From: Comamonas terrae
Lineage (GTDB): Bacteria > Pseudomonadota > Gammaproteobacteria > Burkholderiales > Burkholderiaceae_C
Direction: 5' to 3'
Length of the DNA stretch: 64,000 nucleotides
Assembly (NCBI RefSeq): GCF_001544075.1
Contig: NZ_BCNT01000005.1
Location: 248,001 to 312,000, forward strand
Below are positions 1 to 64,000 of this stretch, piece after piece; the stretch's first letter is position 1; every line of letters begins with the position of its first letter. Below the pieces are notes generated by a model, which was not told the origin of the DNA, did no database searches, and was given only the letters and a program-made list of their open reading frames with translations. Both the position numbers and the translations under genes were made by a program.

Positions 1-337
1 CCAGGGCCGCGGGCAGGTCTGCAGGCCAGGCACTGCCCGGCAGGCGGCGCAGCACCTGGGCGATCTGGGGATAGGCCGCGGGCAGTCGCGGCAGCGGCAT
101 GGCAATGCTGCTGCCCTGGCCTTCGGCGGGTGGCTGCAGCAGCGGCAGCATGGCCATCACCGCATCGTGCTGCACCGCGCGCTGGCTCAGCAGCCGGTGC
201 ACGATGCGTGCATCCGTGACGAACGCATCCTCCAGTGCCAGCAGCCGCGCATGGGCAAGCCAGCCCGCGCCCACGGCAGCCACCAGGGCCCAGGCCAGCA
301 GCCAGGCCAGGGCGCGACGCCAGTGGGACAGGGTCAT
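1..337 (-). CDS. N-terminal part of a membrane sensor protein, probably a histidine kinase (cut by window edge)
   Basis: Only the first 112 codons are in the window; the rest lies beyond base 1. The start is an ATG 16 bp after the ybeY stop, so it is probably the last gene of the ybeZ-ybeY operon. The visible part has a basic N-terminus (MTLSHWRR), one hydrophobic helix at about residues 9-27, and then a hydrophilic helical stretch rich in Arg, Gln and Leu. This looks like the membrane anchor and start of the periplasmic sensor of a two-component kinase. No kinase motif is visible because the C-terminus is missing, so the kinase assignment is inference from this architecture. Another membrane-anchored sensor or a plain membrane protein is possible. 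Confidence 0.5.
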   Translation of the reverse strand, partial: MTLSHWRRALAWLLAWALVAAVGAGWLAHARLLALEDAFVTDARIVHRLLSQRAVQHDAVMAMLPLLQPPAEGQGSSIAMPLPRLPAAYPQIAQVLRRLPGSAWPADLPAAL

Positions 338-353
338 GGCCGGAATCCGCCGC

Positions 354-812
354 CTATTTGGCGTAGGGGTCCTGGAAGCCGAGCTCCTGCATGATTTCGG
401 TCTCGTAGGCTTCCATTTCCTCGGCATCCTCCTCGCTGGTCTCGTGGTCCCAGCCCTGGGCGTGCAGGGTGCCGTGCACCAGCAGATGGGCGTAGTGCTC
501 TTCGAGCGATTTGTTCTGCTCCCTGGCCTCGCGCTCGACCACGGGTGCGCACAGCACCAGGTCGGCCATCACGGTGGGGTCCTGCTGGTAGTCGAAGGTC
601 AGCACATTGGTCGCGTAGTCCTTGTGGCGGTACTCGCGGTTCAGGCTCCGGCCTTCCTCGGCATCGACGATGCGCACCGTGATTTCGGCATCCACGGCCA
701 GCGCGTGGCGGATCCAGCGCGTGACCTTGCTGCGGGACAGCACGGCGCGGTGGGCGCCTGCTTCGGGGAAGCGGGCAAATTGCAGGGACAGTTGCAGCTG
801 GTTCAGGGTCAT
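354..812 (-). CDS. ybeY: Endoribonuclease YbeY (rRNA maturation factor)
   Basis: A 152-residue single-strand-specific metalloendoribonuclease of the UPF0054 family. The family takes part in 16S rRNA 3' end maturation and 70S ribosome quality control. The signature metal-binding motif [11 protein letters not shown] is at residues 113-123, with the three zinc-ligand histidines at 113, 117 and 123. The conserved NVLTF segment is near residues 69-73. Length matches the family. It follows the PhoH-like gene on the same strand with a 140-bp gap and is followed 16 bp later by the putative sensor gene. The ybeZ-ybeY order is conserved across Proteobacteria, which supports the call. Confidence 0.97.
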
Positions 813-952
813 TTTGGCTTGTGGCGCTTGTCCGGCAAGCGCAGTAAGCTATGAAATTGGGAGTAAAGGCCTGCGTCGGCAGTGTGCTCCAGGGCGCCGC
901 CAGGAAGCGAGCTTCCCGCTTCGGCCCGATTTGCGCAAGCCGTGCGCAGGGC

Positions 953-1957
953 TCAGAGTTCTTCCGCGGAAGGCAGGGGCCGGGCCGTGCGCGTGCGGTG
1001 CCTGGGCGCCGAGGTGCCTTCGGAGACGCGGCCGCGCGCATCGTAGGCGTCCACGATGCGGGCCACCAGCGGGTGGCGCACCACGTCGGCGCTGGTGAAG
1101 TGGTTGATGGCGATGCCCTTGACGCGACGCAGCACGCGCTCGGCGTCGATGAGGCCGCTGGGCATTCCCTTGGGCAGGTCGATCTGGCTCACGTCGCCCG
1201 TGACCACGGCCCGGGAGCCGAAGCCTATGCGCGTGAGGAACATCTTCATCTGCTCGGGCGTGGTGTTCTGGGCTTCGTCGAGGATCACGAAGGCATTGTT
1301 GAGCGTGCGTCCGCGCATGAAGGCCAGCGGCGCGATCTCCAGCACATTGCGCTCGAAGGCCTTCTGCACGCGGTCGTAGCCCATGAGGTCGTAGAGCGCG
1401 TCGTACAGCGGCCGCAGATAGGGGTCCACCTTCTGCGTCAGGTCGCCCGGCAGAAAGCCCAGGCGCTCGCCGGCCTCCACGGCCGGGCGGGTGAGCACGA
1501 TGCGCTGCACATTGCTGCGCTCCAGCGCATCCACGGCGCAGGCCACGGCCAGATAGGTCTTGCCCGTGCCTGCGGGGCCGATGCCGAAGGTGATGTCGTG
1601 GACGGCAATGCTTTCCAGGTACTGCACCTGGTTGGGCGTGCGCGCGCGCAGGTCGGCGCGGCGCGTGGACAGCTGGGGCGTGTCCAGGGGGGCCTCGATC
1701 AGGTCGGTGTCGCCGGCCAGCATCAGCTGCAGCGTATCCTCGGCGATCGCATCGTCGGCCATCTCGTACAGGGCCTGCAGCAGCTCCAGCGCATCATTGG
1801 CTTTGGCCTTGGGGCCGTCGATCTTGAACTGCTCGTGGCGGTGGGCGATCTTGACGCCCATGGCGATCTCGATGGTGCGCAGGTGCGCATCCGCCGGGCC
1901 GCACAGATGGGACAGGCGCGTATTGTTGTGGGGTGTGAATGTGTGGCGCAGGATCAC
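953..1957 (-). CDS. ybeZ: PhoH-like ATPase (YbeZ)
   Basis: A PhoH family P-loop NTPase that in many bacteria acts with YbeY in RNA metabolism. The Walker A motif GPAGTGKT is at about residues 127-134 and the Walker B-like DEAQN at 227-231. I chose the GTG at 1957 because it gives a 334-residue protein of normal family length with a GGAA ribosome-binding sequence upstream. An ATG at 2101 in the same frame would add 48 residues of low-complexity Pro/Arg sequence and would nearly touch ruvA. The C-terminal tail after about residue 305 is basic and disordered ([12 protein letters not shown]), which is common in betaproteobacteria. It is divergent from ruvA and upstream of ybeY. Confidence 0.93.
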
Positions 1958-2110
1958 GCGGATAATTCCAATGAAGATTGGCCCCCGCCTGGCTTGCTGT
2001 GCGCAGCCGCCGCCTCCGTATCCAAGCATGCGGGGGCGCTTCTCGTCTTGGGGTGGCCCGGCGATGAAAAAGCCGCCGAAGAATTCGCCAATTGGCGGCA
2101 AAGGATTTCA

Positions 2111-2686
2111 ATGATAGGCAAATTGACAGGGACCTTGCTGGAAAAAAACCCGCCTGAGGTGCTGGTGGACTGCGGCGGCGTGGGCTACGAGGTGCAGGTG
2201 CCCATGAGCACCTTCTACAACCTGCCCGCCACGGGCAGCAAGGTGGCCCTGCTGACGCACTTCGTGGTGCGCGAGGACGCGCAGCTGCTGTTCGGCTTCG
2301 GCACGGCGCGTGAGCGCCAGACTTTCCGCGAGCTCATCAAGATCACCGGCATCGGCCCGCGCATGGCGCTGGCCGTGCTCAGCGGCATGAGCGTGGACGA
2401 TCTGGCCGATGCCGTGTCCCAGCAGGAGGCCGGCCGCCTGGTCAAGGTGCCGGGCATCGGCAAGAAGACCGCCGAGCGCCTGTTGCTGGAGCTCAAGGGC
2501 AAGATCGGCGCCGATACGGGTGCGCAGTCGCTGTTTGCCCACAACAACGACCAGAATGACATCCTGCAGGCGCTGATGGCGCTGGGCTATTCGGACAAGG
2601 AAGCCTCGGCCGCGCTCAAGAAGCTGCCGCCCGACGTGGGCGTGAGCGAAGGCATCAAGCTGGCGCTGAAGGCGCTGACCAAATAA
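2111..2686 (+). CDS. ruvA: Holliday junction branch migration protein RuvA
   Basis: A 191-residue subunit that binds Holliday junctions as a tetramer and loads the RuvB helicase. The N-terminal OB-fold starts MIGKLTG. Two helix-hairpin-helix motifs follow: [15 protein letters not shown] and [17 protein letters not shown]. The C-terminal RuvB-binding domain covers roughly residues 145-191 ([12 protein letters not shown]). The ATG at 2111 is preceded by AAAGGA and matches the universal RuvA start; upstream in-frame codons belong to a shadow ORF over the PhoH gene. It is not adjacent to ruvB: two unrelated genes occupy about 2.3 kb between them. Confidence 0.98.
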
Positions 2687-2737
2687 AAGGCGCGGGCCCT
2701 GGCCTGGCCGCTGTGGATTTTGAACGGAGGATGCAAT

Positions 2738-4216
2738 ATGGATCGATGGACTCAACGCAGGCTTGTCGGCCTCGGGTGCATGGGGGTGGCGGCAGCCCTG
2801 CTGGTGGCTGCCTGCGGCGGCGGCTCCGACGGCGTCAACAGCAGCAGCCCGCCGTCCAATCCGCCCAAGGCCTATGTACTCGATTCCGTGGTGCTGCCCG
2901 CCTCGGCCGCCAAGAGCGCGGTGGCCCCGGCGGCTGCCGTACGCCCGCCGGCCGCCACGCTGGTGCTGCCGCCATGGAATGAGGCCAAGCAGGCGGCGGT
3001 GGCTGCACCTGGCACGCCCACGCAGATCGGCGTGCCGAGAGCGCTGCCGGCCACGCAGACGGTGGAGGACATGGCCCGGATCCTGCATTGGTCCCCGTCT
3101 CCCGAGGGCGGGCAGGTCGCCGCTCTCAGCATCACCTCGACCGGCGCCTATGGCGTGCGCCTGGGCCTGGTGATCGACAGCCTGCCCGATGCCGCACAGG
3201 TCCGCCTGTACCGCCAGGACGGCAGCAAGTCCGGCTACCAGACCACGGGCCAGGCCATCAACGAGGCTCTCGCCCGCAACCGCGCGGCCGACGGCAATAC
3301 CCAGGCCGCCGGTACCTGGTGGTCGCCCGATCTCGGCGCCGAGGAGGTGACGCTGGAAATCGGCCTGCCGGCCGGCGTTTCCGCCGCGCAGCTGCGGTTT
3401 GCCATCCCGGCGCTCGCGCATGCCTATGTCAATCTCGCGCTGCCGACCGACGCCGATCTGCGCGAGACCTACGCGGTCAAGAGCGTCGGGGATGCGGGTT
3501 CGTGCGAACTGGATGCGAGCTGCGCGGACCAGTACGCCACCGAGCGCAATGCCGTGGCGCGCATGACTTTCATAGGCCCGGACAGCCGCTACTACTACTG
3601 CACCGGCACGTTGCTGAACAACACCAAGGTCGACTATGCGCCGTATTTCCTGACGGCCAACCATTGCATCTCGACGCAGTCCTCGGCCACTTCGCTGCGC
3701 ACGGACTGGTTCTTCCGTTCGGCCAGCTGTAACAGCTTTGCCCCCAGCCCCCTGGCGTCAACGCGCCAGCAAGGCGCCACGCTGCTGTATGCCACCTCGG
3801 TGACGGACACCACGCTGCTGCGGCTCAACGAAACACCGCCGGCCGGGGTGACGCTGGCCGGCTGGGATGCGCGCGGCACGGCCACGGTCAATGTCCCCAT
3901 CTATGCGCTGCACCATCCGCAGGGCGACTGGCTCAAATACAGCGAGGGCCAGATCCAGCGCTACAGCAATTGCTCCCTGAGCGGCGGCGGCATTTCCTGC
4001 AGTGCGGGCAATGCGCAAAGCGATTTCCTGGCCGTGGGCTGGAGCAAGGGCACGACCGAGGGCGGTAGCAGCGGCTCGGCCCTGTTCATCGGCGGACGCG
4101 TGGTCGGCACGCTGTCGGGCGGCAGCAGCGCCTGCACGGCGACCGGCGGCATAGACGCCTATGGCCGGTTCGACCACGCATTCGGCAACCGTCTCAAGGA
4201 CTGGCTGGCCCAGTAA
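2738..4216 (+). CDS. Trypsin-like serine protease, lysyl-endopeptidase type, predicted lipoprotein
   Basis: A 492-residue exported protease. The N-terminus is a lipoprotein signal peptide with a lipobox LVAAC (Cys26), followed by a Gly/Ser linker, so it is probably membrane-anchored. Residues 40-260 form a pre-domain. The chymotrypsin-fold catalytic region follows: His in LTANHC (residue 309), Asp in TDTTLL (357), and Ser in GGSSGSALF (about 445). Many cysteines suggest disulfides. The overall pattern resembles Achromobacter lysyl endopeptidase (family S1). The start at 2738 is set by GGAGG seven bases upstream. Substrate specificity is not certain. It stands alone between ruvA and a convergent peroxiredoxin gene. 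Confidence 0.87.
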   Translation: MDRWTQRRLVGLGCMGVAAALLVAACGGGSDGVNSSSPPSNPPKAYVLDSVVLPASAAKSAVAPAAAVRPPAATLVLPPWNEAKQAAVAAPGTPTQIGVPRALPATQTVEDMARILHWSPSPEGGQVAALSITSTGAYGVRLGLVIDSLPDAAQVRLYRQDGSKSGYQTTGQAINEALARNRAADGNTQAAGTWWSPDLGAEEVTLEIGLPAGVSAAQLRFAIPALAHAYVNLALPTDADLRETYAVKSVGDAGSCELDASCADQYATERNAVARMTFIGPDSRYYYCTGTLLNNTKVDYAPYFLTANHCISTQSSATSLRTDWFFRSASCNSFAPSPLASTRQQGATLLYATSVTDTTLLRLNETPPAGVTLAGWDARGTATVNVPIYALHHPQGDWLKYSEGQIQRYSNCSLSGGGISCSAGNAQSDFLAVGWSKGTTEGGSSGSALFIGGRVVGTLSGGSSACTATGGIDAYGRFDHAFGNRLKDWLAQ

Positions 4217-4235
4217 CCGCCACCTGTTGCAGGGC

Positions 4236-4264
4236 AGCCCCGGGAGCCAGGCAACCGGGGCTTT
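4236..4264 (+). terminator. Stem-loop after the serine protease gene
   Basis: A perfect 8-bp stem (AGCCCCGG / CCGGGGCT) with an 11-base loop lies 20 bp after the protease stop, followed by a short T run (TTTCC). It probably acts as an intrinsic terminator, though the T tract is weak. Confidence 0.5.
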
Positions 4265-4341
4265 CCTATGGGCCGCCGGCTGATCCGCGGCACCAAGGAC
4301 CTCTGGGTAGGCCGGCAGCCACCCGAAGCGAGCAAGCGTAC

Positions 4342-4364
4342 AGGCCTTTTTTACAGGCCTTTTT
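4342..4364. repeat. Tandem AGGCCTTTTT repeat at the end of the peroxiredoxin gene
   Basis: The string ACAGGCCTTTTT occurs twice in a row. Because AGGCCT is its own inverse, the two copies can pair into a 6-bp stem followed by five T on the plus strand. It touches the peroxiredoxin stop codon. It may be a second weak terminator for plus-strand transcription. Confidence 0.35.
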
Positions 4365-4905
4365 ATTTGCCCGTGAGCTGCTTGACTGCTGCCTGGGTCC
4401 GCTCCACATGCTCCAGTGGGTCGGAGCCCACGTGCACGAACTTGACCTTGCCGTCCTGGCCGATCACATAGGAAATGCGGTCGGCCCGCTCGGGATTGGC
4501 CGCGGCGGCCGCGTCATAGGCCTTGATGGTGGCGGCCCCGGGGTCCGACGCCACGGCGAACTGGTCGCGGCAGGCTTCGGTGGAAAAGCGCTTGAGCGTG
4601 GCGATGTCGTCGTGCGACATGCCCACCACGGTGGCGCCCATGGCCGCAAAGCGCGGCGTGGCCTCGGCAAACGCATGGGCTTCGAGCGTGCAGCCCTGGG
4701 TGAAGGCCTTGGGGAAGAAGTACAGCACCACCGGTCCCTTCTTCAGGGCTGCGGCCATGTCGAACGCGAAGGCCTTGCCGGCCACGGCGGCCTCGGTATG
4801 GAACAGGGGGGCGCTTTCTCCCGGCTTGAGCGTGGCCTGGGCCGACAGCGAGAGCAGGGCGGCCAGCAGCAGGGCAGCGGGCCGGAGTGGAACGTGTGCA
4901 GGCAT
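4363..4905 (-). CDS. Exported peroxiredoxin (AhpC/TSA, BCP/PrxQ-like)
   Basis: A 180-residue thiol peroxidase with an N-terminal signal peptide (hydrophobic LRPAALLLAALLSLSAQA, cut near residue 23), so it acts in the periplasm. The peroxidatic cysteine is in FTQGCTLEA. The usual PrxQ resolving cysteine five residues later is absent (His instead). A second Cys occurs about 40 residues on, in TEACRDQF, and could serve as an alternative resolving residue. The start at 4905 is the only one that gives a proper signal peptide; the longer ORF upstream adds unrelated sequence. It is convergent with the serine protease gene and divergent from ruvB. Confidence 0.88.
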   Translation of the reverse strand: MPAHVPLRPAALLLAALLSLSAQATLKPGESAPLFHTEAAVAGKAFAFDMAAALKKGPVVLYFFPKAFTQGCTLEAHAFAEATPRFAAMGATVVGMSHDDIATLKRFSTEACRDQFAVASDPGAATIKAYDAAAAANPERADRISYVIGQDGKVKFVHVGSDPLEHVERTQAAVKQLTGK

Positions 4906-5038
4906 GGCGGATTCTGGCAGTGCGAAGGGCTTCCATTGTGCGCTTGCCGCATGTCCGGCGGCGATGGCAATTTGAGCCCGTGGGGGATATGGTGGCCGGC
5001 CCCGGGGCATGGCCGTGCGGCACGGCACAATCTGGGAC

Positions 5039-6133
<1,095 letters not shown>

Positions 6134-6155
6134 AACTGGCGCGACCCAAGCGAGA

Positions 6156-6241
6156 GACGCCGAGCAAGGGCTAGGCGGCCCCGCCGCCGCGCAGCAAAGG
6201 CCGTCGTCCCCCTGGGGGAAGCCGCGCAGCGGCTCAGGAGG
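6156..6241. repeat. Structured intergenic repeat, copy A (about 86 bp)
   Basis: This repeat is shared with 39433-39508. Common blocks are GACGCCGAGCAAG at the left, GTCGTCCCCCT next to a run of G and GGAAGCCGC in the middle, and GCGGCTCAGG at the right end. It carries two small hairpins (CCCCC/GGGGG and GCCGC/GCGGC) whose loops differ between copies. It lies between the convergent ruvB and mgtC-like genes and abuts the mgtC-like stop codon, so it could act as a bidirectional transcript end. Confidence 0.7.
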
Positions 6242-6961
6242 TCAATTGCTCTGCGGCCCGGCGCTCCAGAACGCCTGCAGCACGCCGGGCAGCGCCTCGA
6301 TCTGCGTGACCACCTGGTCCAGTTCCTCGGCATGCACGGCCGTGGCGAACAGCTCGGCCTCGATTTCGGTGTTGTGCGGGTGGATTTCGTGCTTTTCCAC
6401 CGTGCGCACCGGGTAGTTGGCCGCTTCCAGCAGCTCCTGCATGCCCTCGCGCACATCGGCCTGGGCGGCCTGCTGGCAGATCACGTACACATAGTAGGTG
6501 GCCTCGCTGGCATGCTCGGCCACCGGATGGCGGTTGATGTAGTTGACCACGGGGCGCAGCAAGGTGTTGCTGGCCAGCACGAACAGCGTGGCGATGCCGG
6601 CCTCGGGCAGCAGGCCCGCGCCCGCGCAGGCGCCCACGGCCGCCGAGCCCCACAGTGTGGCGGCGGTGTTCAGCCCCGTGATGTTGGCACCCTCCTTCAT
6701 GATGGCGCCGGCGCCGAGAAAGCCCACGCCGGAGACCACATAGGAGATCACGCGCGTGGCGCCATCCGCGCCCGAGACACGCATGGCCAGGTCCACGAAC
6801 ACGGCCGCGCCCACGGCCACCAGGGTGTTGGTGCGCAGGCCCGCCGTACGCTGGCGTATCTGGCGCTCCAGGCCGATGATGCTGCCACAGACAAAGGCCA
6901 CGAGGAGGCACAGCACCGTGTTCAGCGTGGCCAGCAGATGGAAGTTCTGTAGGGATTGCAT
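6242..6961 (-). CDS. MgtC/SapB family membrane protein
   Basis: A 239-residue inner-membrane protein. The N-terminal MgtC domain (about residues 8-140) has four or five hydrophobic helices and the family hallmarks GSIIGLERQ, GLRTNTLVAVG and GVGFLGAGAIMKEG. The C-terminal 90 residues form a soluble ACT-like domain (YYVYVICQQ onward). MgtC proteins are induced at low magnesium and, in Salmonella, affect F1Fo ATPase and virulence. It lies 108 bp downstream of mgtA on the same strand, as in the Salmonella mgtCB arrangement but with the order reversed. That linkage supports a role in magnesium starvation. Confidence 0.9.
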   Translation of the reverse strand: MQSLQNFHLLATLNTVLCLLVAFVCGSIIGLERQIRQRTAGLRTNTLVAVGAAVFVDLAMRVSGADGATRVISYVVSGVGFLGAGAIMKEGANITGLNTAATLWGSAAVGACAGAGLLPEAGIATLFVLASNTLLRPVVNYINRHPVAEHASEATYYVYVICQQAAQADVREGMQELLEAANYPVRTVEKHEIHPHNTEIEAELFATAVHAEELDQVVTQIEALPGVLQAFWSAGPQSN

Positions 6962-7012
6962 GCAGTTCTGGTTGTTTTTGTCGGTTGAACTCTACCCAGG
7001 TCTGTGAAGCCG

Positions 7013-7037
7013 GGGACGGTCGGCAAAGAGCCGTCCC
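7013..7037 (-). terminator. Inverted repeat between mgtA and the mgtC-like gene
   Basis: The 7-bp arms GGGACGG and CCGTCCC are separated by 11 bases, 33 bp after the mgtA stop. There is no T run, so it may attenuate or process the mgtA-mgtC transcript rather than end it. Confidence 0.35.
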
Positions 7038-7069
7038 AGGCTCGGGAAGACGCGGTTCGGCCCGAAGGG

Positions 7070-9829
<2,760 letters not shown>

Positions 9830-9840
9830 GGCTGCCTCCC

Positions 9841-10179
9841 TCAGTGCAGGGCCTTGGCGGAGGTGCCGGAACGTGCCCACGGCAGCCGTGCCAGCCAGGG
9901 GCGCCGTGCCTCGGCGCGCAGCTGTTCGCAGATGCGGCTGCGCTGCTCGCGGGTCAGCAGGGACAGGGCATCGGCGCGCTGGCGCGTGCTGAGTTGGGCC
10001 ATGGCGCCGGCCATCAGCGGGGTGGCGTGGCGGTCGGCCAGGTGGCGCAGCACATCGGCGCGGCGCTCGGCCAGCGCCGAACTCACGGCATGCGTGAGGC
10101 CATGGTGGCGGGAGTCGACAGAGAGGAAAGATTCGGGGCGGCTGCGCTTGAGCACACGCAGCCAGGCGAGGCGTTGCAT
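9841..10179 (-). CDS. Small soluble protein, MgtE-N-like helical repeats (function unknown)
   Basis: A 112-residue protein with no signal peptide or membrane helix. It starts at the second of two close ATGs because GGAG is seven bases before it. Residues 30-92 are amphipathic helices with the rhythm of the MgtE N-terminal superhelix (for example QLSTRQRADALSLLTREQRSRI, where short helices alternate with L/R turns). That likeness is my reading, not a database hit. The gene ends 11 bp before mgtA and follows the leader ORFs. A regulatory partner or magnesium-sensing accessory of MgtA is therefore plausible but unproven. Codon use is like that of neighbouring genes. Confidence 0.7.
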   Translation of the reverse strand: MQRLAWLRVLKRSRPESFLSVDSRHHGLTHAVSSALAERRADVLRHLADRHATPLMAGAMAQLSTRQRADALSLLTREQRSRICEQLRAEARRPWLARLPWARSGTSAKALH

Positions 10180-10231
10180 GGGCATACTCCTTCGGGGATG
10201 GCCCGGGGAGCCGCCCGCCGCTGCTACGGCA

Positions 10232-10360
10232 TCAGGCGCGCAACCCCGGGGCGGGGTTCCAGTCTGTGCGCGCTGCCTTCAGGCCAACACGCACGCCAAC
10301 AGGCTTGCGGTTGCGCGCCGCCGGGGGCGCGCCGCAAGATCGACTCGGGTCGGGATCCAT
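10232..10360 (-). CDS. MgtL-like leader peptide ORF upstream of the mgtA operon
   Basis: A 42-codon ORF in the 5' leader of the mgtA operon. It has a good ribosome-binding site (AAGGAA, five bases before ATG) and begins MDPDPSRSCGAPP. E. coli and Salmonella MgtL begins MEPDPTPLP. There the acidic-Pro alternation right after the start is known to destabilise ribosomes when Mg2+ is low, which lets RNA polymerase read on into mgtA. Here residues 2-5 are DPDP at the same place. A 7-bp stem (GCGCGCC/GGCGCGC, 10313-10332) and a 6-bp stem (AACCCC/GGGGTT, 10242-10258) lie within the ORF and could be exposed or hidden by ribosome position. It ends 52 bp before the next gene. Confidence 0.55.
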   Translation of the reverse strand: MDPDPSRSCGAPPAARNRKPVGVRVGLKAARTDWNPAPGLRA

Positions 10361-10412
10361 ACGTGTTCCTTGCAAGAAAAGTGGATGAAGCGCGGGACGG
10401 CGGTGAAGCCGT

Positions 10413-10640
10413 TCAGCGAACGAAGCGGCCTTGCGTGCTCAGAAAGCTGCGGATGCGGTGCGTGGGCCAGCTGGTGCGGGCATCGAGTTCGCGCGTCTGC
10501 TCCAGGGCCTGCGGAACCGTTGCCGCGGCCTCTGGCGGGTGGGATGTGCCGCCCGCGCGGCCCGCATGGCTGGACGGGGCACACAGCAGCAGGCGCAGGG
10601 GACGCAGCTGGCGCAGAGAATGGGTCAGGCGGTGGCTCAT
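10413..10640 (-). CDS. Small basic protein of unknown function in the mgtA leader
   Basis: A 75-codon ORF starting MSHRLTHSL with AGGAG six bases before the ATG. Codon use is CTG/CGC-rich, as in real genes of this window. The protein is basic with no clear fold: an Arg/Leu-rich N-terminus, a Pro/Ala-rich centre (HPPEAAATVP) and an Arg-rich end (RIRSFLSTQGRFVR). It lies between the distal promoter and the MgtL-like ORF, 52 bp upstream of the latter. It may be a true small protein, another regulatory leader, or chance. I recognise no family. Confidence 0.45.
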   Translation of the reverse strand: MSHRLTHSLRQLRPLRLLLCAPSSHAGRAGGTSHPPEAAATVPQALEQTRELDARTSWPTHRIRSFLSTQGRFVR

Positions 10641-10920
10641 GGCGTTCTCCTCGGCGGCTAATGCCTGTTGAAGGGAGCGGGCCAGGCGGCAGCGCTGCAC
10701 AAGCGTTCTCGCGCGGTCACGGCTCGGCTCGCTCGAAGCGGGAACGGACTGCGGCGCGAAAAATCTCAGTGACGGGCAGAGCTTGCGGGTTTTCAGGTGC
10801 TACCTGTGCTGCGCACGGCAGGACAGCTCGGGCGCAGACAAGGAAAACAGCAAGATGCGAAGGTCGCGGGGCAAGGGATGCGGGGCGGTCGACGACGGCT
10901 CCCGATCCAGGGGGAGTCTG

Positions 10921-10986
10921 TCAGTCGGCCAGCAGCGCAGCCATTGCGGCCTGCGTTGAATCACTGGTTGAACTGGCACTGTCCAC
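10921..10986 (-). CDS. Tiny ORF (21 codons) with a segment matching MgtA
   Basis: The first ORF after the predicted promoter. It has a GTG start with AGGAG seven bases upstream, and the predicted transcription start lies about 20 bases before the start codon. The product is Ser/Asp-rich and ends with STQAAMAALLAD. MgtA residues 572-581 read STQAAIAALL, so 9 of 10 residues match. The codons differ at six positions, all third bases, which looks more like conserved coding than recent duplication. It is too short to be sure; a chance match in an alanine-rich helix is possible. Confidence 0.35.
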   Translation of the reverse strand: MDSASSTSDSTQAAMAALLAD

Positions 10987-11015
10987 GTGGGGACTCCTGA
11001 AATTGCGAAGCCTTG

Positions 11016-11045
11016 ATTATCGCCGTTTCGCCATCCTAGGGTCAA
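11016..11045 (-). promoter_or_regulatory. Predicted sigma70 promoter for the mgtA leader transcript
   Basis: TTGACC (-35, 11045-11040) and GATAAT (-10, 11021-11016) are 18 bp apart on the minus strand. The -35 overlaps the stop codon of the fusion gene upstream. The promoter drives toward the small leader ORFs and mgtA. The stretch 10186-11015 has no other strong minus-strand promoter that I can see. Confidence 0.5.
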
Positions 11046-12793
11046 CCCTGAATTGTGTCAGCCCGTCTCAGAAAGCCGTGCAGGATCAGGGCCTGCGCCG
11101 CGTAATAGGTGGCCAGCACGCCGACCGCAGCCCAGGGCAGGGGCTGGACGAAGCGGTTGATGGCCAGCAGCGAGTCGCTGAGCATGAACAGGCTGGCGCC
11201 CGCCGCCACCAGCAGCGAGGCCGCGTTGCGCAGCACGCGGTGCCGGCCCCAGGCCTGGGCGGCCATGGTGGCGATCACGCCCACATAGGCCAGCACGGGC
11301 AGGCGCAGGGCCGTGGGCAGGCCGCCCAGCCACAGCAGCGCATACATGGCCGCGGCGACCAGCGATATGCAGGCAACGGCCCTGCGGCTGGCCAGCCAGG
11401 GCGCATCGCTGCGCAGCAGGGCAATGTAGCAGAAGTGGGCCAGCAGAAAGCTGACCAGGCCGGGGATGAAAAAGCCCTCGAACATGAGAAACGCGTCGCC
11501 GGCCAGTGAAAAAAACAGAGCGCCTGCCGCAATCCATACCTGGTTTTTGGCGTGATTCCCATTGGATTTCAAGAAGGAGCGAGCGCTGGCTGCTAGGCAA
11601 AAAAGAGCAAACACCATGGCCAGCGGCTTGAAGAGCTGGTGCCATCCGGTCAGGCCCAGGGCCGCGGTGGCCGTGGCCAGTGCGCCGCTTTGCAGCATCA
11701 GTGCCAGCCAGGGGCTGATGCGCCCCTGCATGGCGGCGCACAGCGTCCACTGGCTGGCGAGCAGCACGCCGAACCAGAGCAGGTTGTGGGCCAGCGGCGC
11801 CTGGTCGGCCTGCCAGAGGAAGGCGGCCGTACCGGCGACCAGCACGGCGAACTGCAGCGCAGAGAACCAGCGCAGGCCGGCCGGCATGGCCGGCGCATAG
11901 CGCACGCGGTGCTCGTCGAGGTCGAAGGCCGGCCTGGGAAAGCGGCGGGCCACGTCGGCCGGCCGCCAGCCCGGCGGCTTGAACCAGACCCGCAGCTTGT
12001 CGCCCAGGCGGCGCGCATGCCAGCTGTCGTGCGCGAGCTGGCGGTAGACCGCCACATTGGCCCACAGCGGGTCCCAGCTCCTGAGCAGGCCGCGCGTGCC
12101 GTAGACGCAGGGCTCCTCGTCGTCCTCGGTCTTGTAGGTGCCGAAGAGGCGGTCCCAGACGATGAGAATGCCGCCGTAGTTCTTGTCGAGATAGCGGTCG
12201 TTGACGGCGTGGTGCACGCGGTGGTTGCTGGGCGCGCAGAACCAGCGGTCGAACCAGCCCAGGCGGCCCACCTGCTCGGTATGCACCCAGAACTGGTAGA
12301 GCAGGTCGACCAGCCCGACCACGGCAAACACCAGCGGCGGCACGCCGGCCAGGGCCATGGGCAGGTAGAAGATCCAGCCCAGCAGCGCGCCCGAGCTGGT
12401 CTGGCGCAGCGCGGTGGAGAGGTTGTAGTCCTGGCTCTGGTGGTGCACGGCATGGGCCGCCCACAGCACGCCCACCTCATGGCCCATGCGGTGCAGCCAG
12501 TAGTAGCAGAAATCGTAGAACACCAGGGCCAGCAGCCAGCCGGGCAGGCTGAGCCAGAAGGCGTCGGCCTGCACCAGTGCCAGGTGCCCGGCGACAAAGG
12601 TGTAGAGGCCCAGCGTCAGCAGCTTGGTGAAGACCGCGCTGGTCTGGCTCAGCACGCCCAGGTTCAGCGAGGCGATGGCATCGTCCAGCCGGTAGGCGCT
12701 GCGCCCGCGCCGCATGCCGACGGCCCACTCGACGGCCATGAGGATGAAGAACACCGGCGTGGCCAGGACGATGACTTGGCTGGGGGAGAGCAT
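11042..12793 (-). CDS. Fatty acid hydroxylase/sterol desaturase fused to a YhhN (lysoplasmalogenase-like) domain
   Basis: A 583-residue integral membrane protein with two domains. Residues 1-300 are a fatty acid hydroxylase (di-iron) domain with histidine boxes HRMGH (101-105), HAVHH (114-118), H171 and HRVHH (191-195). Residues about 385-573 match the YhhN/TMEM86 fold, including FKPLAM and SLAGDAFLM. In animals, alkylglycerol monooxygenase (same hydroxylase superfamily) and TMEM86B lysoplasmalogenase (same YhhN family) both cleave ether lipids. The fusion therefore suggests an ether-lipid breakdown enzyme, which is inference. The start at 12793 gives a clean N-terminal helix; the longer frame upstream overlaps the divergent gene. 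An AT-rich patch at about 11540-11620 resembles a local terminator repeat. Confidence 0.92.
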   Translation of the reverse strand: MLSPSQVIVLATPVFFILMAVEWAVGMRRGRSAYRLDDAIASLNLGVLSQTSAVFTKLLTLGLYTFVAGHLALVQADAFWLSLPGWLLALVFYDFCYYWLHRMGHEVGVLWAAHAVHHQSQDYNLSTALRQTSSGALLGWIFYLPMALAGVPPLVFAVVGLVDLLYQFWVHTEQVGRLGWFDRWFCAPSNHRVHHAVNDRYLDKNYGGILIVWDRLFGTYKTEDDEEPCVYGTRGLLRSWDPLWANVAVYRQLAHDSWHARRLGDKLRVWFKPPGWRPADVARRFPRPAFDLDEHRVRYAPAMPAGLRWFSALQFAVLVAGTAAFLWQADQAPLAHNLLWFGVLLASQWTLCAAMQGRISPWLALMLQSGALATATAALGLTGWHQLFKPLAMVFALFCLAASARSFLKSNGNHAKNQVWIAAGALFFSLAGDAFLMFEGFFIPGLVSFLLAHFCYIALLRSDAPWLASRRAVACISLVAAAMYALLWLGGLPTALRLPVLAYVGVIATMAAQAWGRHRVLRNAASLLVAAGASLFMLSDSLLAINRFVQPLPWAAVGVLATYYAAQALILHGFLRRADTIQG

Positions 12794-12926
12794 GGGCACC
12801 GATTGTGGACAGCGCGGCGGCGGTAGCCATCCTAGGGTGAACACGCTTGCTAAGTAATTTCTGTTATGGCTGCCGAGTAACGGGCGTGAAATAATCGAAG
12901 GCTTGCCCCCTCGCCGATCCTTTTCC

Positions 12927-13922
12927 ATGCCCACATCCCGCCGCTTCCTCGTGGCGGCAGCCGCCATGGTGGCTGCCGCCGGCCTGACCGCTCCCGCCGC
13001 GTTCGCCGCCGGCGATGCCTGGCCCGCCGCCAAGCCCATCACCCTGATCGTGCCCTTCAGCCCGGGCGGCAATGTGGACACCACGGCCCGCCTGATCGGC
13101 CAGAAGCTCGGCGAGCGCCTGAACCAGTCCATCGTGGTGGACAACGTGCCCGGCGCCGGCGGCGTGCTGGGCGTGAGCAAGGCCGTGAAGTCGCCGGCCG
13201 ACGGCTATACGCTGCTCATGGGCTTCGACGGCCCGATCAGCATTGCCCAGCTCATCAATTCGGCCGTCCGGTACGACGCCGAGCGCGACCTGACGCCCGT
13301 GGGCCTGGTCACGATCGCGCCCGTGGTGGCCGTGGCCCGCCCGGGCCTGGCCGCGCACAACATCACCGAGCTGATCGCGCTGGCGCGCGCCCATCCCGGC
13401 GGCCTGACCTATGCGACCTCGGGCGTGGGCACCATGCTGCACCTGGCCATGGAGATGCTGCAGGAGCGCGCCAAGGTCAAGCTGGTGCACGTGCCCTACC
13501 GCGGCGGCGCGCAGATCACCAGCGACGTGATGGGCGGCCAGGTGGACGTGGGCATGCTGGTGACCACCAGCGCCACGCCGCTGGTCCAGCAGAAGAAACT
13601 CGTGGGCCTGGGCGTGACCTCGGCCAGGCGCATCGATTCCATCCCCGGCGTGATGACCTTCGCCGAATCGCCCGAGCTCAAGGGCTTCGACCTCAACACC
13701 TGGACCGGCCTGTTCGTGCCGGCTAAAACGCCGCAGGCCGTGGTGGCCCGCTTGTCCACCGAGCTGGCCGAGGTGCTCAAGCTGCCCGATGTGAGAAAGC
13801 GCCTGGAAGAGGGCGGCGCCACGCCGGGCACGGGCACGCCGGCGACCTTCGCCAGCTTTCTCAAGAAGGAAAAAGCCGGCTACGCGCAAATCGTGAAGTC
13901 GGCCAACATCCAGCAGGAATAA
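12927..13922 (+). CDS. Bug-family (TctC-like) periplasmic solute-binding protein
   Basis: A 331-residue protein with a signal peptide (RRFLVAAAAMVAAAGLTAPAAFA, cut near residue 30). The Bug hallmarks are present: ITLIVPFSPGGNVDTTARLI, NVPGAGGVLG, YTLLMG and HVPYRGGAQ. These proteins bind small carboxylates or amides and usually feed a TctAB permease, but no permease gene is nearby. It is the first gene of a tight operon with an M20 amidohydrolase (6 bp gap) and a phosphoribosyltransferase. The ligand is therefore probably an acylated amino acid or amide, an inference from context. Start chosen at MPTSRRF, which begins the signal peptide. Confidence 0.93.
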   Translation: MPTSRRFLVAAAAMVAAAGLTAPAAFAAGDAWPAAKPITLIVPFSPGGNVDTTARLIGQKLGERLNQSIVVDNVPGAGGVLGVSKAVKSPADGYTLLMGFDGPISIAQLINSAVRYDAERDLTPVGLVTIAPVVAVARPGLAAHNITELIALARAHPGGLTYATSGVGTMLHLAMEMLQERAKVKLVHVPYRGGAQITSDVMGGQVDVGMLVTTSATPLVQQKKLVGLGVTSARRIDSIPGVMTFAESPELKGFDLNTWTGLFVPAKTPQAVVARLSTELAEVLKLPDVRKRLEEGGATPGTGTPATFASFLKKEKAGYAQIVKSANIQQE

Positions 13923-13928
13923 GCCGCC

Positions 13929-15146
13929 ATGCCGCTCAACCCCGTCCATCCCGAAATCCACCCGCCCGTGCTGCCCGAGGTGGCAGCCGTGGCGCAGGAA
14001 ATGCTGGCGCTGCGCCACGACCTGCATGCGCATCCCGAGCTGGCCTACGAAGAGCACCGCACGGGCGATATCGTGGCCGCCAGGCTGGCCGAATGGGGCT
14101 ACGAGGTACACCGCGGGCTGGGCGACACGGGCGTGGTGGGCACGCTGCGCGGCGGCGGCCCTGCAGGCGGCAGGCGCCTGGGCCTGCGTGCCGACATGGA
14201 TGCGCTGCCCATCCGCGAGGCCACGGGCCTGCCCTATGCGAGCCGCCACGACGGCAAGATGCACGCCTGCGGCCACGACGGCCACACGGCCACGCTGCTG
14301 GCCGCGGCCCGGGTTCTGGCGCAGCGCCGGGACCGGCTCGATGGCACGCTGCACCTGATCTTCCAGCCGGCCGAGGAAGGCCATGGCGGCGCCAGGAAGA
14401 TGGTGGAGCAGGGCCTGTTCGAGCGGTTTCCCTGCGATGCGCTCTACGCCTTCCACAACGAGCCCGGCTATCCTGCCGGGCACTTCGGCTTTCGCGCGGG
14501 CGTGATGTATTCCAGCTCGGACACGGCCGTCATCACCATCCGCGGCAAGGGCGGCCATGGCGCCATGCCGCATGTGGCCGTGGACCCCATCGTCGTGGCC
14601 TCGCACCTGGTGCTGGCGCTGCAGACCATACGCTCGCGCGAGATCGACCCCAACGACATGGCCGTGGTCACCGTGGGCGCCATCCATGCGGGCGACGCGC
14701 CCAACGTGATCCCCGAGACCTGCGAGCTGCGCGTGACCATCCGCGCGCGCTGCCCCGAGGTGCGCGCCCTGCTGCGCGAGCGCATCACGGCCATGGCCCA
14801 TGCGCAGGCCGCCGTGCACCGCGCCACGGCCGAGGTGGACTACAAGTGGCGCTACCCGCCCGTCATCAATGACGCGGCCGCCACGGATTTCGCCGTCGGC
14901 GTGGCACGCGACTTCCTCGGCCAGGAGTGGCTGATCCCCGACCTGCAGCCGCTGCAGGCCAGCGACGACTTCGCCATCATGCTGAACGAGGTGCCGGGCA
15001 ACTACTTCATCGTGGGCAACGGCATGGGCGAGGGCGGCTGCATGGTGCACAACCCCGGCTACGACTTCAACGACAACCTGCTGCCCGTGACGGCCTCGTA
15101 CTGGGTGAAACTGGCCGAAGCCTACCTGAGCCGCGACCGCGCATGA
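13929..15146 (+). CDS. M20 family amidohydrolase (hippurate hydrolase / N-acyl-amino acid hydrolase type)
   Basis: A 405-residue cytoplasmic metallohydrolase that splits N-acyl or N-carbamoyl amino acids. Metal-binding motifs are LRADMDALPI and KMHACGHDGHTA; the Glu pair in QPAEEGHGGA supplies catalytic and metal ligands. The lid domain lies in the middle (about residues 190-310, starting with the GGHGAMPH block). It starts 6 bp after the Bug gene and its last bases overlap the next gene in an ATGA junction, so the three are translationally linked. The true substrate is unknown. Confidence 0.93.
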   Translation: MPLNPVHPEIHPPVLPEVAAVAQEMLALRHDLHAHPELAYEEHRTGDIVAARLAEWGYEVHRGLGDTGVVGTLRGGGPAGGRRLGLRADMDALPIREATGLPYASRHDGKMHACGHDGHTATLLAAARVLAQRRDRLDGTLHLIFQPAEEGHGGARKMVEQGLFERFPCDALYAFHNEPGYPAGHFGFRAGVMYSSSDTAVITIRGKGGHGAMPHVAVDPIVVASHLVLALQTIRSREIDPNDMAVVTVGAIHAGDAPNVIPETCELRVTIRARCPEVRALLRERITAMAHAQAAVHRATAEVDYKWRYPPVINDAAATDFAVGVARDFLGQEWLIPDLQPLQASDDFAIMLNEVPGNYFIVGNGMGEGGCMVHNPGYDFNDNLLPVTASYWVKLAEAYLSRDRA

Positions 15147-15892
15147 ACCCCATCGATCTCTCCGGCCAGAGCCTGCCGGGCTTTGACGCCACCACCGGTT
15201 ACTGGCAATCCATCGTCGGCGAGGCCGAGCTGGCCCAGCCACCCCATCCGCCCTATGCCAGAAGCTATCCCGCGCGCCTGCCCGACGGCCGCTACCTGGT
15301 GCTGCCGCTGCGCGGCATGCCCACGGCGTCCGGCGCCGCGCCGGACCGCTGCGTGGCCTCGCTGATCGCCAACCAGGCCAGCCTGGACGTGGTGGAGCAG
15401 CTGGCCCTGCACATGGCCGAAGGCGCCCGCGGCCATGCCTTCGACGTGATCGTGGGCCTGCCCACCCTGGGCCTGGCCTTTGCGCCGCTGGTGGCCCGCG
15501 CGCTGGGCCACGGCCGCTTCGTGCCGCTGGGCTATTCGCGCAAGTACTGGTACCGCGAGGAGCTGTCCGAGCCCGTGAGCTCCATCACCACGCCGGGCAA
15601 GGGCAAGCTGCTCTACGTGGACCCCAACCAGCTGGCGCTGATCGCCGGCCGGCGCGTGCTGGTGGTGGACGATGCCGTGAGCTCCGGCACCACCATGGCG
15701 GCCGGCCTGACGCTGCTGCAGCGCTGCGGCGCCGAGGTGGCCGCGATTGCCGTGGCCATGCGCCAGGGCACGCAGTGGCAGGAAAAGCTGCGCCGTGCCG
15801 ACGGCTCCGCGATTCCCGTGGTCGGCGCCTACGACTGCCCGCGCATGGTGCGCCGCGCCGACGGCTGGTGGCCCGAGGACGCTGCGCCCTGA
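15143..15892 (+). CDS. Phosphoribosyltransferase (type I PRTase fold)
   Basis: A 249-residue protein. The PRPP-binding loop VLVVDDAVSSGTTMAAG, with its two acidic residues, is at about residues 173-189. An upstream flexible loop region (GYSRKYWYREELSEP) is typical of purine PRTases. About 90 residues of N-terminal extension precede the core, and the substrate hood is unusual, so the base used cannot be named. It begins with ATGA overlapping the amidohydrolase stop. Linkage to an uptake protein and an amidase suggests salvage of a nucleobase-like or heterocyclic compound; this is inference. Confidence 0.85.
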   Translation: MNPIDLSGQSLPGFDATTGYWQSIVGEAELAQPPHPPYARSYPARLPDGRYLVLPLRGMPTASGAAPDRCVASLIANQASLDVVEQLALHMAEGARGHAFDVIVGLPTLGLAFAPLVARALGHGRFVPLGYSRKYWYREELSEPVSSITTPGKGKLLYVDPNQLALIAGRRVLVVDDAVSSGTTMAAGLTLLQRCGAEVAAIAVAMRQGTQWQEKLRRADGSAIPVVGAYDCPRMVRRADGWWPEDAAP

Positions 15893-15908
15893 TCGCTTCG
15901 CGGCCGCG

Positions 15909-16937
15909 TCAGGCTGCGGCCAGTGCGATCTGTACGGCCTGCATGCAGGCAAACGGCATGACCCCGCCATGGTCGGCACCGGGCCAGACGGTATAGCAGG
16001 TACGCAGGCCGGTCACCGCTTTCAGCATTTCCGGCAGGTCGGCCGTGCTGCCCCGGGCCCGGGCCTGCAGCGCGGCAGCCTCGCGCCCGGGATCGGACGT
16101 GGCGCCGAGGACGCGGGGTTCCAGCTCCTTGCCGCCCTGGCTCAGATGCAGGCTCAGCGGCATGGCTGGCGATCCAGGCAGAGGCGTGCCGCCCGCGCCG
16201 TGGCGCGCGATGAAAGCCCGGCATTCCCTGAGCACCGCGCCGCCGCCCCACCACAGCGAGGGGCTGGCCGCCACGTGGTGGCGGAACATGCCGGGCCGGG
16301 TGAACAGCGCATGCAGCGTGCACAGGCCGCCGTAGGAATGGCCCAGCAGCGTCTGCTGCCGGGCATCGACCGGCAGCTCGGACTGCAGCAGCGGCTGCAG
16401 CGTGCCGGCGAAGAAATCCAGGAACCGGTCGGCGCCGCCCTGGGCGCGGCCCCGGGCATCGGGGCCCACGCCTTCGCCGGGCGGGGTGTAGTCATAGGTA
16501 CGGGCCGCCAGGTCGTGGACGGCGCCGCCTGCGGGCATGGCATGGCCCAGGCCGACGACGATGGCGCTGCCGCCGCGCAGCGCCTGGCCGCGTGCGCCGC
16601 GGTTGTGCACCAGCTGCGCGACCAGTGGGAACATCAGATTGCCGTCCAGCACATAAATCACCGGATGGCCGCCGGCCGGCACCGCGCCTTCGGGCTCATA
16701 GACCATCACGCGGTGCTGGCGCGCGGCGGCCGAGCCGGGCAGCGGCGCGGCCGGCAGGTCCAGCTGGCGCACGCCCGGCATGGGCCATGGCTGCCAGGGC
16801 GGCCTGGATTCCCCCTGGGCCCGGGCGCGGCTGTTTGCGGCCAGCGCCGGCAGGGCCAGGGCAGCGGCCAGCCATTGGCGGCGGGAGTGGCATGAAGCGT
16901 CGGGACGCGCCGGAGAAGAGGCGGCGGAAGTCGGCAT
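15909..16937 (-). CDS. Exported alpha/beta-hydrolase, siderophore esterase-like (IroE/Fes family)
   Basis: A 342-residue esterase of the family that hydrolyses ferric siderophore esters (IroE, BesA). It has a twin-arginine-type signal (SRRQWLAAALALPALA), a nucleophile elbow GHSYGG, an oxyanion region YVLDGNLMF and a C-terminal catalytic His in GADHGGV. I chose the ATG at 16937; an ATG at 16997 is in frame but lies next to the Fur box and has no ribosome-binding site. The Fur box at 17005-17023 shows that iron probably controls it. The likely role is release of iron or processing of siderophores in the periplasm. It is convergent with the PRTase gene. Confidence 0.85.
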   Translation of the reverse strand: MPTSAASSPARPDASCHSRRQWLAAALALPALAANSRARAQGESRPPWQPWPMPGVRQLDLPAAPLPGSAAARQHRVMVYEPEGAVPAGGHPVIYVLDGNLMFPLVAQLVHNRGARGQALRGGSAIVVGLGHAMPAGGAVHDLAARTYDYTPPGEGVGPDARGRAQGGADRFLDFFAGTLQPLLQSELPVDARQQTLLGHSYGGLCTLHALFTRPGMFRHHVAASPSLWWGGGAVLRECRAFIARHGAGGTPLPGSPAMPLSLHLSQGGKELEPRVLGATSDPGREAAALQARARGSTADLPEMLKAVTGLRTCYTVWPGADHGGVMPFACMQAVQIALAAA

Positions 16938-17004
16938 GCGGCGGATCCGGGGAGAAAAAGAGGAGCGCAGGCCTTGGGCTGCACCGGTCGTTTTCATTCT
17001 ATAT

Positions 17005-17023
17005 GATATTGATTCTCATTATT
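17005..17023 (-). promoter_or_regulatory. Fur box
   Basis: GATATTGATTCTCATTATT matches the 19-bp Fur consensus GATAATGATAATCATTATC at 15 of 19 positions. It lies 68 bp upstream of the chosen start of the siderophore esterase gene, in a very AT-rich patch. The YbhB gene starts 90 bp away on the other side and might also be affected. Confidence 0.75.
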
Positions 17024-17112
17024 ATGAATGGTGGACGGCAATCCCGTCCGGTGCTGGCTGCGGCGCAGTGCGCGCGGCATACTCCAGGGATTGCAAAGGA
17101 GCCTAGACAAGC

Positions 17113-17613
17113 ATGAGTACCTTCACCCTTTCCAGCCCCGATATTCCCGCAGGCGGCAGCGTGCCCGCGCACTTCGAGGCCGATGTGTTCGGCTGCGGCG
17201 GCCGCAACGAGTCGCCCGTGCTGCAATGGAGCGGCGCCCCTGCAGACACCAGGAGCTTTGCCGTGACCGTGTACGACCCCGATGCGCCCACGGGCAGCGG
17301 CTGGTGGCACTGGATCGTGGTGGACCTGCCGGCCGGCACTTCGGAACTCCAGGCCAATGCCGGCGCCAAGGGCAGCAGCACGCTGCCGGCCGGGGCGCGC
17401 CAGATGCGCAACGACTACGGCGCCTTCGCCTGGGGCGGCATGTGCCCGCCGCCCGGCGACAAGCCCCACCGCTACATCTTCACCGTGCATGCGCTGTCGG
17501 TGGAGCGGCTGGACATTCCCGACGATGCCACGGCGGCCATCTGCGGCTTCATGATCAACGCCAACACCATCGCCAAGGCCACGTTCACCTCGACCTACGG
17601 CCGTCCGGCCTGA
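17113..17613 (+). CDS. YbhB/YbcL family Raf kinase inhibitor-like (PEBP) protein
   Basis: A 166-residue PEBP-fold protein. The ligand pocket motifs are YDPDAPTGSGWWHW, DYG(A)FAWGGMCPPPGDKPHRY and the C-terminal NANTIAKATF. There is no signal peptide. AAGGAG sits ten bases before the ATG. Its biochemical role in bacteria is not established. It stands alone between the Fur-controlled esterase and a strong two-way terminator. Confidence 0.95.
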   Translation: MSTFTLSSPDIPAGGSVPAHFEADVFGCGGRNESPVLQWSGAPADTRSFAVTVYDPDAPTGSGWWHWIVVDLPAGTSELQANAGAKGSSTLPAGARQMRNDYGAFAWGGMCPPPGDKPHRYIFTVHALSVERLDIPDDATAAICGFMINANTIAKATFTSTYGRPA

Positions 17614-17643
17614 TCGCCGCCCTGCGGGGATATCGAAAAGAGA

Positions 17644-17726
17644 AGCGCCTTGCGCTTGCCAGCGATGGTTTTCAACCTTTAAGAAGGCTGAAGCCATGGA
17701 CTGGCAGGCGCAAGGCGCTCCTTTTT
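17644..17726. terminator. Large bidirectional stem-loop, terminator-repeat copy 1
   Basis: Nineteen-base arms (AGCGCCTTGCGCTTGCCAG and its near-inverse, two mismatches) flank an inner part that pairs again (ATGGTTTTCA with TGAAGCCAT). CTCCTTTTT follows on the plus strand and an A-rich stretch precedes it, giving U runs both ways. It lies between the convergent YbhB and DSD1 genes. The layout and the CTCC-T5 end resemble the stem-loops at 34767-34852 and 44951-45036. Confidence 0.75.
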
Positions 17727-17754
17727 GGTGAGTGGCGCGCAGCCTGAAAGCGGA

Positions 17755-18939
17755 TCAGGTCAGCGCGCCGCGGCCGTCCACGGTGAAGATGCGCTCGACC
17801 ACGCCCTTGAGCCGTCCGCCGCGCACGCCGATCAGATGGTCGTGCAGGTTGACCGTCGGATCGCAATGGCCGGGAATCAGCCACAGCGTCTCGCCCAGCG
17901 CGGGCAGCCAGCCGCTGGTGTTGCCGGCCTCTTCGGCCGGATAGAGCACGCCGTGCTCGTCGCCGCCGTTCGCAAAGCGCAGCGCCTGCCCGGGCGGCAG
18001 TGCGTGCAGCCGGGGCAGGCCCGAGTCCACGGCATGGGACTTGTGGCCCGCATCGCAGACGGCGCGGCCTTCGCCGACCGACATGACCTGGGTCTTGACG
18101 TACAGCGCATGCTCGAACACCGGCTGGGCCGGATCGTGCTCGTTGGCCGCGTAGTCGGCGTCCATGAACAGGAAGGAGCCGGGCTGGATCTCGCCGTACA
18201 CGCCGCTGGCGGCTTCGTGAACCATGGTGCCGGTGCCGGCGCCCGTGATCAGCGGCAGTTCGATGCCCGCGGCATCGAACGCATGGCGGGTGCGGTTGAC
18301 ATGCCCGAGCACCTGGGCAATGGCCTCGCGGCGCTCCCGGGCCGAGCGCAGATGCTGGGCACCGCCGTGGTAGGCCTGCAGGCCCGCAAAGCGCAGCGTG
18401 GGCTGGGCCAGAATGGCGCGCGCCAGCTCCACCGCGGCCGCGCCGGGCGCCACGCCGCAGCGGTTCTGGCCCACGTTGATTTCCACCAGCACGTCGATGG
18501 CGCCGTTGGCCGCCTTTGCCTCCTGCATGGCCCTGGCCAGGCGCGCCACGCCTTCCGCGTTGTCGACGGCAATGGCCAGCCGGCCGCTGCGCGCATACAG
18601 CGTCTTGGCCAGGCGCGCCACGCGCTCGAGCTTGGCCGGCGAGACGACTTCGTTGCTGATGAAGATGTTGTTCACGCCGCCTTCGGCCAGGGCCTCGGCT
18701 TCAGAGACCTTCTGCACGCAGTGGCCGCAGGCGCCGGCCTGCTCCAGCAGCAGCGCGATGTGCGCGCTCTTGTGCAGCTTGGCATGGGGGCGCCACAGCA
18801 CGCCGTGCTGCCGGGCAAAGCGGGCCATGCGCTCGATGTTGCGGTCCATGGCGTCGAGGTCGATGACCAGGGCGGGGGTGTCGATGCGGCGGGCGGCCTG
18901 GCCGACCAGGGCTTGCAGAGACTCAGGAATGGATTTCAT
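17755..18939 (-). CDS. DSD1-family PLP enzyme (D-threonine aldolase / D-serine dehydratase-like)
   Basis: A 394-residue fold-type III PLP enzyme. The alanine racemase-like N-terminal barrel has the PLP lysine in RPHAKLHKS and a phosphate site near ITGAGTGT. The C-terminal metal site of this family is marked by HDHLIG and PGHCDPTVN, which bind Zn2+ or Mn2+. Known members act on D-threonine, D-3-hydroxyaspartate or D-serine; which applies here cannot be told. Its start overlaps the upstream histidine phosphatase gene by 17 bp, so the two are translationally coupled. Confidence 0.9.
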   Translation of the reverse strand: MKSIPESLQALVGQAARRIDTPALVIDLDAMDRNIERMARFARQHGVLWRPHAKLHKSAHIALLLEQAGACGHCVQKVSEAEALAEGGVNNIFISNEVVSPAKLERVARLAKTLYARSGRLAIAVDNAEGVARLARAMQEAKAANGAIDVLVEINVGQNRCGVAPGAAAVELARAILAQPTLRFAGLQAYHGGAQHLRSARERREAIAQVLGHVNRTRHAFDAAGIELPLITGAGTGTMVHEAASGVYGEIQPGSFLFMDADYAANEHDPAQPVFEHALYVKTQVMSVGEGRAVCDAGHKSHAVDSGLPRLHALPPGQALRFANGGDEHGVLYPAEEAGNTSGWLPALGETLWLIPGHCDPTVNLHDHLIGVRGGRLKGVVERIFTVDGRGALT

Positions 18940-19564
18940 CGCGGCTGTCCGGGGAAAGATGGGCGGTATCGGCCCAGCCTACCAGAGACAGGCCTTCGGG
19001 TGTCCACAGCAGGCGGTTGATGGCCGCATTGGTCAGCTCCCAGGTGCGCGGCGCCTGCAGATCCTGGCGCGTGGCCAGGCGGTACAGGGTGTCCATCACG
19101 CCGCCGTGGGCCACCAGCACGATCTGCTCGCCCTCGTGGCGGCTGGCGATGCGGTCCACCGTGCGCGCAATGCGCTCGCGCAGCATGGCGAGCGACTCGC
19201 CGCCGCCGGGCAGCACGTATTGCGGGTCGCGCCTGCGCCAGCGCTGCGCGGCCTCGGGATGGGCGGCCTCGATTTCCTTGAAGGTATGGCCCTGGAACTG
19301 GCCGAAGCAGCGCTCGCGCAGGTCGGGCTCGGCATGCAGCGCGGCCCCGGCAGCGCGGGCCACGGCCTGGGCCGTGGCATAGGCGCGCTGCAGATCGCTG
19401 CTGTAGATGGCGGCAATGGGCTCGTGGACCAGGGCGCGGGCGGCCTGCTCGGCCTGCCACAGGCCGGTATCGTTGAGCGGAACATCCAGATGGCCCTGGA
19501 TGCGGCCGTCCACGTTCCAGGTGGTTTCTCCGTGCCGGATGGCAATGATGCGCGTGACATGCAT
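18923..19564 (-). CDS. Histidine phosphatase family protein (phosphoglycerate mutase-like)
   Basis: A 213-residue protein with the catalytic IAIRHGETTWN motif near residue 10, the conserved SSDLQRAYATA segment, a second His in VLVAHGGVMDT and Arg residues of the phosphate pocket. It resembles alpha-ribazole phosphatase (CobC) and broad-specificity acid phosphatases of the GpmB type; no cobalamin genes are near. Start chosen at MHVTRII. Upstream in-frame codons have no ribosome-binding site. It is the first gene of a pair with the DSD1 enzyme. Confidence 0.9.
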   Translation of the reverse strand: MHVTRIIAIRHGETTWNVDGRIQGHLDVPLNDTGLWQAEQAARALVHEPIAAIYSSDLQRAYATAQAVARAAGAALHAEPDLRERCFGQFQGHTFKEIEAAHPEAAQRWRRRDPQYVLPGGGESLAMLRERIARTVDRIASRHEGEQIVLVAHGGVMDTLYRLATRQDLQAPRTWELTNAAINRLLWTPEGLSLVGWADTAHLSPDSRDEIHS

Positions 19565-19686
19565 GGCGATGGTGCAGACCTGTGCTCTTGGTAACCGGAC
19601 CATTGTCATGCAAACCGCCGCCGCGGGCTGCGACATGCGCGCGGTACTGTGCTGACGCCAAAGCAGCCAAGCCGGCCTGCAGGCGC

Positions 19687-19718
19687 AAAAAAGCCGATGC
19701 CCGTCCAGGTGCATCGGC
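19687..19718 (-). terminator. Intrinsic terminator of the DUF2501 gene
   Basis: A perfect 8-bp stem (GCCGATGC / GCATCGGC) with a ten-base loop is followed on the minus strand by TTTTTT, 20 bp after the stop codon. Confidence 0.8.
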
Positions 19719-19738
19719 GTGTGTGGAACCTTGTGCGG

Positions 19739-20248
19739 TCAGATCAGCGACTTGGCATGGTCGAGCACGAAGTCGCAGGCCTTTTCCCTGAGGTTGCTCT
19801 TGACCTTGTCGAGGCTGAAGCTCTGGCCGTTTCCGCCCTTGACCAGGCCCATGAGCCCGTTCTGGTAGCCCTCGTCCCGGGGTTCTTCCTGCTGGCCCAG
19901 GCCCAGCTTGCCCAGCAGCTGGTTCTTGACCTGGGCGGCCTTGTCGGCGTTCAGGTAGTTGTTCCTCATGCAGTAGGTGATGACGCCGGCCGCATTGCTG
20001 GCCGTGCCCGAGCCCGTGAGGCCGCCCAGACCCAGAGCCGACAGCGCCGGGCCTCCGCCCACACCGCCGCCGGCATTGCCCAGCATGCCGCCCAGGCCCG
20101 CTGCGCCGGAGCCGCTTTCGGTTGCGCCACCGCCCAGCTGTCCACCCAGCTGGCCGCGCAGGGCATCGGTCAGGCCGCCGGCCTGCACGCTGAAGGCGCT
20201 GGCGGCCAGGGTGGCGCAGGCCAGCGCAGAGAGGGCAAATCGCTTCAT
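19739..20248 (-). CDS. DUF2501 domain protein, exported
   Basis: A 169-residue protein with a signal peptide (MKRFALSALACATLAASAFSVQA). A long Gly/Ala/Leu-rich middle (residues 25-85, repeats of GLGG and LGG) leads to the conserved DUF2501 block VITYCMRNNYLNADKAAQVKNQLL. The family includes E. coli YjjA; its function is unknown. It is a single gene with its own terminator and probably resides in the periplasm. Confidence 0.9.
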   Translation of the reverse strand: MKRFALSALACATLAASAFSVQAGGLTDALRGQLGGQLGGGATESGSGAAGLGGMLGNAGGGVGGGPALSALGLGGLTGSGTASNAAGVITYCMRNNYLNADKAAQVKNQLLGKLGLGQQEEPRDEGYQNGLMGLVKGGNGQSFSLDKVKSNLREKACDFVLDHAKSLI

Positions 20249-20396
20249 GCTGTATTCCTTTCCGTGGTCGGCGGCGGCGCCTGGCCGCGTAACCGAGAGG
20301 CCTGCACGTTAGCACGCGCCGGCTGCGCGCATGCATGGGCAAGTGTGGAAGATTGCAAAAACGCCGGGCAGCGGTCCGGCTGCTCCACCGGCGCCC

Positions 20397-21077
20397 TCAG
20401 CGCACGGAGGTGCCGGCCGGCGCGGCCGCCGGAGCGGGTGCCGGTGTGGCTGCGGCGGCCGGGGCAGCGGCCTGGACCGGCTGGATCACCGTGCGCACAT
20501 TGCGCGATCCCTGCGGCGGACGCGGAAAGCCGGTCAGCGCAGCATCGAACAGAATGCCGAAGATGGCCGGGTCGTCGGTCCAGACATCCTGGCGCTGGGC
20601 CGAGGTCTCGTAGACGATCTGCTGGGTCTTGATGTCGCGCATCACCAGGCTCACGGCGCGGTAGTACTCCAGCGGCGGCTCGTTGAACATGCCGCCCCCG
20701 AAGCCCCAGCCCCAGCCTCTGCCGTAGCTCATGCCCCAGCCCCAGCGCGGGCCCCAGTACGGGTCGTAATAGGGCCAGCTCGCGTAGTCGCGCGCATAGC
20801 GGGCCACGGCGCTGATCTGCACCACCAGGCTGGCGCGCGCATCGTCGCGCGTCAGCCCCACGCGGGCCAGCGCCTGCTGGGCCTGGGCCTCGATGGCGGG
20901 AAAGCTCAGCTGGCCCTGCTGCGAGGGCAGGGTTTCCAGCCGGTAGGTCGGCGGCGCGGGAATGGCGCCCAGCGAGGAATAGCTCTGCACCGTGCTGTTG
21001 ACTTCGCGCACCGTGCTGCAGCCCGCGAGCAGGGCGGTGGCCGTGAGCGCGATGGCGTAGATCCAGCGCTTGTTCAT
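20397..21077 (-). CDS. DUF4136 lipoprotein
   Basis: A 226-residue lipoprotein with a clear lipobox (LLAGC, Cys20). The DUF4136 core covers residues 25-185, including the YRLETLP start and the IVYETSAQR segment. A Gly/Trp/Tyr-rich patch sits in the middle (WGWGMSYGRGWGWGFGGG), and a low-complexity Ala/Pro tail ends the protein. The family is found in outer membranes of Gram-negative bacteria; its function is unknown. It is a single gene downstream of the ttcA terminator. Confidence 0.9.
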   Translation of the reverse strand: MNKRWIYAIALTATALLAGCSTVREVNSTVQSYSSLGAIPAPPTYRLETLPSQQGQLSFPAIEAQAQQALARVGLTRDDARASLVVQISAVARYARDYASWPYYDPYWGPRWGWGMSYGRGWGWGFGGGMFNEPPLEYYRAVSLVMRDIKTQQIVYETSAQRQDVWTDDPAIFGILFDAALTGFPRPPQGSRNVRTVIQPVQAAAPAAAATPAPAPAAAPAGTSVR

Positions 21078-21096
21078 GCTTGCTCTCCTGTTCGTG

Positions 21097-21123
21097 AAAA
21101 AGGCCCGCGGGTGACGGGCCTTT
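21097..21123 (-). terminator. Intrinsic terminator of the SDR-folB-ttcA operon
   Basis: A GC stem (GGCCCG / CGGGCC, extended by A-T pairs) is followed on the minus strand by TTTTT, 40 bp after the ttcA stop. Confidence 0.8.
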
Positions 21124-21163
21124 GTTGGACCTTGGGCGGCCGCTTTGGTTCAACAGCCGCGCT

Positions 21164-22153
21164 TCAGGACAGTTGTATCACCTGCATGCCGGGCAGGCCG
21201 GCGGCAACCGGAAGCTCTTCATGGTCAAACGCCATGTCGCCGTTGGGGTCGGCGATGCCCGTGGCCCGGGCGTTCTTGAAGTCGTGCAGCTCGGGGTCCA
21301 TCATGTGCGTGGTCACGATGTTGCCCATGGCGCGGAACATGCTTTCGATGCGACCCGGGAACTTCCGGTCCCATTCGCGCAGCATCTCGCCCACGGCCAC
21401 GCGCTGCAGGCCGTCCTGGCTGCCGCAGAGGTTGCAGGGGATGATGGGGAAGTTCTGGTATTGGGCCCAGCGCGTCGTGTCCTTCTCGGGCACGTAGCAC
21501 AGGGGCCGGATCACCACATGCCTGCCGTCGTCGGAGACCAGTTTGGGCGGCATGCCCTTCATGCGGCCGCCATAGAACATGTTGAGCATCAGCGTCTGCA
21601 CGATGTCGTCGCGGTGGTGGCCCAGCGCCACCTTGGTGCAGCCCAGCTCGTCGGCCACCTTGTACAGGATGGCGCGGCGCAGGCGCGAGCACAGGCCGCA
21701 GGTGGTCTTGCCCTCGGGCACCACGCGCTTGACGACGCTGTAGGTGTCCTGGTTCTCGATGTGGTAGTCCACGCCGATGCTCTGGAAATACTCGGGCAGG
21801 ATGTGCTCGGGAAAGCCGGGCTGCTTCTGGTCCAGGTTCACGGCCACGATGTCGAACTTCACGGGCGCGCGCTTTTGCAGCTTGCGCAGGATGTCCAGCA
21901 GCGTGTAGCTGTCCTTGCCGCCCGACATGCAGACCATGACCTTGTCGCCTTCCTCGATCATGTTGAAGTCGAGGATGGCGCGGCCTACTTCGCGGCACAG
22001 GCGCTTTTCGAGCTTGATCTGCTCGCGCTCGATCTTGATCTTGTTGGGCTTGGCTTCGCCTTCGGGCGCCGCAGCAGTTTCGGCCGCGTCCAGGGCGGCA
22101 GCCTCTTCGGCAATCCAGGGGTTGTCGTTCACAGCATTCATGGGGTTCACCAT
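21164..22153 (-). CDS. ttcA: tRNA 2-thiocytidine(32) synthetase TtcA
   Basis: A 329-residue iron-sulfur enzyme that thiolates C32 of some tRNAs. The PP-loop is SGGKDSY (about residues 77-83). Two CxxC pairs, in TTCGLCSR and IPCNLCGS, hold the [4Fe-4S] cluster; HHRDDIVQT is also typical. The start overlaps the folB stop by 7 bp (ATGGTGA), so the two are coupled. Another in-frame ATG lies 4 codons later. It is the last gene of the SDR-folB-ttcA operon. Confidence 0.97.
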
Positions 22154-22518
22154 TGTCCGGTTTCGATGCGAATGGCCACTTCGCAGTCATCAAAAATTTC
22201 CAGCTTCGCGATCTTCACGCGCACGCCGCGCACGCCAGGCAGCTGCAGCAGGCGCTGGGCCAGCTTGCCGATCAGGCTCTCGAGCAGGTTCACATGCTCG
22301 GAGGTGCACTCGTCGATGATGATCTGGCGCACCTTGCGGTAGTCCAGCACATGCAGGATGTCATCGTCACGCGGCGCCAGGGGCTGGGGCCCCAGGTGGA
22401 GCTCGGCATCGACCTGGATGGGCTGGGGCGCATTCTTCTCGTGCGCAAGAATCCCCAGGCTGGCGTCGAAGCGCAGGCCCGTGAGGGTGAGTATCTGTTG
22501 TCCGGAGGCGGAAGTCAT
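22147..22518 (-). CDS. folB: Dihydroneopterin aldolase
   Basis: A 123-residue protein of the FolB fold for folate synthesis (7,8-dihydroneopterin to 6-hydroxymethyl-dihydropterin). Recognisable parts are the substrate Glu and [13 protein letters not shown] start, the [11 protein letters not shown] helix, [13 protein letters not shown] and the closing [11 protein letters not shown]. Family length is normal. It lies 31 bp after an SDR that may be a dihydromonapterin reductase (FolM-like), which fits a pterin operon. Confidence 0.93.
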
Positions 22519-22549
22519 TGCAGTTGTTGTGCGGTGCCGTAGCAGGCGC

Positions 22550-23344
22550 TCACATCATCGAAAAATCGCGCTCGAAGCGCTGTAAGTGCTGGCCGCCATC
22601 GACCAGCAGGGTGGTTCCTGTCATCGCCCGGTTCTCCAGCGCGAAGCACACGGCCGAGGCAATGTCCTCGGCGCTGGAGGAGCGGCCCAGCGGGCTCATG
22701 GCGTGCAGCTGCTCGAAGCGCTCCTGGCTCAGCATGTGGCTGGTCAGCGTGAGGCCCGGCGCCACGCCGACCACGCGCACGCGCGGCGCTAGCGCCAGCG
22801 CCAGCATGGTGTTGGCAGCCTCCAGCGCCGCCTTGGAAAGCGTGTAGCTCAGAAAGTCCGGATTCTGGTTCCAGAGCTTCTGGTCCAGCACGTTGACCAC
22901 GGCGCCCTGGATGGGTTCAGCCTGCCCGCCTTCGGCCGCGGCCCGCTCCTCGAGGTGGGCATGCAGTGCCTGGGCCAGCAGGATGGGTGCGCCGGTATTG
23001 CTGCGCAGGTGCGCCTCCAGCGCCGCATAGCTGAAGTCGTGCACATCGTCGTGCTCGAACAGCGAGGCGTTGTTGACCACGGCGTCGAGGCGGCCGAAAT
23101 GCTGCACGACGCGCGGCACCAGGGCGCGCACCGCGCTCTCGCCAAAGAAATCTGCATCAAAAGCCGCGCTGTTGCCCGACAGCTCTGCGCAGGCAGCTAC
23201 GGTTTCAAGAGCTTCCTGCCGGGAGCCGCGGTAATGCACGGCCACCTGCCAGCCTGCACGGGCCAGCGCCAGGGCCATGTCGCGTCCCAGGCGACGGGCA
23301 GCGCCGGTCACCAAAACAGTGCGTGTTCGGGCAAGGGAGGACAT
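22550..23344 (-). CDS. SDR family oxidoreductase, possible FolM-type pterin reductase
   Basis: A 264-residue short-chain dehydrogenase. The NADP(H)-binding motif is TGAARRLGRDMA; an Arg after it favours NADPH. NNAS follows at about residue 92, and the catalytic Tyr and Lys are in SYTLSKAALE. Linkage with folB suggests dihydromonapterin/dihydrofolate reduction as in FolM or pteridine reductase; this is inference from context and the TGxxxRxG form. The start codon is only 10 bp from the divergent methyltransferase start. Confidence 0.9.
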   Translation of the reverse strand: MSSLARTRTVLVTGAARRLGRDMALALARAGWQVAVHYRGSRQEALETVAACAELSGNSAAFDADFFGESAVRALVPRVVQHFGRLDAVVNNASLFEHDDVHDFSYAALEAHLRSNTGAPILLAQALHAHLEERAAAEGGQAEPIQGAVVNVLDQKLWNQNPDFLSYTLSKAALEAANTMLALALAPRVRVVGVAPGLTLTSHMLSQERFEQLHAMSPLGRSSSAEDIASAVCFALENRAMTGTTLLVDGGQHLQRFERDFSMM

Positions 23345-23354
23345 TCGTGGAAAA

Positions 23355-24482
23355 ATGCGGGTTGTGACGACAGAACCCTCAAGTTTAACGAGCGCCTTGC
23401 AATCGCGTATTGCACAGGAGATTGCCGCAGCCGGCGGCTGGCTGCCTTTCGACCGGTTCATGGCGCTGGCGCTGTATGCGCCGGGCCTGGGCTACTACGC
23501 CAACGAGACGGCCAAGTTCGGGGCCCTGCCCGAATCGGGCAGCGATTTCGTGACGGCGCCGGAGATCTCGCCGATCTTCGGCCAGCTGGTGGCCGCGCAG
23601 CTGGCCGAGGCGCTGGACAGGACAGACACCCGGGAAATCTGGGAGTTTGGCGCCGGCACGGGGGCGCTGGCCCTGCAGATCCTGGACGAACTGGCTGCCC
23701 GGGGCCGCCTGCCCGCGCGCTACACCATCGTCGACCTCTCGGGCACGCTGCGCGCCCGCCAGCAGCTCAAGCTGGCCCGGTACGAGCATCTGCTGCGCTG
23801 GGTGGACGCGCTGCCCGACGCCATGGAAGGCGTGATCGTGGGCAACGAGGTGCTGGATGCCATGCCGGTGCAGCTGCTGCAGCGCACGAAGGGCCAGTGG
23901 TTCGAGCGCGGCGTGGCGGTGAGGCAGGCCGAGGGCGGCGAGGCCTTTGCCTGGGAGGACCGGCCGACCGGGCTGCGCCCTCCCGTGGAGATCGACGGCC
24001 CGCACGACTACCTGACCGAGATCCACCGCCAGGGCGAGGCCTTCATCCGCACCCTGGGCGAGAAGCTCCAGCGCGGCGCGGCCTTCTTCATCGACTACGG
24101 CTTCGGCGAAAGCGAGTACTACCATGTGCAGCGCCACATGGGCACGCTGGTCTGCCACTACCAGCACCAGGTGGACAGCGATCCGCTGGTGCAGGTGGGC
24201 CTCAAGGACATCACGGCCCATGTCAACTTCACGGGCACGGCCGTGGCCGCGCAGGATGCGGGCTTCGAGGTGCTGGGCTATACCAATCAGGCCCACTTCC
24301 TGATCAACTGCGGCCTGGCGCCCAGGATGGATGCGGCCAACCTCAAGGCGCGCTCCATGGCCGCCAAGCTGGTGATGGAGCACGAGATGGGCGAGCTTTT
24401 CAAGGTCATCGCCCTGTCCAAGGGCGTGCAGCCCTGGGCGCCGCTGGGCTTTGTGCGCGGCGACCGCACCCACCGGTTGTAA
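23355..24482 (+). CDS. SAM-dependent methyltransferase, NDUFAF7/MidA family (COG1565)
   Basis: A 375-residue enzyme of the family whose mitochondrial member methylates an arginine of complex I subunit NDUFS2. Diagnostic parts are FDRFMALALYAPGLGYY, the SAM loop EFGAGTGALALQIL, GNEVLDAMPV and IDYGFGESEYY. Target here is unknown; a respiratory complex I subunit is a reasonable guess. The ATG at 23355 is preceded by an A-rich stretch but no clear ribosome-binding site; a GTG two codons later is an alternative. Its start is 10 bp from the divergent SDR start, so promoters must overlap the opposite gene. It ends 4 bp from the stop of a convergent Bug gene. Confidence 0.9.
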   Translation: MRVVTTEPSSLTSALQSRIAQEIAAAGGWLPFDRFMALALYAPGLGYYANETAKFGALPESGSDFVTAPEISPIFGQLVAAQLAEALDRTDTREIWEFGAGTGALALQILDELAARGRLPARYTIVDLSGTLRARQQLKLARYEHLLRWVDALPDAMEGVIVGNEVLDAMPVQLLQRTKGQWFERGVAVRQAEGGEAFAWEDRPTGLRPPVEIDGPHDYLTEIHRQGEAFIRTLGEKLQRGAAFFIDYGFGESEYYHVQRHMGTLVCHYQHQVDSDPLVQVGLKDITAHVNFTGTAVAAQDAGFEVLGYTNQAHFLINCGLAPRMDAANLKARSMAAKLVMEHEMGELFKVIALSKGVQPWAPLGFVRGDRTHRL

Positions 24483-24486
24483 CGCC

Positions 24487-25479
24487 TTATTGTTTCTCCA
24501 GCCCCGCGGCCTGGATGATGCCGGCCCAGTGCCTGAACTCGGTGCGCGTGAAATCGCGGAACGCAGCCGAGCCCAGCAGGCGCGGCTCGCCGCCCAGGGC
24601 CGCGACCCGGGCCTTGAATTCGGGGCTGCTGGCCACCTTGAGCGTGGCCGCCTCCAGCCGCTGGACGACGGAGCGCGGCGTTCCCTTGGGCGCCAGCACG
24701 CCGTTCCAGGTGGCGGTGACGAAGGACGGGAAGCCGCTTTCCTTCATGGTCGGCACCTGGGGCAGCTGCGGCAGGCGCTCGGCGGAGGTCACGGCCAGCG
24801 CCTTGAGCTTGCCGCTCTGGATGAAGGGCAATGCCGGCGTGATGTTCTCGAAGATGAAGTCGATCTGGCCGCCGATCAGGTCGCTCAGGGCCGGAGCGCT
24901 GCCCTTGTAGGGTGCATGGACCAGGTCCAGCCGGGCGGCGCTCTTGAGCAGCTCGCCCGACAGGTGCACGGTCGAGCCCACGCCCGGCGAGCCATAGCTC
25001 ATGCCGCTGCGGCGCTCGCGCGCATGGCTCACCAGTTCGGCCACCGACCTGACCGGCGTCCTGGCCTCGTTGACCACCAGCACATTGGGAATGGAGGTCA
25101 CCAGCGCGATGTATTCGAAGTCGTCCAGGCTTTTTTCGCTGAGGTTGCGGTACAGGCTGGGGTTGATGGCCTGCGTGCCCGCCGTGCCGAACAGCAGCGT
25201 GTAGCCGTCATTGGCGGCCGCCGCGACGCGGCTGGCGCCAATGGCGCCGTTGGCTCCGGGCACGTTCTCCACCACCACCGGCTGGCCCAGCGCCTCGGCC
25301 AGGCCCTGGCCGACCAGGCGCGCCACCACGTCGGTGTTGCCGCCGGGCGCGAAAGGCACGACCAGCTTGATGGCGCGGCTGGGGTAGGTGTCGGCGGCGG
25401 CAAAGACCGGGGCGGCAAGGCCGGCGGCCAGCAGCGCGGCGGCCCGGAGGAATTGTTGGCGGGAGAAGGTCTGGGGCAC
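24487..25479 (-). CDS. Bug-family (TctC-like) periplasmic solute-binding protein
   Basis: A 330-residue protein with a signal peptide (RQQFLRAAALLAAGLAAPVFA), then the Bug motifs IKLVVPFAPGGNTDVVARLV, NVPGANGAIG, YTLLFG and HAPYKGSAPAL. I prefer the GTG at 25479, which gives the standard length; in-frame ATGs at 25539, 25554 and 25569 would add a polar stretch before the signal. No permease genes are adjacent, so it is an orphan receptor. The ligand is unknown. Confidence 0.88.
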   Translation of the reverse strand: MPQTFSRQQFLRAAALLAAGLAAPVFAAADTYPSRAIKLVVPFAPGGNTDVVARLVGQGLAEALGQPVVVENVPGANGAIGASRVAAAANDGYTLLFGTAGTQAINPSLYRNLSEKSLDDFEYIALVTSIPNVLVVNEARTPVRSVAELVSHARERRSGMSYGSPGVGSTVHLSGELLKSAARLDLVHAPYKGSAPALSDLIGGQIDFIFENITPALPFIQSGKLKALAVTSAERLPQLPQVPTMKESGFPSFVTATWNGVLAPKGTPRSVVQRLEAATLKVASSPEFKARVAALGGEPRLLGSAAFRDFTRTEFRHWAGIIQAAGLEKQ

Positions 25480-25690
25480 GGAATGTCTCGCTGTCTCGTT
25501 GTTGTCCACGGGCGTGGGATCCGGCCCTGCAGGGCGCATGGCCTGGCCGATCATGGGCAGGGAGCGCAATTGACGTCAATCAATCTTTGGGAAGCACTTC
25601 ATTCACAAACGGAATGGCAGGCTGCGCCATCCCGGCCCCTGCGTCGGCAGTGGTGTCAGGGTTCCGGCGGCCGCCTATACTGGCGGCCTC

Positions 25691-25891
25691 ATGATCCGCT
25701 GGCTGCTCATCATCTTCCTGGCCCTGCTGCTCATCAACGGCCTGCATGCCTGGCTGGAGCGCATCGGCCTGGGCCGCCTGCCGGGCGACTTGCGCTTCAG
25801 GCTCTTCGGCCGCGAATTCTTCCTGCCCGTGGCCAGCACCGTGGTGCTGAGCCTGATTGCGGCGCTGGTCGCACGGTTTGTGAAGCTGTGA
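25691..25891 (+). CDS. DUF2905 small membrane protein
   Basis: A 66-residue protein with two membrane helices (residues 3-22 and 45-63) flanking the family motif GRLPGDLRF. Full-length for the family. Function unknown. Upstream spacing leaves about 200 bp to the divergent Bug gene. Confidence 0.9.
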   Translation: MIRWLLIIFLALLLINGLHAWLERIGLGRLPGDLRFRLFGREFFLPVASTVVLSLIAALVARFVKL

Positions 25892-26005
25892 GAACGTGTT
25901 CTCAGGCCATCCGTCTGGCTTGAATCCCGGGGCGCCGGCTGCACATGCAGGGAGTGCGGCGAGGCCATGCGAAGGGCTGCCGCGTCCGAACGAGAAAGGC
26001 TTCCC

Positions 26006-26440
26006 ATGTCCGATTCCCTGCACTATGTCTGCCCTCACTGCCACACGACGAACCGCATCGCGCGCGCGCAACTGGGCAACCAGCCCAGTTGCGGCAGCTG
26101 CCACCAGCCGCTGGTCACCGGCGAGCCCGTGGCGCTGGATGCCGACAGCTTTGCCAGGCACACGGGCCGCAGCCAGCTGCCCGTGGTGGTGGATTTCTGG
26201 GCGCCCTGGTGCGGCCCCTGCCGCATGATGGCGCCAGGCTTTGCCCAGGCCGCCAAGACGCTGGCCGGCCAGGCCCAGTTCGCCAAGCTCGATACCGAGG
26301 CCCATCCGCAGACTTCGGCCCCATTCGGCATCCGCAGCATTCCGACCATGGTGGTGTTCAAGGAAGGCAAGGAGCTGGCGCGCATCTCGGGCGCCCTGCC
26401 GCCCGGCGAGATCGTGCGCTGGGTGCAGTCGGTGATCTGA
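26006..26440 (+). CDS. trxC: Thioredoxin 2 (TrxC)
   Basis: A 144-residue cytoplasmic thioredoxin with an N-terminal zinc finger (CPHC and CGSC pairs, residues 9-32) and the redox site WAPWCGPC at about residues 67-74. The family reduces disulfides and is often OxyR-controlled. Start chosen at MSDSLHYVCPHC. The longer frame upstream lacks the family N-terminus. Confidence 0.95.
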   Translation: MSDSLHYVCPHCHTTNRIARAQLGNQPSCGSCHQPLVTGEPVALDADSFARHTGRSQLPVVVDFWAPWCGPCRMMAPGFAQAAKTLAGQAQFAKLDTEAHPQTSAPFGIRSIPTMVVFKEGKELARISGALPPGEIVRWVQSVI

Positions 26441-26510
26441 GAGATTGCAAATAGCGCGGGGTTTGTCGCCTCTTTAACGGTGTTTTGGCGGCGCAGCCAT
26501 CAATCTGTAC

Positions 26511-26532
26511 GGGTTTGAGCGCTTTCAAACCC
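26511..26532. promoter_or_regulatory. Inverted repeat before the acid phosphatase gene
   Basis: GGGTTTGA and TCAAACCC form a perfect 8-bp inverted repeat with a 6-base gap, ending 8 bp before AAGGAG. It could be a regulator site or an mRNA hairpin that modulates translation. Confidence 0.3.
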
Positions 26533-26549
26533 ATGACACAAGGAGACAG

Positions 26550-27413
26550 ATGATGAATGCCCCTCTCGGCGCGGCGCTGGCCGCTTCCCTGGCCTTGCTG
26601 GCCGCCTGCACCACCACCGCTTCACCGCCCGAATCGCAGCCGCCCGTGTCGGCCGCGCAGGTCGGCGAATCCCGGCCCGGCTCGGGTTATCTCAAGGGTT
26701 ATCTGGCGCACGGCGAGCTGCCCGACAGCCTGGCCCTGCTGCCGCCACCGCCGGCGGCGGATTCGGCCGCGCTGGCGGCCGATGGCCAGGCCTACCGCGC
26801 GCTGACCGCCTTGCGCGCCGGGCCGCGCGGCGCCCAGGCCGCCCGGGACGCGCAGCTGCGCTTTCCGCAGGCCGCAGACGCGTTTGCCTGCGCGCTGGGC
26901 GTGGAGGTCTCCGAACAGGCCACGCCGCACCTGAACATGCTGCTGCGGCGCACGCTGTCGGACGCGGGACTGGCCACTTACAAGGCCAAGGACCATTACC
27001 AGCGCACACGGCCCTTCGTCACATTCAAGGAGCCCAGCTGCACGCCTGCCGACGAGCCGGCCCTGGCCCGGGACGGCTCCTATCCGTCGGGCCATTCGGC
27101 CATAGGCTGGGCCTGGGCGCTGGTGCTGACCGAGGTGGCGCCCGAGCGCGCCGATGCGCTGCTGCAGCGCGGGCGTTCGTTCGCGCAGAGCCGGGGCGTG
27201 TGCGGAGCCCACTGGGCAAGCGACATCGAGGCGGGCCGCCTCATGGGTTCGGCCGTGGTGGCGCGGCTGCATGACAACGCGGTGTTCCGGGCGCAGCTGG
27301 CCCTGGCGCGGCAGGAGGTGGCCGCCGCCCGCGGCAAGGGCAAGGTGCCCGATGCCGCCGCCTGTACCGCGCAGCAGCAGGTTCTGGATACCTCGGTCCG
27401 GCTCGCGCCCTGA
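26550..27413 (+). CDS. Class A non-specific acid phosphatase (PAP2 superfamily), lipoprotein
   Basis: A 287-residue exported phosphatase. The three-part signature is complete: KDHYQRTRP, GSYPSGHS and QSRGVCGAHWASD, with the His nucleophile in the last block. The N-terminus has a lipobox (LLAAC, near residue 20), so it is likely anchored to a membrane facing the periplasm. PhoN/PhoC enzymes release phosphate from many organic phosphates. AAGGAGACAG precedes two in-frame ATGs; either could be used. It is convergent with cca, with 10 bp between stops. Confidence 0.92.
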   Translation: MMNAPLGAALAASLALLAACTTTASPPESQPPVSAAQVGESRPGSGYLKGYLAHGELPDSLALLPPPPAADSAALAADGQAYRALTALRAGPRGAQAARDAQLRFPQAADAFACALGVEVSEQATPHLNMLLRRTLSDAGLATYKAKDHYQRTRPFVTFKEPSCTPADEPALARDGSYPSGHSAIGWAWALVLTEVAPERADALLQRGRSFAQSRGVCGAHWASDIEAGRLMGSAVVARLHDNAVFRAQLALARQEVAAARGKGKVPDAAACTAQQQVLDTSVRLAP

Positions 27414-27423
27414 GCCGTGGCGG

Positions 27424-28680
27424 CTAGAGAGGCTGCTGCTGCAGCCAGTGCGCGATCGCCCGTTCACGGGCCTGGCTTACCGCGTCGCCCACGGCCTTGC
27501 CCTTGAGGCCGCGTTCGGCGGCCGCCTGGGCGATGGGCGCGGTCTCCACCGCACGGGCCGCCTGCAGCGCCGCGCCCAGCCGCTGGCGCTGCGGATAGGG
27601 CGCCTCCTCGAAGCCCAGGCGGCCGCGCGCATCGCATTCGCAGGCGAGCAGGGCCTGCTCGAAGCGCTGGGGCTTGCGCAGTGCATCGCAGCGCTCCAGA
27701 AGGCGCAGCAGGGCCGCGGCCTGGAGTTCGCCGCTGCGGTGGATATTGCCGTGCTCGCGCGCGACGAGGTCGGCCAGCTCGCGGCATTCATTGGGTACGC
27801 GCCAGCGCTCGCAGACATGCTTGAGCAGGCGGGCGCTGCGCTGCTCGTGGCCGATGTGGCGCGGCAGCACGTCGGCGGGCGTGGTGCCCTTGCCGAAGTC
27901 GTGGCACAGGCAGGCAAAGCGCACGGCCAGCGGCGCCTGCAGGCGGGCCGACATGTCCAGCACCATCATGGCGTGCACGCCGCTGTCCACCTCGGGGTGG
28001 TATTCGGCGCGCTGGGGCACGCCCCAGAGGCGGTCCAGCTCGGGCAGCAGCACGGCCAGTGCGCCGCACTCGCGCAGGATCTCGAACATGCGCGAAGGGC
28101 GGGCCTCCATCAGGCCGCGCGCGACTTCCTGCCAGACGCGCTCGGGCACCAGGGCATCGACCTCGCCGGCGGCCACCATCTCCCGCATGAGCTGGAGGGT
28201 TTCGGGCGCCACCGTGAATTCGGTGAAGCGCGCCGCAAAACGGGCCAGGCGCAGTATGCGCACCGGGTCCTCGCGGAATGCATCCGTCACGTGGCGCAGC
28301 ACCCTGGCCTGCAGATCGTGCTGCCCGTGATAGGGGTCGAAAAGCTCGCTGGTGCTCTCCCACTTTGCGGGAGCAGCTATGGCATTGATAGTGAGATCGC
28401 GCCGGGCCAGGTCTTCTTCCAGCGTCACGTCGGCCGAGGTGTGCACGACAAAGCCGCGGTAGCCCACGCCGGACTTGCGCTCGGTGCGTGCCAGCGCATA
28501 TTCCTCATGGGTTTCGGGGTGCAGGAAGACGGGGAAGTCGCGCCCCACCGGCACATAGCCGCGGGCAGCCATCTGCTCGGGCGTGGCGCCGACCACCACC
28601 CAGTCCGTATCGTTCACCGGCAGGCCGAGCAGGCGGTCACGTACCGCTCCGCCGACCTGGTAGACCTTGATTTCGCTCAT
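27424..28680 (-). CDS. cca: CCA-adding tRNA nucleotidyltransferase with HD domain
   Basis: A 418-residue class II nucleotidyltransferase that builds or repairs the tRNA 3' CCA end. The N-terminal head has [10 protein letters not shown] and the metal-binding DTDW, then [10 protein letters not shown] and REDPVRILR. The HD phosphohydrolase domain ([11 protein letters not shown]) follows at about residues 250-330. Residues just after TINAIA contain an extra AT-rich encoded insert ([10 protein letters not shown]) where most homologues are shorter; the DNA there carries the CAGCTAT-ATTGATAGT motif also found at 36256-36275. Start at 28680 gives the standard N-terminus. Confidence 0.96.
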
Positions 28681-28848
28681 GCCGCAATGGTAGGGCCTGC
28701 ACAGGGCGCATGCGGCGAGCGCGGGCTCCGGGCGGTGTCGCCGCCATGCCATGGCGTATCGCCGTGGCGGGTTGAAAATCCCGTCGGCCGGTCTTGGCCT
28801 CCCCCGTTTCTTCCATCTTCATCCCCCATTCTTCAAGGAGACATATCC

Positions 28849-30390
28849 ATGCCCTGGTCCTTCAGGCCGCACTCCATGAGCCTGGCCGTTGCCGGCCTGG
28901 TGGCGCTCGCCGCCCTGCCGGTTCTTGCCGGCCCGCCCTCCGATGCCACGCGGCAGGCCGCCCGCGCCAGCCTGCAGGAGTGGATCGATGTGCTGGCCCT
29001 GCCCAATGACGCCAACGTGCCGGCCGACATCCAGAAGAACGTGGCCTGGTTCGCAAAGGCTTTCGAGCGCCGCGGTTTTGCGGTCAGCCAGCTGGCCAAC
29101 GGCGACAAGCCCATGCTGCTGGCCACGCAGACGCCGGCGGCCGGCAACCGCAAGACGGTGCTTTTCTATGCCCACCTCGACGGCCAGGCCGTCAAGCCCG
29201 AGGAATGGCAGCAGTCCAGCCCGTGGAAGGCCACGCTCAAGCAGCGCACGGCCGACGGCCGCTGGGCCGAGCTGCCGATAGAGCGGCTGCAGGGCGAGAA
29301 GATCGATCCGGAATGGCGGGTATTCGCGCGCTCGTCGTCGGACGACAAGGCGCCCATCGTGATGCTGCTGGCGGCGCTGGACGCGCTCAAGGCCGAGGGG
29401 CGTGAAGCGGGCGTGGACATCAAGGTGCTGCTCGACTCGGAAGAGGAGAAGGGCTCGCCCACGCTGGGGCGCGTGATCGGCGAGAACCTGCAGGCGCTCC
29501 AGGCCGATGCCATGGTGGTGCTGGACGGACCCATGCATGCCAGCAACCGGCCCACCCTGGTTTTCGGCAACCGCGGCGTGGCCCAGGCCACGCTGACCGT
29601 CTACGGCGCCAGCCAGGAGCTGCACAGCGGCCACTACGGCAATTACGCGGCCAACCCCGCACAAAGCCTGGCGCGGCTGCTGGCCAGCATGAAGGACGAC
29701 GAAGGGCGGGTACTGGTCAAGGGCTACTACGACGGCATCGAGCTCGACAGCCAGGCCAGGGCCGTGATGCAGGCCGTGCCCGATGACGAGGCCGCGCTGC
29801 GCCGGCGCCTGGGCATCGCCCAGGCCGAATCCGTGGGCGGCAGCTACCAGGAGTCCATGCAATACCCGTCGCTGAACGTGCGCGGCCTGCAGAGCGCGGA
29901 AGTCGGCCCCAAGGCGCGCACCGTGATTCCTGCGACGGCCGTGGCCGAGATCGACATGCGCACCGTTCCCGAAACGCCGCCCGAGCGCCTGGAAAAGCTG
30001 CTGCGCGCCCATATCGAGGCCCAGGGTTTCCATCTGACCGAGGGTGCCCCGTCGGCAGATGAGCGCGCGCGCCATCCGCGGCTGGCCACGCTGAAGATGG
30101 GCGGCGTCTCGGCCTCGGGCTCGGCCGTGCGCACGCCGCTCGATGCGCCCGTGGGCCAGTGGCTGCGCCGCGGCATGGACCGGGCCTGGGGCAGCGCTCC
30201 GGTGCAGATCCGCATGATGGGGGGCACCGTGCCGACCGGCGCGGCCGTCCAGGCGCTGGGGATTCCCTTCGTCATCGTGCCCCTGGTCAATGCCGACAAC
30301 AACCAGCACAGCTTCAACGAGAACATGCGGCTGGGCAATTATTTCGACGGCGTGCACAGCCTGGTGAACATGCTGGCCGAGCCGTTCTAG
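28849..30390 (+). CDS. Exported M20 family metallopeptidase
   Basis: A 513-residue zinc peptidase with a signal peptide (SLAVAGLVALAALPVLA). Metal and catalytic residues are in FYAHLDGQA, SSSDDKAPI and LLDSEEEKGSP; the C-terminal His lies in NNQHSFNENM. The dimerisation domain covers about residues 230-390. It likely acts on peptides in the periplasm. AAGGAG lies eight bases before the ATG. The stop codon TAG is formed by the first bases of the adjoining CTAG-bounded repeat element, so the original C-terminus may have been changed by insertion. Confidence 0.9.
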   Translation: MPWSFRPHSMSLAVAGLVALAALPVLAGPPSDATRQAARASLQEWIDVLALPNDANVPADIQKNVAWFAKAFERRGFAVSQLANGDKPMLLATQTPAAGNRKTVLFYAHLDGQAVKPEEWQQSSPWKATLKQRTADGRWAELPIERLQGEKIDPEWRVFARSSSDDKAPIVMLLAALDALKAEGREAGVDIKVLLDSEEEKGSPTLGRVIGENLQALQADAMVVLDGPMHASNRPTLVFGNRGVAQATLTVYGASQELHSGHYGNYAANPAQSLARLLASMKDDEGRVLVKGYYDGIELDSQARAVMQAVPDDEAALRRRLGIAQAESVGGSYQESMQYPSLNVRGLQSAEVGPKARTVIPATAVAEIDMRTVPETPPERLEKLLRAHIEAQGFHLTEGAPSADERARHPRLATLKMGGVSASGSAVRTPLDAPVGQWLRRGMDRAWGSAPVQIRMMGGTVPTGAAVQALGIPFVIVPLVNADNNQHSFNENMRLGNYFDGVHSLVNMLAEPF

Positions 30391-30552
30391 GACCTGTTCA
30401 CATAACGCACGTGGATCGCGTTGTGCAGCCTGGGGATGGATGCCAGGCGCCGGGCCGCAGCAAGGTAGGCACCTTGCAAGGAGCGGCAACGCCGCAGACG
30501 CCCAAGGCTGCACAACCCTCCGGGCAAGCCAGGGTATGTGAACAGGTCCTAG
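30387..30552. mobile_element. MITE-like palindromic element with CTAG ends
   Basis: A 166-bp element with perfect 18-bp terminal inverted repeats (CTAGGACCTGTTCACATA). Inside, the arms pair again (GTTGTGCAGCCT blocks on both sides) and the centre is a perfect hairpin GCAAGGT-AGGC-ACCTTGC, so the whole can fold as one long stem. It has no coding capacity. CTAG at both ends fits the 4-bp CTAG-type target duplication of IS5-family elements, which suggests a non-autonomous derivative. It lies between two convergent genes and supplies the stop of the M20 peptidase. Confidence 0.7.
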
Positions 30553-30558
30553 GCGCCG

Positions 30559-31248
30559 TCAGTTGGCAGGGGCGCTGCGGTACGGTTCCTCGAAGGGGCG
30601 GAAGTCGTGCTCGGCCAGCGCCGCCTGCACCCACTCCTGCACCGCAGGCAGATTGCGCACGCGCTGGACATAGGACTGCACCAGGGGCGGTATGGGCAGG
30701 GCGTAGGTGATCAGGCGCATGCAGACCGGGGCGAAGAAGGCATCCACGATGCTGAACTGCTCGAACAGCATGGGGCCCTTGCCCTGCGTCAGCAGCGGCG
30801 TCCACAGCACTTCCAGCCGCTGCACGTCTTCGCGCAGGCCCGGGTTGTCGGCCCACAGCCGGGCGCCCACCTCGGGCAGGCGGGCCTCGATATTCATGGG
30901 GCACAGGCTGCGCAGCGTGGTAAAGCCGCTGTGCATCTCGGCCACCATGCTGCGGGCCCGGGCACGCTGCGGGCCCTGTTGCGGCCACAGATGCTTTTCG
31001 GGAAATTTCTCGGCCAGGTATTCGGCAATTGCCAGGCTGTCCCAGATGGACAGTCCCTCTTCGACCAGCACCGGCACCTTGCCGGCGGCCGATACGGCCT
31101 GCAGGCGCTGCTTGAAGTTGGAGTCGGGCGCAAAGCTGTCGAAGCGCAGCTGCACTTCCTCGAAGGGGATGCCGGCCTGGCGCATCAGCACCCAGGGGCG
31201 CATGGACCAGGAGGAGTAGTTCTTGTTGCCGATATAGAGCGTGAGCAT
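30559..31248 (-). CDS. Glutathione S-transferase family protein
   Basis: A 229-residue protein. The N-terminal thioredoxin-like domain has the active region [13 protein letters not shown] and the glutathione-binding [21 protein letters not shown]. The C-terminal helical domain fills the rest, with the N-capping [10 protein letters not shown]. It resembles bacterial GSTs of unknown substrate. It stands alone, divergent from queC. Confidence 0.92.
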
Positions 31249-31359
31249 GGAGGGCCCCTGTGCAAAAGTGCGGATGGTGCGAAGGCAGCCAGCTTAGCAA
31301 GAACGGCGGGTATGCCCACGCAGGTGCGAGGCCTGCCCGGCAATGTTGTAATCCGGGGC

Positions 31360-32124
31360 ATGTCTGCACCGTCTTCCCCAACGTCCCGTCCCGATACCCT
31401 TGCCGCCCCCGGCGCCGGCCGCCACAAGGCGGCGCTGGTGCTGTTTTCGGGCGGCCAGGACTCCACCACCTGCCTGGCGCAGGCCCTGTCGCAATTCGAG
31501 CGCGTGGAGACGCTGGGTTTCGACTATGGCCAGCGCCATGACGTGGAGATGAGGGTGCGCCTGGACGTGCGCCGGGCGCTGGCGGAGCGTTTTCCGCAGT
31601 GGGCGCCGCGCCTGGGCGAGGACCATGTGCTGTCGCTGGACGTGCTCAGGCAGATCGGCGGTTCGTCCCTCACCGAGGACGTGGCCTTTGCCATGCAGGC
31701 CGACGGCCTGCCCAACACCTTCGTGCCGGGGCGCAACCTGCTGTTCCTCACGCTGGCCGGTGCGCTGGCCTACCGGCGCGGCCTGTCGGTGATCGTCACC
31801 GGCGTGTGCGAGACCGATTACTCGGGCTACCCCGATTGCCGGGACGACACCATGAAGGCCCAGCAGCTGGCGCTGAACCTGGGGCTGGACCGGCGCCTGC
31901 GCATCGACACGCCGCTGATGTGGCTGGACAAGGCCCAGACCTGGCAGCTGGCCCGGGAGCTGGGCGGCGAGGCGCTGGTGGAGCTGATCCGCACCGAGAC
32001 CCACACCTGCTACCAGGGCGTGCGCGACGTGCTGCACGACTGGGGCTACGGCTGCGGCCGCTGCCCGGCTTGCGAGCTGCGGGCCCACGGCTGGGCGCAG
32101 TGGCGCGCCCGGCACGCCGCCTGA
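31360..32124 (+). CDS. queC: 7-cyano-7-deazaguanine synthase QueC
   Basis: A 254-residue enzyme that makes preQ0 for queuosine tRNA modification. The ATP-pyrophosphatase loop is [11 protein letters not shown], followed by [10 protein letters not shown] and [21 protein letters not shown]. The zinc site uses the first Cys in HTCYQG and the three in CGRCPAC. The N-terminus has about 25 extra residues. No other queuosine gene is in the window. It is convergent with the 5-FTHF cyclo-ligase gene. Confidence 0.96.
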
Positions 32125-32139
32125 AGCCGCTTCCGCGGC

Positions 32140-32730
32140 CTATTTCCCGGGCAGGCCCGGCACGGGCCAGACCACGCCGTTGTCGTTGAGGATGGCGTCC
32201 AGCGGCTGGTCGTGGGGCTCGGGCTCGAAGTCGTCCACATAGCCTTCGGCGTAGCCCAGGCCCACGGTGAACGGGCGCGGCTGCAGCTGGGCCAGCGTGC
32301 GGTCGTAGAAGCCCCCGCCATAGCCCAGGCGGAAGCCGCCGCCGCCGTAGCCCACGCAGGGCACGAAGAGCAGGGTGGGGGCCAGGATTTCCGTGTCCTT
32401 GGGCTTGGGGATGCCGTAGGCATCCTCCTCCATGGGGCAGCCCGGATACCAGGCATGAAAGCTGAGCGTCTTACGCTGCTTATCGATCACCGGGAGGCCG
32501 ATCTTGCGCCGTTGTGGGGTACCCTGTAGCTCGCCATCTTCCTTCCAGCGATGCAGTGCGGGCAGCGGGTCGAACTCACCCTTGATGGGCCAGTAGGCTC
32601 CGATCACGGTGTCGGGGCGGTCTATCAGCCAGAAGCGCATCACCTGCTGCAGGGCGTCAGCGCGCTGCAGGCGGTCGGGAAGGTTGAGGCGCTGGTCAAT
32701 CAACGTGCGGCGCAGAGCTGCTTTGTCCAT
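32140..32730 (-). CDS. 5-formyltetrahydrofolate cyclo-ligase
   Basis: A 196-residue enzyme that returns 5-formyl-THF to the folate pool as 5,10-methenyl-THF. Key parts are DKAALRRTLIDQR, YWPIKGEFDP and the conserved RLGYGGGFYDRTL ATP/folate site. Length is normal. GGAGGAAA seven bases upstream sets the ATG at 32730, only 15 bp from the divergent slt start. Confidence 0.95.
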   Translation of the reverse strand: MDKAALRRTLIDQRLNLPDRLQRADALQQVMRFWLIDRPDTVIGAYWPIKGEFDPLPALHRWKEDGELQGTPQRRKIGLPVIDKQRKTLSFHAWYPGCPMEEDAYGIPKPKDTEILAPTLLFVPCVGYGGGGFRLGYGGGFYDRTLAQLQPRPFTVGLGYAEGYVDDFEPEPHDQPLDAILNDNGVVWPVPGLPGK

Positions 32731-32745
32731 CAGATAATTTCCTCC

Positions 32746-34725
32746 ATGCACTGGCTGAAGATTTTGACACCGCTTTTGACGGCTTCTTTCCTGACCGCGG
32801 CCACGCCGCTGGCCCAGGCGCAAAACTCGGGCGATGCCATCCTGCTGGAAATGCAGAAAGCGTTTCGCAAGCGCGACCAGGCCACGCTGACCCAGCTGCT
32901 GCCGCAGGCCGCCGGCCACCCGCTGGAGCCATGGGCCGCCTACTGGGAGCTCAAGAACCGCCTGGAGACCGCCGCGCCCGACGAGGTGCTGGCCTTCATG
33001 GCGCGCTATGCGGGCACCTACCAGGAAGACCGCATGCGCAACGACTGGCTGCTGCAGCTGGGCAAGCTGCGCGACTGGGGCACCTTTGCCCAGGTCTATC
33101 CGCAGTTTCGCATGCGCGACGACCGCTCGGTCACCTGCTATGCACTGCTGGTGGACAGCCTGCAGGGCCGCGGCGCGCCCGACATGGGCAGGCAGGTGCG
33201 CGACCTGTGGCTGGCGCAAAAGGATGCCGACGACGGCTGCACGCTGGCCGCCGCCCAGGCGTATGCGCAAAAGCAGCTGACCGATGCCGACGTCTGGCGC
33301 CGCGCGCGCGTGGCGGCCGAGGCCAACCGCCAGAAGGCCGTGCGCGATGCCGTGGCCATCGTCGCGCCCGATGCGGCCGACCAGGTGGCGCAGGTATTCG
33401 CCTCGCCGGCCAAGTACCTGTCCGGCCAGAGCAAGGCGCGCGGGCGCGAGCGCAAGGAACTGGCGCTGCTGGCGCTGATCCGCATGGCGGCCGGCGATCC
33501 CGATGCGGCGGCCACGCAGATCGAGGGCGGCTGGGGTGCCCAGCTGGCCGGCGAGGAGCGCAACTGGGCCTGGGCCGTGGCCGGCAAGCAGGCGGCGCTC
33601 AAGCTCTCGCCCATGGCGGTCGGCTACTTTGCCAAGGTGCGCCGCGACCAGGACCTGAACGACGACCTGCTGGGCTGGAAGGCCCGCGCCGCGTTGCGCG
33701 CCGGCGACTGGAAGACCGTGCGCCGCGCCATCGACGCCATGGGCCCCGAGCGCACCGACGCGACCTGGTCCTACTGGAAAGCCAAGGCCATGCTGGCCGA
33801 CCGCCCGAACGCCGAGGAGCGCGCCGAGGCCCGCCAGTTGCTGGAGGACACGGCCGGCACCGGCAGCTTCTACGAGCAGCTGGCGCTGGAGGAGATCGGC
33901 CAGCGCGTGACCGTTCCGCCCGCACCCGCGCCGCTCACGCGCGAGGAAAAGGCCGCGGCGCGCGCCAACCCGGGCCTGGTGCGCGGCCTGTACGCCATCC
34001 AGATCGGGCTGCGCAGCGAGGGCGTGCGCGAGTGGAACTACACCACCAATCTGCACCAGGGCGGCGGCATGGGCGACCGCGAACTGCTGGCCGCGGCCGA
34101 CCTGGCCTGCGAGCGTCAGGTGTGGGACCGCTGCATCAATACCAGCGAGCGCACCAAGACCTTTGCCGACTGGAGCCAGCGCTACCCCATGCCCTACCAC
34201 GACACGGTGCTGGCCAAGTCGCGCGCCATCGGGCTGGACCCGGCCTATGTCTACGGCCTGATCCGCCAGGAAAGCCGCTTCATCATGGATGCGCGCTCGG
34301 GCGTGGGCGCCTCGGGCCTGATGCAGGTCATGCCGGCCACGGCGCGCTGGACGGCCAGGAAGATCGGCATGACGGGCTTCACTCCCGACATGATCAACGA
34401 CCGCGACACCAACATCACCATCGGCACTTCGTACCTCAAGCTGGCGCTGGACGACTTCGAGGGCTCCATGGCGCTGGCCGCGGCCGGCTACAACGCAGGC
34501 CCGGGCCGCCCGCGCAGCTGGCGCAACGGGCCGGTGCTGGACGCGGCCATCTGGGCCGAGAACGTGCCCTTCACCGAGACGCGCGATTACGTGAAGAAGG
34601 TGCTGTCCAACACCACCAACTATGCGGCCCTGATCACGGGCCAGCCGCAGTCGCTCAAGAGCCGCCTGGGCACCGTGGGCCCGCGCCCGGCCAACGATCC
34701 GGAAACCATGAAGGACCTGCCCTGA
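32746..34725 (+). CDS. slt: Soluble lytic murein transglycosylase
   Basis: A 659-residue periplasmic enzyme that cleaves peptidoglycan with 1,6-anhydro ring formation. A signal peptide (LKILTPLLTASFLTAATPLAQA) is followed by a long helical superhelix (residues 30-480) and the C-terminal lysozyme-like SLT domain. The catalytic Glu is in YGLIRQESRF, followed by SGLMQVMPATA and AAAGYNAGPGRP. There is no plus-strand ribosome-binding site before the ATG, but the signal peptide fixes this start. It ends 42 bp before a large stem-loop. Confidence 0.94.
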   Translation: MHWLKILTPLLTASFLTAATPLAQAQNSGDAILLEMQKAFRKRDQATLTQLLPQAAGHPLEPWAAYWELKNRLETAAPDEVLAFMARYAGTYQEDRMRNDWLLQLGKLRDWGTFAQVYPQFRMRDDRSVTCYALLVDSLQGRGAPDMGRQVRDLWLAQKDADDGCTLAAAQAYAQKQLTDADVWRRARVAAEANRQKAVRDAVAIVAPDAADQVAQVFASPAKYLSGQSKARGRERKELALLALIRMAAGDPDAAATQIEGGWGAQLAGEERNWAWAVAGKQAALKLSPMAVGYFAKVRRDQDLNDDLLGWKARAALRAGDWKTVRRAIDAMGPERTDATWSYWKAKAMLADRPNAEERAEARQLLEDTAGTGSFYEQLALEEIGQRVTVPPAPAPLTREEKAAARANPGLVRGLYAIQIGLRSEGVREWNYTTNLHQGGGMGDRELLAAADLACERQVWDRCINTSERTKTFADWSQRYPMPYHDTVLAKSRAIGLDPAYVYGLIRQESRFIMDARSGVGASGLMQVMPATARWTARKIGMTGFTPDMINDRDTNITIGTSYLKLALDDFEGSMALAAAGYNAGPGRPRSWRNGPVLDAAIWAENVPFTETRDYVKKVLSNTTNYAALITGQPQSLKSRLGTVGPRPANDPETMKDLP

Positions 34726-34766
34726 GCGGGGCGCACGGCGCCTGAAACGCAGGGGCTTCGAAATCG

Positions 34767-34852
34767 GGAGCTGCCAGCGCTGCATGTGTCATGGTTTCAT
34801 GGTGAAAAGACCGTGAAATCGTGATGATGCAGGCGCTGGCAGCTCCATTTTT
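34767..34852. terminator. Large stem-loop, terminator-repeat copy 2
   Basis: Twenty-base arms (GGAGCTGCCAGCG-CTGCAT and GGAGCTGCCAGCGCCTGCAT inverted, one bulge) enclose a partly paired middle with CATGGTTTCA and TGAAATCGTG. ATTTTTA follows on the plus strand. It ends slt and abuts the stop codon of the convergent MarR gene. It resembles the stem-loops at 17644-17726 and 44951-45036. Confidence 0.75.
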
Positions 34853-34854
34853 AT

Positions 34855-35325
34855 TCAGGCATCGGCCGGCTCGCCGTCATGCGCCCGGCCGTTGCGCCGG
34901 GCGCTGTCGCGCGCCTGCTGCAGCAGCTCCAGCAGCCGTGCCTGCAGTTCGGCCGGGCAGTCCTGCAGCAGCTCGGCCGCCAGCGCTTCGCGCGTGCTGC
35001 GCAGCCGGGCATAGAGGGCCTGGCCCTGCGCGCTCAGGTGCAGGCAGCGCACGCGCTTGTCCGTGGCGCTGGCCGTGCGCAGCAGCCAGCCCTTTTCCTG
35101 CAGCAGGGCCAGGGTGCGCGCCATCTGGGCCTTGTCGGCATGGCTGTGCTCGACCATGTCCTTCTGGGTGATGCCGGGCTGGCGGCCCGTGTGCACCAGC
35201 ACGCGCACCTCGTTGAAGGTCAGCTCGGGATGCACGGATTCCATGGACTTGCGCATGCGCGCGCGAAACAGGTGCAGCAGATCGTGCAGGGTCTCGAACA
35301 CGTCGATGGACAGGGAAGAGTTCAT
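34855..35325 (-). CDS. MarR family transcriptional regulator
   Basis: A 156-residue winged-helix regulator. The DNA-binding part runs from NEVRVLVHTGRQPGITQKDM through HADKAQMARTLALLQEKGWL to the wing TASATDKRVRCLHL. Terminal helices make the dimer. It is divergent from a siderophore-interacting protein gene with only 76 bp between them, and that gap holds two identical 12-bp repeats. So it likely controls both itself and its neighbour, perhaps in response to iron or a siderophore-like ligand; this is inference. Confidence 0.92.
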   Translation of the reverse strand: MNSSLSIDVFETLHDLLHLFRARMRKSMESVHPELTFNEVRVLVHTGRQPGITQKDMVEHSHADKAQMARTLALLQEKGWLLRTASATDKRVRCLHLSAQGQALYARLRSTREALAAELLQDCPAELQARLLELLQQARDSARRNGRAHDGEPADA

Positions 35326-35350
35326 AAGGCGCGGGGGTATTGTTGACAGA

Positions 35351-35394
35351 ATCAACTTATTGATCGATATTTGGTGGACTTTATCAACTTATTG
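35351..35394. promoter_or_regulatory. Paired 12-bp repeats, likely MarR operator
   Basis: ATCAACTTATTG occurs at 35351-35362 and 35383-35394, 32 bp apart, which is about three helical turns. The first lies within a larger palindromic patch (TCAACTTATTGA, and GTTGA-CAGAA-TCAAC just before it). The region is AT-rich between divergent marR and siderophore-interaction genes. Confidence 0.45.
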
Positions 35395-35401
35395 CGAAGC
35401 G

Positions 35402-36217
35402 ATGTCCTCTTCCCAGAATTCTCAGACAAGTTCCGCCGCTGCGGGCGCTTCGGTGCTGCAGCGCGTGCGCCATCCGTTCCGCGCCCGCCATGTCCAGCTG
35501 CTGGCCCGCGAGCGGACCAGCCCCGGCTTCGTGCGCCTGACCGTGGGCGGCCCGGAGCTCGAAGGCTTTGCCAGCGCCGGCTTCGACGACCACACCAAGC
35601 TCATCCTGCCCCAGGCCGGACAGGACCGGCCCAATCTGCCGCGGATCGTCGACGGCCGCCCGCATATCGAGGGCGAGCGCCCCATCATGCGCGACTACAC
35701 GCCGCTCAACTTCGATGCCGCTGCCAACACGCTGCAGCTGGACTTTGCCCTGCACGACACTGGTCCGGCCGTGCAATGGGCGCTGCAGGCGCCCCTGGGC
35801 CAGTGGCTGGGCCTGGCCGGGCCGCGCGGCAGCCTGGTGATTCCGGCGGATCTTTCCTGGCACTGGCTGTTGGGCGACGAATCCGCCATGCCGGCCATCG
35901 AGCGCCGGCTGGCCGAGCTGCCGGCCGGTGTGCGCGCCATCGTGCGCGTGCAGCTGGCGAATCCCGCCGACCGGCGCCCGTGGACCAGCGCGGCCGCGCT
36001 GGACCTGCAGTGGGTGGATTCGCTGGCCGCGGCCGTGCAGGCGCTCGATATCCCCGAAGGCGAGGGCTTCATCTGGGCCGCCGGCGAGAACCGCGCCATG
36101 GCCGAGCTGCGCAAAGCCATTGTGGCCAAGCCCGGCGCCCATCCCAGGCGCATGCGCATTGCTTCCTACTGGAAGCATGGCGAGGCCGGCCACCATGAGG
36201 AACTCAGCGAATCCTGA
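35402..36217 (+). CDS. Siderophore-interacting protein (ViuB/SIP family, FAD-dependent ferric reductase)
   Basis: A 271-residue flavoprotein of the group that reduces ferric siderophores in the cytoplasm. The FAD-binding stretch is IMRDYTPLNFD (family motif RxYTxR is changed; Pro-Leu replaces the Arg), and GPRGSLVIP, LLGDESAMPAI and WAAGENRAMAELR are typical. Control probably comes from the divergent MarR gene. The coding end runs into an AT-rich repeat motif at 36256-36275. Confidence 0.92.
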   Translation: MSSSQNSQTSSAAAGASVLQRVRHPFRARHVQLLARERTSPGFVRLTVGGPELEGFASAGFDDHTKLILPQAGQDRPNLPRIVDGRPHIEGERPIMRDYTPLNFDAAANTLQLDFALHDTGPAVQWALQAPLGQWLGLAGPRGSLVIPADLSWHWLLGDESAMPAIERRLAELPAGVRAIVRVQLANPADRRPWTSAAALDLQWVDSLAAAVQALDIPEGEGFIWAAGENRAMAELRKAIVAKPGAHPRRMRIASYWKHGEAGHHEELSES

Positions 36218-36284
36218 GACCAAAGCGGCGGTAGCGCACGCGCAGCAAGCGCTTTCAGCTATCAAGATTGATAGTCCGGGCGGC

Positions 36285-37250
36285 TTAGAGGTTCAGCAGC
36301 ATGTCGGGATTGCCGGGGACAGGCTGCCTGAGCGCCGCGCCGCTGGCCACCAGGCCGTCGATCAGGCCGTCCAGCCATTGATGGAGCCCCTGGTCCGCAA
36401 AATAGCGCCGGTGCAGCAGGCCGAAATACGGCGTGCGCTGCACCCAGTCCTGCAGCGCCGGCAGCGCAATGCCCTGCCATTCCAGCAGCTTGTACTTGAG
36501 CAGCACCTTGGCCGCATAGCCGGCATGGCGCTCGGGCGAGCGCACGAAGCCGTCCAGCCGCCTGCGGGCCGTGGCCAGGGCCGGACCTGCGTCGGCGAAC
36601 ACGCTGCCATGGCCGGGCACCACGGCCAGCGGCTGCAGGCGCTCGATCACGTCCAGCGTGGCGGCCACTTCGTCGAAGGCGGCCAGGCCCTCGATCTCGG
36701 GAAAGACCACGCCGAAGCCGTTCTCCCACAAGGCATCGGCCGAGATCAGCGTGCGGCTGGCGGGCTCGAACAGGATGATGGAGTGCGGGTCGTGTCCGGG
36801 CGCAGCATGCACCTGCCAGTCCCGGCCGGAAAGCCGCACCGTGCCGCCCGGCTGGAGCACGCCGGTGACCGCAAAGCGCGGGCATTCCTGACCCGTGGCC
36901 CGGTAGCTGAGCGCGGCTTCGTCCCAGGCCCGGACCTGGTCCGCCTGGCCCGGCGCTATCCAGGTCTGTACCTGGGGATAAGCCGCCTGCAGGGCCGCAT
37001 TGCCGCCGCAGTGGTCGCTGTGCAGGTGCGTGTTGAGAATGCGCGCCAGCGGCGCGCCCTGCAGCGCCGCCTCGACCAGCGCCAGCGTCTGCGGCGCATG
37101 GGCGACGTAGCCCGTGTCCACCACGGCCGCGCCTTCGCCATCGCTGTCGCGATCGCCGGGCAGCGCGGCAAAGACGATGTTGTTGGCGGAAAGCCAGCCG
37201 CGCTCCAGCACGGTCATGCCGGGCGGCAGGGAGGGGAGGCAGTCTGACAT
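36285..37250 (-). CDS. Metallo-beta-lactamase fold hydrolase
   Basis: A 321-residue protein. The metal motif is THLHSDHCGG, with further ligands in AAPGHDPHSI, SADALW and VPGHGSVF. It resembles the glyoxalase II-like branch with a C-terminal helical domain (residues 200-320). No signal peptide. The substrate is unknown. Start at 37250 matches MSDCLPSLPPGM and avoids an Arg-rich upstream stretch. Confidence 0.92.
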   Translation of the reverse strand: MSDCLPSLPPGMTVLERGWLSANNIVFAALPGDRDSDGEGAAVVDTGYVAHAPQTLALVEAALQGAPLARILNTHLHSDHCGGNAALQAAYPQVQTWIAPGQADQVRAWDEAALSYRATGQECPRFAVTGVLQPGGTVRLSGRDWQVHAAPGHDPHSIILFEPASRTLISADALWENGFGVVFPEIEGLAAFDEVAATLDVIERLQPLAVVPGHGSVFADAGPALATARRRLDGFVRSPERHAGYAAKVLLKYKLLEWQGIALPALQDWVQRTPYFGLLHRRYFADQGLHQWLDGLIDGLVASGAALRQPVPGNPDMLLNL

Positions 37251-37460
37251 CGTGGAACGTGCTCGATGGAGCTGTAGGGTGGGGCGAGCTCGGCTGCGCG
37301 CCGCCTGCGGCAAAGCGTAGCAGAGTACCTGCCATGTGAAGGCATCGTACCGGACAGCGTGGGTGCCAGATATGCCAAAAAAATGGCTACGACCCTTTAG
37401 CGGAAAGCACGGAAAGCCTCCACTCCGATGACCTGGAAAAGCCCGGAGCGGCAGGCACTC

Positions 37461-39026
37461 TCAGCCCACATGACCCAGTTTGAATACGCTGACGGTTTGC
37501 GTCAGCTGGTTGGCCTGTTCCTGCATGGACTGGGCCGCGGCCGAGGCCTGTTCGACCAGGGCGGCATTTTGCTGTGTGGCCTGGTCGATGTGGACCACGG
37601 CCTGATTTACCTGTTCGATGCCCGCGCTTTGCTCGCTTGTGGCTGCCGTGATCTCGCCCATGATGTCCGTCACACGCCTAACGCTGTCCACGATCTCCTT
37701 CATGGTGTTGCCTGCGAGGTGGACCAGCTCGCTGCCCTGGCTGATCTGGGTCACCGAGTCGCCGATCAGGGCCTTGATTTCCTTGGCGGCCTCGGCCGAG
37801 CGGCCTGCCAGCGCGCGCACCTCGCTGGCCACCACGGCAAAGCCACGCCCCTGTTCGCCCGCGCGGGCTGCTTCCACGGCGGCGTTGAGGGCCAGGATGT
37901 TGGTCTGGAAAGCAATGCCTTCGATGACGCTGATGATGTCCACGATCTTGCGCGACGAGGCGTTGATGGCCTCCATGGTGCTCACCACCTGGGATACCAC
38001 GGTGCCGCCCCTGCCCGCTACGCTCGAGGCTGTGGCCGCGAGCTGGTTGGCCTGCTGCGCGTTGTCGGCGTTTTGCTTGACCGTAGCGGTGAGCTCTTCC
38101 ATGGAGGCGGCGGTCTGCTCCAGCGAGCTGGCCTGCTGCTCCGTGCGAGACGACAGATCGAGGTTGCCCGCCGCGATCTGACGTGAGGCTCCGGCAATCG
38201 ATTCGGCGCCGGCACGCACGTTGCCGACGATGCGCACCAGGCCTTCGTTCATGTCCCGCAGCGAGCGCAGCAACTGACCGGTTTCGTCCTTGCGTATCAG
38301 GCTTTCGTCGCGGGACAGATCGCTGGCAAGGTCCCCCTGGGCCACGCGCGACGCGGCCGCCATGGCGCGGTGGATGGGGCGTGTAATGCCCTGGGTCAGC
38401 CACCAGGCCCACCAGATGCAAAACGCCGTCAGCAGAGCCGCCAGCAATATCAGCTGCTGGCGGCTTTGCCGGGCCATGTCGCTGACCTGGTCGGCCAACT
38501 CGTCGATGGTGCGGCGCTGCAGCTTCACGAGCTCATCGAGCGTGTTCTCGTAGAGCTTTGCGGTGGGCAGGAAGTGTTGCTCCAGCAGCCGTGCCGCTTC
38601 GGCCTTGTTGCCTGCCTCCTGCTCCTTGCCGATGGCATTGCGCGTGCTCAGGTAATCCTTGCGCACCTGGGCAAACTTCTGCTGTATGGCTTTTTCCTCG
38701 TCGGAGCTGGGCAGTGCTTCTATCTGCTTGGCCAGGTCCTGGGAGTTCTTGGTGCTGGTCTCCGAATCCTTGGCGAACATTTCGGCCAGGGCGGCATCGC
38801 CGGTCTTGGCGATGGCGATCGTGCGGCGTATGCCGCCATAGACGTAGCGGCTCCAGTCCGCCAGCATCCGCTCCTTGGACAGGGGGACGTCCATCATCTG
38901 GCGCGTGGCGGTTTCAAGAGCGTGCAGGCGCAATACGCTGATCGCCGTGCTGGCGATCAAGGCCAGCAACACCAGGGCAAAGCCAATACCCAGCCGCTTG
39001 CCAATCGTCAAATCCTTCAGTTGCAT
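37461..39026 (-). CDS. Methyl-accepting chemotaxis protein
   Basis: A 521-residue chemoreceptor. It has a first membrane helix at about 11-32, a periplasmic four-helix-bundle domain (33-190), a second helix around 190-212 and a HAMP domain (about 213-270). The cytoplasmic signalling rod has the hairpin [20 protein letters not shown] and [20 protein letters not shown]. The C-terminus ([10 protein letters not shown]) has no NWETF-type docking tail for CheR. The ligand is not predictable. No che genes lie nearby, so it feeds a pathway encoded elsewhere. Confidence 0.96.
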
Positions 39027-39107
39027 CGTCCCTGCCTTCTACCTCTCCACGAAATGTGTGGATATGCAGCTATGTCGGCAAGTCCGTGCTTGTCATGAGG
39101 GCTGGGC

Positions 39108-39143
39108 AAAAAAAAAAGCCTCTTGAGCAATCAAGAGGCTTTT
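39108..39143 (-). terminator. Strong terminator of the tRNA-Val pair
   Basis: A 10-bp stem (AGCCTCTTGA / TCAAGAGGCT) with a GCAA loop is followed by a run of ten U on the minus strand, 4 bp after the second tRNA. Confidence 0.88.
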
Positions 39144-39147
39144 CGTT

Positions 39148-39222
39148 TGGTGCGCGATACATGGATCGAACATGTGACCCCTGCCGTGTGAAGGCAGTGC
39201 TCTACCGCTGAGCTAATCGCGC
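39148..39222 (-). tRNA. tRNA-Val (CAC)
   Basis: A 75-nt cloverleaf including encoded CCA. The acceptor stem GCGCGAT pairs with ATCGCGC; the anticodon stem is CTGCC/GGCAG with loop TTCACAC, anticodon CAC (39188-39190). It is the second gene of a tandem pair; the body is identical to the first copy except for the acceptor stem. Confidence 0.95.
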
Positions 39223-39228
39223 GAAACC

Positions 39229-39303
39229 TGGTGGGTGATACATGGATCGAACATGTGACCCCTGCCGTGTGAAGGCAGTGCTCTACCGCTGAGCTAATCA
39301 CCC
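39229..39303 (-). tRNA. tRNA-Val (CAC)
   Basis: A 75-nt cloverleaf including encoded CCA. The acceptor stem GGGTGAT pairs with ATCACCC; the anticodon CAC is at 39269-39271. It lies 6 bp upstream of the other tRNA-Val and shares the same terminator. Confidence 0.95.
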
Positions 39304-39432
39304 GAAGACCGCAATTCTAGCACCTTTTCGAGAGTCGATTGAGATGCCGTCGATTTTTTGAGATTCGAACGATGAGCCAATGGAGGGGTGGTATTGCTCA
39401 AGGCCTATAAAACTCGCGCATTCCAGACCAGG

Positions 39433-39508
39433 GACGCCGAGCAAGAGCCGCCTCGCGGCGAAGGTGTCGTCCCCCTTCCCGGGGGAAGCCGCAACGCGGC
39501 TCAGGGGG
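39433..39508. repeat. Structured intergenic repeat, copy B (about 76 bp)
   Basis: The counterpart of 6156-6241. The GACGCCGAGCAAG block, the GTCGTCCCCCTT-CCCGGGGGAAGCCGC hairpin and GCGGCTCAGG are all kept, while the loops differ. The TCA inside CTCAGG is read on the minus strand as the TGA stop of fadD, so the repeat overlaps the fadD end. Confidence 0.7.
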
Positions 39509-41195
39509 TAGTCCTGAGTTCCCTGCGCAGGATCTTGCCCACATTGGTCTTGGGCAGCTCGTCGCGGAACTCGATGAAGCGCGGACGCTTGTAGCCGGTC
39601 AGCTGCTCCTGGCAGTAGCGCAGCACCTGCTCCTCGGTCAGCGAAGGGTCGCTGCGCACCACATAGACCTTGATGGCCTCGCCCTGCTTGTCGTCGGCCA
39701 CGCCCACGGCCGCGCATTCTAGCACGCCGGGGCATAGCGAGATCACGTTCTCCAGCTCGTTCGGATAGACGTTGAATCCGCTGACCACCATCATGTCCTT
39801 CTTGCGGTCGATGATGCGGGTATAGCCTTCGGCGTCCATCACGCCGATGTCGCCGGTGCGCATATAGCCGTCGTCCGTGAAGGCCTTGGCGGTCTCGGCG
39901 CTCTGGTTGTAGTAGCCGCGCATGACGTTGGGGCCCTTGATGCACAGCTCGCCAGCCTCGCCGATGGGCAGGTCCCGGCCCTCGTCGTCCTTGATGGCGA
40001 TGGAGATGCCGGGCAGCGGCAGGCCGATGGTGCCGCTGAAGCTCCGGGCCGTGACGGGGTTGTTGGTGCCGATGGCGCAGGTCTCGCTCATGCCCCAGCC
40101 TTCGATCATCACGCTGCCCGTGACCTGCTGCCATTGGCGCGCCGTGCCCTCGGAGGCGGCCATGCCGCCGGCCTGCGAGACGCGCAGCTGGGAGAAGTCC
40201 AGCGCGCGGAACTCGGCGTTGTTGAGCAGGGCGTTGAACAGCGTGTTGACGGCCGGAAGAATGTGGAACGGGCGCTTTTGCAGCACCTTCACGAACTTGG
40301 GGATGTCGCGCGGATTGGGAATCAGGCTCTGGCTGGCGCCCAGCCGCATGGCGAACAGGCAGACCGTCAGCGCGAAGATGTGGTACAGCGGCAGTGCCGC
40401 GATGATGTGGGTCTCGTCGGCCTTGACCTTGCCGTCCAGCGCCGGCGTGAACCAGGCATGCGCCTGCAGCGTGGCGGCCACGATGTTGCGGTGGGTGAGC
40501 ACCGCGCCCTTGGATAGGCCCGTGGTGCCGCCCGTGTACTGCAGGAAGGCGACCGAGTCCAGCGTGGCCGCGCTGGGCGCCAGCCTGCGCGCGGCGCCGG
40601 CCTCCAGCGCCTTGCGCAAAGGCGTGACTTGGCGGTCGCTGCCCAGCGGCAGGGTGTAGGCGGGCACCATCTTGGCCAGGTGGCGCACGGCAAAGGTGAT
40701 CCAGCTGCCGTACATGCCGCCCAGCAGGTCGCCCATGGCCGTCAGGCACACATGGCGGATGGCGGTGCGCTCCAGCACCTCGCCCAGGGTATGGGCGAAG
40801 TTCTCCAGGATGATGATGGCCGTGGCGCCCGAATCCCTGAGCTGGTGCTCGAGCTCGCGCGCGGTGTACAGCGGGTTCACGTTCACGCAGATGAAGCCTG
40901 CGCGCAGTACGGCCGCCATGCTCACGGCGAACTGCGGCACATTGGGCAGCATGATGGCCACGCGCGCGTCGGGCTCCAGCCCCAGGCCCTGCAGCCAGGC
41001 GCCCAGCTGCTCGGACAGCCGGCCCAGCTCGCCATAGCTCATCCAGCGGTCCATGCAGACCGAGAAGGGGCGCTCGGCATGCTGGCTGAAGGCTTCCTCG
41101 AGCAGATGCACCAGCGAGCGGTATTGCTCGGGATGCACCTCGTGGGGCACGTTGGCGGGGTAGTTCTTGAGCCAGGGCGCTGCGTCCATATCCAT
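39501..41195 (-). CDS. fadD: Long-chain acyl-CoA synthetase
   Basis: A 564-residue ANL-family enzyme that activates fatty acids with ATP and CoA. The AMP-binding P-loop is YTGGTTGLSKGA, followed by WGMSETCA, YMRTGDIG and the hinge DRKKDMMVVSGFNVYPNE; the catalytic Lys is in TNVGKILRRELR. The last codons lie in the structured repeat, which supplies the stop. Another ATG two codons in is possible. It is divergent from a lipase-like gene, a plausible partner in lipid use. Confidence 0.95.
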   Translation of the reverse strand: MDMDAAPWLKNYPANVPHEVHPEQYRSLVHLLEEAFSQHAERPFSVCMDRWMSYGELGRLSEQLGAWLQGLGLEPDARVAIMLPNVPQFAVSMAAVLRAGFICVNVNPLYTARELEHQLRDSGATAIIILENFAHTLGEVLERTAIRHVCLTAMGDLLGGMYGSWITFAVRHLAKMVPAYTLPLGSDRQVTPLRKALEAGAARRLAPSAATLDSVAFLQYTGGTTGLSKGAVLTHRNIVAATLQAHAWFTPALDGKVKADETHIIAALPLYHIFALTVCLFAMRLGASQSLIPNPRDIPKFVKVLQKRPFHILPAVNTLFNALLNNAEFRALDFSQLRVSQAGGMAASEGTARQWQQVTGSVMIEGWGMSETCAIGTNNPVTARSFSGTIGLPLPGISIAIKDDEGRDLPIGEAGELCIKGPNVMRGYYNQSAETAKAFTDDGYMRTGDIGVMDAEGYTRIIDRKKDMMVVSGFNVYPNELENVISLCPGVLECAAVGVADDKQGEAIKVYVVRSDPSLTEEQVLRYCQEQLTGYKRPRFIEFRDELPKTNVGKILRRELRTTP

Positions 41196-41436
41196 ATCTC
41201 GCTGAATCTCGCTGAAGCCGCGCAGGGCCGAAACCCGGCGCGGTGGGTTGCATGCAGGGAAGGAGGGAGAAACCGGCCCGCTGCCCGAGGCGGGCGCAGG
41301 CAGCCAGGCGGCTGCGGACGATTCTGAGGGCTGTACCGGCCAGGGGCTACCAGTGCTTGTCCTAGCTGCCGCGGCTTTTTGAGGCCGACTCCGGTTCTGC
41401 TACGGTGATGCTCATTTCACCGGGAGGAGCGGTCTT

Positions 41437-42357
41437 GTGAACGCACGCATATGGCGCATGGTGGTGCTGGGCAACGGGCTGGCCGCCGGGGCGTGGCTGG
41501 CCTACTGGTGGCGCGGCCATCCGGGCCTGGCCGTGGCCGGCGTGGCCGTGCTGGCCTGCGGCGCCGGCATGCAGCTGGGCGTGCAGATGCTGCTCATGCG
41601 CCATGCCTGCCGTGCGCGGGCCCTGGCGGTGCCGCCGGCGTGGACCCTGGTGCGGGCCTGGTGGGCCGAATGGCGGCTGAGTGTGTACCTGTTCGGCTGG
41701 CGCATTCCGTTCCGGGCGCCTGCGCAGCCGGACCGCCTGCATCCGGGACAGGTGGCCTTGGTGCTGGTGCATGGCTATTTCTGCAACCGCGCGGTCTGGG
41801 CGTCGTGGATGCGCCAGCTGAAGGCGCTGGGCATAGGCTGCGCGGCCGTGACGCTGGAGCCGGCCCAGGGCGACAGCATGGATGCGATGGTGAATGACCT
41901 GGACCGCTGCGCGCGCGAGGTGGTGCGGCACACGGGAAGGGCGCCGCTGATCGTGGCGCACAGCATGGGCGGGCTGGTGGTGCGCGCCTGGCTCAAGGCC
42001 TTGCCTGCCAGCGAGCGCGCGCAGCTGGCGGCCCATGTGGTCACGGTGGCCACGCCCCACCGGGGCGCCTGGCTGGCCCGGTTTGCGCACCGCCTGCCGG
42101 CGCGCGACATGCGCGAGCACAGCCCGTGGCTGCAGCGGCTGGGCCCGCCCGGCGCGGAAGTTGCCTTCAGCTGCTGGTGCAGCCGCAGCGACAACATCGT
42201 GTTCCCGCCCGATCTGGCCCAGCTGCCCGGCAGCGAAGTCCACGTGGTGGACGATGCGGCCCATATGCAGCTGCTGTACGACGCGCGGGTCCTGGCGTAT
42301 TGCCTGGCGCTGCGCGCGCGGCTGCAGAACGCTCAGGCAGGGTGTTCCGGGCCTTGA
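41437..42357 (+). CDS. Alpha/beta-hydrolase, lipase-like, membrane-anchored
   Basis: A 306-residue protein starting with GTG; GGGAGGAG is about eight bases upstream. Two hydrophobic N-terminal helices (about residues 7-26 and 30-52) anchor it. The oxyanion block LVLVHGYFCNR and nucleophile elbow VAHSMGGLV follow, and the catalytic His is likely in DDAAHMQLL. It resembles triacylglycerol lipase/PGAP1-like acyl hydrolases. Its 3' end overlaps the convergent mechanosensitive channel gene by 25 bp. Confidence 0.88.
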   Translation: MNARIWRMVVLGNGLAAGAWLAYWWRGHPGLAVAGVAVLACGAGMQLGVQMLLMRHACRARALAVPPAWTLVRAWWAEWRLSVYLFGWRIPFRAPAQPDRLHPGQVALVLVHGYFCNRAVWASWMRQLKALGIGCAAVTLEPAQGDSMDAMVNDLDRCAREVVRHTGRAPLIVAHSMGGLVVRAWLKALPASERAQLAAHVVTVATPHRGAWLARFAHRLPARDMREHSPWLQRLGPPGAEVAFSCWCSRSDNIVFPPDLAQLPGSEVHVVDDAAHMQLLYDARVLAYCLALRARLQNAQAGCSGP

Positions 42358-44783
42358 GCCGCGCTGGCGGCCGCCCCCGGCGGCGGGGCCTGGATGACGC
42401 GGATGTCCGTGGGCGAGACCAGCGCGATGCCTTGCGCGGCCGTGCGCTGCAGCAGGGCGAACAGCAGGTCGCTGCGCGTGCCGTACACATTGCGTGGGCT
42501 GGAGACATAGCCGAAGCTGGTGATGTTGATGGTGCTGCCGCCTAGCGAATCCACGTACATGCTGGGCGCCGGGTCCTTCAGCACGGCCTCGTGCTGCGCG
42601 TAGATGTCCAGCACCAGTTCTTTGAGCTGGACGATGTCGGTGGACAGCGGCACGGCGAACGGCATGGCGATGCGGCCCAGCGCGTTGTCCATGGTGATGT
42701 TGCGCACGGCCTTGGTGATCAGCTCCGAGTTGGGCACGATGAGCGTGGCCTTGTCGTCGGTCTGGATCTCGGTGGCGCGCACGCTGATGCGGTTGATATT
42801 GCCTTCCATGTCGCCGATGCGCACGCGGTCGCCGAGCTTTACGGGGCGCTCGGCCAGCAGGATCAGGCCCGAGACGAAGTTCTGCGTGATGGCCTGCAGG
42901 CCGAAGCCTATGCCCACGGACAGCGCGCTGGCCAGCAGGGCCAGCTTTTCGAAGCCCAGTCCCAGCGCGGCCAGCGTCCACAGCGCCGACAGGATGATGC
43001 CCACATAGCGGGCCACGGTGCTGATGGAGTTGCGCGCGCCGATGTCGAGCTCGGTCTTGGGCAGGTAGGTCTCCACCAGCCAGTGCTGCAGCGTGCGGAA
43101 AAGCGTCAGCCCCGCGACCAGCACGATGACGGCGCGCACCACGGCAATGGGCTTGAGCACGGCGCCGCCGATGGTCAGCCCGCCCGACAGCGTGTCGAAC
43201 CAGCCCAGCAGGATGCTGGAATTGCCGAAGGTGGCGGTCACCCCGGCCGCGCCCAGCAGCAGCAGGCAAATGCGCACCAGGGCCGACAGCAGCACGCCGA
43301 TCTGTTCCACGCGCGCCGTGCTCAGCCGCGTGGCCAGCTGAAAGCCGCGGCCCGTGCGGCTGTCGGGCGAGAAGAACCAGAGGAAGAAGTCGTCGGCGAA
43401 CTTCATCAGCAGCGAGGTGGCCAGCACCACCACCGTCATCCACACCAGTTGGGTGGTGACGAAGACCGAGAAGTTCAGGTAGCCGAGCAGGGTGGCGATC
43501 CAGGCCGTGAGCACGGTCAGGTGCCCGCCCAGCCAGGCCAGCGTCAGCCAGCCGCTGCGCTGCACCGGGTGGCCGGCTTCGGGCGGGTGGGAGCCGTCCC
43601 CGTCCTTTGGGGTTCCCTGCGCCCGGTGGCGCTGCCGGTTGAGCGTGACCAGCGAGGCCATGATCAGGCCCACATAGGTCAGCGCGATCAGTCCGTCCAG
43701 CGCCACCGTGCTCACCGCGCTGGTGCGCGCCGCCACGTCGATGGCGTTGAGCAGCATGGCAGACCAGGCCAGCGCCGCGGCGCCCCAGGCATAGCGGACC
43801 AGGGCCGGGGCCGCGAGATCGTCGATGCTCAAAAGCCGCCAGGACGGGCGCCGGGGCACCAGCAGGCAGGCACTGATCGAGAGGAAGAAGGCCGCCACGA
43901 AGGAGGCCTTGACGAACGCATCGGCCACCGACTGCAGGCGCGGGGCGATGGCGTCGACCGACCGCAAGGCCTCCACCAGCACCAGGCTGGCCAGGCCCGG
44001 CAGCAGGGTGCCGACCAGCAGCAGCCAGACGGCCAGGCCGGTGCGGCGCAGGCGGCCGTCGGGCGCGCGGTCGGAGGCCGCATAGCGGCGGCCCAGGTGT
44101 CGCAGCCCCATGCGCAGCGGAAACAGCAGGAACAAGGCCAGCGCCAGCCCCCACAGCGGCGTGCTCCAGCCGTTCTTGGCGATGGCCGCGTCCAGGCTGG
44201 CACGGCCCTGGCGTGCCAGCGCCTGGATGCGCAGCAGGTCTGCGGGCAACTGCCTGGCGAACTGCTGCCACAGCGCGGGCGACAGCGGCGAGGCGGCCTT
44301 GCTCGCGATCTGCTCGTTGAACTGCTGGGTGCGCATCTTCTCGATGGAATCCGAGGTCTGGGCCGCCTCCACCGACAGCAGCTTGCCGCGCTTGATGGCC
44401 GAATCCAGGTCGTTGTGCCGCTGGTCCAGCTCCTTGCGCTGCTGCTTGATGTCGCTGCCCTCGTCGCCGCCCGGCGCCACCGGGCCCAGCTGGGCGATGC
44501 GCGCATCGATCTGCTTGAGCAGGGGCTCCAGGGCCGCCACGGCGGCATCGGCATCGCGCTTGGCCTTGAGCGCGTTTTCGGACAGGGTCTGCAGGGTCTC
44601 GGGCGCGTCCGCATCGTCCAGTGACTGGTGGACCTGGTCGAGCGCGGCCGAGGCCGACTGGATCTGGTCCTGGAGGCCGGCCTGGGCGTCCCCCATGATG
44701 GCGGGGTCGGCCGCGAAGGCCAGGCCGATGCCAAGGTGAAGCGCCAGCAGCCAGCGCAGCAAGTGGGTGCAGCAAATACGCAT
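42333..44783 (-). CDS. Large MscS-family mechanosensitive channel (DUF3772 type)
   Basis: An 816-residue inner-membrane channel. A signal peptide (LLRWLLALHLGIGLAFA) leads to a periplasmic coiled-coil/DUF3772 region (about 25-200), then many membrane helices (210-610). The MscS core has the pore helix ASALSVGIGFGLQAITQNFVSG and the beta-domain start LAERPVKLGDRVRIGDMEGN. A C-terminal soluble domain ends in an Ala/Pro tail. It protects cells from osmotic downshock. It ends inside the 3' end of the hydrolase gene. The 266 bp upstream (44784-45049) hold only a stem-loop of the terminator family. Confidence 0.93.
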   Translation of the reverse strand: MRICCTHLLRWLLALHLGIGLAFAADPAIMGDAQAGLQDQIQSASAALDQVHQSLDDADAPETLQTLSENALKAKRDADAAVAALEPLLKQIDARIAQLGPVAPGGDEGSDIKQQRKELDQRHNDLDSAIKRGKLLSVEAAQTSDSIEKMRTQQFNEQIASKAASPLSPALWQQFARQLPADLLRIQALARQGRASLDAAIAKNGWSTPLWGLALALFLLFPLRMGLRHLGRRYAASDRAPDGRLRRTGLAVWLLLVGTLLPGLASLVLVEALRSVDAIAPRLQSVADAFVKASFVAAFFLSISACLLVPRRPSWRLLSIDDLAAPALVRYAWGAAALAWSAMLLNAIDVAARTSAVSTVALDGLIALTYVGLIMASLVTLNRQRHRAQGTPKDGDGSHPPEAGHPVQRSGWLTLAWLGGHLTVLTAWIATLLGYLNFSVFVTTQLVWMTVVVLATSLLMKFADDFFLWFFSPDSRTGRGFQLATRLSTARVEQIGVLLSALVRICLLLLGAAGVTATFGNSSILLGWFDTLSGGLTIGGAVLKPIAVVRAVIVLVAGLTLFRTLQHWLVETYLPKTELDIGARNSISTVARYVGIILSALWTLAALGLGFEKLALLASALSVGIGFGLQAITQNFVSGLILLAERPVKLGDRVRIGDMEGNINRISVRATEIQTDDKATLIVPNSELITKAVRNITMDNALGRIAMPFAVPLSTDIVQLKELVLDIYAQHEAVLKDPAPSMYVDSLGGSTINITSFGYVSSPRNVYGTRSDLLFALLQRTAAQGIALVSPTDIRVIQAPPPGAAASAAQGPEHPA

Positions 44784-44950
44784 GAAGGAATCTTAGGGAC
44801 TTATGCACGCAGGAATGCACCAGGACGGCTTTCTTGAGGCCGAGGCCGGGCCTGAACCTGGTTTGCGCAAGTCGCGTGTAGTGCGCGCCAGCGCGCGGCG
44901 CCCCCACTATAGAGGCCCTCAAGCCCTGCCCGGTGACAGTCTGTTCCTGC

Positions 44951-45036
44951 AAAAAAGGAGCCGCTGGCGCAGGCTCTGCAAGGTATTCAAGAGTAAATAC
45001 CGCTGCATATGGCTGACATCAAGCGCAAGCAGCTAT
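44951..45036 (-). terminator. Stem-loop after phhA, terminator-repeat copy 3
   Basis: On the minus strand, TAGCTGCTTGCGC pairs imperfectly (10 of 13) with GAGCCGCTGGCGC, and GGCTCCTTTTTT follows. It starts 14 bp after the phhA stop. The arm sequence and the CTCC-U run resemble copies at 17644 and 34767, though the stem is weaker. Confidence 0.55.
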
Positions 45037-45049
45037 ACGGACAGGAGCA

Positions 45050-45946
45050 TCAGGCCAGCAGGGTTTCGCCGGGGAGGAGTTCCTTGGCGCCTATGGTCGG
45101 CTGCTGGCGCAGCTCCTCGTAGAGCGGCTTGAGGTCCACCGAGGCCAGGTCCAGCAGCTGCTGCATGCTGTCGATGACGAAATAGGTCTGCTGGTAGGTG
45201 TCGATCTTGTAGAGCGTGCGCATGGTGCGCGCCAGCTCCAGCGGGATGCGGTGCGGCTCGGGGCTGCGCACCGAGTATTCGAGCTCGCCGGCCGAACTCA
45301 GGATGCCGGCGCCGTAGGCGCGCAGGCCGCCGCCGTGCTTTTCGCCTTCGCGGATCAGGCCGAACTCGATGGTGTACCAGTACAGGCGCGACAGCATCTC
45401 GCAGGCGCCCAGCTCGGCAGCCTTGAGCCCCCCTTGGCCGTAGGCCTGGATGAAGTCGGCGATCACCGGGTTGAACAGCAGCGGCACATGGCCGAACAGG
45501 TCGTGGAAGATGTCGGGCTCGACGATGTACTCGAATTCCTCGGGCTTGCGTATCCAGTCCGTGACCGGGAACTTGCGCTGGGCCAGCAGCGAGAAGAACG
45601 GCACTTCGGGGATCAGCCCCGGCACGCCCACGATTTCCCAGCCTGTGGCCTTGAACAGGCGCTCGTTGACCTCTTCGAAGCGCGGAATGCGCTCCTTGGC
45701 GCCCAGCGAAGGCAGGGCGGCAATGAATTCCTGGCTGGCGCGGCCGGGCAGCAGCGCGCTCTGGCGCTCGTACAGGCGGTGGTAGGTGTCGTGGTCCTGC
45801 GCCGTGTAGGCGGCGTAATCCTGGGTGCAGGTGTAGTCGCTGTGGGCCCGGCTGTAGTCGCCGCGCGGCGGGCGGTCGGACTGGCCGTAGACCACGGGGG
45901 CAGCCCCCATGGAGCCGGCAAGAGGGGTGTTGGCTGCGTCGATCAT
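45050..45946 (-). CDS. phhA: Phenylalanine 4-monooxygenase
   Basis: A 298-residue iron- and tetrahydropterin-dependent enzyme that makes tyrosine from phenylalanine. The iron ligands are His148 and His153 in EPDIFHDLFGHVPLL and Glu194 in YTIEFGL; PHRIPLELA and the C-terminal TYFVIDSMQQLLDL also fit. It lacks the eukaryotic regulatory domain, as is usual in bacteria. It lies downstream of a Bug gene and hpd on the same strand; together PhhA and Hpd feed phenylalanine into homogentisate. Confidence 0.96.
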   Translation of the reverse strand: MIDAANTPLAGSMGAAPVVYGQSDRPPRGDYSRAHSDYTCTQDYAAYTAQDHDTYHRLYERQSALLPGRASQEFIAALPSLGAKERIPRFEEVNERLFKATGWEIVGVPGLIPEVPFFSLLAQRKFPVTDWIRKPEEFEYIVEPDIFHDLFGHVPLLFNPVIADFIQAYGQGGLKAAELGACEMLSRLYWYTIEFGLIREGEKHGGGLRAYGAGILSSAGELEYSVRSPEPHRIPLELARTMRTLYKIDTYQQTYFVIDSMQQLLDLASVDLKPLYEELRQQPTIGAKELLPGETLLA

Positions 45947-46073
45947 GATGCACTCCCTGGATGCAGAAGTGAAACGGCCCGGGCTGGCGGGTGGCCTGCC
46001 GGGATATATGGAAGATGAGGCCTTGCAAGGCGCGATGCAAGGCCGGCGTGGTTGGCTCCGTGGCCGGCGCGGC

Positions 46074-47168
46074 TCAGTCCGGCGGCAGCCGGCCCGACTG
46101 GATGAGCTGGCCGTAGTAGCGGTGCTCGTCCTGCACGAAGCGTGCGAATTCCTGCCGGCGCAGGTTCATGCGCAGCACGCCCATGGCGTCCAGGTACTGC
46201 TGCATCTCCGGCTGCTGCAGCGCCTGGGCCAGTGCGCCCGTCCAGCGCTGCGCCAGCGGATCGGCAATGCCCGCCGTGGCGAACAGGCCGAACCAGGTGG
46301 CCATGTGCATGCCGGGCACGCTGTCGTTGAGGCTGGGAACGCCCGGCAACTGCGCCACGGGCTCGCGCCAGGTCACGCCGATGGCCTTGAGCCGTCCGGC
46401 CTGGTAGTGCGGCAGCGTGGAGCCCAGGTTGTCGAACATCAGGTCGGCCGAGCCTTCGAGCACGGCCGAGAGCGCCGGCCGCGCGCCGCCGAACGGCAGA
46501 TGCTGCAGCGGCACCTGGGTGAGGGACTGGAACAGCTTGCCGGCCAGATGGCCGACGCTGCCCTTGCCGCCCGAGGCATAGCGCAGGGGCTGGCGGTTTT
46601 TGGCCATGAAGCGCAGCAGATCGCCGGGCGTGTTGATGCGCCACTGCTGGGCCAGTTCGCTGCGCATGATGAGCACATGGGGCATGCGGCCCACCAGCAC
46701 CAGCGGCACGAAGTCGCGCAGCGGGTCGTAGGGCAGCTGCGGATTGAGCTGGGGCAGAATGGCATGGGTGCCGACCGCGCCCATGAGCAGCATGGGATCG
46801 CGCCCACCGGCACGCGCCACCATGGCCGCCCCGGTGCCGCCGCCCTCTCCGGTCATGTTCAGCACACGGATGGTGCCCAGCCCCGCTGTCTCCTGGGCCA
46901 GCTTGCGTGCCGAACGGTCCAGCGGCCCGCCGGCTGCATAGGGCACGACCAGCGTGAGCTCGCGCGAATCCCGTGCTTCCCGGCTGCCGCGGGCCGTGTC
47001 GATGGAGGCATGGGCGCTTCGTGCAGCCATGGGCGCGGCCAGGGAGGCCGCCCACAGCAGCGCACGGCGGCGCGATGCAGACAGAGGGGGGCGGGGCGCA
47101 TGGCTCGTCGCACTCCGCGGGCCGCTGATCGTTGCCAGTGCGCCGGGTGGGAGTTTGCGGTGAGTCAT
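46074..47168 (-). CDS. Bug-family (TctC-like) solute-binding protein
   Basis: A 364-residue protein. The long N-terminus has a twin-arginine-like signal (SASRRRALLWAASLAAPMAA). The Bug fold starts at LTLVVPYAAGGPLDRSARKLA, with YASGGKGSVGHLAG and HLPFGGARPAL later. It lies between phhA and hpd on the same strand, with 127 bp to phhA and 238 bp from hpd. It may bind an aromatic amino acid or keto acid, an inference from context only. No permease is near. The 47169-47406 gap shows no clear promoter. Confidence 0.88.
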   Translation of the reverse strand: MTHRKLPPGALATISGPRSATSHAPRPPLSASRRRALLWAASLAAPMAARSAHASIDTARGSREARDSRELTLVVPYAAGGPLDRSARKLAQETAGLGTIRVLNMTGEGGGTGAAMVARAGGRDPMLLMGAVGTHAILPQLNPQLPYDPLRDFVPLVLVGRMPHVLIMRSELAQQWRINTPGDLLRFMAKNRQPLRYASGGKGSVGHLAGKLFQSLTQVPLQHLPFGGARPALSAVLEGSADLMFDNLGSTLPHYQAGRLKAIGVTWREPVAQLPGVPSLNDSVPGMHMATWFGLFATAGIADPLAQRWTGALAQALQQPEMQQYLDAMGVLRMNLRRQEFARFVQDEHRYYGQLIQSGRLPPD

Positions 47169-47406
47169 GGGTGAAGCGAGGCAGCGGTACAAGGCCGGTC
47201 CCGCACAGCATCGTCCGTGGTGCACCGGTATGAGCTCGTCCGGGGCAGGGCGCGGCAGGCGCGGCGGACGACGGCTGAAAAGCCAGCGAACTTTGCATGG
47301 TAGGGCTCCGGGCGCTGGGCCAGGCGGCAGAATGCGTCAGTCTTACAAATGGATGCAAAACAGGGCCGGAAACAGCGGGTATGCGCGCCATTGCCGGCCG
47401 GCCGCG

Positions 47407-48528
47407 TCAGCCCTTGAGCACGCCGCGGCGCATCTGGTCCAGCTCCATGGTCTCGAACAGGGCCTTGAAGTTGCCTTCGCCGAAGCCACTGTTGCCCTTG
47501 CGCTGGATGAACTCGAAGAAGATCGGGCCCAGCTGGTTCTCGCTGAAGATCTGCAGCAGCAGCTCGCCGGGCTTGCCGTCGACCAGGATGTTGCGCGCCA
47601 GCAGCTCGGCAATGGGCTCCTGCAGGTCGGGAATGCGCTTGGGCAGCAGCTCGTAATAGGTCTCGCTGGTATTGAGCAGCTTGATGCCGTTCATCTGCAG
47701 GCCGTCCACGGTGTCGTAGAGATTGGTCGAGCCCAGCGCGATGTGCTGGATGCCCTCGCCGTGGTACATGTCCAGGTATTCCTGGATCTGGCCGGCCTTG
47801 TCGTTGCCCTCCTCGTTGATCGGGATGCGGATCTTGCCGCAGGGGCTGGTCATGGCCTTGCTCTTGACGCCCGTGGCCTGGCCTTCGATGTCGAAGTAGC
47901 GGATCTCGCGGAAGTTGAAGATGCGCTCGTAGAAGCCGGCCAGCTCGGCCATGCGGCCGCGGTAGACGTTGTTAGTCAGGTGGTCGATGTAGGTCAGGCC
48001 CAGGCCCTGCGGATGCAGGTCGGCGCCGGGCAGGGGCTCGAAGTCCACGTCGAAGAAGCTGATGTTGCCCAGGTCGCCATCCTTGGCGCCGTTCTTGCCG
48101 CGCCACTTGTCGATGAAGTAGATCAGCGAGTCGCCGATGCCCTTGATGGCCGGAATGTTGAGCTCGCCGGGCGCGGCATGCTGGTCGTAGCCCCAGGCGC
48201 CCAGGGAGATGGCGCGCTCGTAGGCGAACTTGGCATCCTGCACGCGGATGGCGATCGCGCAGACGCTGGGGCCGTGCAGGCGGGCAAAGCGCTGGGCGAA
48301 GCTGTCGGGCTCGGCATTGATGATGAAGTTGATCTCGCCCTGGCGATACAGTGTGACGTTCTTGCGGCGGTGCTTGGCGATCGCCTGGAAGCCCATGCGC
48401 TCGAACAGCTGGCCCATGGCCACCGGATCGGGGGCCGCGTATTCGACGAATTCGAAGCCGTCGGTGCCCATGGGGTTGTCCCAGGTCTGGAAGTCGGTCG
48501 CAGAGGTTTGAGTCAGGGGGGCGTTCAT
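47407..48528 (-). CDS. hpd: 4-hydroxyphenylpyruvate dioxygenase
   Basis: A 373-residue Fe(II) dioxygenase of the vicinal-oxygen-chelate fold that converts 4-hydroxyphenylpyruvate to homogentisate. Iron ligands lie in TYIDHLTNNV, GIQHIALGS and FFEFIQR; the C-terminal helix GNFKALFE also fits. Start set by GGAGA seven bases before ATG 48528. It is divergent from an Lrp-type regulator that probably controls it in response to phenylalanine or tyrosine. Confidence 0.97.
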   Translation of the reverse strand: MNAPLTQTSATDFQTWDNPMGTDGFEFVEYAAPDPVAMGQLFERMGFQAIAKHRRKNVTLYRQGEINFIINAEPDSFAQRFARLHGPSVCAIAIRVQDAKFAYERAISLGAWGYDQHAAPGELNIPAIKGIGDSLIYFIDKWRGKNGAKDGDLGNISFFDVDFEPLPGADLHPQGLGLTYIDHLTNNVYRGRMAELAGFYERIFNFREIRYFDIEGQATGVKSKAMTSPCGKIRIPINEEGNDKAGQIQEYLDMYHGEGIQHIALGSTNLYDTVDGLQMNGIKLLNTSETYYELLPKRIPDLQEPIAELLARNILVDGKPGELLLQIFSENQLGPIFFEFIQRKGNSGFGEGNFKALFETMELDQMRRGVLKG

Positions 48529-48672
48529 AGAGGTCTCCATCCGGTGAATGCACGGCACGCTCGGCCATGGGGCCCGGTGGCATGCGGTTGCAGCTTGGCT
48601 TTCACTGTAGGCCAGGCCCGGGACAGCCTTTTTGCATTTGCAGCATGACTTCAAACCCCGAAATGCACGAAA

Positions 48673-48726
48673 ATTGTGTTCAAAATTGATGTTGCACAAT
48701 ATTCGTGTTCATCAAGGGTTAACCCT
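48673..48726. promoter_or_regulatory. Palindromes in the hpd-lrp divergent promoter
   Basis: ATTGTG and CACAAT form an inverted repeat (48673-48700). The perfect 12-bp palindrome AGGGTTAACCCT lies at 48715-48726. GTGTTCA also occurs twice. The AT-rich region between hpd and the Lrp gene is a likely binding site for the Lrp regulator. Confidence 0.5.
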
Positions 48727-48761
48727 GAATAAAAACTGCTCTGTTTTTACAGTCTTTTGCC

Positions 48762-49244
48762 ATGAGCGTGACGCATACCATCGACAAACTGGACAAGGCG
48801 ATTTTGCGCCGTTTGCAGGCCAACGGCCGCGAAACCTATGACGTGATCGGGGAGCAGGTCGGCCTGTCGCCCAGTGCCGTGCTGCGCCGGGTCAAGCGCC
48901 TGGAGGAAAGCGGCGTGATCGACCGCTATGTGGCGCTGGTCCAGCCCGAGACCGTGGGTCTGGGCCTGACCGCCTATCTGAACGTGCGCCTGGAAAAATA
49001 CACCGAGACCAGCAAGCGCAATCCCATGGACGTGTTCCGTGCCAGCGTGCAGACCTGGCCCGAGGTGGTGGAATGCGTCTCGCTGACCGGCGAGATGGAC
49101 TATCTGCTGCGCGTGGTGGTGGCCGACATGCAGCACTACAGCCGCTTCATCATGGACACGCTGCTCAAGCACCCCAGCGTGCAGGACTGCAAGACCAGCT
49201 TCGTGATGGACCGTGTCAAGGTCACAACAGCCGTGCCGCTCTAG
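48762..49244 (+). CDS. Lrp/AsnC family transcriptional regulator
   Basis: A 160-residue feast/famine regulator. The N-terminal HTH (LDKAILRRLQANGRETYDVIGEQVGLSPSAVLRRVKRLEESGVI, residues 10-53) is followed by the RAM/ligand domain with GLGLTAYLNV and CVSLTGEMDYLLRVV. It is divergent from hpd, so it probably senses an aromatic amino acid and controls this catabolic gene. Confidence 0.95.
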   Translation: MSVTHTIDKLDKAILRRLQANGRETYDVIGEQVGLSPSAVLRRVKRLEESGVIDRYVALVQPETVGLGLTAYLNVRLEKYTETSKRNPMDVFRASVQTWPEVVECVSLTGEMDYLLRVVVADMQHYSRFIMDTLLKHPSVQDCKTSFVMDRVKVTTAVPL

Positions 49245-49402
49245 GCGGGGCGGCCTGCTATGGAAAAGCAAGCGCCTCGCCCAGGGGGCGCCTGCCTGGC
49301 CTGCTGCAGAGGCGGAGTGGGGCTAATACCAAAACCTTACAGGAATGTTGCAATGCAATATAAATCTTGCTGAGGTTCGGGTTTTTACTTATATTTCCGG
49401 CT

Positions 49403-50125
49403 ATGAACCTCCCCAAAGACTGGATGAAATCGCCCTGGCAGGCCGGCTCGCGCTGGCTGCATGGCATGGGCATGTCCCATGACGCCGAGCGGCGCTCGCC
49501 GTCTTTGGTGCCCATCCGTACCCTGAGCCCGCGCCACCGCGACCGCGTCACCAAGCATCTGCTGAGCCTGGACACCGGCGATCGCTATCTGCGCTTCGGC
49601 TATGCCGCCAGCGACGAGCAGGTGCGCCGCTACGCCGAGCATCTGGATTTCGAGCGCGACGACATCTTCGGCATCTTCAACCGCCGCCTGGAGCTGATCG
49701 CCATGGCGCATCTGGCCTTTGCCGGCCACCCCGAACACGAGAAGTGCGCCGAGTTCGGCGTCTCGGTGCTCAAGAAGGCGCGCGGCTGCGGCTACGGCTC
49801 CCGCCTGTTCGACCGGGCGGTTCTGCAGGCGCGCAGCAAGGGCGTGAGCCTGATGTTCATCCATGCGCTGTCGGAAAACACGGCCATGCTCAAGATCGCC
49901 CGCAATGCCGGTGCCACCGTCAAGCGCGACGGTTCGGAGTCCGAGGCGTATCTGGAGCTGCCGCCCGCGAACTTCGAAACCCATGTGAGCTCGCTGATGA
50001 CAGAGCACATCGGCGAAGTCGACTACCAGCTCAAGAAGCAGGCCCGCAATTTCTGGTCCTTCCTGGCCGGCGTGCAGGAAGTGCGCAAGGGCGTTCAGGA
50101 AGGGCGCCACCAGTCGGGCGAGTGA
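49403..50125 (+). CDS. GNAT family N-acetyltransferase
   Basis: A 240-residue protein. The GNAT core (residues 38-190) has the acetyl-CoA loop KARGCGYGSRLFDRA and a strand LMFIHALSENTAMLKIARNAGA. A 40-residue N-terminal leader and a C-terminal helix (residues 195-240) flank it. Its target is unknown. Start chosen at MNLPKDW; the longer frame begins in an AT-rich stretch that looks like promoter. Confidence 0.9.
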   Translation: MNLPKDWMKSPWQAGSRWLHGMGMSHDAERRSPSLVPIRTLSPRHRDRVTKHLLSLDTGDRYLRFGYAASDEQVRRYAEHLDFERDDIFGIFNRRLELIAMAHLAFAGHPEHEKCAEFGVSVLKKARGCGYGSRLFDRAVLQARSKGVSLMFIHALSENTAMLKIARNAGATVKRDGSESEAYLELPPANFETHVSSLMTEHIGEVDYQLKKQARNFWSFLAGVQEVRKGVQEGRHQSGE

Positions 50126-50295
50126 ATCGGCCGGAGGCGGCGAGCAAGCGCTTCGGCGGGTGTCCCGGCGCCGTCCCCGCCGGCCCGGTTCATGAGAACC
50201 GCCCATGGCTTTTGGCGGAATCCAAGCCGCGTGTCACCGCAATCCGCTATTCTTGTAACTCTGTTTGACTACCGCACGTCCTGCACTCCAAGACA

Positions 50296-51180
50296 GTGTC
50301 CGACCCCCATCCTGCGCGACTTCCCGAGAAGGAAGACAAGCGAAGCTTCCTGCAAAGGGTTGCTGAATTCATCCACCCGGCTCCGGAATCTCCCGCCGAG
50401 CTGATCGAGACCCTGGCCGAGGCCGAGGACAACCAGGTCATCGGCACCGAGTCCCGCGTCATGCTGGAGCGCGTCATCCGCATGGCCGACATGAGCGCCG
50501 GCGACGTCATGGTGGCGGCGCCGCGCATGGATCTCATCAACATCGACGCGCCATTCGACGAGATCCTGCACCAGGTCATCACCACGGCGCATTCGCGCTT
50601 TCCGGTCTATCAGGGCGAGCGCGAGAACATCATCGGCATCCTGCTGGCCAAGGACCTGCTCAAGCTGCAGCGCTCTCCCAGCCTCAACATCCGCGCGCTG
50701 GTGCGTTCGGCCACTTTTGTTCCCGAGAGCAAGGGGCTCAACGACCTGCTGCGCGAATTCCGTGCCAACCGCAACCATCTGGCCGTCGTGATCGACGAGT
50801 TCGGCCGGGTGGCCGGCCTGGTCACCATCGAGGACGTGCTGGAAGAAATCGTGGGAGAGATCGAGGACGAGTTCGACATTCCCGAGGACGAGGGCGATAT
50901 CTTTGCACTGGCCGACAACAGCTACCGCGTGGCCGGCGACGCCACCATCGACCATGTGAGCGAGGAGTTCGGGACCGTGCTGCAGCCCCCCGGTGACGGC
51001 GACATGCATTTCGACACCATAGGCGGGCTGATCGCCCACGAACTGGGCCATGTGCCCAAGCGCGGCGAGCAGATTCACCTGGGCGGCCTGGAGTTCACCG
51101 TGCTGCACACCAAGGGCGGCGCAGTGCGCTGGTTCAAGGTGGTGCGCGGACCCTCGCCCGACAGCCTGGTCAGGAACTGA
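50296..51180 (+). CDS. corC: CorC/HlyC family CBS-domain protein
   Basis: A 294-residue protein. Tandem CBS domains (about 70-190, containing MVAAPRMDLINID, HSRFPVYQG and DEFGRVAGLVTIEDVLEEIVG) and a C-terminal CorC_HlyC domain (about 205-285). Related proteins affect magnesium/cobalt efflux. It starts with GTG at 50296 and is followed 9 bp later by lnt, an operon found widely in Proteobacteria. Confidence 0.95.
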   Translation: MSDPHPARLPEKEDKRSFLQRVAEFIHPAPESPAELIETLAEAEDNQVIGTESRVMLERVIRMADMSAGDVMVAAPRMDLINIDAPFDEILHQVITTAHSRFPVYQGERENIIGILLAKDLLKLQRSPSLNIRALVRSATFVPESKGLNDLLREFRANRNHLAVVIDEFGRVAGLVTIEDVLEEIVGEIEDEFDIPEDEGDIFALADNSYRVAGDATIDHVSEEFGTVLQPPGDGDMHFDTIGGLIAHELGHVPKRGEQIHLGGLEFTVLHTKGGAVRWFKVVRGPSPDSLVRN

Positions 51181-51189
51181 GCCTTTCGC

Positions 51190-52863
51190 ATGGCGCAAAC
51201 GTCTGCCGAGGCTCAAGGGAGGAGCCCGCCCCTGCCGGCGCATGACCGTGGCCCTGGCGGTCACGTCTGGGCATGGCGTCTGGGCCTGCTGCTGGCCGGG
51301 GGGCTGCAGGCCCTGTCCTTGGCTTGGCCTTGGGCACGCGGCCACGGTGCCGGCTGGCTCAGCCTGGAAGGCGGTTATGGCCGGCCTTTGTGGTGGCTGC
51401 AGCCGCTGTCCCTGGCCGTGCTGGTTTATGCCCTGCTGGGCGCGCGTACGCCGCGCCAGGCGGCGGGCCGGGCCCAGCTATATGCCACGGCATGGCTGGC
51501 GGCCACGTTCTGGTGGCTGTTCATCTCCATGCATACCTATGGCGGACTGGCGGCGCCCCTTGCGGTGGCCGCCGTGCTCGCCCTGGCTGCCTTTCTGGGC
51601 AGTTATTACGCACTGGTTTCCTGGTGTTTCAGGCGGCTGGCGCCCGCTCCATCTGCGCAGGCAGCTATTGTTTTTGCTTCCTTGTGGACGCTGGCCGAGC
51701 TGGCGCGCGGCTGGCTGTGGACCGGTTTTCCCTGGGGGGCCGGCGGTTATGCCCATGTGGAAGGGCCGTTGGCCGTGCTGCCGCGCTGGATCGGCGTCTA
51801 CGGCACGGGCTGGGTGGCCGCCTGGCTGGCCGCCTGGCTGGCCATGGGCGCGTGGCGTGCCAGGAATGGCGCCCGCCCGCTGCGCATGAAGGTCGTGCTG
51901 CTCTCCGCGTTGGTTTTGGCCGTGGTCTGGGGCGGCCTATGGCTCGGCCGTGAGCAGGCGACCGATGCGCCCAGTGCCCTGCCCGGCATGAGCGTGGAGC
52001 TGTTACAGGGCAATATTCCGCAGGACGAGAAGTTCGAAATGGGCTCGGGCATTCCGCTGGCCCTCAACTGGTATGCGCAGCAGCTGCACGCTTCCACGGC
52101 CCAGCTGGTCGTGGCGCCAGAGACCGCGATTCCGCTGCTGCCCCAGCAGCTGCCCCAGGGCTATCTGGATCTGGTGCGCGCGCCCTTTGTCAAGCCGCAA
52201 GGTGGCCAGGCGGCCCTGGTCGGCATTCCGCTGGGCAATTTCGAGCAGGGTTTCACCAATTCGGTCGAAGGCTGGAAGCCCGGCCAGATGCAGCCCTATC
52301 TGTACAGCAAGCACCACTTGGTGCCCTTCGGCGAATTCATTCCGCCGCTGTTTCGCTGGTTCACCGACCTGATGAACATACCGTTGGGAGACTTCAACCG
52401 CGGCAACCTGGGGCAGCCCTCCATGATATGGGCGGGCGAGCGCTTGTCGCCCAATATCTGCTACGAGGATTTGTTCGGCGAGGAGCTGGGTGCCCATTTC
52501 GGCAACGCGGCAGCCGCTCCGACCGTGTTGGTCAACTTCAGCAATATCGGCTGGTTCGGGGACTCGGTCGCCATCGACCAGCATCTGGCCATCAGCCGCA
52601 TGCGCGCGCTGGAATTCGAGCGCCCCATGCTGCGCGCCACCAACACCGGGGCCACCGTGGTCATCGACCACCGGGCACGGGTGGTTCACGCACTGGCGCC
52701 GTTCGACAGGGCGGTGCTGCAGGGGCGGGTGCAGGGTCGTGAGGGCCTGACGCCCTATGCGCGCTGGGTGCATGCGCTGGGGCTGGCACCGTTGACGCTG
52801 CTGTGCCTGGCCGCGCTCCTTGTTGCCTGGCTGCGCCGAGACCGCGGCCAGGCGAAAGCGTAG
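51190..52863 (+). CDS. lnt: Apolipoprotein N-acyltransferase
   Basis: A 557-residue inner-membrane enzyme that adds the third acyl chain to lipoproteins. Several N-terminal helices (30-255) precede a nitrilase-like periplasmic domain. The catalytic triad is Glu311 (APETA), Lys374 (YSKHHLVPFGEF) and Cys424 (NICYEDLFG). A last helix at about 527-548 re-enters the membrane. Translation may be coupled to corC. Confidence 0.97.
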   Translation: MAQTSAEAQGRSPPLPAHDRGPGGHVWAWRLGLLLAGGLQALSLAWPWARGHGAGWLSLEGGYGRPLWWLQPLSLAVLVYALLGARTPRQAAGRAQLYATAWLAATFWWLFISMHTYGGLAAPLAVAAVLALAAFLGSYYALVSWCFRRLAPAPSAQAAIVFASLWTLAELARGWLWTGFPWGAGGYAHVEGPLAVLPRWIGVYGTGWVAAWLAAWLAMGAWRARNGARPLRMKVVLLSALVLAVVWGGLWLGREQATDAPSALPGMSVELLQGNIPQDEKFEMGSGIPLALNWYAQQLHASTAQLVVAPETAIPLLPQQLPQGYLDLVRAPFVKPQGGQAALVGIPLGNFEQGFTNSVEGWKPGQMQPYLYSKHHLVPFGEFIPPLFRWFTDLMNIPLGDFNRGNLGQPSMIWAGERLSPNICYEDLFGEELGAHFGNAAAAPTVLVNFSNIGWFGDSVAIDQHLAISRMRALEFERPMLRATNTGATVVIDHRARVVHALAPFDRAVLQGRVQGREGLTPYARWVHALGLAPLTLLCLAALLVAWLRRDRGQAKA

Positions 52864-53070
52864 TGCCTCGCCGGGATAAGCTTCCAGGCGGCAGACCGCA
52901 GCGGTATTTGTGGCAGAGTTTCGTGGTTTGCTGCGGGGTTTTGTGGCTGCGGAACAACGATCAGCCTCGATAATGCCCGGTTGTATTGCCCGTTGCCCGC
53001 ATGCAGGGGCACGCATCGATTCGAATTCAGAGATACAGGCAGCGACTGCTGCCGTGGAGCAATTTAGATA

Positions 53071-53595
53071 ATGGCCGATTCTTTTTCCTATGAACAACTG
53101 ATCGCTTCGGGCGAGGGCAAGCTGTTCTCCGCAGACAGCGGACGTCTGCCCCTGCCTCCCATGCTGATGTTCGACCGCATCACGCATATCGACAGCGAAG
53201 GTGGCGCCCACGGCCTGGGCAAGATTGTTGCGGAGCTGGATGTCAATCCCGACCTGTGGTTCTTCAAGTGCCATTTCCAGGGCGATCCCGTGATGCCCGG
53301 CTGCCTGGGCCTGGATGCCATGTGGCAGCTGATCGGCTTTTACCTGACCTGGCTGCGCCTGCCCGGCCGTGGCCGCGCGCTGGGCGCGGGCGAGGTCAAG
53401 TTCACCGGCGAAGTGGGACCGGACGTCAAACTCGTGACATATGAGATTGATATCAAGCGTGTGATCAAGCGCAAGCTCAACATGGCCATCGGCGATGCGC
53501 GCCTGCTGGCCGACGGCAAGGAAATCTACGTGGCCAATGATCTGCGCGTGGGCCTGTTCCTCCGCGAAGGTGATGGCCAGGGAACGGCAGCATGA
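53071..53595 (+). CDS. fabA: 3-hydroxydecanoyl-ACP dehydratase/isomerase FabA
   Basis: A 174-residue hotdog enzyme that introduces the cis double bond of unsaturated fatty acids. Catalytic His68 lies in [14 protein letters not shown] and Asp82 in [10 protein letters not shown]. It overlaps fabB by 4 bp (ATGA), the usual fabAB pair. The 207 bp upstream contain no gene and probably carry the promoter, which I could not fix. Confidence 0.97.
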
Positions 53596-54815
53596 CCAAA
53601 AAGCGGGTAGTGATCACCGGCGCAGGCATTGTTTCCTGCATCGGCAATGACTTGGCGACAGTGGAGGCCTCTCTGCGCGAGAGCCGTCCGGGCATCAAGG
53701 CAATGCCTCAGTTCACCGAACTGGGCCTGCGCAGCCAGGTGGCCGGCGTGCCCGAGATCGACATCGAGGCGCGCATCGACCGCAAGCAGCTGCGCTTCAT
53801 GGGAGACGCTGCCGCCTATGCCCAGATCGCGCTCGAGGACGCGATCGCGCAGGCCGGCCTCACGCCCGAGCAGGTGAGCCATCCCCGCACCGGCCTGATC
53901 ATGGGCTCGGGCGGCGGCTCGCCGGCCAACCAGATCGAAGCCGCCGATACGCTGCGTGAAAAAGGCATACGCCGCGTGGGCCCCTACCAGGTCACGCGCT
54001 GCATGAGCTCCACGGTGTCGGCCTGCCTGGCCACCAACTTCAAGGTCAAGGGCATCAACTACTCCATCACCTCGGCCTGCTCCACTTCGGCCCACTGCAT
54101 CGGCGCCGCGGCCCAGCAGATTGCCTGGGGCATGCAGGACGTGATGTTTGCCGGTGGCGGCGAGGAACTGTCCTGGGGCATGTCGCTGCTGTTCGACGGC
54201 ATGGGCGCCATGTCCAGCAAGTACAACGAGACGCCCGAAAAGGCCTCGCGCGCCTATGACGCCAACCGCGACGGCTTCGTGATCGCCGGCGGCGGCGGTG
54301 CCGTGGTGCTGGAAAGCCTGGAGCACGCGCTGGCGCGCGGCGCCCACATTCTCGCCGAAGTGGTGGGCTTCGGTGCCACCAGCGACGGCGAGGACATGGT
54401 GGCTCCCTCGGGCGACGGGGCGATTGCCTGCATGAAGCAGGCCATGGAAACCGTTGACGCGCCCATCGACTACATCAACACGCATGGCACGTCGACCCCG
54501 GTGGGCGACATGCAGGAAGTGCGTGCGATGAAGACGCTGTTCGGCGACCAGGTGCCGCCGTTCTCGTCGACCAAGTCGCTGACGGGTCATTCGCTGGGCG
54601 CCACGGGCGTGCAGGAAGCCATCTACTGCCTGATCATGCTCAACAAGGGCTTTATCGCCGGCTCCGCGAATGTGGAGACACCGGATCCGGCACTGGGCGA
54701 CATGCCGCTGGTGACCCGCACGCGCGACGCCGAACTGAAGACCGTGCTGTCCAACAGCTTCGGCTTTGGCGGCACCAATGCATCGCTGGTGCTGCGTCGC
54801 TGGGACGGCCAGTAA
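53592..54815 (+). CDS. fabB: 3-oxoacyl-ACP synthase I FabB
   Basis: A 407-residue condensing enzyme needed for unsaturated fatty acid elongation. The triad is Cys163 ([10 protein letters not shown]), His298 ([11 protein letters not shown]) and His333 ([11 protein letters not shown]), and [12 protein letters not shown] closes the fold. Coupled to fabA. Confidence 0.98.
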
Positions 54816-54944
54816 GAAAAAGCGGGCTGCGCCGCAGATGTGGCGTCGCCGCTCGGCCCTGCATGGATAGGCAATGCACCAGATGCGCATCCGGTGGCCA
54901 TGGCCTAACCTGCGTCCATCCACTGGTTTTCTCCCCGCATTGCC

Positions 54945-55508
54945 ATGAAGCTAGCCATTCTCGATCGTGACGGTACCCTCAACCAATGGGGCGCGCAGGG
55001 CTTCATCGGCCATCCCGGCGACTGGGTGGCGGTACCCGGTGCGATGGAGGCCGTCTCGCGCCTGAACCGCGCGGGCTGGCATGTGGTGATTGCGACGAAC
55101 CAGCCGGGACTGGGGCGCGGCCTGTTCGACGTGCTGGAGCTCAATGCCGTGCATGCCAAGATGCACCGCGAACTGGCGGCCGTGGGTGCCCGGGTGGAGG
55201 CGGTGTTCTATTGCCCCCATGCGCCCGATGAGGAATGCCGTTGCCGCAAGCCGGCTCCGGCGCTGTTCGAGCAGATCGCCGAGCGTTACGGTGCGGAAGG
55301 GCAGGAAATCTGGGCCATAGGCAGCGGCGTGGAGCATCTTCAGGCCGGCCGCAGTCTGGGAGCGCATCTGGTATTCATCGGCCCTCCGGCGGACGGTGGT
55401 GCGCAAGAGGCATTGCCCGAAGGCACTGCGCAGTATCCCGATCTGAATGCCGTGGTCAACGACCTGCTGCCGCTGGGCGGCGAAAGCCTGCCTGCCGGAC
55501 AGCCATGA
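54945..55508 (+). CDS. gmhB: D-glycero-beta-D-manno-heptose 1,7-bisphosphate 7-phosphatase
   Basis: A 187-residue HAD phosphatase of LPS heptose synthesis. The nucleophile motif is LDRDGTLNQ (Asp7, Asp9). The zinc motif is CPHAPDEECRCRKPAP. It is followed 124 bp later by plsC, a common envelope pairing in betaproteobacteria. Confidence 0.94.
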   Translation: MKLAILDRDGTLNQWGAQGFIGHPGDWVAVPGAMEAVSRLNRAGWHVVIATNQPGLGRGLFDVLELNAVHAKMHRELAAVGARVEAVFYCPHAPDEECRCRKPAPALFEQIAERYGAEGQEIWAIGSGVEHLQAGRSLGAHLVFIGPPADGGAQEALPEGTAQYPDLNAVVNDLLPLGGESLPAGQP

Positions 55509-55632
55509 CGGGGTTTACGCTCTTTTGCCTATAAAGTGGCGTCAAACCCTTGCAGAATCAGCGTTTGCTGCTATTTTCCCGTTAGCGTTTGTACCGTTTC
55601 CGTTTTGAATTGAACAGGCATATGCCCGGCAT

Positions 55633-56397
55633 ATGCCTTTGCTGGACCCGATTGCCACCATGTTCCTGCTCCGTTCCGTGATCCACATGCTCTGGATGAG
55701 CATCACCGTGATTCCATACACCATGGTGCTGCTGGCCGCCCGTTGGCTGGGCGGATCGTCCGCCAAGGCCTACCGTGTGGCCAGGGCCTGGCTTGCGCTG
55801 TCGGTCAACAGCGCGCGCTCCATCATGGGCATCCAGTACCGTGTGCAGGGCATGGAAAACCTGCCCACGGATGCAGGCCAGGGCGTGGTGCTGCTGGTCA
55901 AGCACCAGTCCACCTACGAGACCTTTCTGATGCCGGCCATCATGCCGCGCCCGCTGGCCTATGTGTTCAAGAAGGAATTGCTCAAGGTACCCTTCTTCGG
56001 CTGGTCCATCGGCGCGCTGGACATGGTGCATATCGACCGTGCCCAGGGTTCGCGCGCCTTCCACAAGGTGGTCGAGCAGGGCAAGCGCCTGCTGGAGCAG
56101 GGCATCTGGGTCATCATGTTCCCCGAAGGAACGCGTGTGGAGCGCGGCCAGCGCGGTGACTACAAGACCGGAGCCACGCGCCTGGCGATCATGGCCGGAG
56201 TGCCCGTCGTCCCCATTGCCGTGACCTCGGCCAAGTGCTGGCCGCGCAAGGCCTTCATCAAGAGGCCCGGCATTGTGGATGTCTCCATCGGCAAGCCCAT
56301 TTCTTCCCAGGGCCGCAAGCATGACGAACTCATGAGCGAGGTGGAGAGCTGGATCGAGTCCGAAATGCAGAGGCTGGATCCCGAGGCATATCGCTGA
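55633..56397 (+). CDS. plsC: 1-acyl-sn-glycerol-3-phosphate acyltransferase (PlsC)
   Basis: A 254-residue membrane acyltransferase making phosphatidic acid. The first motif is KHQSTYETF, so the usual HX4D is HX4E here. FPEGTRVERGQ and GVPVVPIAV supply the other motifs. An N-terminal helix (about 10-35) holds it in the membrane. An alternative start is MFLLRS nine codons in. A peptidase gene follows 22 bp later. Confidence 0.93.
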   Translation: MPLLDPIATMFLLRSVIHMLWMSITVIPYTMVLLAARWLGGSSAKAYRVARAWLALSVNSARSIMGIQYRVQGMENLPTDAGQGVVLLVKHQSTYETFLMPAIMPRPLAYVFKKELLKVPFFGWSIGALDMVHIDRAQGSRAFHKVVEQGKRLLEQGIWVIMFPEGTRVERGQRGDYKTGATRLAIMAGVPVVPIAVTSAKCWPRKAFIKRPGIVDVSIGKPISSQGRKHDELMSEVESWIESEMQRLDPEAYR

Positions 56398-56419
56398 TCA
56401 GGCAGAAGCTGCACATCCG

Positions 56420-57364
56420 ATGCCGGACCGCATGCAATCATCCTGGCAGTGGCTGGTGCCGCCGGCGGTTGGGGATGGCGCCGGCGGCCTGATTCCGCGC
56501 AAGCAGCTGCTGCTTTTTGCATCGGCACCGTATTCTGGTGAGACTTCGCTTGCTCAGCAGGAGCAGGATTCCGTGCGGCCGCCGGAACCGGAAGTTTCCC
56601 CTGTATGGCCTTCCCATCCCGACGCCAATCAGATGGCCAGGCTGGATGGCGTGCCGGTGACCTATCTGCTGCAGCGTTCGCGGCGCCGCAGCATCGGGTT
56701 TGCAGTGCGTGCCGAGGGGCTGGTCGTCACGGCGCCGCAGTGGGTGGGCATGCGCGAAATCGAACAGGCGCTGCAGTCCAAGGCGGGATGGCTGACGCGC
56801 AAGCTCGGCGAAGCCGGACAGCGACAGCTGTCCAGACAGGCCGCGCGCATTGACTGGGCACATGGAGGCCGTCTCGATTTTCTGGGGCAGGCCATGACGC
56901 TGGAGCTGTCCGGAAATGAGGAAGGGATGCTCGGGGCCCGCCATGCCCGCCGCGAGCAGTCTGCCGACGGAAGCCAGAGCCTATGTCTGCCCTTGGGCAA
57001 GCAGGCGCCTGCCGTCCAGGTGCGGGCAGCCGTGCAGGCCTGGATGCTGCGTGAGGCGAGGAATCATTTCACAGCCCGATTGCAGCACCATGCACCCCTC
57101 ATGGGCGTGCAATGGCGGGCCTTGCGCCTGACCAGTGCCCGCACGCGCTGGGGCAGCGCCAATACCGATGGTGTCATCCGCCTGAACTGGCGTCTCATGC
57201 ATCACGGCACTGACGTGATCGACTATGTGGTGGTGCACGAACTGGCCCATCTGCGCCACATGGACCACAGTCCGCGCTTCTGGGCCGTGGTGGCGGACGT
57301 GCTGCCGCATTGGAAGCAGTTGCGTCAGGTGCTCAAGGACAAGCCTCTGCCTGCATGGGAGTAG
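56420..57364 (+). CDS. YgjP-like M48-type metalloprotease (UPF0016/DUF45 family)
   Basis: A 314-residue protein. The zinc motif HELAHLRHMDHSPRFW lies near the C-terminus, after TSARTRWGSANTDGVIRLNWRL. The core DUF45 region spans about 75-310; the first 70 residues are low-complexity and poorly conserved. Family members are called putative metal-dependent hydrolases of unknown substrate. The gene follows plsC and precedes a rhodanese gene. Confidence 0.93.
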   Translation: MPDRMQSSWQWLVPPAVGDGAGGLIPRKQLLLFASAPYSGETSLAQQEQDSVRPPEPEVSPVWPSHPDANQMARLDGVPVTYLLQRSRRRSIGFAVRAEGLVVTAPQWVGMREIEQALQSKAGWLTRKLGEAGQRQLSRQAARIDWAHGGRLDFLGQAMTLELSGNEEGMLGARHARREQSADGSQSLCLPLGKQAPAVQVRAAVQAWMLREARNHFTARLQHHAPLMGVQWRALRLTSARTRWGSANTDGVIRLNWRLMHHGTDVIDYVVVHELAHLRHMDHSPRFWAVVADVLPHWKQLRQVLKDKPLPAWE

Positions 57365-57433
57365 AGTGCGGTCCATGTTTAAGGCACTTGTGCATCCAGG
57401 ATGCGCAGGCCCTCATGCAGCAGGAGATGAACT

Positions 57434-57859
57434 ATGACGGATCAGAAAGCGCTATGGGAAGTACGGCCGGCCCAGGGATATGCCGGCGATGTGTTTCCGG
57501 AGTTGGCCTGGCAATGGGTCCAGGCTGGAGAAGCCGTGCTGGTGGACGTGCGTACCGATGCCGAGCGCGAATGGGTGGGGCGGGTGCCGGGAGCCGTGGC
57601 CGCAGCCTGGAAGCAGTGGCCCGGCATGGCGTTGAATCCCGACTTCGACGCCCAGGTGCGCGCGGCGGCCGAGGGTGGCCGCAAGCTCGTGCTGCTGTGC
57701 CGCAGCGGCGTGCGTTCGGTGGCGGCGGCCCAGCGCGCCGCCAGCATGGGCATCGAGGCTTTCAACATCCTGGAGGGTTTCGAAGGCGACGTGGATGCCA
57801 ACGGCCAGAGAGGCCGCCTCGGGGGCTGGCGCAAGCGCGGCCTGCCCTGGACGCAGTAG
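57434..57859 (+). CDS. Rhodanese-like domain protein
   Basis: A 141-residue single rhodanese domain. The active Cys is in LLCRSGVRS; VLVDVRTDAEREW and NILEGFEGD are standard. It may transfer sulfur or act in redox stress. ATG 57434 is 69 bp after the metalloprotease stop. Confidence 0.93.
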   Translation: MTDQKALWEVRPAQGYAGDVFPELAWQWVQAGEAVLVDVRTDAEREWVGRVPGAVAAAWKQWPGMALNPDFDAQVRAAAEGGRKLVLLCRSGVRSVAAAQRAASMGIEAFNILEGFEGDVDANGQRGRLGGWRKRGLPWTQ

Positions 57860-57873
57860 CGCTGGCACCCTTG

Positions 57874-57901
57874 AAAAAAGCCAGACCGCTTTGTCTGGCT
57901 T
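57874..57901 (-). terminator. Terminator of the BON-LysM gene
   Basis: A stem of AGCCAGAC / GTCTGGCT with a 6-base loop is followed by TTTTTT on the minus strand, 19 bp after the stop; it may also serve the convergent rhodanese gene. Confidence 0.78.
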
Positions 57902-57919
57902 GTCTCAGCAGAGCACCGC

Positions 57920-58396
57920 TTACAGCGCCGGAATGCGCAGCTTCTGCCCCGGATAAATCTTGTCGGGGCTGGTCAGCATGGGCTTGTTGGCCTCGAAGAT
58001 GGCAGGATACTTGTTGGCATCGCCATAGTATTTCTTGGCAATCGCCGACAGCGTGTCGCCGCGCACCACATCGTGGTACTGAGCCTCGGGTTCAGGATTG
58101 GTGACCGTCATCTGGTTGTCGACGGACTGTACATTGGCCACATTGCCGCAGCACAGGGTCACTTTTTCCTTGGCAGCCTGCGTGGGTGCGGTACCTTGCA
58201 CGGTGACCTTGCCCTGCGAGCCATCGAACTGCACCTTCAGATCCGAAACACCCAGGTTCTGGGTATTGATGTAGGTGGCAATGGCCTGGGCGGCCTTGGC
58301 ATTGAGATCGTCCTGCGATGCAGGAGTGGCGGCATGTGCATCGCTGCCGCCAAACAGCTTTTCACCGGCTTCCTTGATGAAACTGAACAGACCCAT
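57920..58396 (-). CDS. BON-LysM protein (YgaU/Kbp-like)
   Basis: A 158-residue protein. A BON domain (about 28-98) precedes a C-terminal LysM domain (YHDVVRGDTLSAIAKKYYGDANKYP). E. coli Kbp (YgaU) binds K+ in the cytoplasm with the same layout. No signal peptide is seen, which fits Kbp rather than a wall protein. Single gene, divergent from coaX. Confidence 0.94.
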   Translation of the reverse strand: MGLFSFIKEAGEKLFGGSDAHAATPASQDDLNAKAAQAIATYINTQNLGVSDLKVQFDGSQGKVTVQGTAPTQAAKEKVTLCCGNVANVQSVDNQMTVTNPEPEAQYHDVVRGDTLSAIAKKYYGDANKYPAIFEANKPMLTSPDKIYPGQKLRIPAL

Positions 58397-58572
58397 GGAT
58401 TGATCTCCTTAAGGTGGTGGAAAGACGAGGGGAGAGTCCAATGTACCGACAAACAGGCATCCAGTCCTGCAGGACGGCTGCCTCTGGGGAATGTTTAACA
58501 ATTTCCGGGCTCGGTGTCATGAATGTGAAAGCGCTGTGATGGGGCAGCGCAAAAATCTCGATAATCCGCCGC

Positions 58573-59349
58573 ATGACATTTTTGGCCATAGACATTGGCA
58601 ACACCCGTTTGAAGTGGGCCATATACGACGATCACCGTCCCGGTGCGGCGCTGCTGGCCCATGGTGCGGAATTCCTGGAGCATATCGAGCGCCTGGCGGA
58701 GGGTGCCTGGGCGGGTTTGCCGGCTCCGGATCGCATGCTGGGCTGTGTTGTTGCCGGCGATGCGGCCAAGCGGCGTGTGCACGATCAGATCGAGATGATG
58801 CTGGGCTGGGATGTCCAGCCGCAGTGGGTGGTGCCTTCGATCGCCGAGGCAGGTGTCATCAATGGCTACGACCATCCGTCCCGTCTGGGCGCCGATCGCT
58901 GGGTTGCCATGATCGGCGCGCGCCACCATATGCTGGCGCAGGGAGCGCAGCGTCCTCTGATCGTGGTGATGGTGGGAACGGCCGTCACGGTGGATGCGCT
59001 GGATGCAGATGGCAACTTTCTCGGCGGCCTCATCCTTCCCGGCCATGGCATCATGCTGCGTGCCCTGGAGGGCGGTACGGCCGGCTTGCATGTGCCTACG
59101 GGCGAAGTGAAGCGCTTTCCCAAGAACACCAGCGATGCGTTGACCAGTGGGGGGACCTATGCGATCGCGGGAGCCGTCGAGCGCATGTACCAGCATCTGG
59201 CTGATCATTGCCGGGCCGAGCCCATGTGCATCATGGCCGGTGGTGCCGGCTGGAAAATGTCTCCCAGCATGACCCGTCCCTTCCAGCTTTTGAATAACCT
59301 GATTTTTGATGGTCTGCTGGTGATGGCTGCAAAGCGCTGGGGAGAATAG
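58573..59349 (+). CDS. coaX: Type III pantothenate kinase
   Basis: A 258-residue kinase, first step of coenzyme A synthesis. It has [17 protein letters not shown], the conserved [22 protein letters not shown] and [11 protein letters not shown]. It lacks feedback inhibition by CoA in known members. It precedes the rfb operon by 53 bp; whether they share a transcript is unclear. Confidence 0.96.
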
Positions 59350-59402
59350 CCCAGCCGTCAGCCAGGTCCGAGACATCGGCCATCCTAGTCAGTGGGAGGA
59401 AT

Positions 59403-60485
59403 ATGATTTTTGTCACCGGCGGCGCTGGCTTTATCGGCGCCAATTTCGTGCTGGACTGGATCGAGCAGACGGGTGAGCCGGTCGTCAATATCGACAAGCT
59501 CACCTATGCTGGCAATCTGCAGAACCTCTCCAGCCTGCAGGGCGATGCGCGCCACCGCTTTGTGCAGGCCGACATCGGCGACAGTGCCGTCCTTGCCGCC
59601 CTGCTGGCCGAGTACCGGCCGCGTGCCGTGGTGAACTTCGCCGCAGAAAGCCATGTGGACCGCTCTATCCATGGCCCCGAGGATTTCATCCAGACCAATG
59701 TGGTCGGAACCTTCAGGCTTTTGGAGGCTGTACGGCAATACTGGCAAGCGTTGAATGCTCCTGAAAAGGAAGTATTTCGCTTTCTGCACGTTTCCACCGA
59801 CGAGGTCTACGGCACGCTGGCACCCAGCGATCCGGCCTTTACCGAAGAGCACAACTACGAGCCCAACAGCCCGTATTCGGCCAGCAAGGCGGCCAGCGAC
59901 CACTTGGTGCGCGCCTGGCACCATACCTACGGCCTGCCGGTGCTGACCACCAATTGCAGCAACAACTATGGTCCGCTGCATTTTCCCGAAAAGCTCATTC
60001 CGCTGATGATCGTCAACGCCCTGGCCGGCAAGCCGCTGCCCGTCTACGGCGACGGCATGCAGGTGCGCGACTGGCTGTATGTGCGCGACCATTGCAGCGC
60101 CATCCGCCGTGTGCTGGAGGCCGGCAAACTCGGCGATACCTACAACGTGGGCGGCTGGAACGAAAAAGCCAATATCGACATCGTCCGGACCGTATGCGGG
60201 CTGCTCGACGAAATGCGGCCGCGCGAGGACGGCAAGTCCTATGCCGAGCAGATCACCTATGTGACCGATCGCCCCGGCCATGACCGTCGCTATGCCATCG
60301 ATGCGCGCAAGCTCGAGCGCGAACTGGGCTGGAAGCCGGCCGAAACCTTCGAGACCGGCATCCGCAAGACCGTGCAGTGGTATCTCGACAATCCGCAATG
60401 GGTGGCCAATGTGCAGTCGGGTGCCTACCGCGAATGGGTGCAGAAGCAATATGCCCCGCAGAGCGGGCAGGCAGCGGCGGCATGA
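59403..60485 (+). CDS. rfbB: dTDP-glucose 4,6-dehydratase
   Basis: A 360-residue SDR enzyme, second step of dTDP-L-rhamnose synthesis. The NAD site is [11 protein letters not shown], the active-site [11 protein letters not shown] and [10 protein letters not shown] follow, and [15 protein letters not shown] is typical. It overlaps rfbD by 4 bp (ATGA). GGGAGGAAT precedes the ATG. Confidence 0.97.
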
Positions 60486-61378
60486 AGATCCTGCTGCTGG
60501 GCAAAGGCGGCCAGGTCGGCTGGGAACTGCAGCGCAGCCTGGCGCCGCTTGGCGAAGTGGTGGCGCTGGGCCGCGCGAGAGAAGGCAGCGGGCTGTGCGG
60601 CGACTTCACTAGGCCTGAAGGCGTGGTGGATGCCGTGCGCTCCGTGCGCCCCGATGTCATCATCAATGCCGTGGCCCACACGGCTGTGGACAAGGCCGAG
60701 AGCGAGCCCGAGCTGGCGCGGCAGATCAATGCTGCCGTGCCCGGCCTGCTGGCCCAGGAGGCTGCGCGCCTGAACGCGCTCTTCGTCCACTACAGCACCG
60801 ACTACGTATTCGACGGCAGCGGCACCGTGCCCTGGCAGGAAGGCGATGCCACGGGACCGCTTTCTGTCTATGGCCGCACCAAGCTCGAAGGCGAGCAGCG
60901 CATCCGCCAGGCCGGCGGCGCGCACCTGATCCTGCGCACCAGCTGGGTCTATGCGGCGCGCGGCGGCAACTTTGCCAAGACCATGCTGCGCCTGGCCCAG
61001 GAGCGCGACAGCCTGTCCGTCATCGACGACCAGTGGGGCGCGCCCACCGGTGCCGATCTGCTGGCCGACGTGACGGCCCATGCCATCCGGCATCTGCGCC
61101 TGCATCCCGAAGACGGCGGTCTGTACCACTGCGTGGCTGGCGGCGAAACCACCTGGAACGCCTACGCCGCCTATGTGATCGAGCAGGCCCGCCAGATACA
61201 GCCGGCCTTGGCCATCAAGGCCGCGCAAATCCGGGCCGTCCCCACCAGCGCCTTCCCCACGCCGGCCCGCCGCCCGCACAACTCGCGCCTGGATACGCGC
61301 AAGCTGCAGGCCACCTTCGGCCTGAGCCTGCCACACTGGCAGCAGGGCGTGGTCCGCATGCTGCATGAAATCCTCTAA
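60482..61378 (+). CDS. rfbD: dTDP-4-dehydrorhamnose reductase
   Basis: A 298-residue SDR reductase, last step of dTDP-L-rhamnose. It has [36 protein letters not shown] and YGRTKLEGE (Tyr and Lys). Coupled to rfbB by overlap. Confidence 0.96.
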
Positions 61379-61406
61379 TCCGAACGATCCGAATTCCTGA
61401 CTTCTC

Positions 61407-62294
61407 ATGACCCAAGCACGCAAAGGCATCATCCTGGCTGGCGGCTCCGGCACGCGCCTGCATCCGGCCACGCTGGCCATCAGCAAGCAGTTGCTGCCCA
61501 TCTACGACAAGCCCATGGTCTATTACCCGCTCAGCACCTTGATGCTGGCGGGCATCCGCGACATCCTCGTCATCAGCACGCCCCAGGACACGCCGCGCTT
61601 CGAGCAATTGCTGGGCGACGGCAGCCAGTGGGGCCTGAATCTGCAATATGCCGTGCAGCCCAGCCCGGACGGGCTGGCCCAGGCTTTTCTGATCGGCGAG
61701 CAGTTCCTCGAGGGCGCTCCCAGTGCCCTGGTGCTGGGCGACAACATCTTCTACGGCCACGATTTTCAACTGTTGGTGCGCGAGGCCAGCGCCCAGCAGG
61801 CGGGAGCTACCGTGTTTGCCTACCATGTGCAGGATCCAGAGCGCTATGGCGTGGCCGAATTCGATGCCCAGGGCAAGGTGTTGTCGCTGGAGGAAAAGCC
61901 CGCCCAGCCCAAATCCAACTATGCCGTCACGGGCCTGTACTTCTACGACAGTCAGGTCGTCAATCTGGCCAAGTCGCTCCAGCCCTCGCCACGTGGTGAA
62001 CTGGAGATCACGGACCTCAACCGGCTGTATCTGGAGCAGGAACAGCTGAACGTACAGCTCATGGGCCGCGGCTATGCCTGGCTGGATACGGGAACCCATG
62101 ACAGTCTGCTGGAGGCTAGCCAGTTCATTGCCACGCTGGAGCAGCGGCAGGGGCTCAAAGTATCCTGCCCCGAAGAGATTGCATATCGTAACCAATGGAT
62201 AGAGGCCGATCAGTTGGAAAGGCTGGCCCAGCCTCTGCTCAAGAACGGCTATGGCAAGTATTTGATGCAGTGCCTGAAAGGCGGTGTGCGATGA
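61407..62294 (+). CDS. rfbA: Glucose-1-phosphate thymidylyltransferase
   Basis: A 295-residue nucleotidyltransferase, first step of dTDP-L-rhamnose. It has [35 protein letters not shown] and [14 protein letters not shown]. It overlaps rfbC by 4 bp (ATGA). Confidence 0.98.
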
Positions 62295-62848
62295 AAGTGA
62301 CCCCCACGGCCATTGCGGATGTGCTTGTCATCGAGCCCAGGGTGTTCGGCGATGCCCGCGGCTTTTTCATGGAAAGCTTCAATCAGCAGGCGTTCAATGA
62401 AGTAACCGGCACCTGCCTGGACTTTGTCCAGGACAACCACAGCCGTTCAAGCCGCGGTGTTTTGCGCGGCCTGCATTATCAACTGGACCCGCATGCACAG
62501 GGCAAGCTGGTGAGGGTGACCAGCGGCGCTGTCTTCGATGTAGCCGTGGATATCCGCCAAGGATCAGGCACTTTCGGCAAATGGGTGGGGGTCGAGCTGA
62601 CGGCGGAAAACCACAAGCAGCTCTGGATCCCCCCGGGGTTTGCCCATGGCTTTGTGGTGCTCAGCGAAACGGCCGATTTCCTCTACAAGACGACGGCCTA
62701 TTACGCCCCCCAGTCGGACCGGGGCATTCTGTGGAACGATCCGCAGATCGGCATCCGGTGGCCCGATCTGGGCATGGAATTCGTGCTCTCGGACAAAGAC
62801 ACCAGGCAGCCTTTGCTCAAGGATGCCGAGGTTTTCGCTGCGCGCTGA
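62291..62848 (+). CDS. rfbC: dTDP-4-dehydrorhamnose 3,5-epimerase
   Basis: A 185-residue cupin epimerase, third step of dTDP-L-rhamnose. It has [30 protein letters not shown] (catalytic His) and [10 protein letters not shown]. It closes the rfbBDAC operon; a stem-loop follows immediately. Confidence 0.97.
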
Positions 62849-62854
62849 CAAGGC

Positions 62855-62880
62855 GCAGGCCTGCTTCACTTCAGGCCTGC
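62855..62880. terminator. Stem-loop between rfbC and the LysR gene
   Basis: A 9-bp stem (GCAGGCCTG / CAGGCCTGC) with an 8-base loop. It overlaps the last codons of the convergent LysR gene. No long T run follows. Confidence 0.45.
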
Positions 62881-63737
62881 CGTTGCTGCGACAGCGCCAG
62901 AAAGCCCTCAATGAGCCCGGCTGCGCGGCGCTCGCGCAGGCAATAGAGATACTCGGGCAGCCTCGGCACGGCTCCCTCTAGGGGGAGAATGACCAGTTCC
63001 GGATGGGCGGAGGCCTCATGCCGGGCAAACACGCTGATACCCATATTGCGTATCACGGCCTCGCGTATGGCTTCGCGGCTGGCGATCTCGAAAATGCGCT
63101 GCGGCACCACTCCGGCGGTGGCCAGCATCTGTTCGGTGAGCTGGCGCGTCATCGAGCCGCGCTCGCGCAGGATCAGGGTCTCGTGGGCAAGGGACTCGAC
63201 CGGGACCGAAGGCCGGGATGCCAGCTTGTGGAGGCGATGGACCACCAGGGCCAGAGGGTCCTGTCCCAGTTCGATTCTGCTCAGGCGCGGGTCGGCGTCC
63301 AGGTGAGAGGATGTGGCGAGATCCACCTGGTATTCGAAGAGAGCCTGGATCATCTGCCTCGAATTGCCGTTCACGATGCTGATATCCACCCGGGGAAACC
63401 GCTGCTGATAGCGATGGATGATGTCCAGCACATAGAACGGCGCAGTGGCGCCGATGCGCAGGCAGCCCTGTCCTATGTCGCCGGACTGGCGCAGCGAAGC
63501 CTCCACCTGAGCCGTCTGCAGCAGCAATTGCTCGATCTGCGGCAGCAGGCGCAGGCCCGCGTCCGTAATGGCAAGGCGTCCGCTTTGGCGCGCAAACAGC
63601 TCCACTTCATAAAGTTCTTCCAGCGCCTTGATCTGCGCCGTGACCGTGGGCTGGCTCAGTCCCAGCTGCCTTGCCGCCTGGGTGATGCTGCCCAGGCGCG
63701 CGGTCCAGAAAAATGATTTGAGCTGTGTGACAAACAT
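62871..63737 (-). CDS. LysR family transcriptional regulator
   Basis: A 288-residue regulator. The HTH is at residues 1-60 (FWTARLGSITQAARQLGLSQPTVTAQIKALEE) and the effector domain follows. The target cannot be named. Upstream (63738-63973) is an AT-rich gap leading to a possible divergent gene at the window edge, the usual arrangement for LysR control. Start at 63737 gives the standard N-terminus. Confidence 0.93.
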   Translation of the reverse strand: MFVTQLKSFFWTARLGSITQAARQLGLSQPTVTAQIKALEELYEVELFARQSGRLAITDAGLRLLPQIEQLLLQTAQVEASLRQSGDIGQGCLRIGATAPFYVLDIIHRYQQRFPRVDISIVNGNSRQMIQALFEYQVDLATSSHLDADPRLSRIELGQDPLALVVHRLHKLASRPSVPVESLAHETLILRERGSMTRQLTEQMLATAGVVPQRIFEIASREAIREAVIRNMGISVFARHEASAHPELVILPLEGAVPRLPEYLYCLRERRAAGLIEGFLALSQQRQA

Positions 63738-63973
63738 GGGCGTCGTGACGGTGTTGCTGCATGGGTGGGACAACCGTACGCCGATTGTGATTCGCCGCAG
63801 CAGGCCGAATGGCATTTGGGTGCGGCAAAGCACCCAAATTTTCCAATGCCGCCCTTCGGAAATTTCAGTTCCGTGACACGGCAGTTTCACACCGGTTTCC
63901 TACAGTTCCAGCAACCCATGAAGGCTTGGCCTTTGTGGCTGATTCACTTTTGCCGTTGATTGGACTGTCTGCC

Positions 63974-64000
63974 ATGCGCCACGCTGTTGTTTCCTGGTCT
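63974..64000 (+). CDS. Possible start of a gene divergent from the LysR gene (cut by window edge)
   Basis: ATG at 63974 begins an open frame (MRHAVVSWS) that runs off the window. Only nine codons are seen and no strong ribosome-binding site precedes it. The call rests mainly on its place opposite a LysR gene. Confidence 0.25.

Follow-up and report, generated by a model that had tools for sequence, protein, structure and literature searches.

The question raised by this locus is whether a short open reading frame, ORF2, in the 5' leader of a bacterial mgtA gene encodes a regulatory peptide comparable to MgtL of enterobacteria. Excerpts of a published account describe how, in E. coli, ribosomes are lost at the EPDP motif in MgtL when Mg2+ is low, upon which mgtA is transcribed, and how efficient translation of the leader represses mgtA, with Rho being invoked (PMC11282234). 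The features considered here are collected in Table 1; the window is the whole stretch of 64,000 nucleotides that was analyzed.

Table 1. Coordinates of the leader elements and genes discussed in the text, numbered by position in the window.
Feature	Position	Strand	Remarks
Sigma-70-like promoter TTGACC-18-GATAAT	11016..11045	minus	sequence pattern
ORF0, 21 codons, VDSASSTSDSTQAAMAALLAD	10921..10986	minus	GTG start; AGGAG before it
ORF1, 75 codons, WPTHRIRSFL near C terminus	10413..10640	minus	variable N-terminal part
Leader Shine-Dalgarno sequence AAGGAA	10366..10371	minus	five bases 5' of ORF2 ATG
ORF2, MDPDP leader peptide	10232..10360	minus	ATG at 10360, TGA 10234-10232; 42 codons plus stop
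ORF2 codons 2-5 (Asp-Pro-Asp-Pro)	10346..10357	minus	protein invariant, DNA silently variable (16 genus loci)
Predicted antisequestor, last ORF2 codons	10235..10251	minus	complementary to sequestor 5' arm
Predicted sequestor 5' arm (anti-Shine-Dalgarno)	10202..10216	minus	fold prediction
Predicted sequestor 3' arm	10180..10197	minus	contains ORF3 Shine-Dalgarno sequence AAGGAG (10192-10187)
ORF3, weakly MgtE_N-like small protein, 112 aa	9841..10179	minus	start at second ATG
mgtA, Mg2+-importing P-type ATPase	7070..9829	minus	TIGR01524; 60% identical to E. coli MgtA over 917 residues
mgtC	6242..6961	minus	Pfam MgtC
Two tandem tRNA genes	39151-39303	minus	Rfam

The translation of ORF2, MDPDPSRSCGAPPAARNRKPVGVRVGLKAARTDWNPAPGLRA, begins MDPDPSRSC. 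The preliminary description had proposed a frame of 42 codons with AAGGAA five bases before its ATG, which the coordinates bear out, and a spacing of 52 bp to the first structural gene, which holds if ORF3 begins at its second ATG (10179), as assumed for the gap of 52 nt measured here from the ORF2 stop. A form of 47 codons, starting at an in-frame TTG upstream of this ATG, was set aside because the conserved Shine-Dalgarno sequence suits the ATG. As in leaders of the MgtL type, the gene for a Mg2+ transporter carries in its 5' leader a short ORF with a ribosome-binding site, and the acidic-Pro alternation at residues 2 to 5 is maintained by selection at 16 loci of the genus. The window's own 4.7-Mb genome has two matches to ATG-[DE]P-[DE]P, versus five to the pattern read backwards; the second of the two opens a frame of eight codons, with no Shine-Dalgarno sequence in the adjacent bases read. 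Conservation and gene context provide stronger evidence than this chance count.

For conservation, mgtA was sought in 53 genomes of the genus and 399 genomes of the family, which we take to be Comamonas and Comamonadaceae. Retention of the ATG, the ribosome-binding site, and codons 2 to 5 in related mgtA leaders, which the preliminary description had put forward as a check, is found throughout the genus set, with Shine-Dalgarno sequence, ATG, and Asp-Pro-Asp-Pro present at 16 of 16 loci having an mgtA at least 74% identical and an available upstream region. Summed over pairs of these loci, codons 2 to 5 hold 195 silent differences and no replacement (pS 0.61, pN 0), whereas pN/pS from codon 10 to the end of ORF2 is 0.89. 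Because of this difference, the sequences indicate that the start of ORF2, comprising Shine-Dalgarno sequence, ATG, and Asp-Pro-Asp-Pro, is under selection at the level of amino acids in the genus and that the remainder is little constrained. The 27 loci found by pattern (see below) hold MDPDP by construction and were kept out of the selection test unless the mgtA search also found them.

Variation in the peptide start is detectable among other mgtA copies of the genus, of which two have MDPAP, one MDLEPDP, and one MDPSS. In two copies an MEPGP start lies some 6 kb upstream, ahead of HlyD/RND-like genes, and a second mgtA copy of genome G007 has MEPDP at a similar distance (about 6 kb); at nine genus mgtA loci, no such leader occurs in the stretch searched upstream. 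That stretch was 1300 nt, shorter at contig ends (L047, L061, L072, L077), and within it MDPDP is present at 8 of 84 further family mgtA loci, most of the 84 having no such leader there; the 84 include 21 P-type ATPases of greater divergence (45-49% identity). Seven family loci read further upstream yielded three more leaders: one starts MDPDP and precedes HlyD-RND-like genes followed by mgtA, and the others start MDSDP and MDPAS. Five weak filter matches (L053, L058, L081, L085, L114) were not scored as leaders, and a gene fragment without a start (L020) and an mgtA of another type (L117) were excluded from the mgtA tallies. The mgtA of L239 matches in several separate pieces and is possibly a broken gene. 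In L253 (MEPDP) and L254 (MDSDP), the leader lies about 6 kb upstream of mgtA.

The gene context of the leader extends beyond mgtA. A Shine-Dalgarno sequence followed by MDPDP occurs at 27 places in 25 of the 399 family genomes, and at 23 of these a magnesium-related gene lies within 1.5 kb downstream, encoding MgtA (12), MgtE (5), an NRMT-like Nramp protein (4), or MgtC (2), which belong to four unrelated families. In these 399 genomes the backward-read control pattern, counted by eye, had about 70 matches, and because it matched more often than MDPDP itself, the raw count gives no enrichment and the case rests on gene context. When the same residues were placed in another order (MPDPD), two matches were found in 190 family genomes, both within longer genes; MDPDP is present in 10 of those 190, always with a magnesium-related gene downstream (about 6 kb on in G183). 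The assignment of the Nramp proteins follows from L131, whose best match is EleNRMT, 7qia (E 1.8e-48; next entry 8.5e-16), a magnesium transporter (PMC8806188, in part), and the other three are 82-92% identical to it. Since its start is kept in the genus and precedes other magnesium-related genes, an MgtL-like leader peptide, as the preliminary description proposed, is well supported.

Other neighbors of the leader were also recorded, for which the HlyD label comes from Pfam and the RND label from the look of the sequence. The leader of L142 precedes HlyD-RND-like and outer-membrane-type genes, with mgtA about 6 kb on; those of L123, L124, and L133 precede HlyD and RND-like genes, an ORF3-like gene, and a protein without a Pfam match, respectively. 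Acidic-Pro leaders (MDPDP, MDPDPDPDPDP, MEPGP) likewise head HlyD/RND-like genes in L235 and, with mgtA following further along, in L234, L251, and L252. A secreted-type protein of about 230-260 aa lies between leader and mgtA (L130, L134, L140, L141) or MgtE (L119), or stands alone (L133), and has no Pfam match in L119, L130, L133, or L134. The leader is immediately preceded by an mgtC-like gene in L142, where both share a strand, and in L137, where the gene is oriented oppositely.

Beyond the family, the strict pattern is found in 5 of 399 genomes of the order, four of them belonging to the family of the window; at the fifth match, in another family, an MDPDPCSSG leader (L145) lies between NRMT-like and, by eye, porin-like genes. 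A looser pattern is found in 6 of 350 genomes of the class, and only that of L231, of the Stenotrophomonas type, stands before a magnesium gene, with the leader preceding ORF3-mgtA. Among named mgtA loci (the best 80 of at least 585 relatives), the filter finds such a leader at 10: Delftia (the same place as L009), an Acidovorax MAG, Cupriavidus necator, five Stenotrophomonas, Pseudoxanthomonas, and Sapientia, the last with MEPDP. None of the Pseudomonas-named mgtA loci among these 80 has one.

The gene directly behind the leader is less readily assigned. MgtE_N matches 11 of 16 ORF3 members at E 0.05 or better (best 1.5e-5), and because a profile of ORF3 matches both MgtE (0.005) and FliG (0.006), its likeness to MgtE_N may be a likeness to a type of fold. 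ORF3 also precedes Stenotrophomonas mgtA and one mgtC (L121). From position and strand, mgtC of the window probably belongs to the same operon as mgtA.

When these results are placed beside known systems, MgtL of E. coli and Salmonella offers a set of shared traits for discussion: both are short ORFs in an mgtA leader with a Shine-Dalgarno sequence just upstream, the MgtA proteins are 60% identical, and the start M-[DE]-P-D-P is common to both by eye, in keeping with the acidic-Pro-Asp-Pro pattern of MgtL that the preliminary description had seen at residues 2 to 5. This shared start may reflect either common descent or convergence. In contrast to MgtL, ORF2 is longer, with no common stretch seen by eye beyond that start; a small MgtE_N-like gene separates leader and mgtA here, two more conserved ORFs lie upstream, the output is predicted to be sequestration of the Shine-Dalgarno sequence of the next ORF, and the leader is also used before MgtE, NRMT-like, and MgtC genes. 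In this predicted output the locus would resemble mgtQ of Salmonella, situated between mgtC and mgtB and described in extracts of PMC8092293 as an acidic, abort-prone ORF acting on a hairpin-held ribosome-binding site before mgtB, which is released by how the ORF is read; the hairpin here is predicted only, and mgtQ differs in having 8 codons, one conserved Pro, no DPDP, and a different transporter. A long leader with several short ORFs is also known from the magnesium-related operon mgtCBR of Salmonella, with mgtM and mgtP, where the signals are, in the portions of PMC3641672 drawn on, ATP and proline, whereas the companion peptide here is marked by the conserved motif WPTHRIR. The M-box (ykoK) is likewise a single device serving CorA, MgtA, MgtE, and Nramp-related genes (PMC4072509, in part), but it is a metal-binding RNA and not a peptide, and no Rfam match to it is present here. 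A motif reported for Thioalkalivibrio mgtE is unrelated (PMC11109978, in part).

The output of the leader can be approached through predicted RNA structure. A hairpin predicted 3' of the leader stop pairs with the Shine-Dalgarno sequence of the next ORF and recurs across loci. Summed over 26 representatives, the folding energy of this sequestor is -634 versus -447 (sd 15) in 60 shuffles and the pairing of the Shine-Dalgarno sequence is 20.8 versus 14.9 (sd 0.8), both beating every shuffle, with pairing falling below the shuffles in L079, L139, and L019. The bases beside the Shine-Dalgarno sequence pair through several pair types across clades (23 of 24 representatives used), where pairing as such is by construction because the pairs come from each sequence's own fold. 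The last third of the leader is, in turn, complementary to the 5' arm of the sequestor: over 23 hand-chosen representatives, with the arm of L001 set by hand, the summed duplex energy is -504 versus -424 (sd 11.5), a value reached by none of 400 null sums, and the complementary stretch lies at 0.77 of the ORF versus 0.49; the combined p-values (Fisher 2e-8; Wilcoxon 8e-7 for position) are optimistic because the representatives are related. Locus by locus this signal is weak, 8 of 23 being singly at or below 0.05, and the position bias is missing in L138 and L137. At one selection step, 13 of 54 leaders were left out, eight without a suitable next start and five with a Shine-Dalgarno sequence not paired upstream.

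The timing of folding may be decisive for such a switch. As long as the 3' arm is still to be transcribed, the end of the leader and the 5' arm form 13-23 pairs at all 16 genus loci. For the window, the minimum-energy fold of an 80-nt segment from antisequestor to ORF3 contains the antisequestor pairing (-37.8), compared with -21.8 for 45 nt holding only the sequestor, and the fold of the full leader retains the sequestor. At equilibrium, opening of the Shine-Dalgarno sequence by the free leader is modest, averaging 0.26 over 28 loci versus 0.19 when the leaders are shuffled; none of 40 null sums reaches the native one, and the gain is nil for the window's own leader (p 0.80). Because the full-leader fold keeps the sequestor and the equilibrium gain is small, switching would be required to be co-transcriptional, that is, kinetic. 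The preliminary description had instead looked to GC hairpins inside ORF2 as the switch; such hairpins do exist, but they are not supported as a general one, since that over codons 9-18 is strong in eight Comamonas-type loci and L007 and weak in the Delftia-type loci L008-L013, from which the strong form is missing. A hairpin over codons 3-7, with seeming covariation by eye, was also rejected, as 930 of 1000 permutations lie at or below the native energy. The folds thus make it more likely that the switch is the hairpin after the stop codon.

On this basis, ORF2 probably encodes a leader peptide that regulates in the manner of MgtL, with a predicted Mg2+-dependent drop-off at DPDP coupled to a Shine-Dalgarno hairpin switch. 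With enough Mg2+, the ribosome would get through DPDP to the stop codon and cover the end of ORF2, the sequestor hairpin would close, and ORF3-mgtA-mgtC would be poorly translated. At low Mg2+, the ribosome would be destabilized while making Asp-Pro-Asp-Pro and drop off, leaving the freed end of ORF2 to pair with the 5' arm, so that the Shine-Dalgarno sequence would be released and the operon translated; it is conceivable that lost translation additionally lets Rho stop the transcript. We infer an anatomy that combines an MgtL-like peptide with an mgtQ-like output.

The same peptide sensor could also be read out through Rho-dependent termination in the leader, as in Salmonella mgtA, with the hairpin after the stop being secondary. 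Rho belongs to published mgtA and corA models (extracts of PMC11282234 and PMC11552253), and no intrinsic terminator was found at 9700-11150, but the recurrence of a hairpin centered on the Shine-Dalgarno sequence, with differing sequences across clades, points to translation as the controlled step, and an extract of PMC11552253 states that no such termination was detected for E. coli mgtA. The two outputs can coexist, and termination by Rho as the main output is regarded as rather unlikely but still a serious candidate. It could further be speculated that the leader senses charging of proline tRNA by ordinary attenuation, with no destabilization of the ribosome, because the proline codons of mgtP respond to proline limitation, as does mgtA (PMC3641672, in part), and the variants MDPAP and MEPGP retain their prolines while losing Asp4. 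However, the fixed Pro codons number only two and lie apart, Asp varies no more than Pro among the genus loci, MDPAS and MDPSS lose Pro5, MDSDP loses Pro3, and every leader listed has Asp or Glu at residue 2, partly as an effect of the search pattern, all of which makes proline sensing improbable. Natural leaders with DPAS, DPSS, EPGP, or DPAP in place of DPDP speak against the MgtL-like reading, as do the many mgtA copies lacking such a leader in the stretch searched; the extended leaders MDPDPDPDPDP in L123 and MDPDPEPEPEPEP before MgtE in L138 favor the acidic-Pro alternation as the feature that would be read.

Sensing need not involve a peptide at all, and Mg2+-binding leaders such as the M-box do precede the same transporter families (PMC4072509, in part). 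A riboswitch of that kind, with ORF2 being incidental, is nevertheless very improbable here, given that the region has no Rfam match even at E 1, to the M-box or another magnesium RNA, and that selection acts on the amino acids of codons 2 to 5. Conservation of the Shine-Dalgarno sequence and ATG would equally suit a working small protein, but lengths of 16 to 58 residues among 54 leaders, together with genus sequences that are nearly unconstrained from codon 10, render that reading scarcely credible.

The leader upstream of the MgtL-like peptide may hold additional elements. A pair similar to the promoter, TTGAC[CG]...[CGT]A[CT]AAT, occurs at the same place in 12 loci picked for ORF0, one of them an mgtC locus. 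ORF0 is conserved mainly at the nucleotide level: right after the promoter, GTGGACAGTGCCAGTTCAACCAGTGA is nearly unchanged in nucleotides across the genus and several other loci, and its core is found at a single place in the genome of the window. ORF0 has no Pfam match and may represent an RNA or peptide element in its own right. ORF1 represents a type of companion, with W[PTS]T[HRL]R[ILV]R near its C terminus, found just upstream of the leader in many family loci, at those of MgtA, MgtC, and NRMT-like genes, and not seen at the MgtE-type or Stenotrophomonas-type loci looked at. In the 16 genus loci the motif is constrained (pN/pS 0.35) and the N-terminal part is not (0.79). ORF1 has only sub-threshold Pfam matches, and the 95-codon frame containing it has no NCBIfam match. 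Because arrest peptides typically have a variable start and a conserved C-terminal motif, it is possible that ORF1 is a second sensor, as a candidate arrest peptide, or else a small protein.

It can be hypothesized from this arrangement that the lineage runs its magnesium regulon on ribosome stability, by means of a portable cassette made up of a WPTHRIR-type peptide, a DPDP abort block, and a hairpin sequestering the Shine-Dalgarno sequence. This cassette would be fitted to unrelated transporters (P-type ATPase and NRMT, plus MgtE in a form lacking the WPTHRIR peptide) and to MgtC, with the WPTHRIR peptide acting as a second nascent-chain sensor in the same leader. We put this forward as a tentative extension, conceivable but falling somewhat short of probable.

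In conclusion, magnesium control via ribosome instability at acidic-proline codons has been described for enterobacteria (extracts of PMC11282234 and PMC11552253), and an earlier description of this leader outside them was not found in the openly licensed literature, among the matches listed. If true, such control would be a more general regulatory principle, with the same code selected in the genus, placed before several unrelated magnesium gene families, and present at some Stenotrophomonas, Pseudoxanthomonas, and Cupriavidus mgtA genes. The natural variants DPDP, EPDP, DPAP, EPGP, DPAS, DPSS, DPDPDPDPDP, and DPDPEPEPEPEP would allow this code to be measured, and the leader would offer a means of recognizing magnesium genes.
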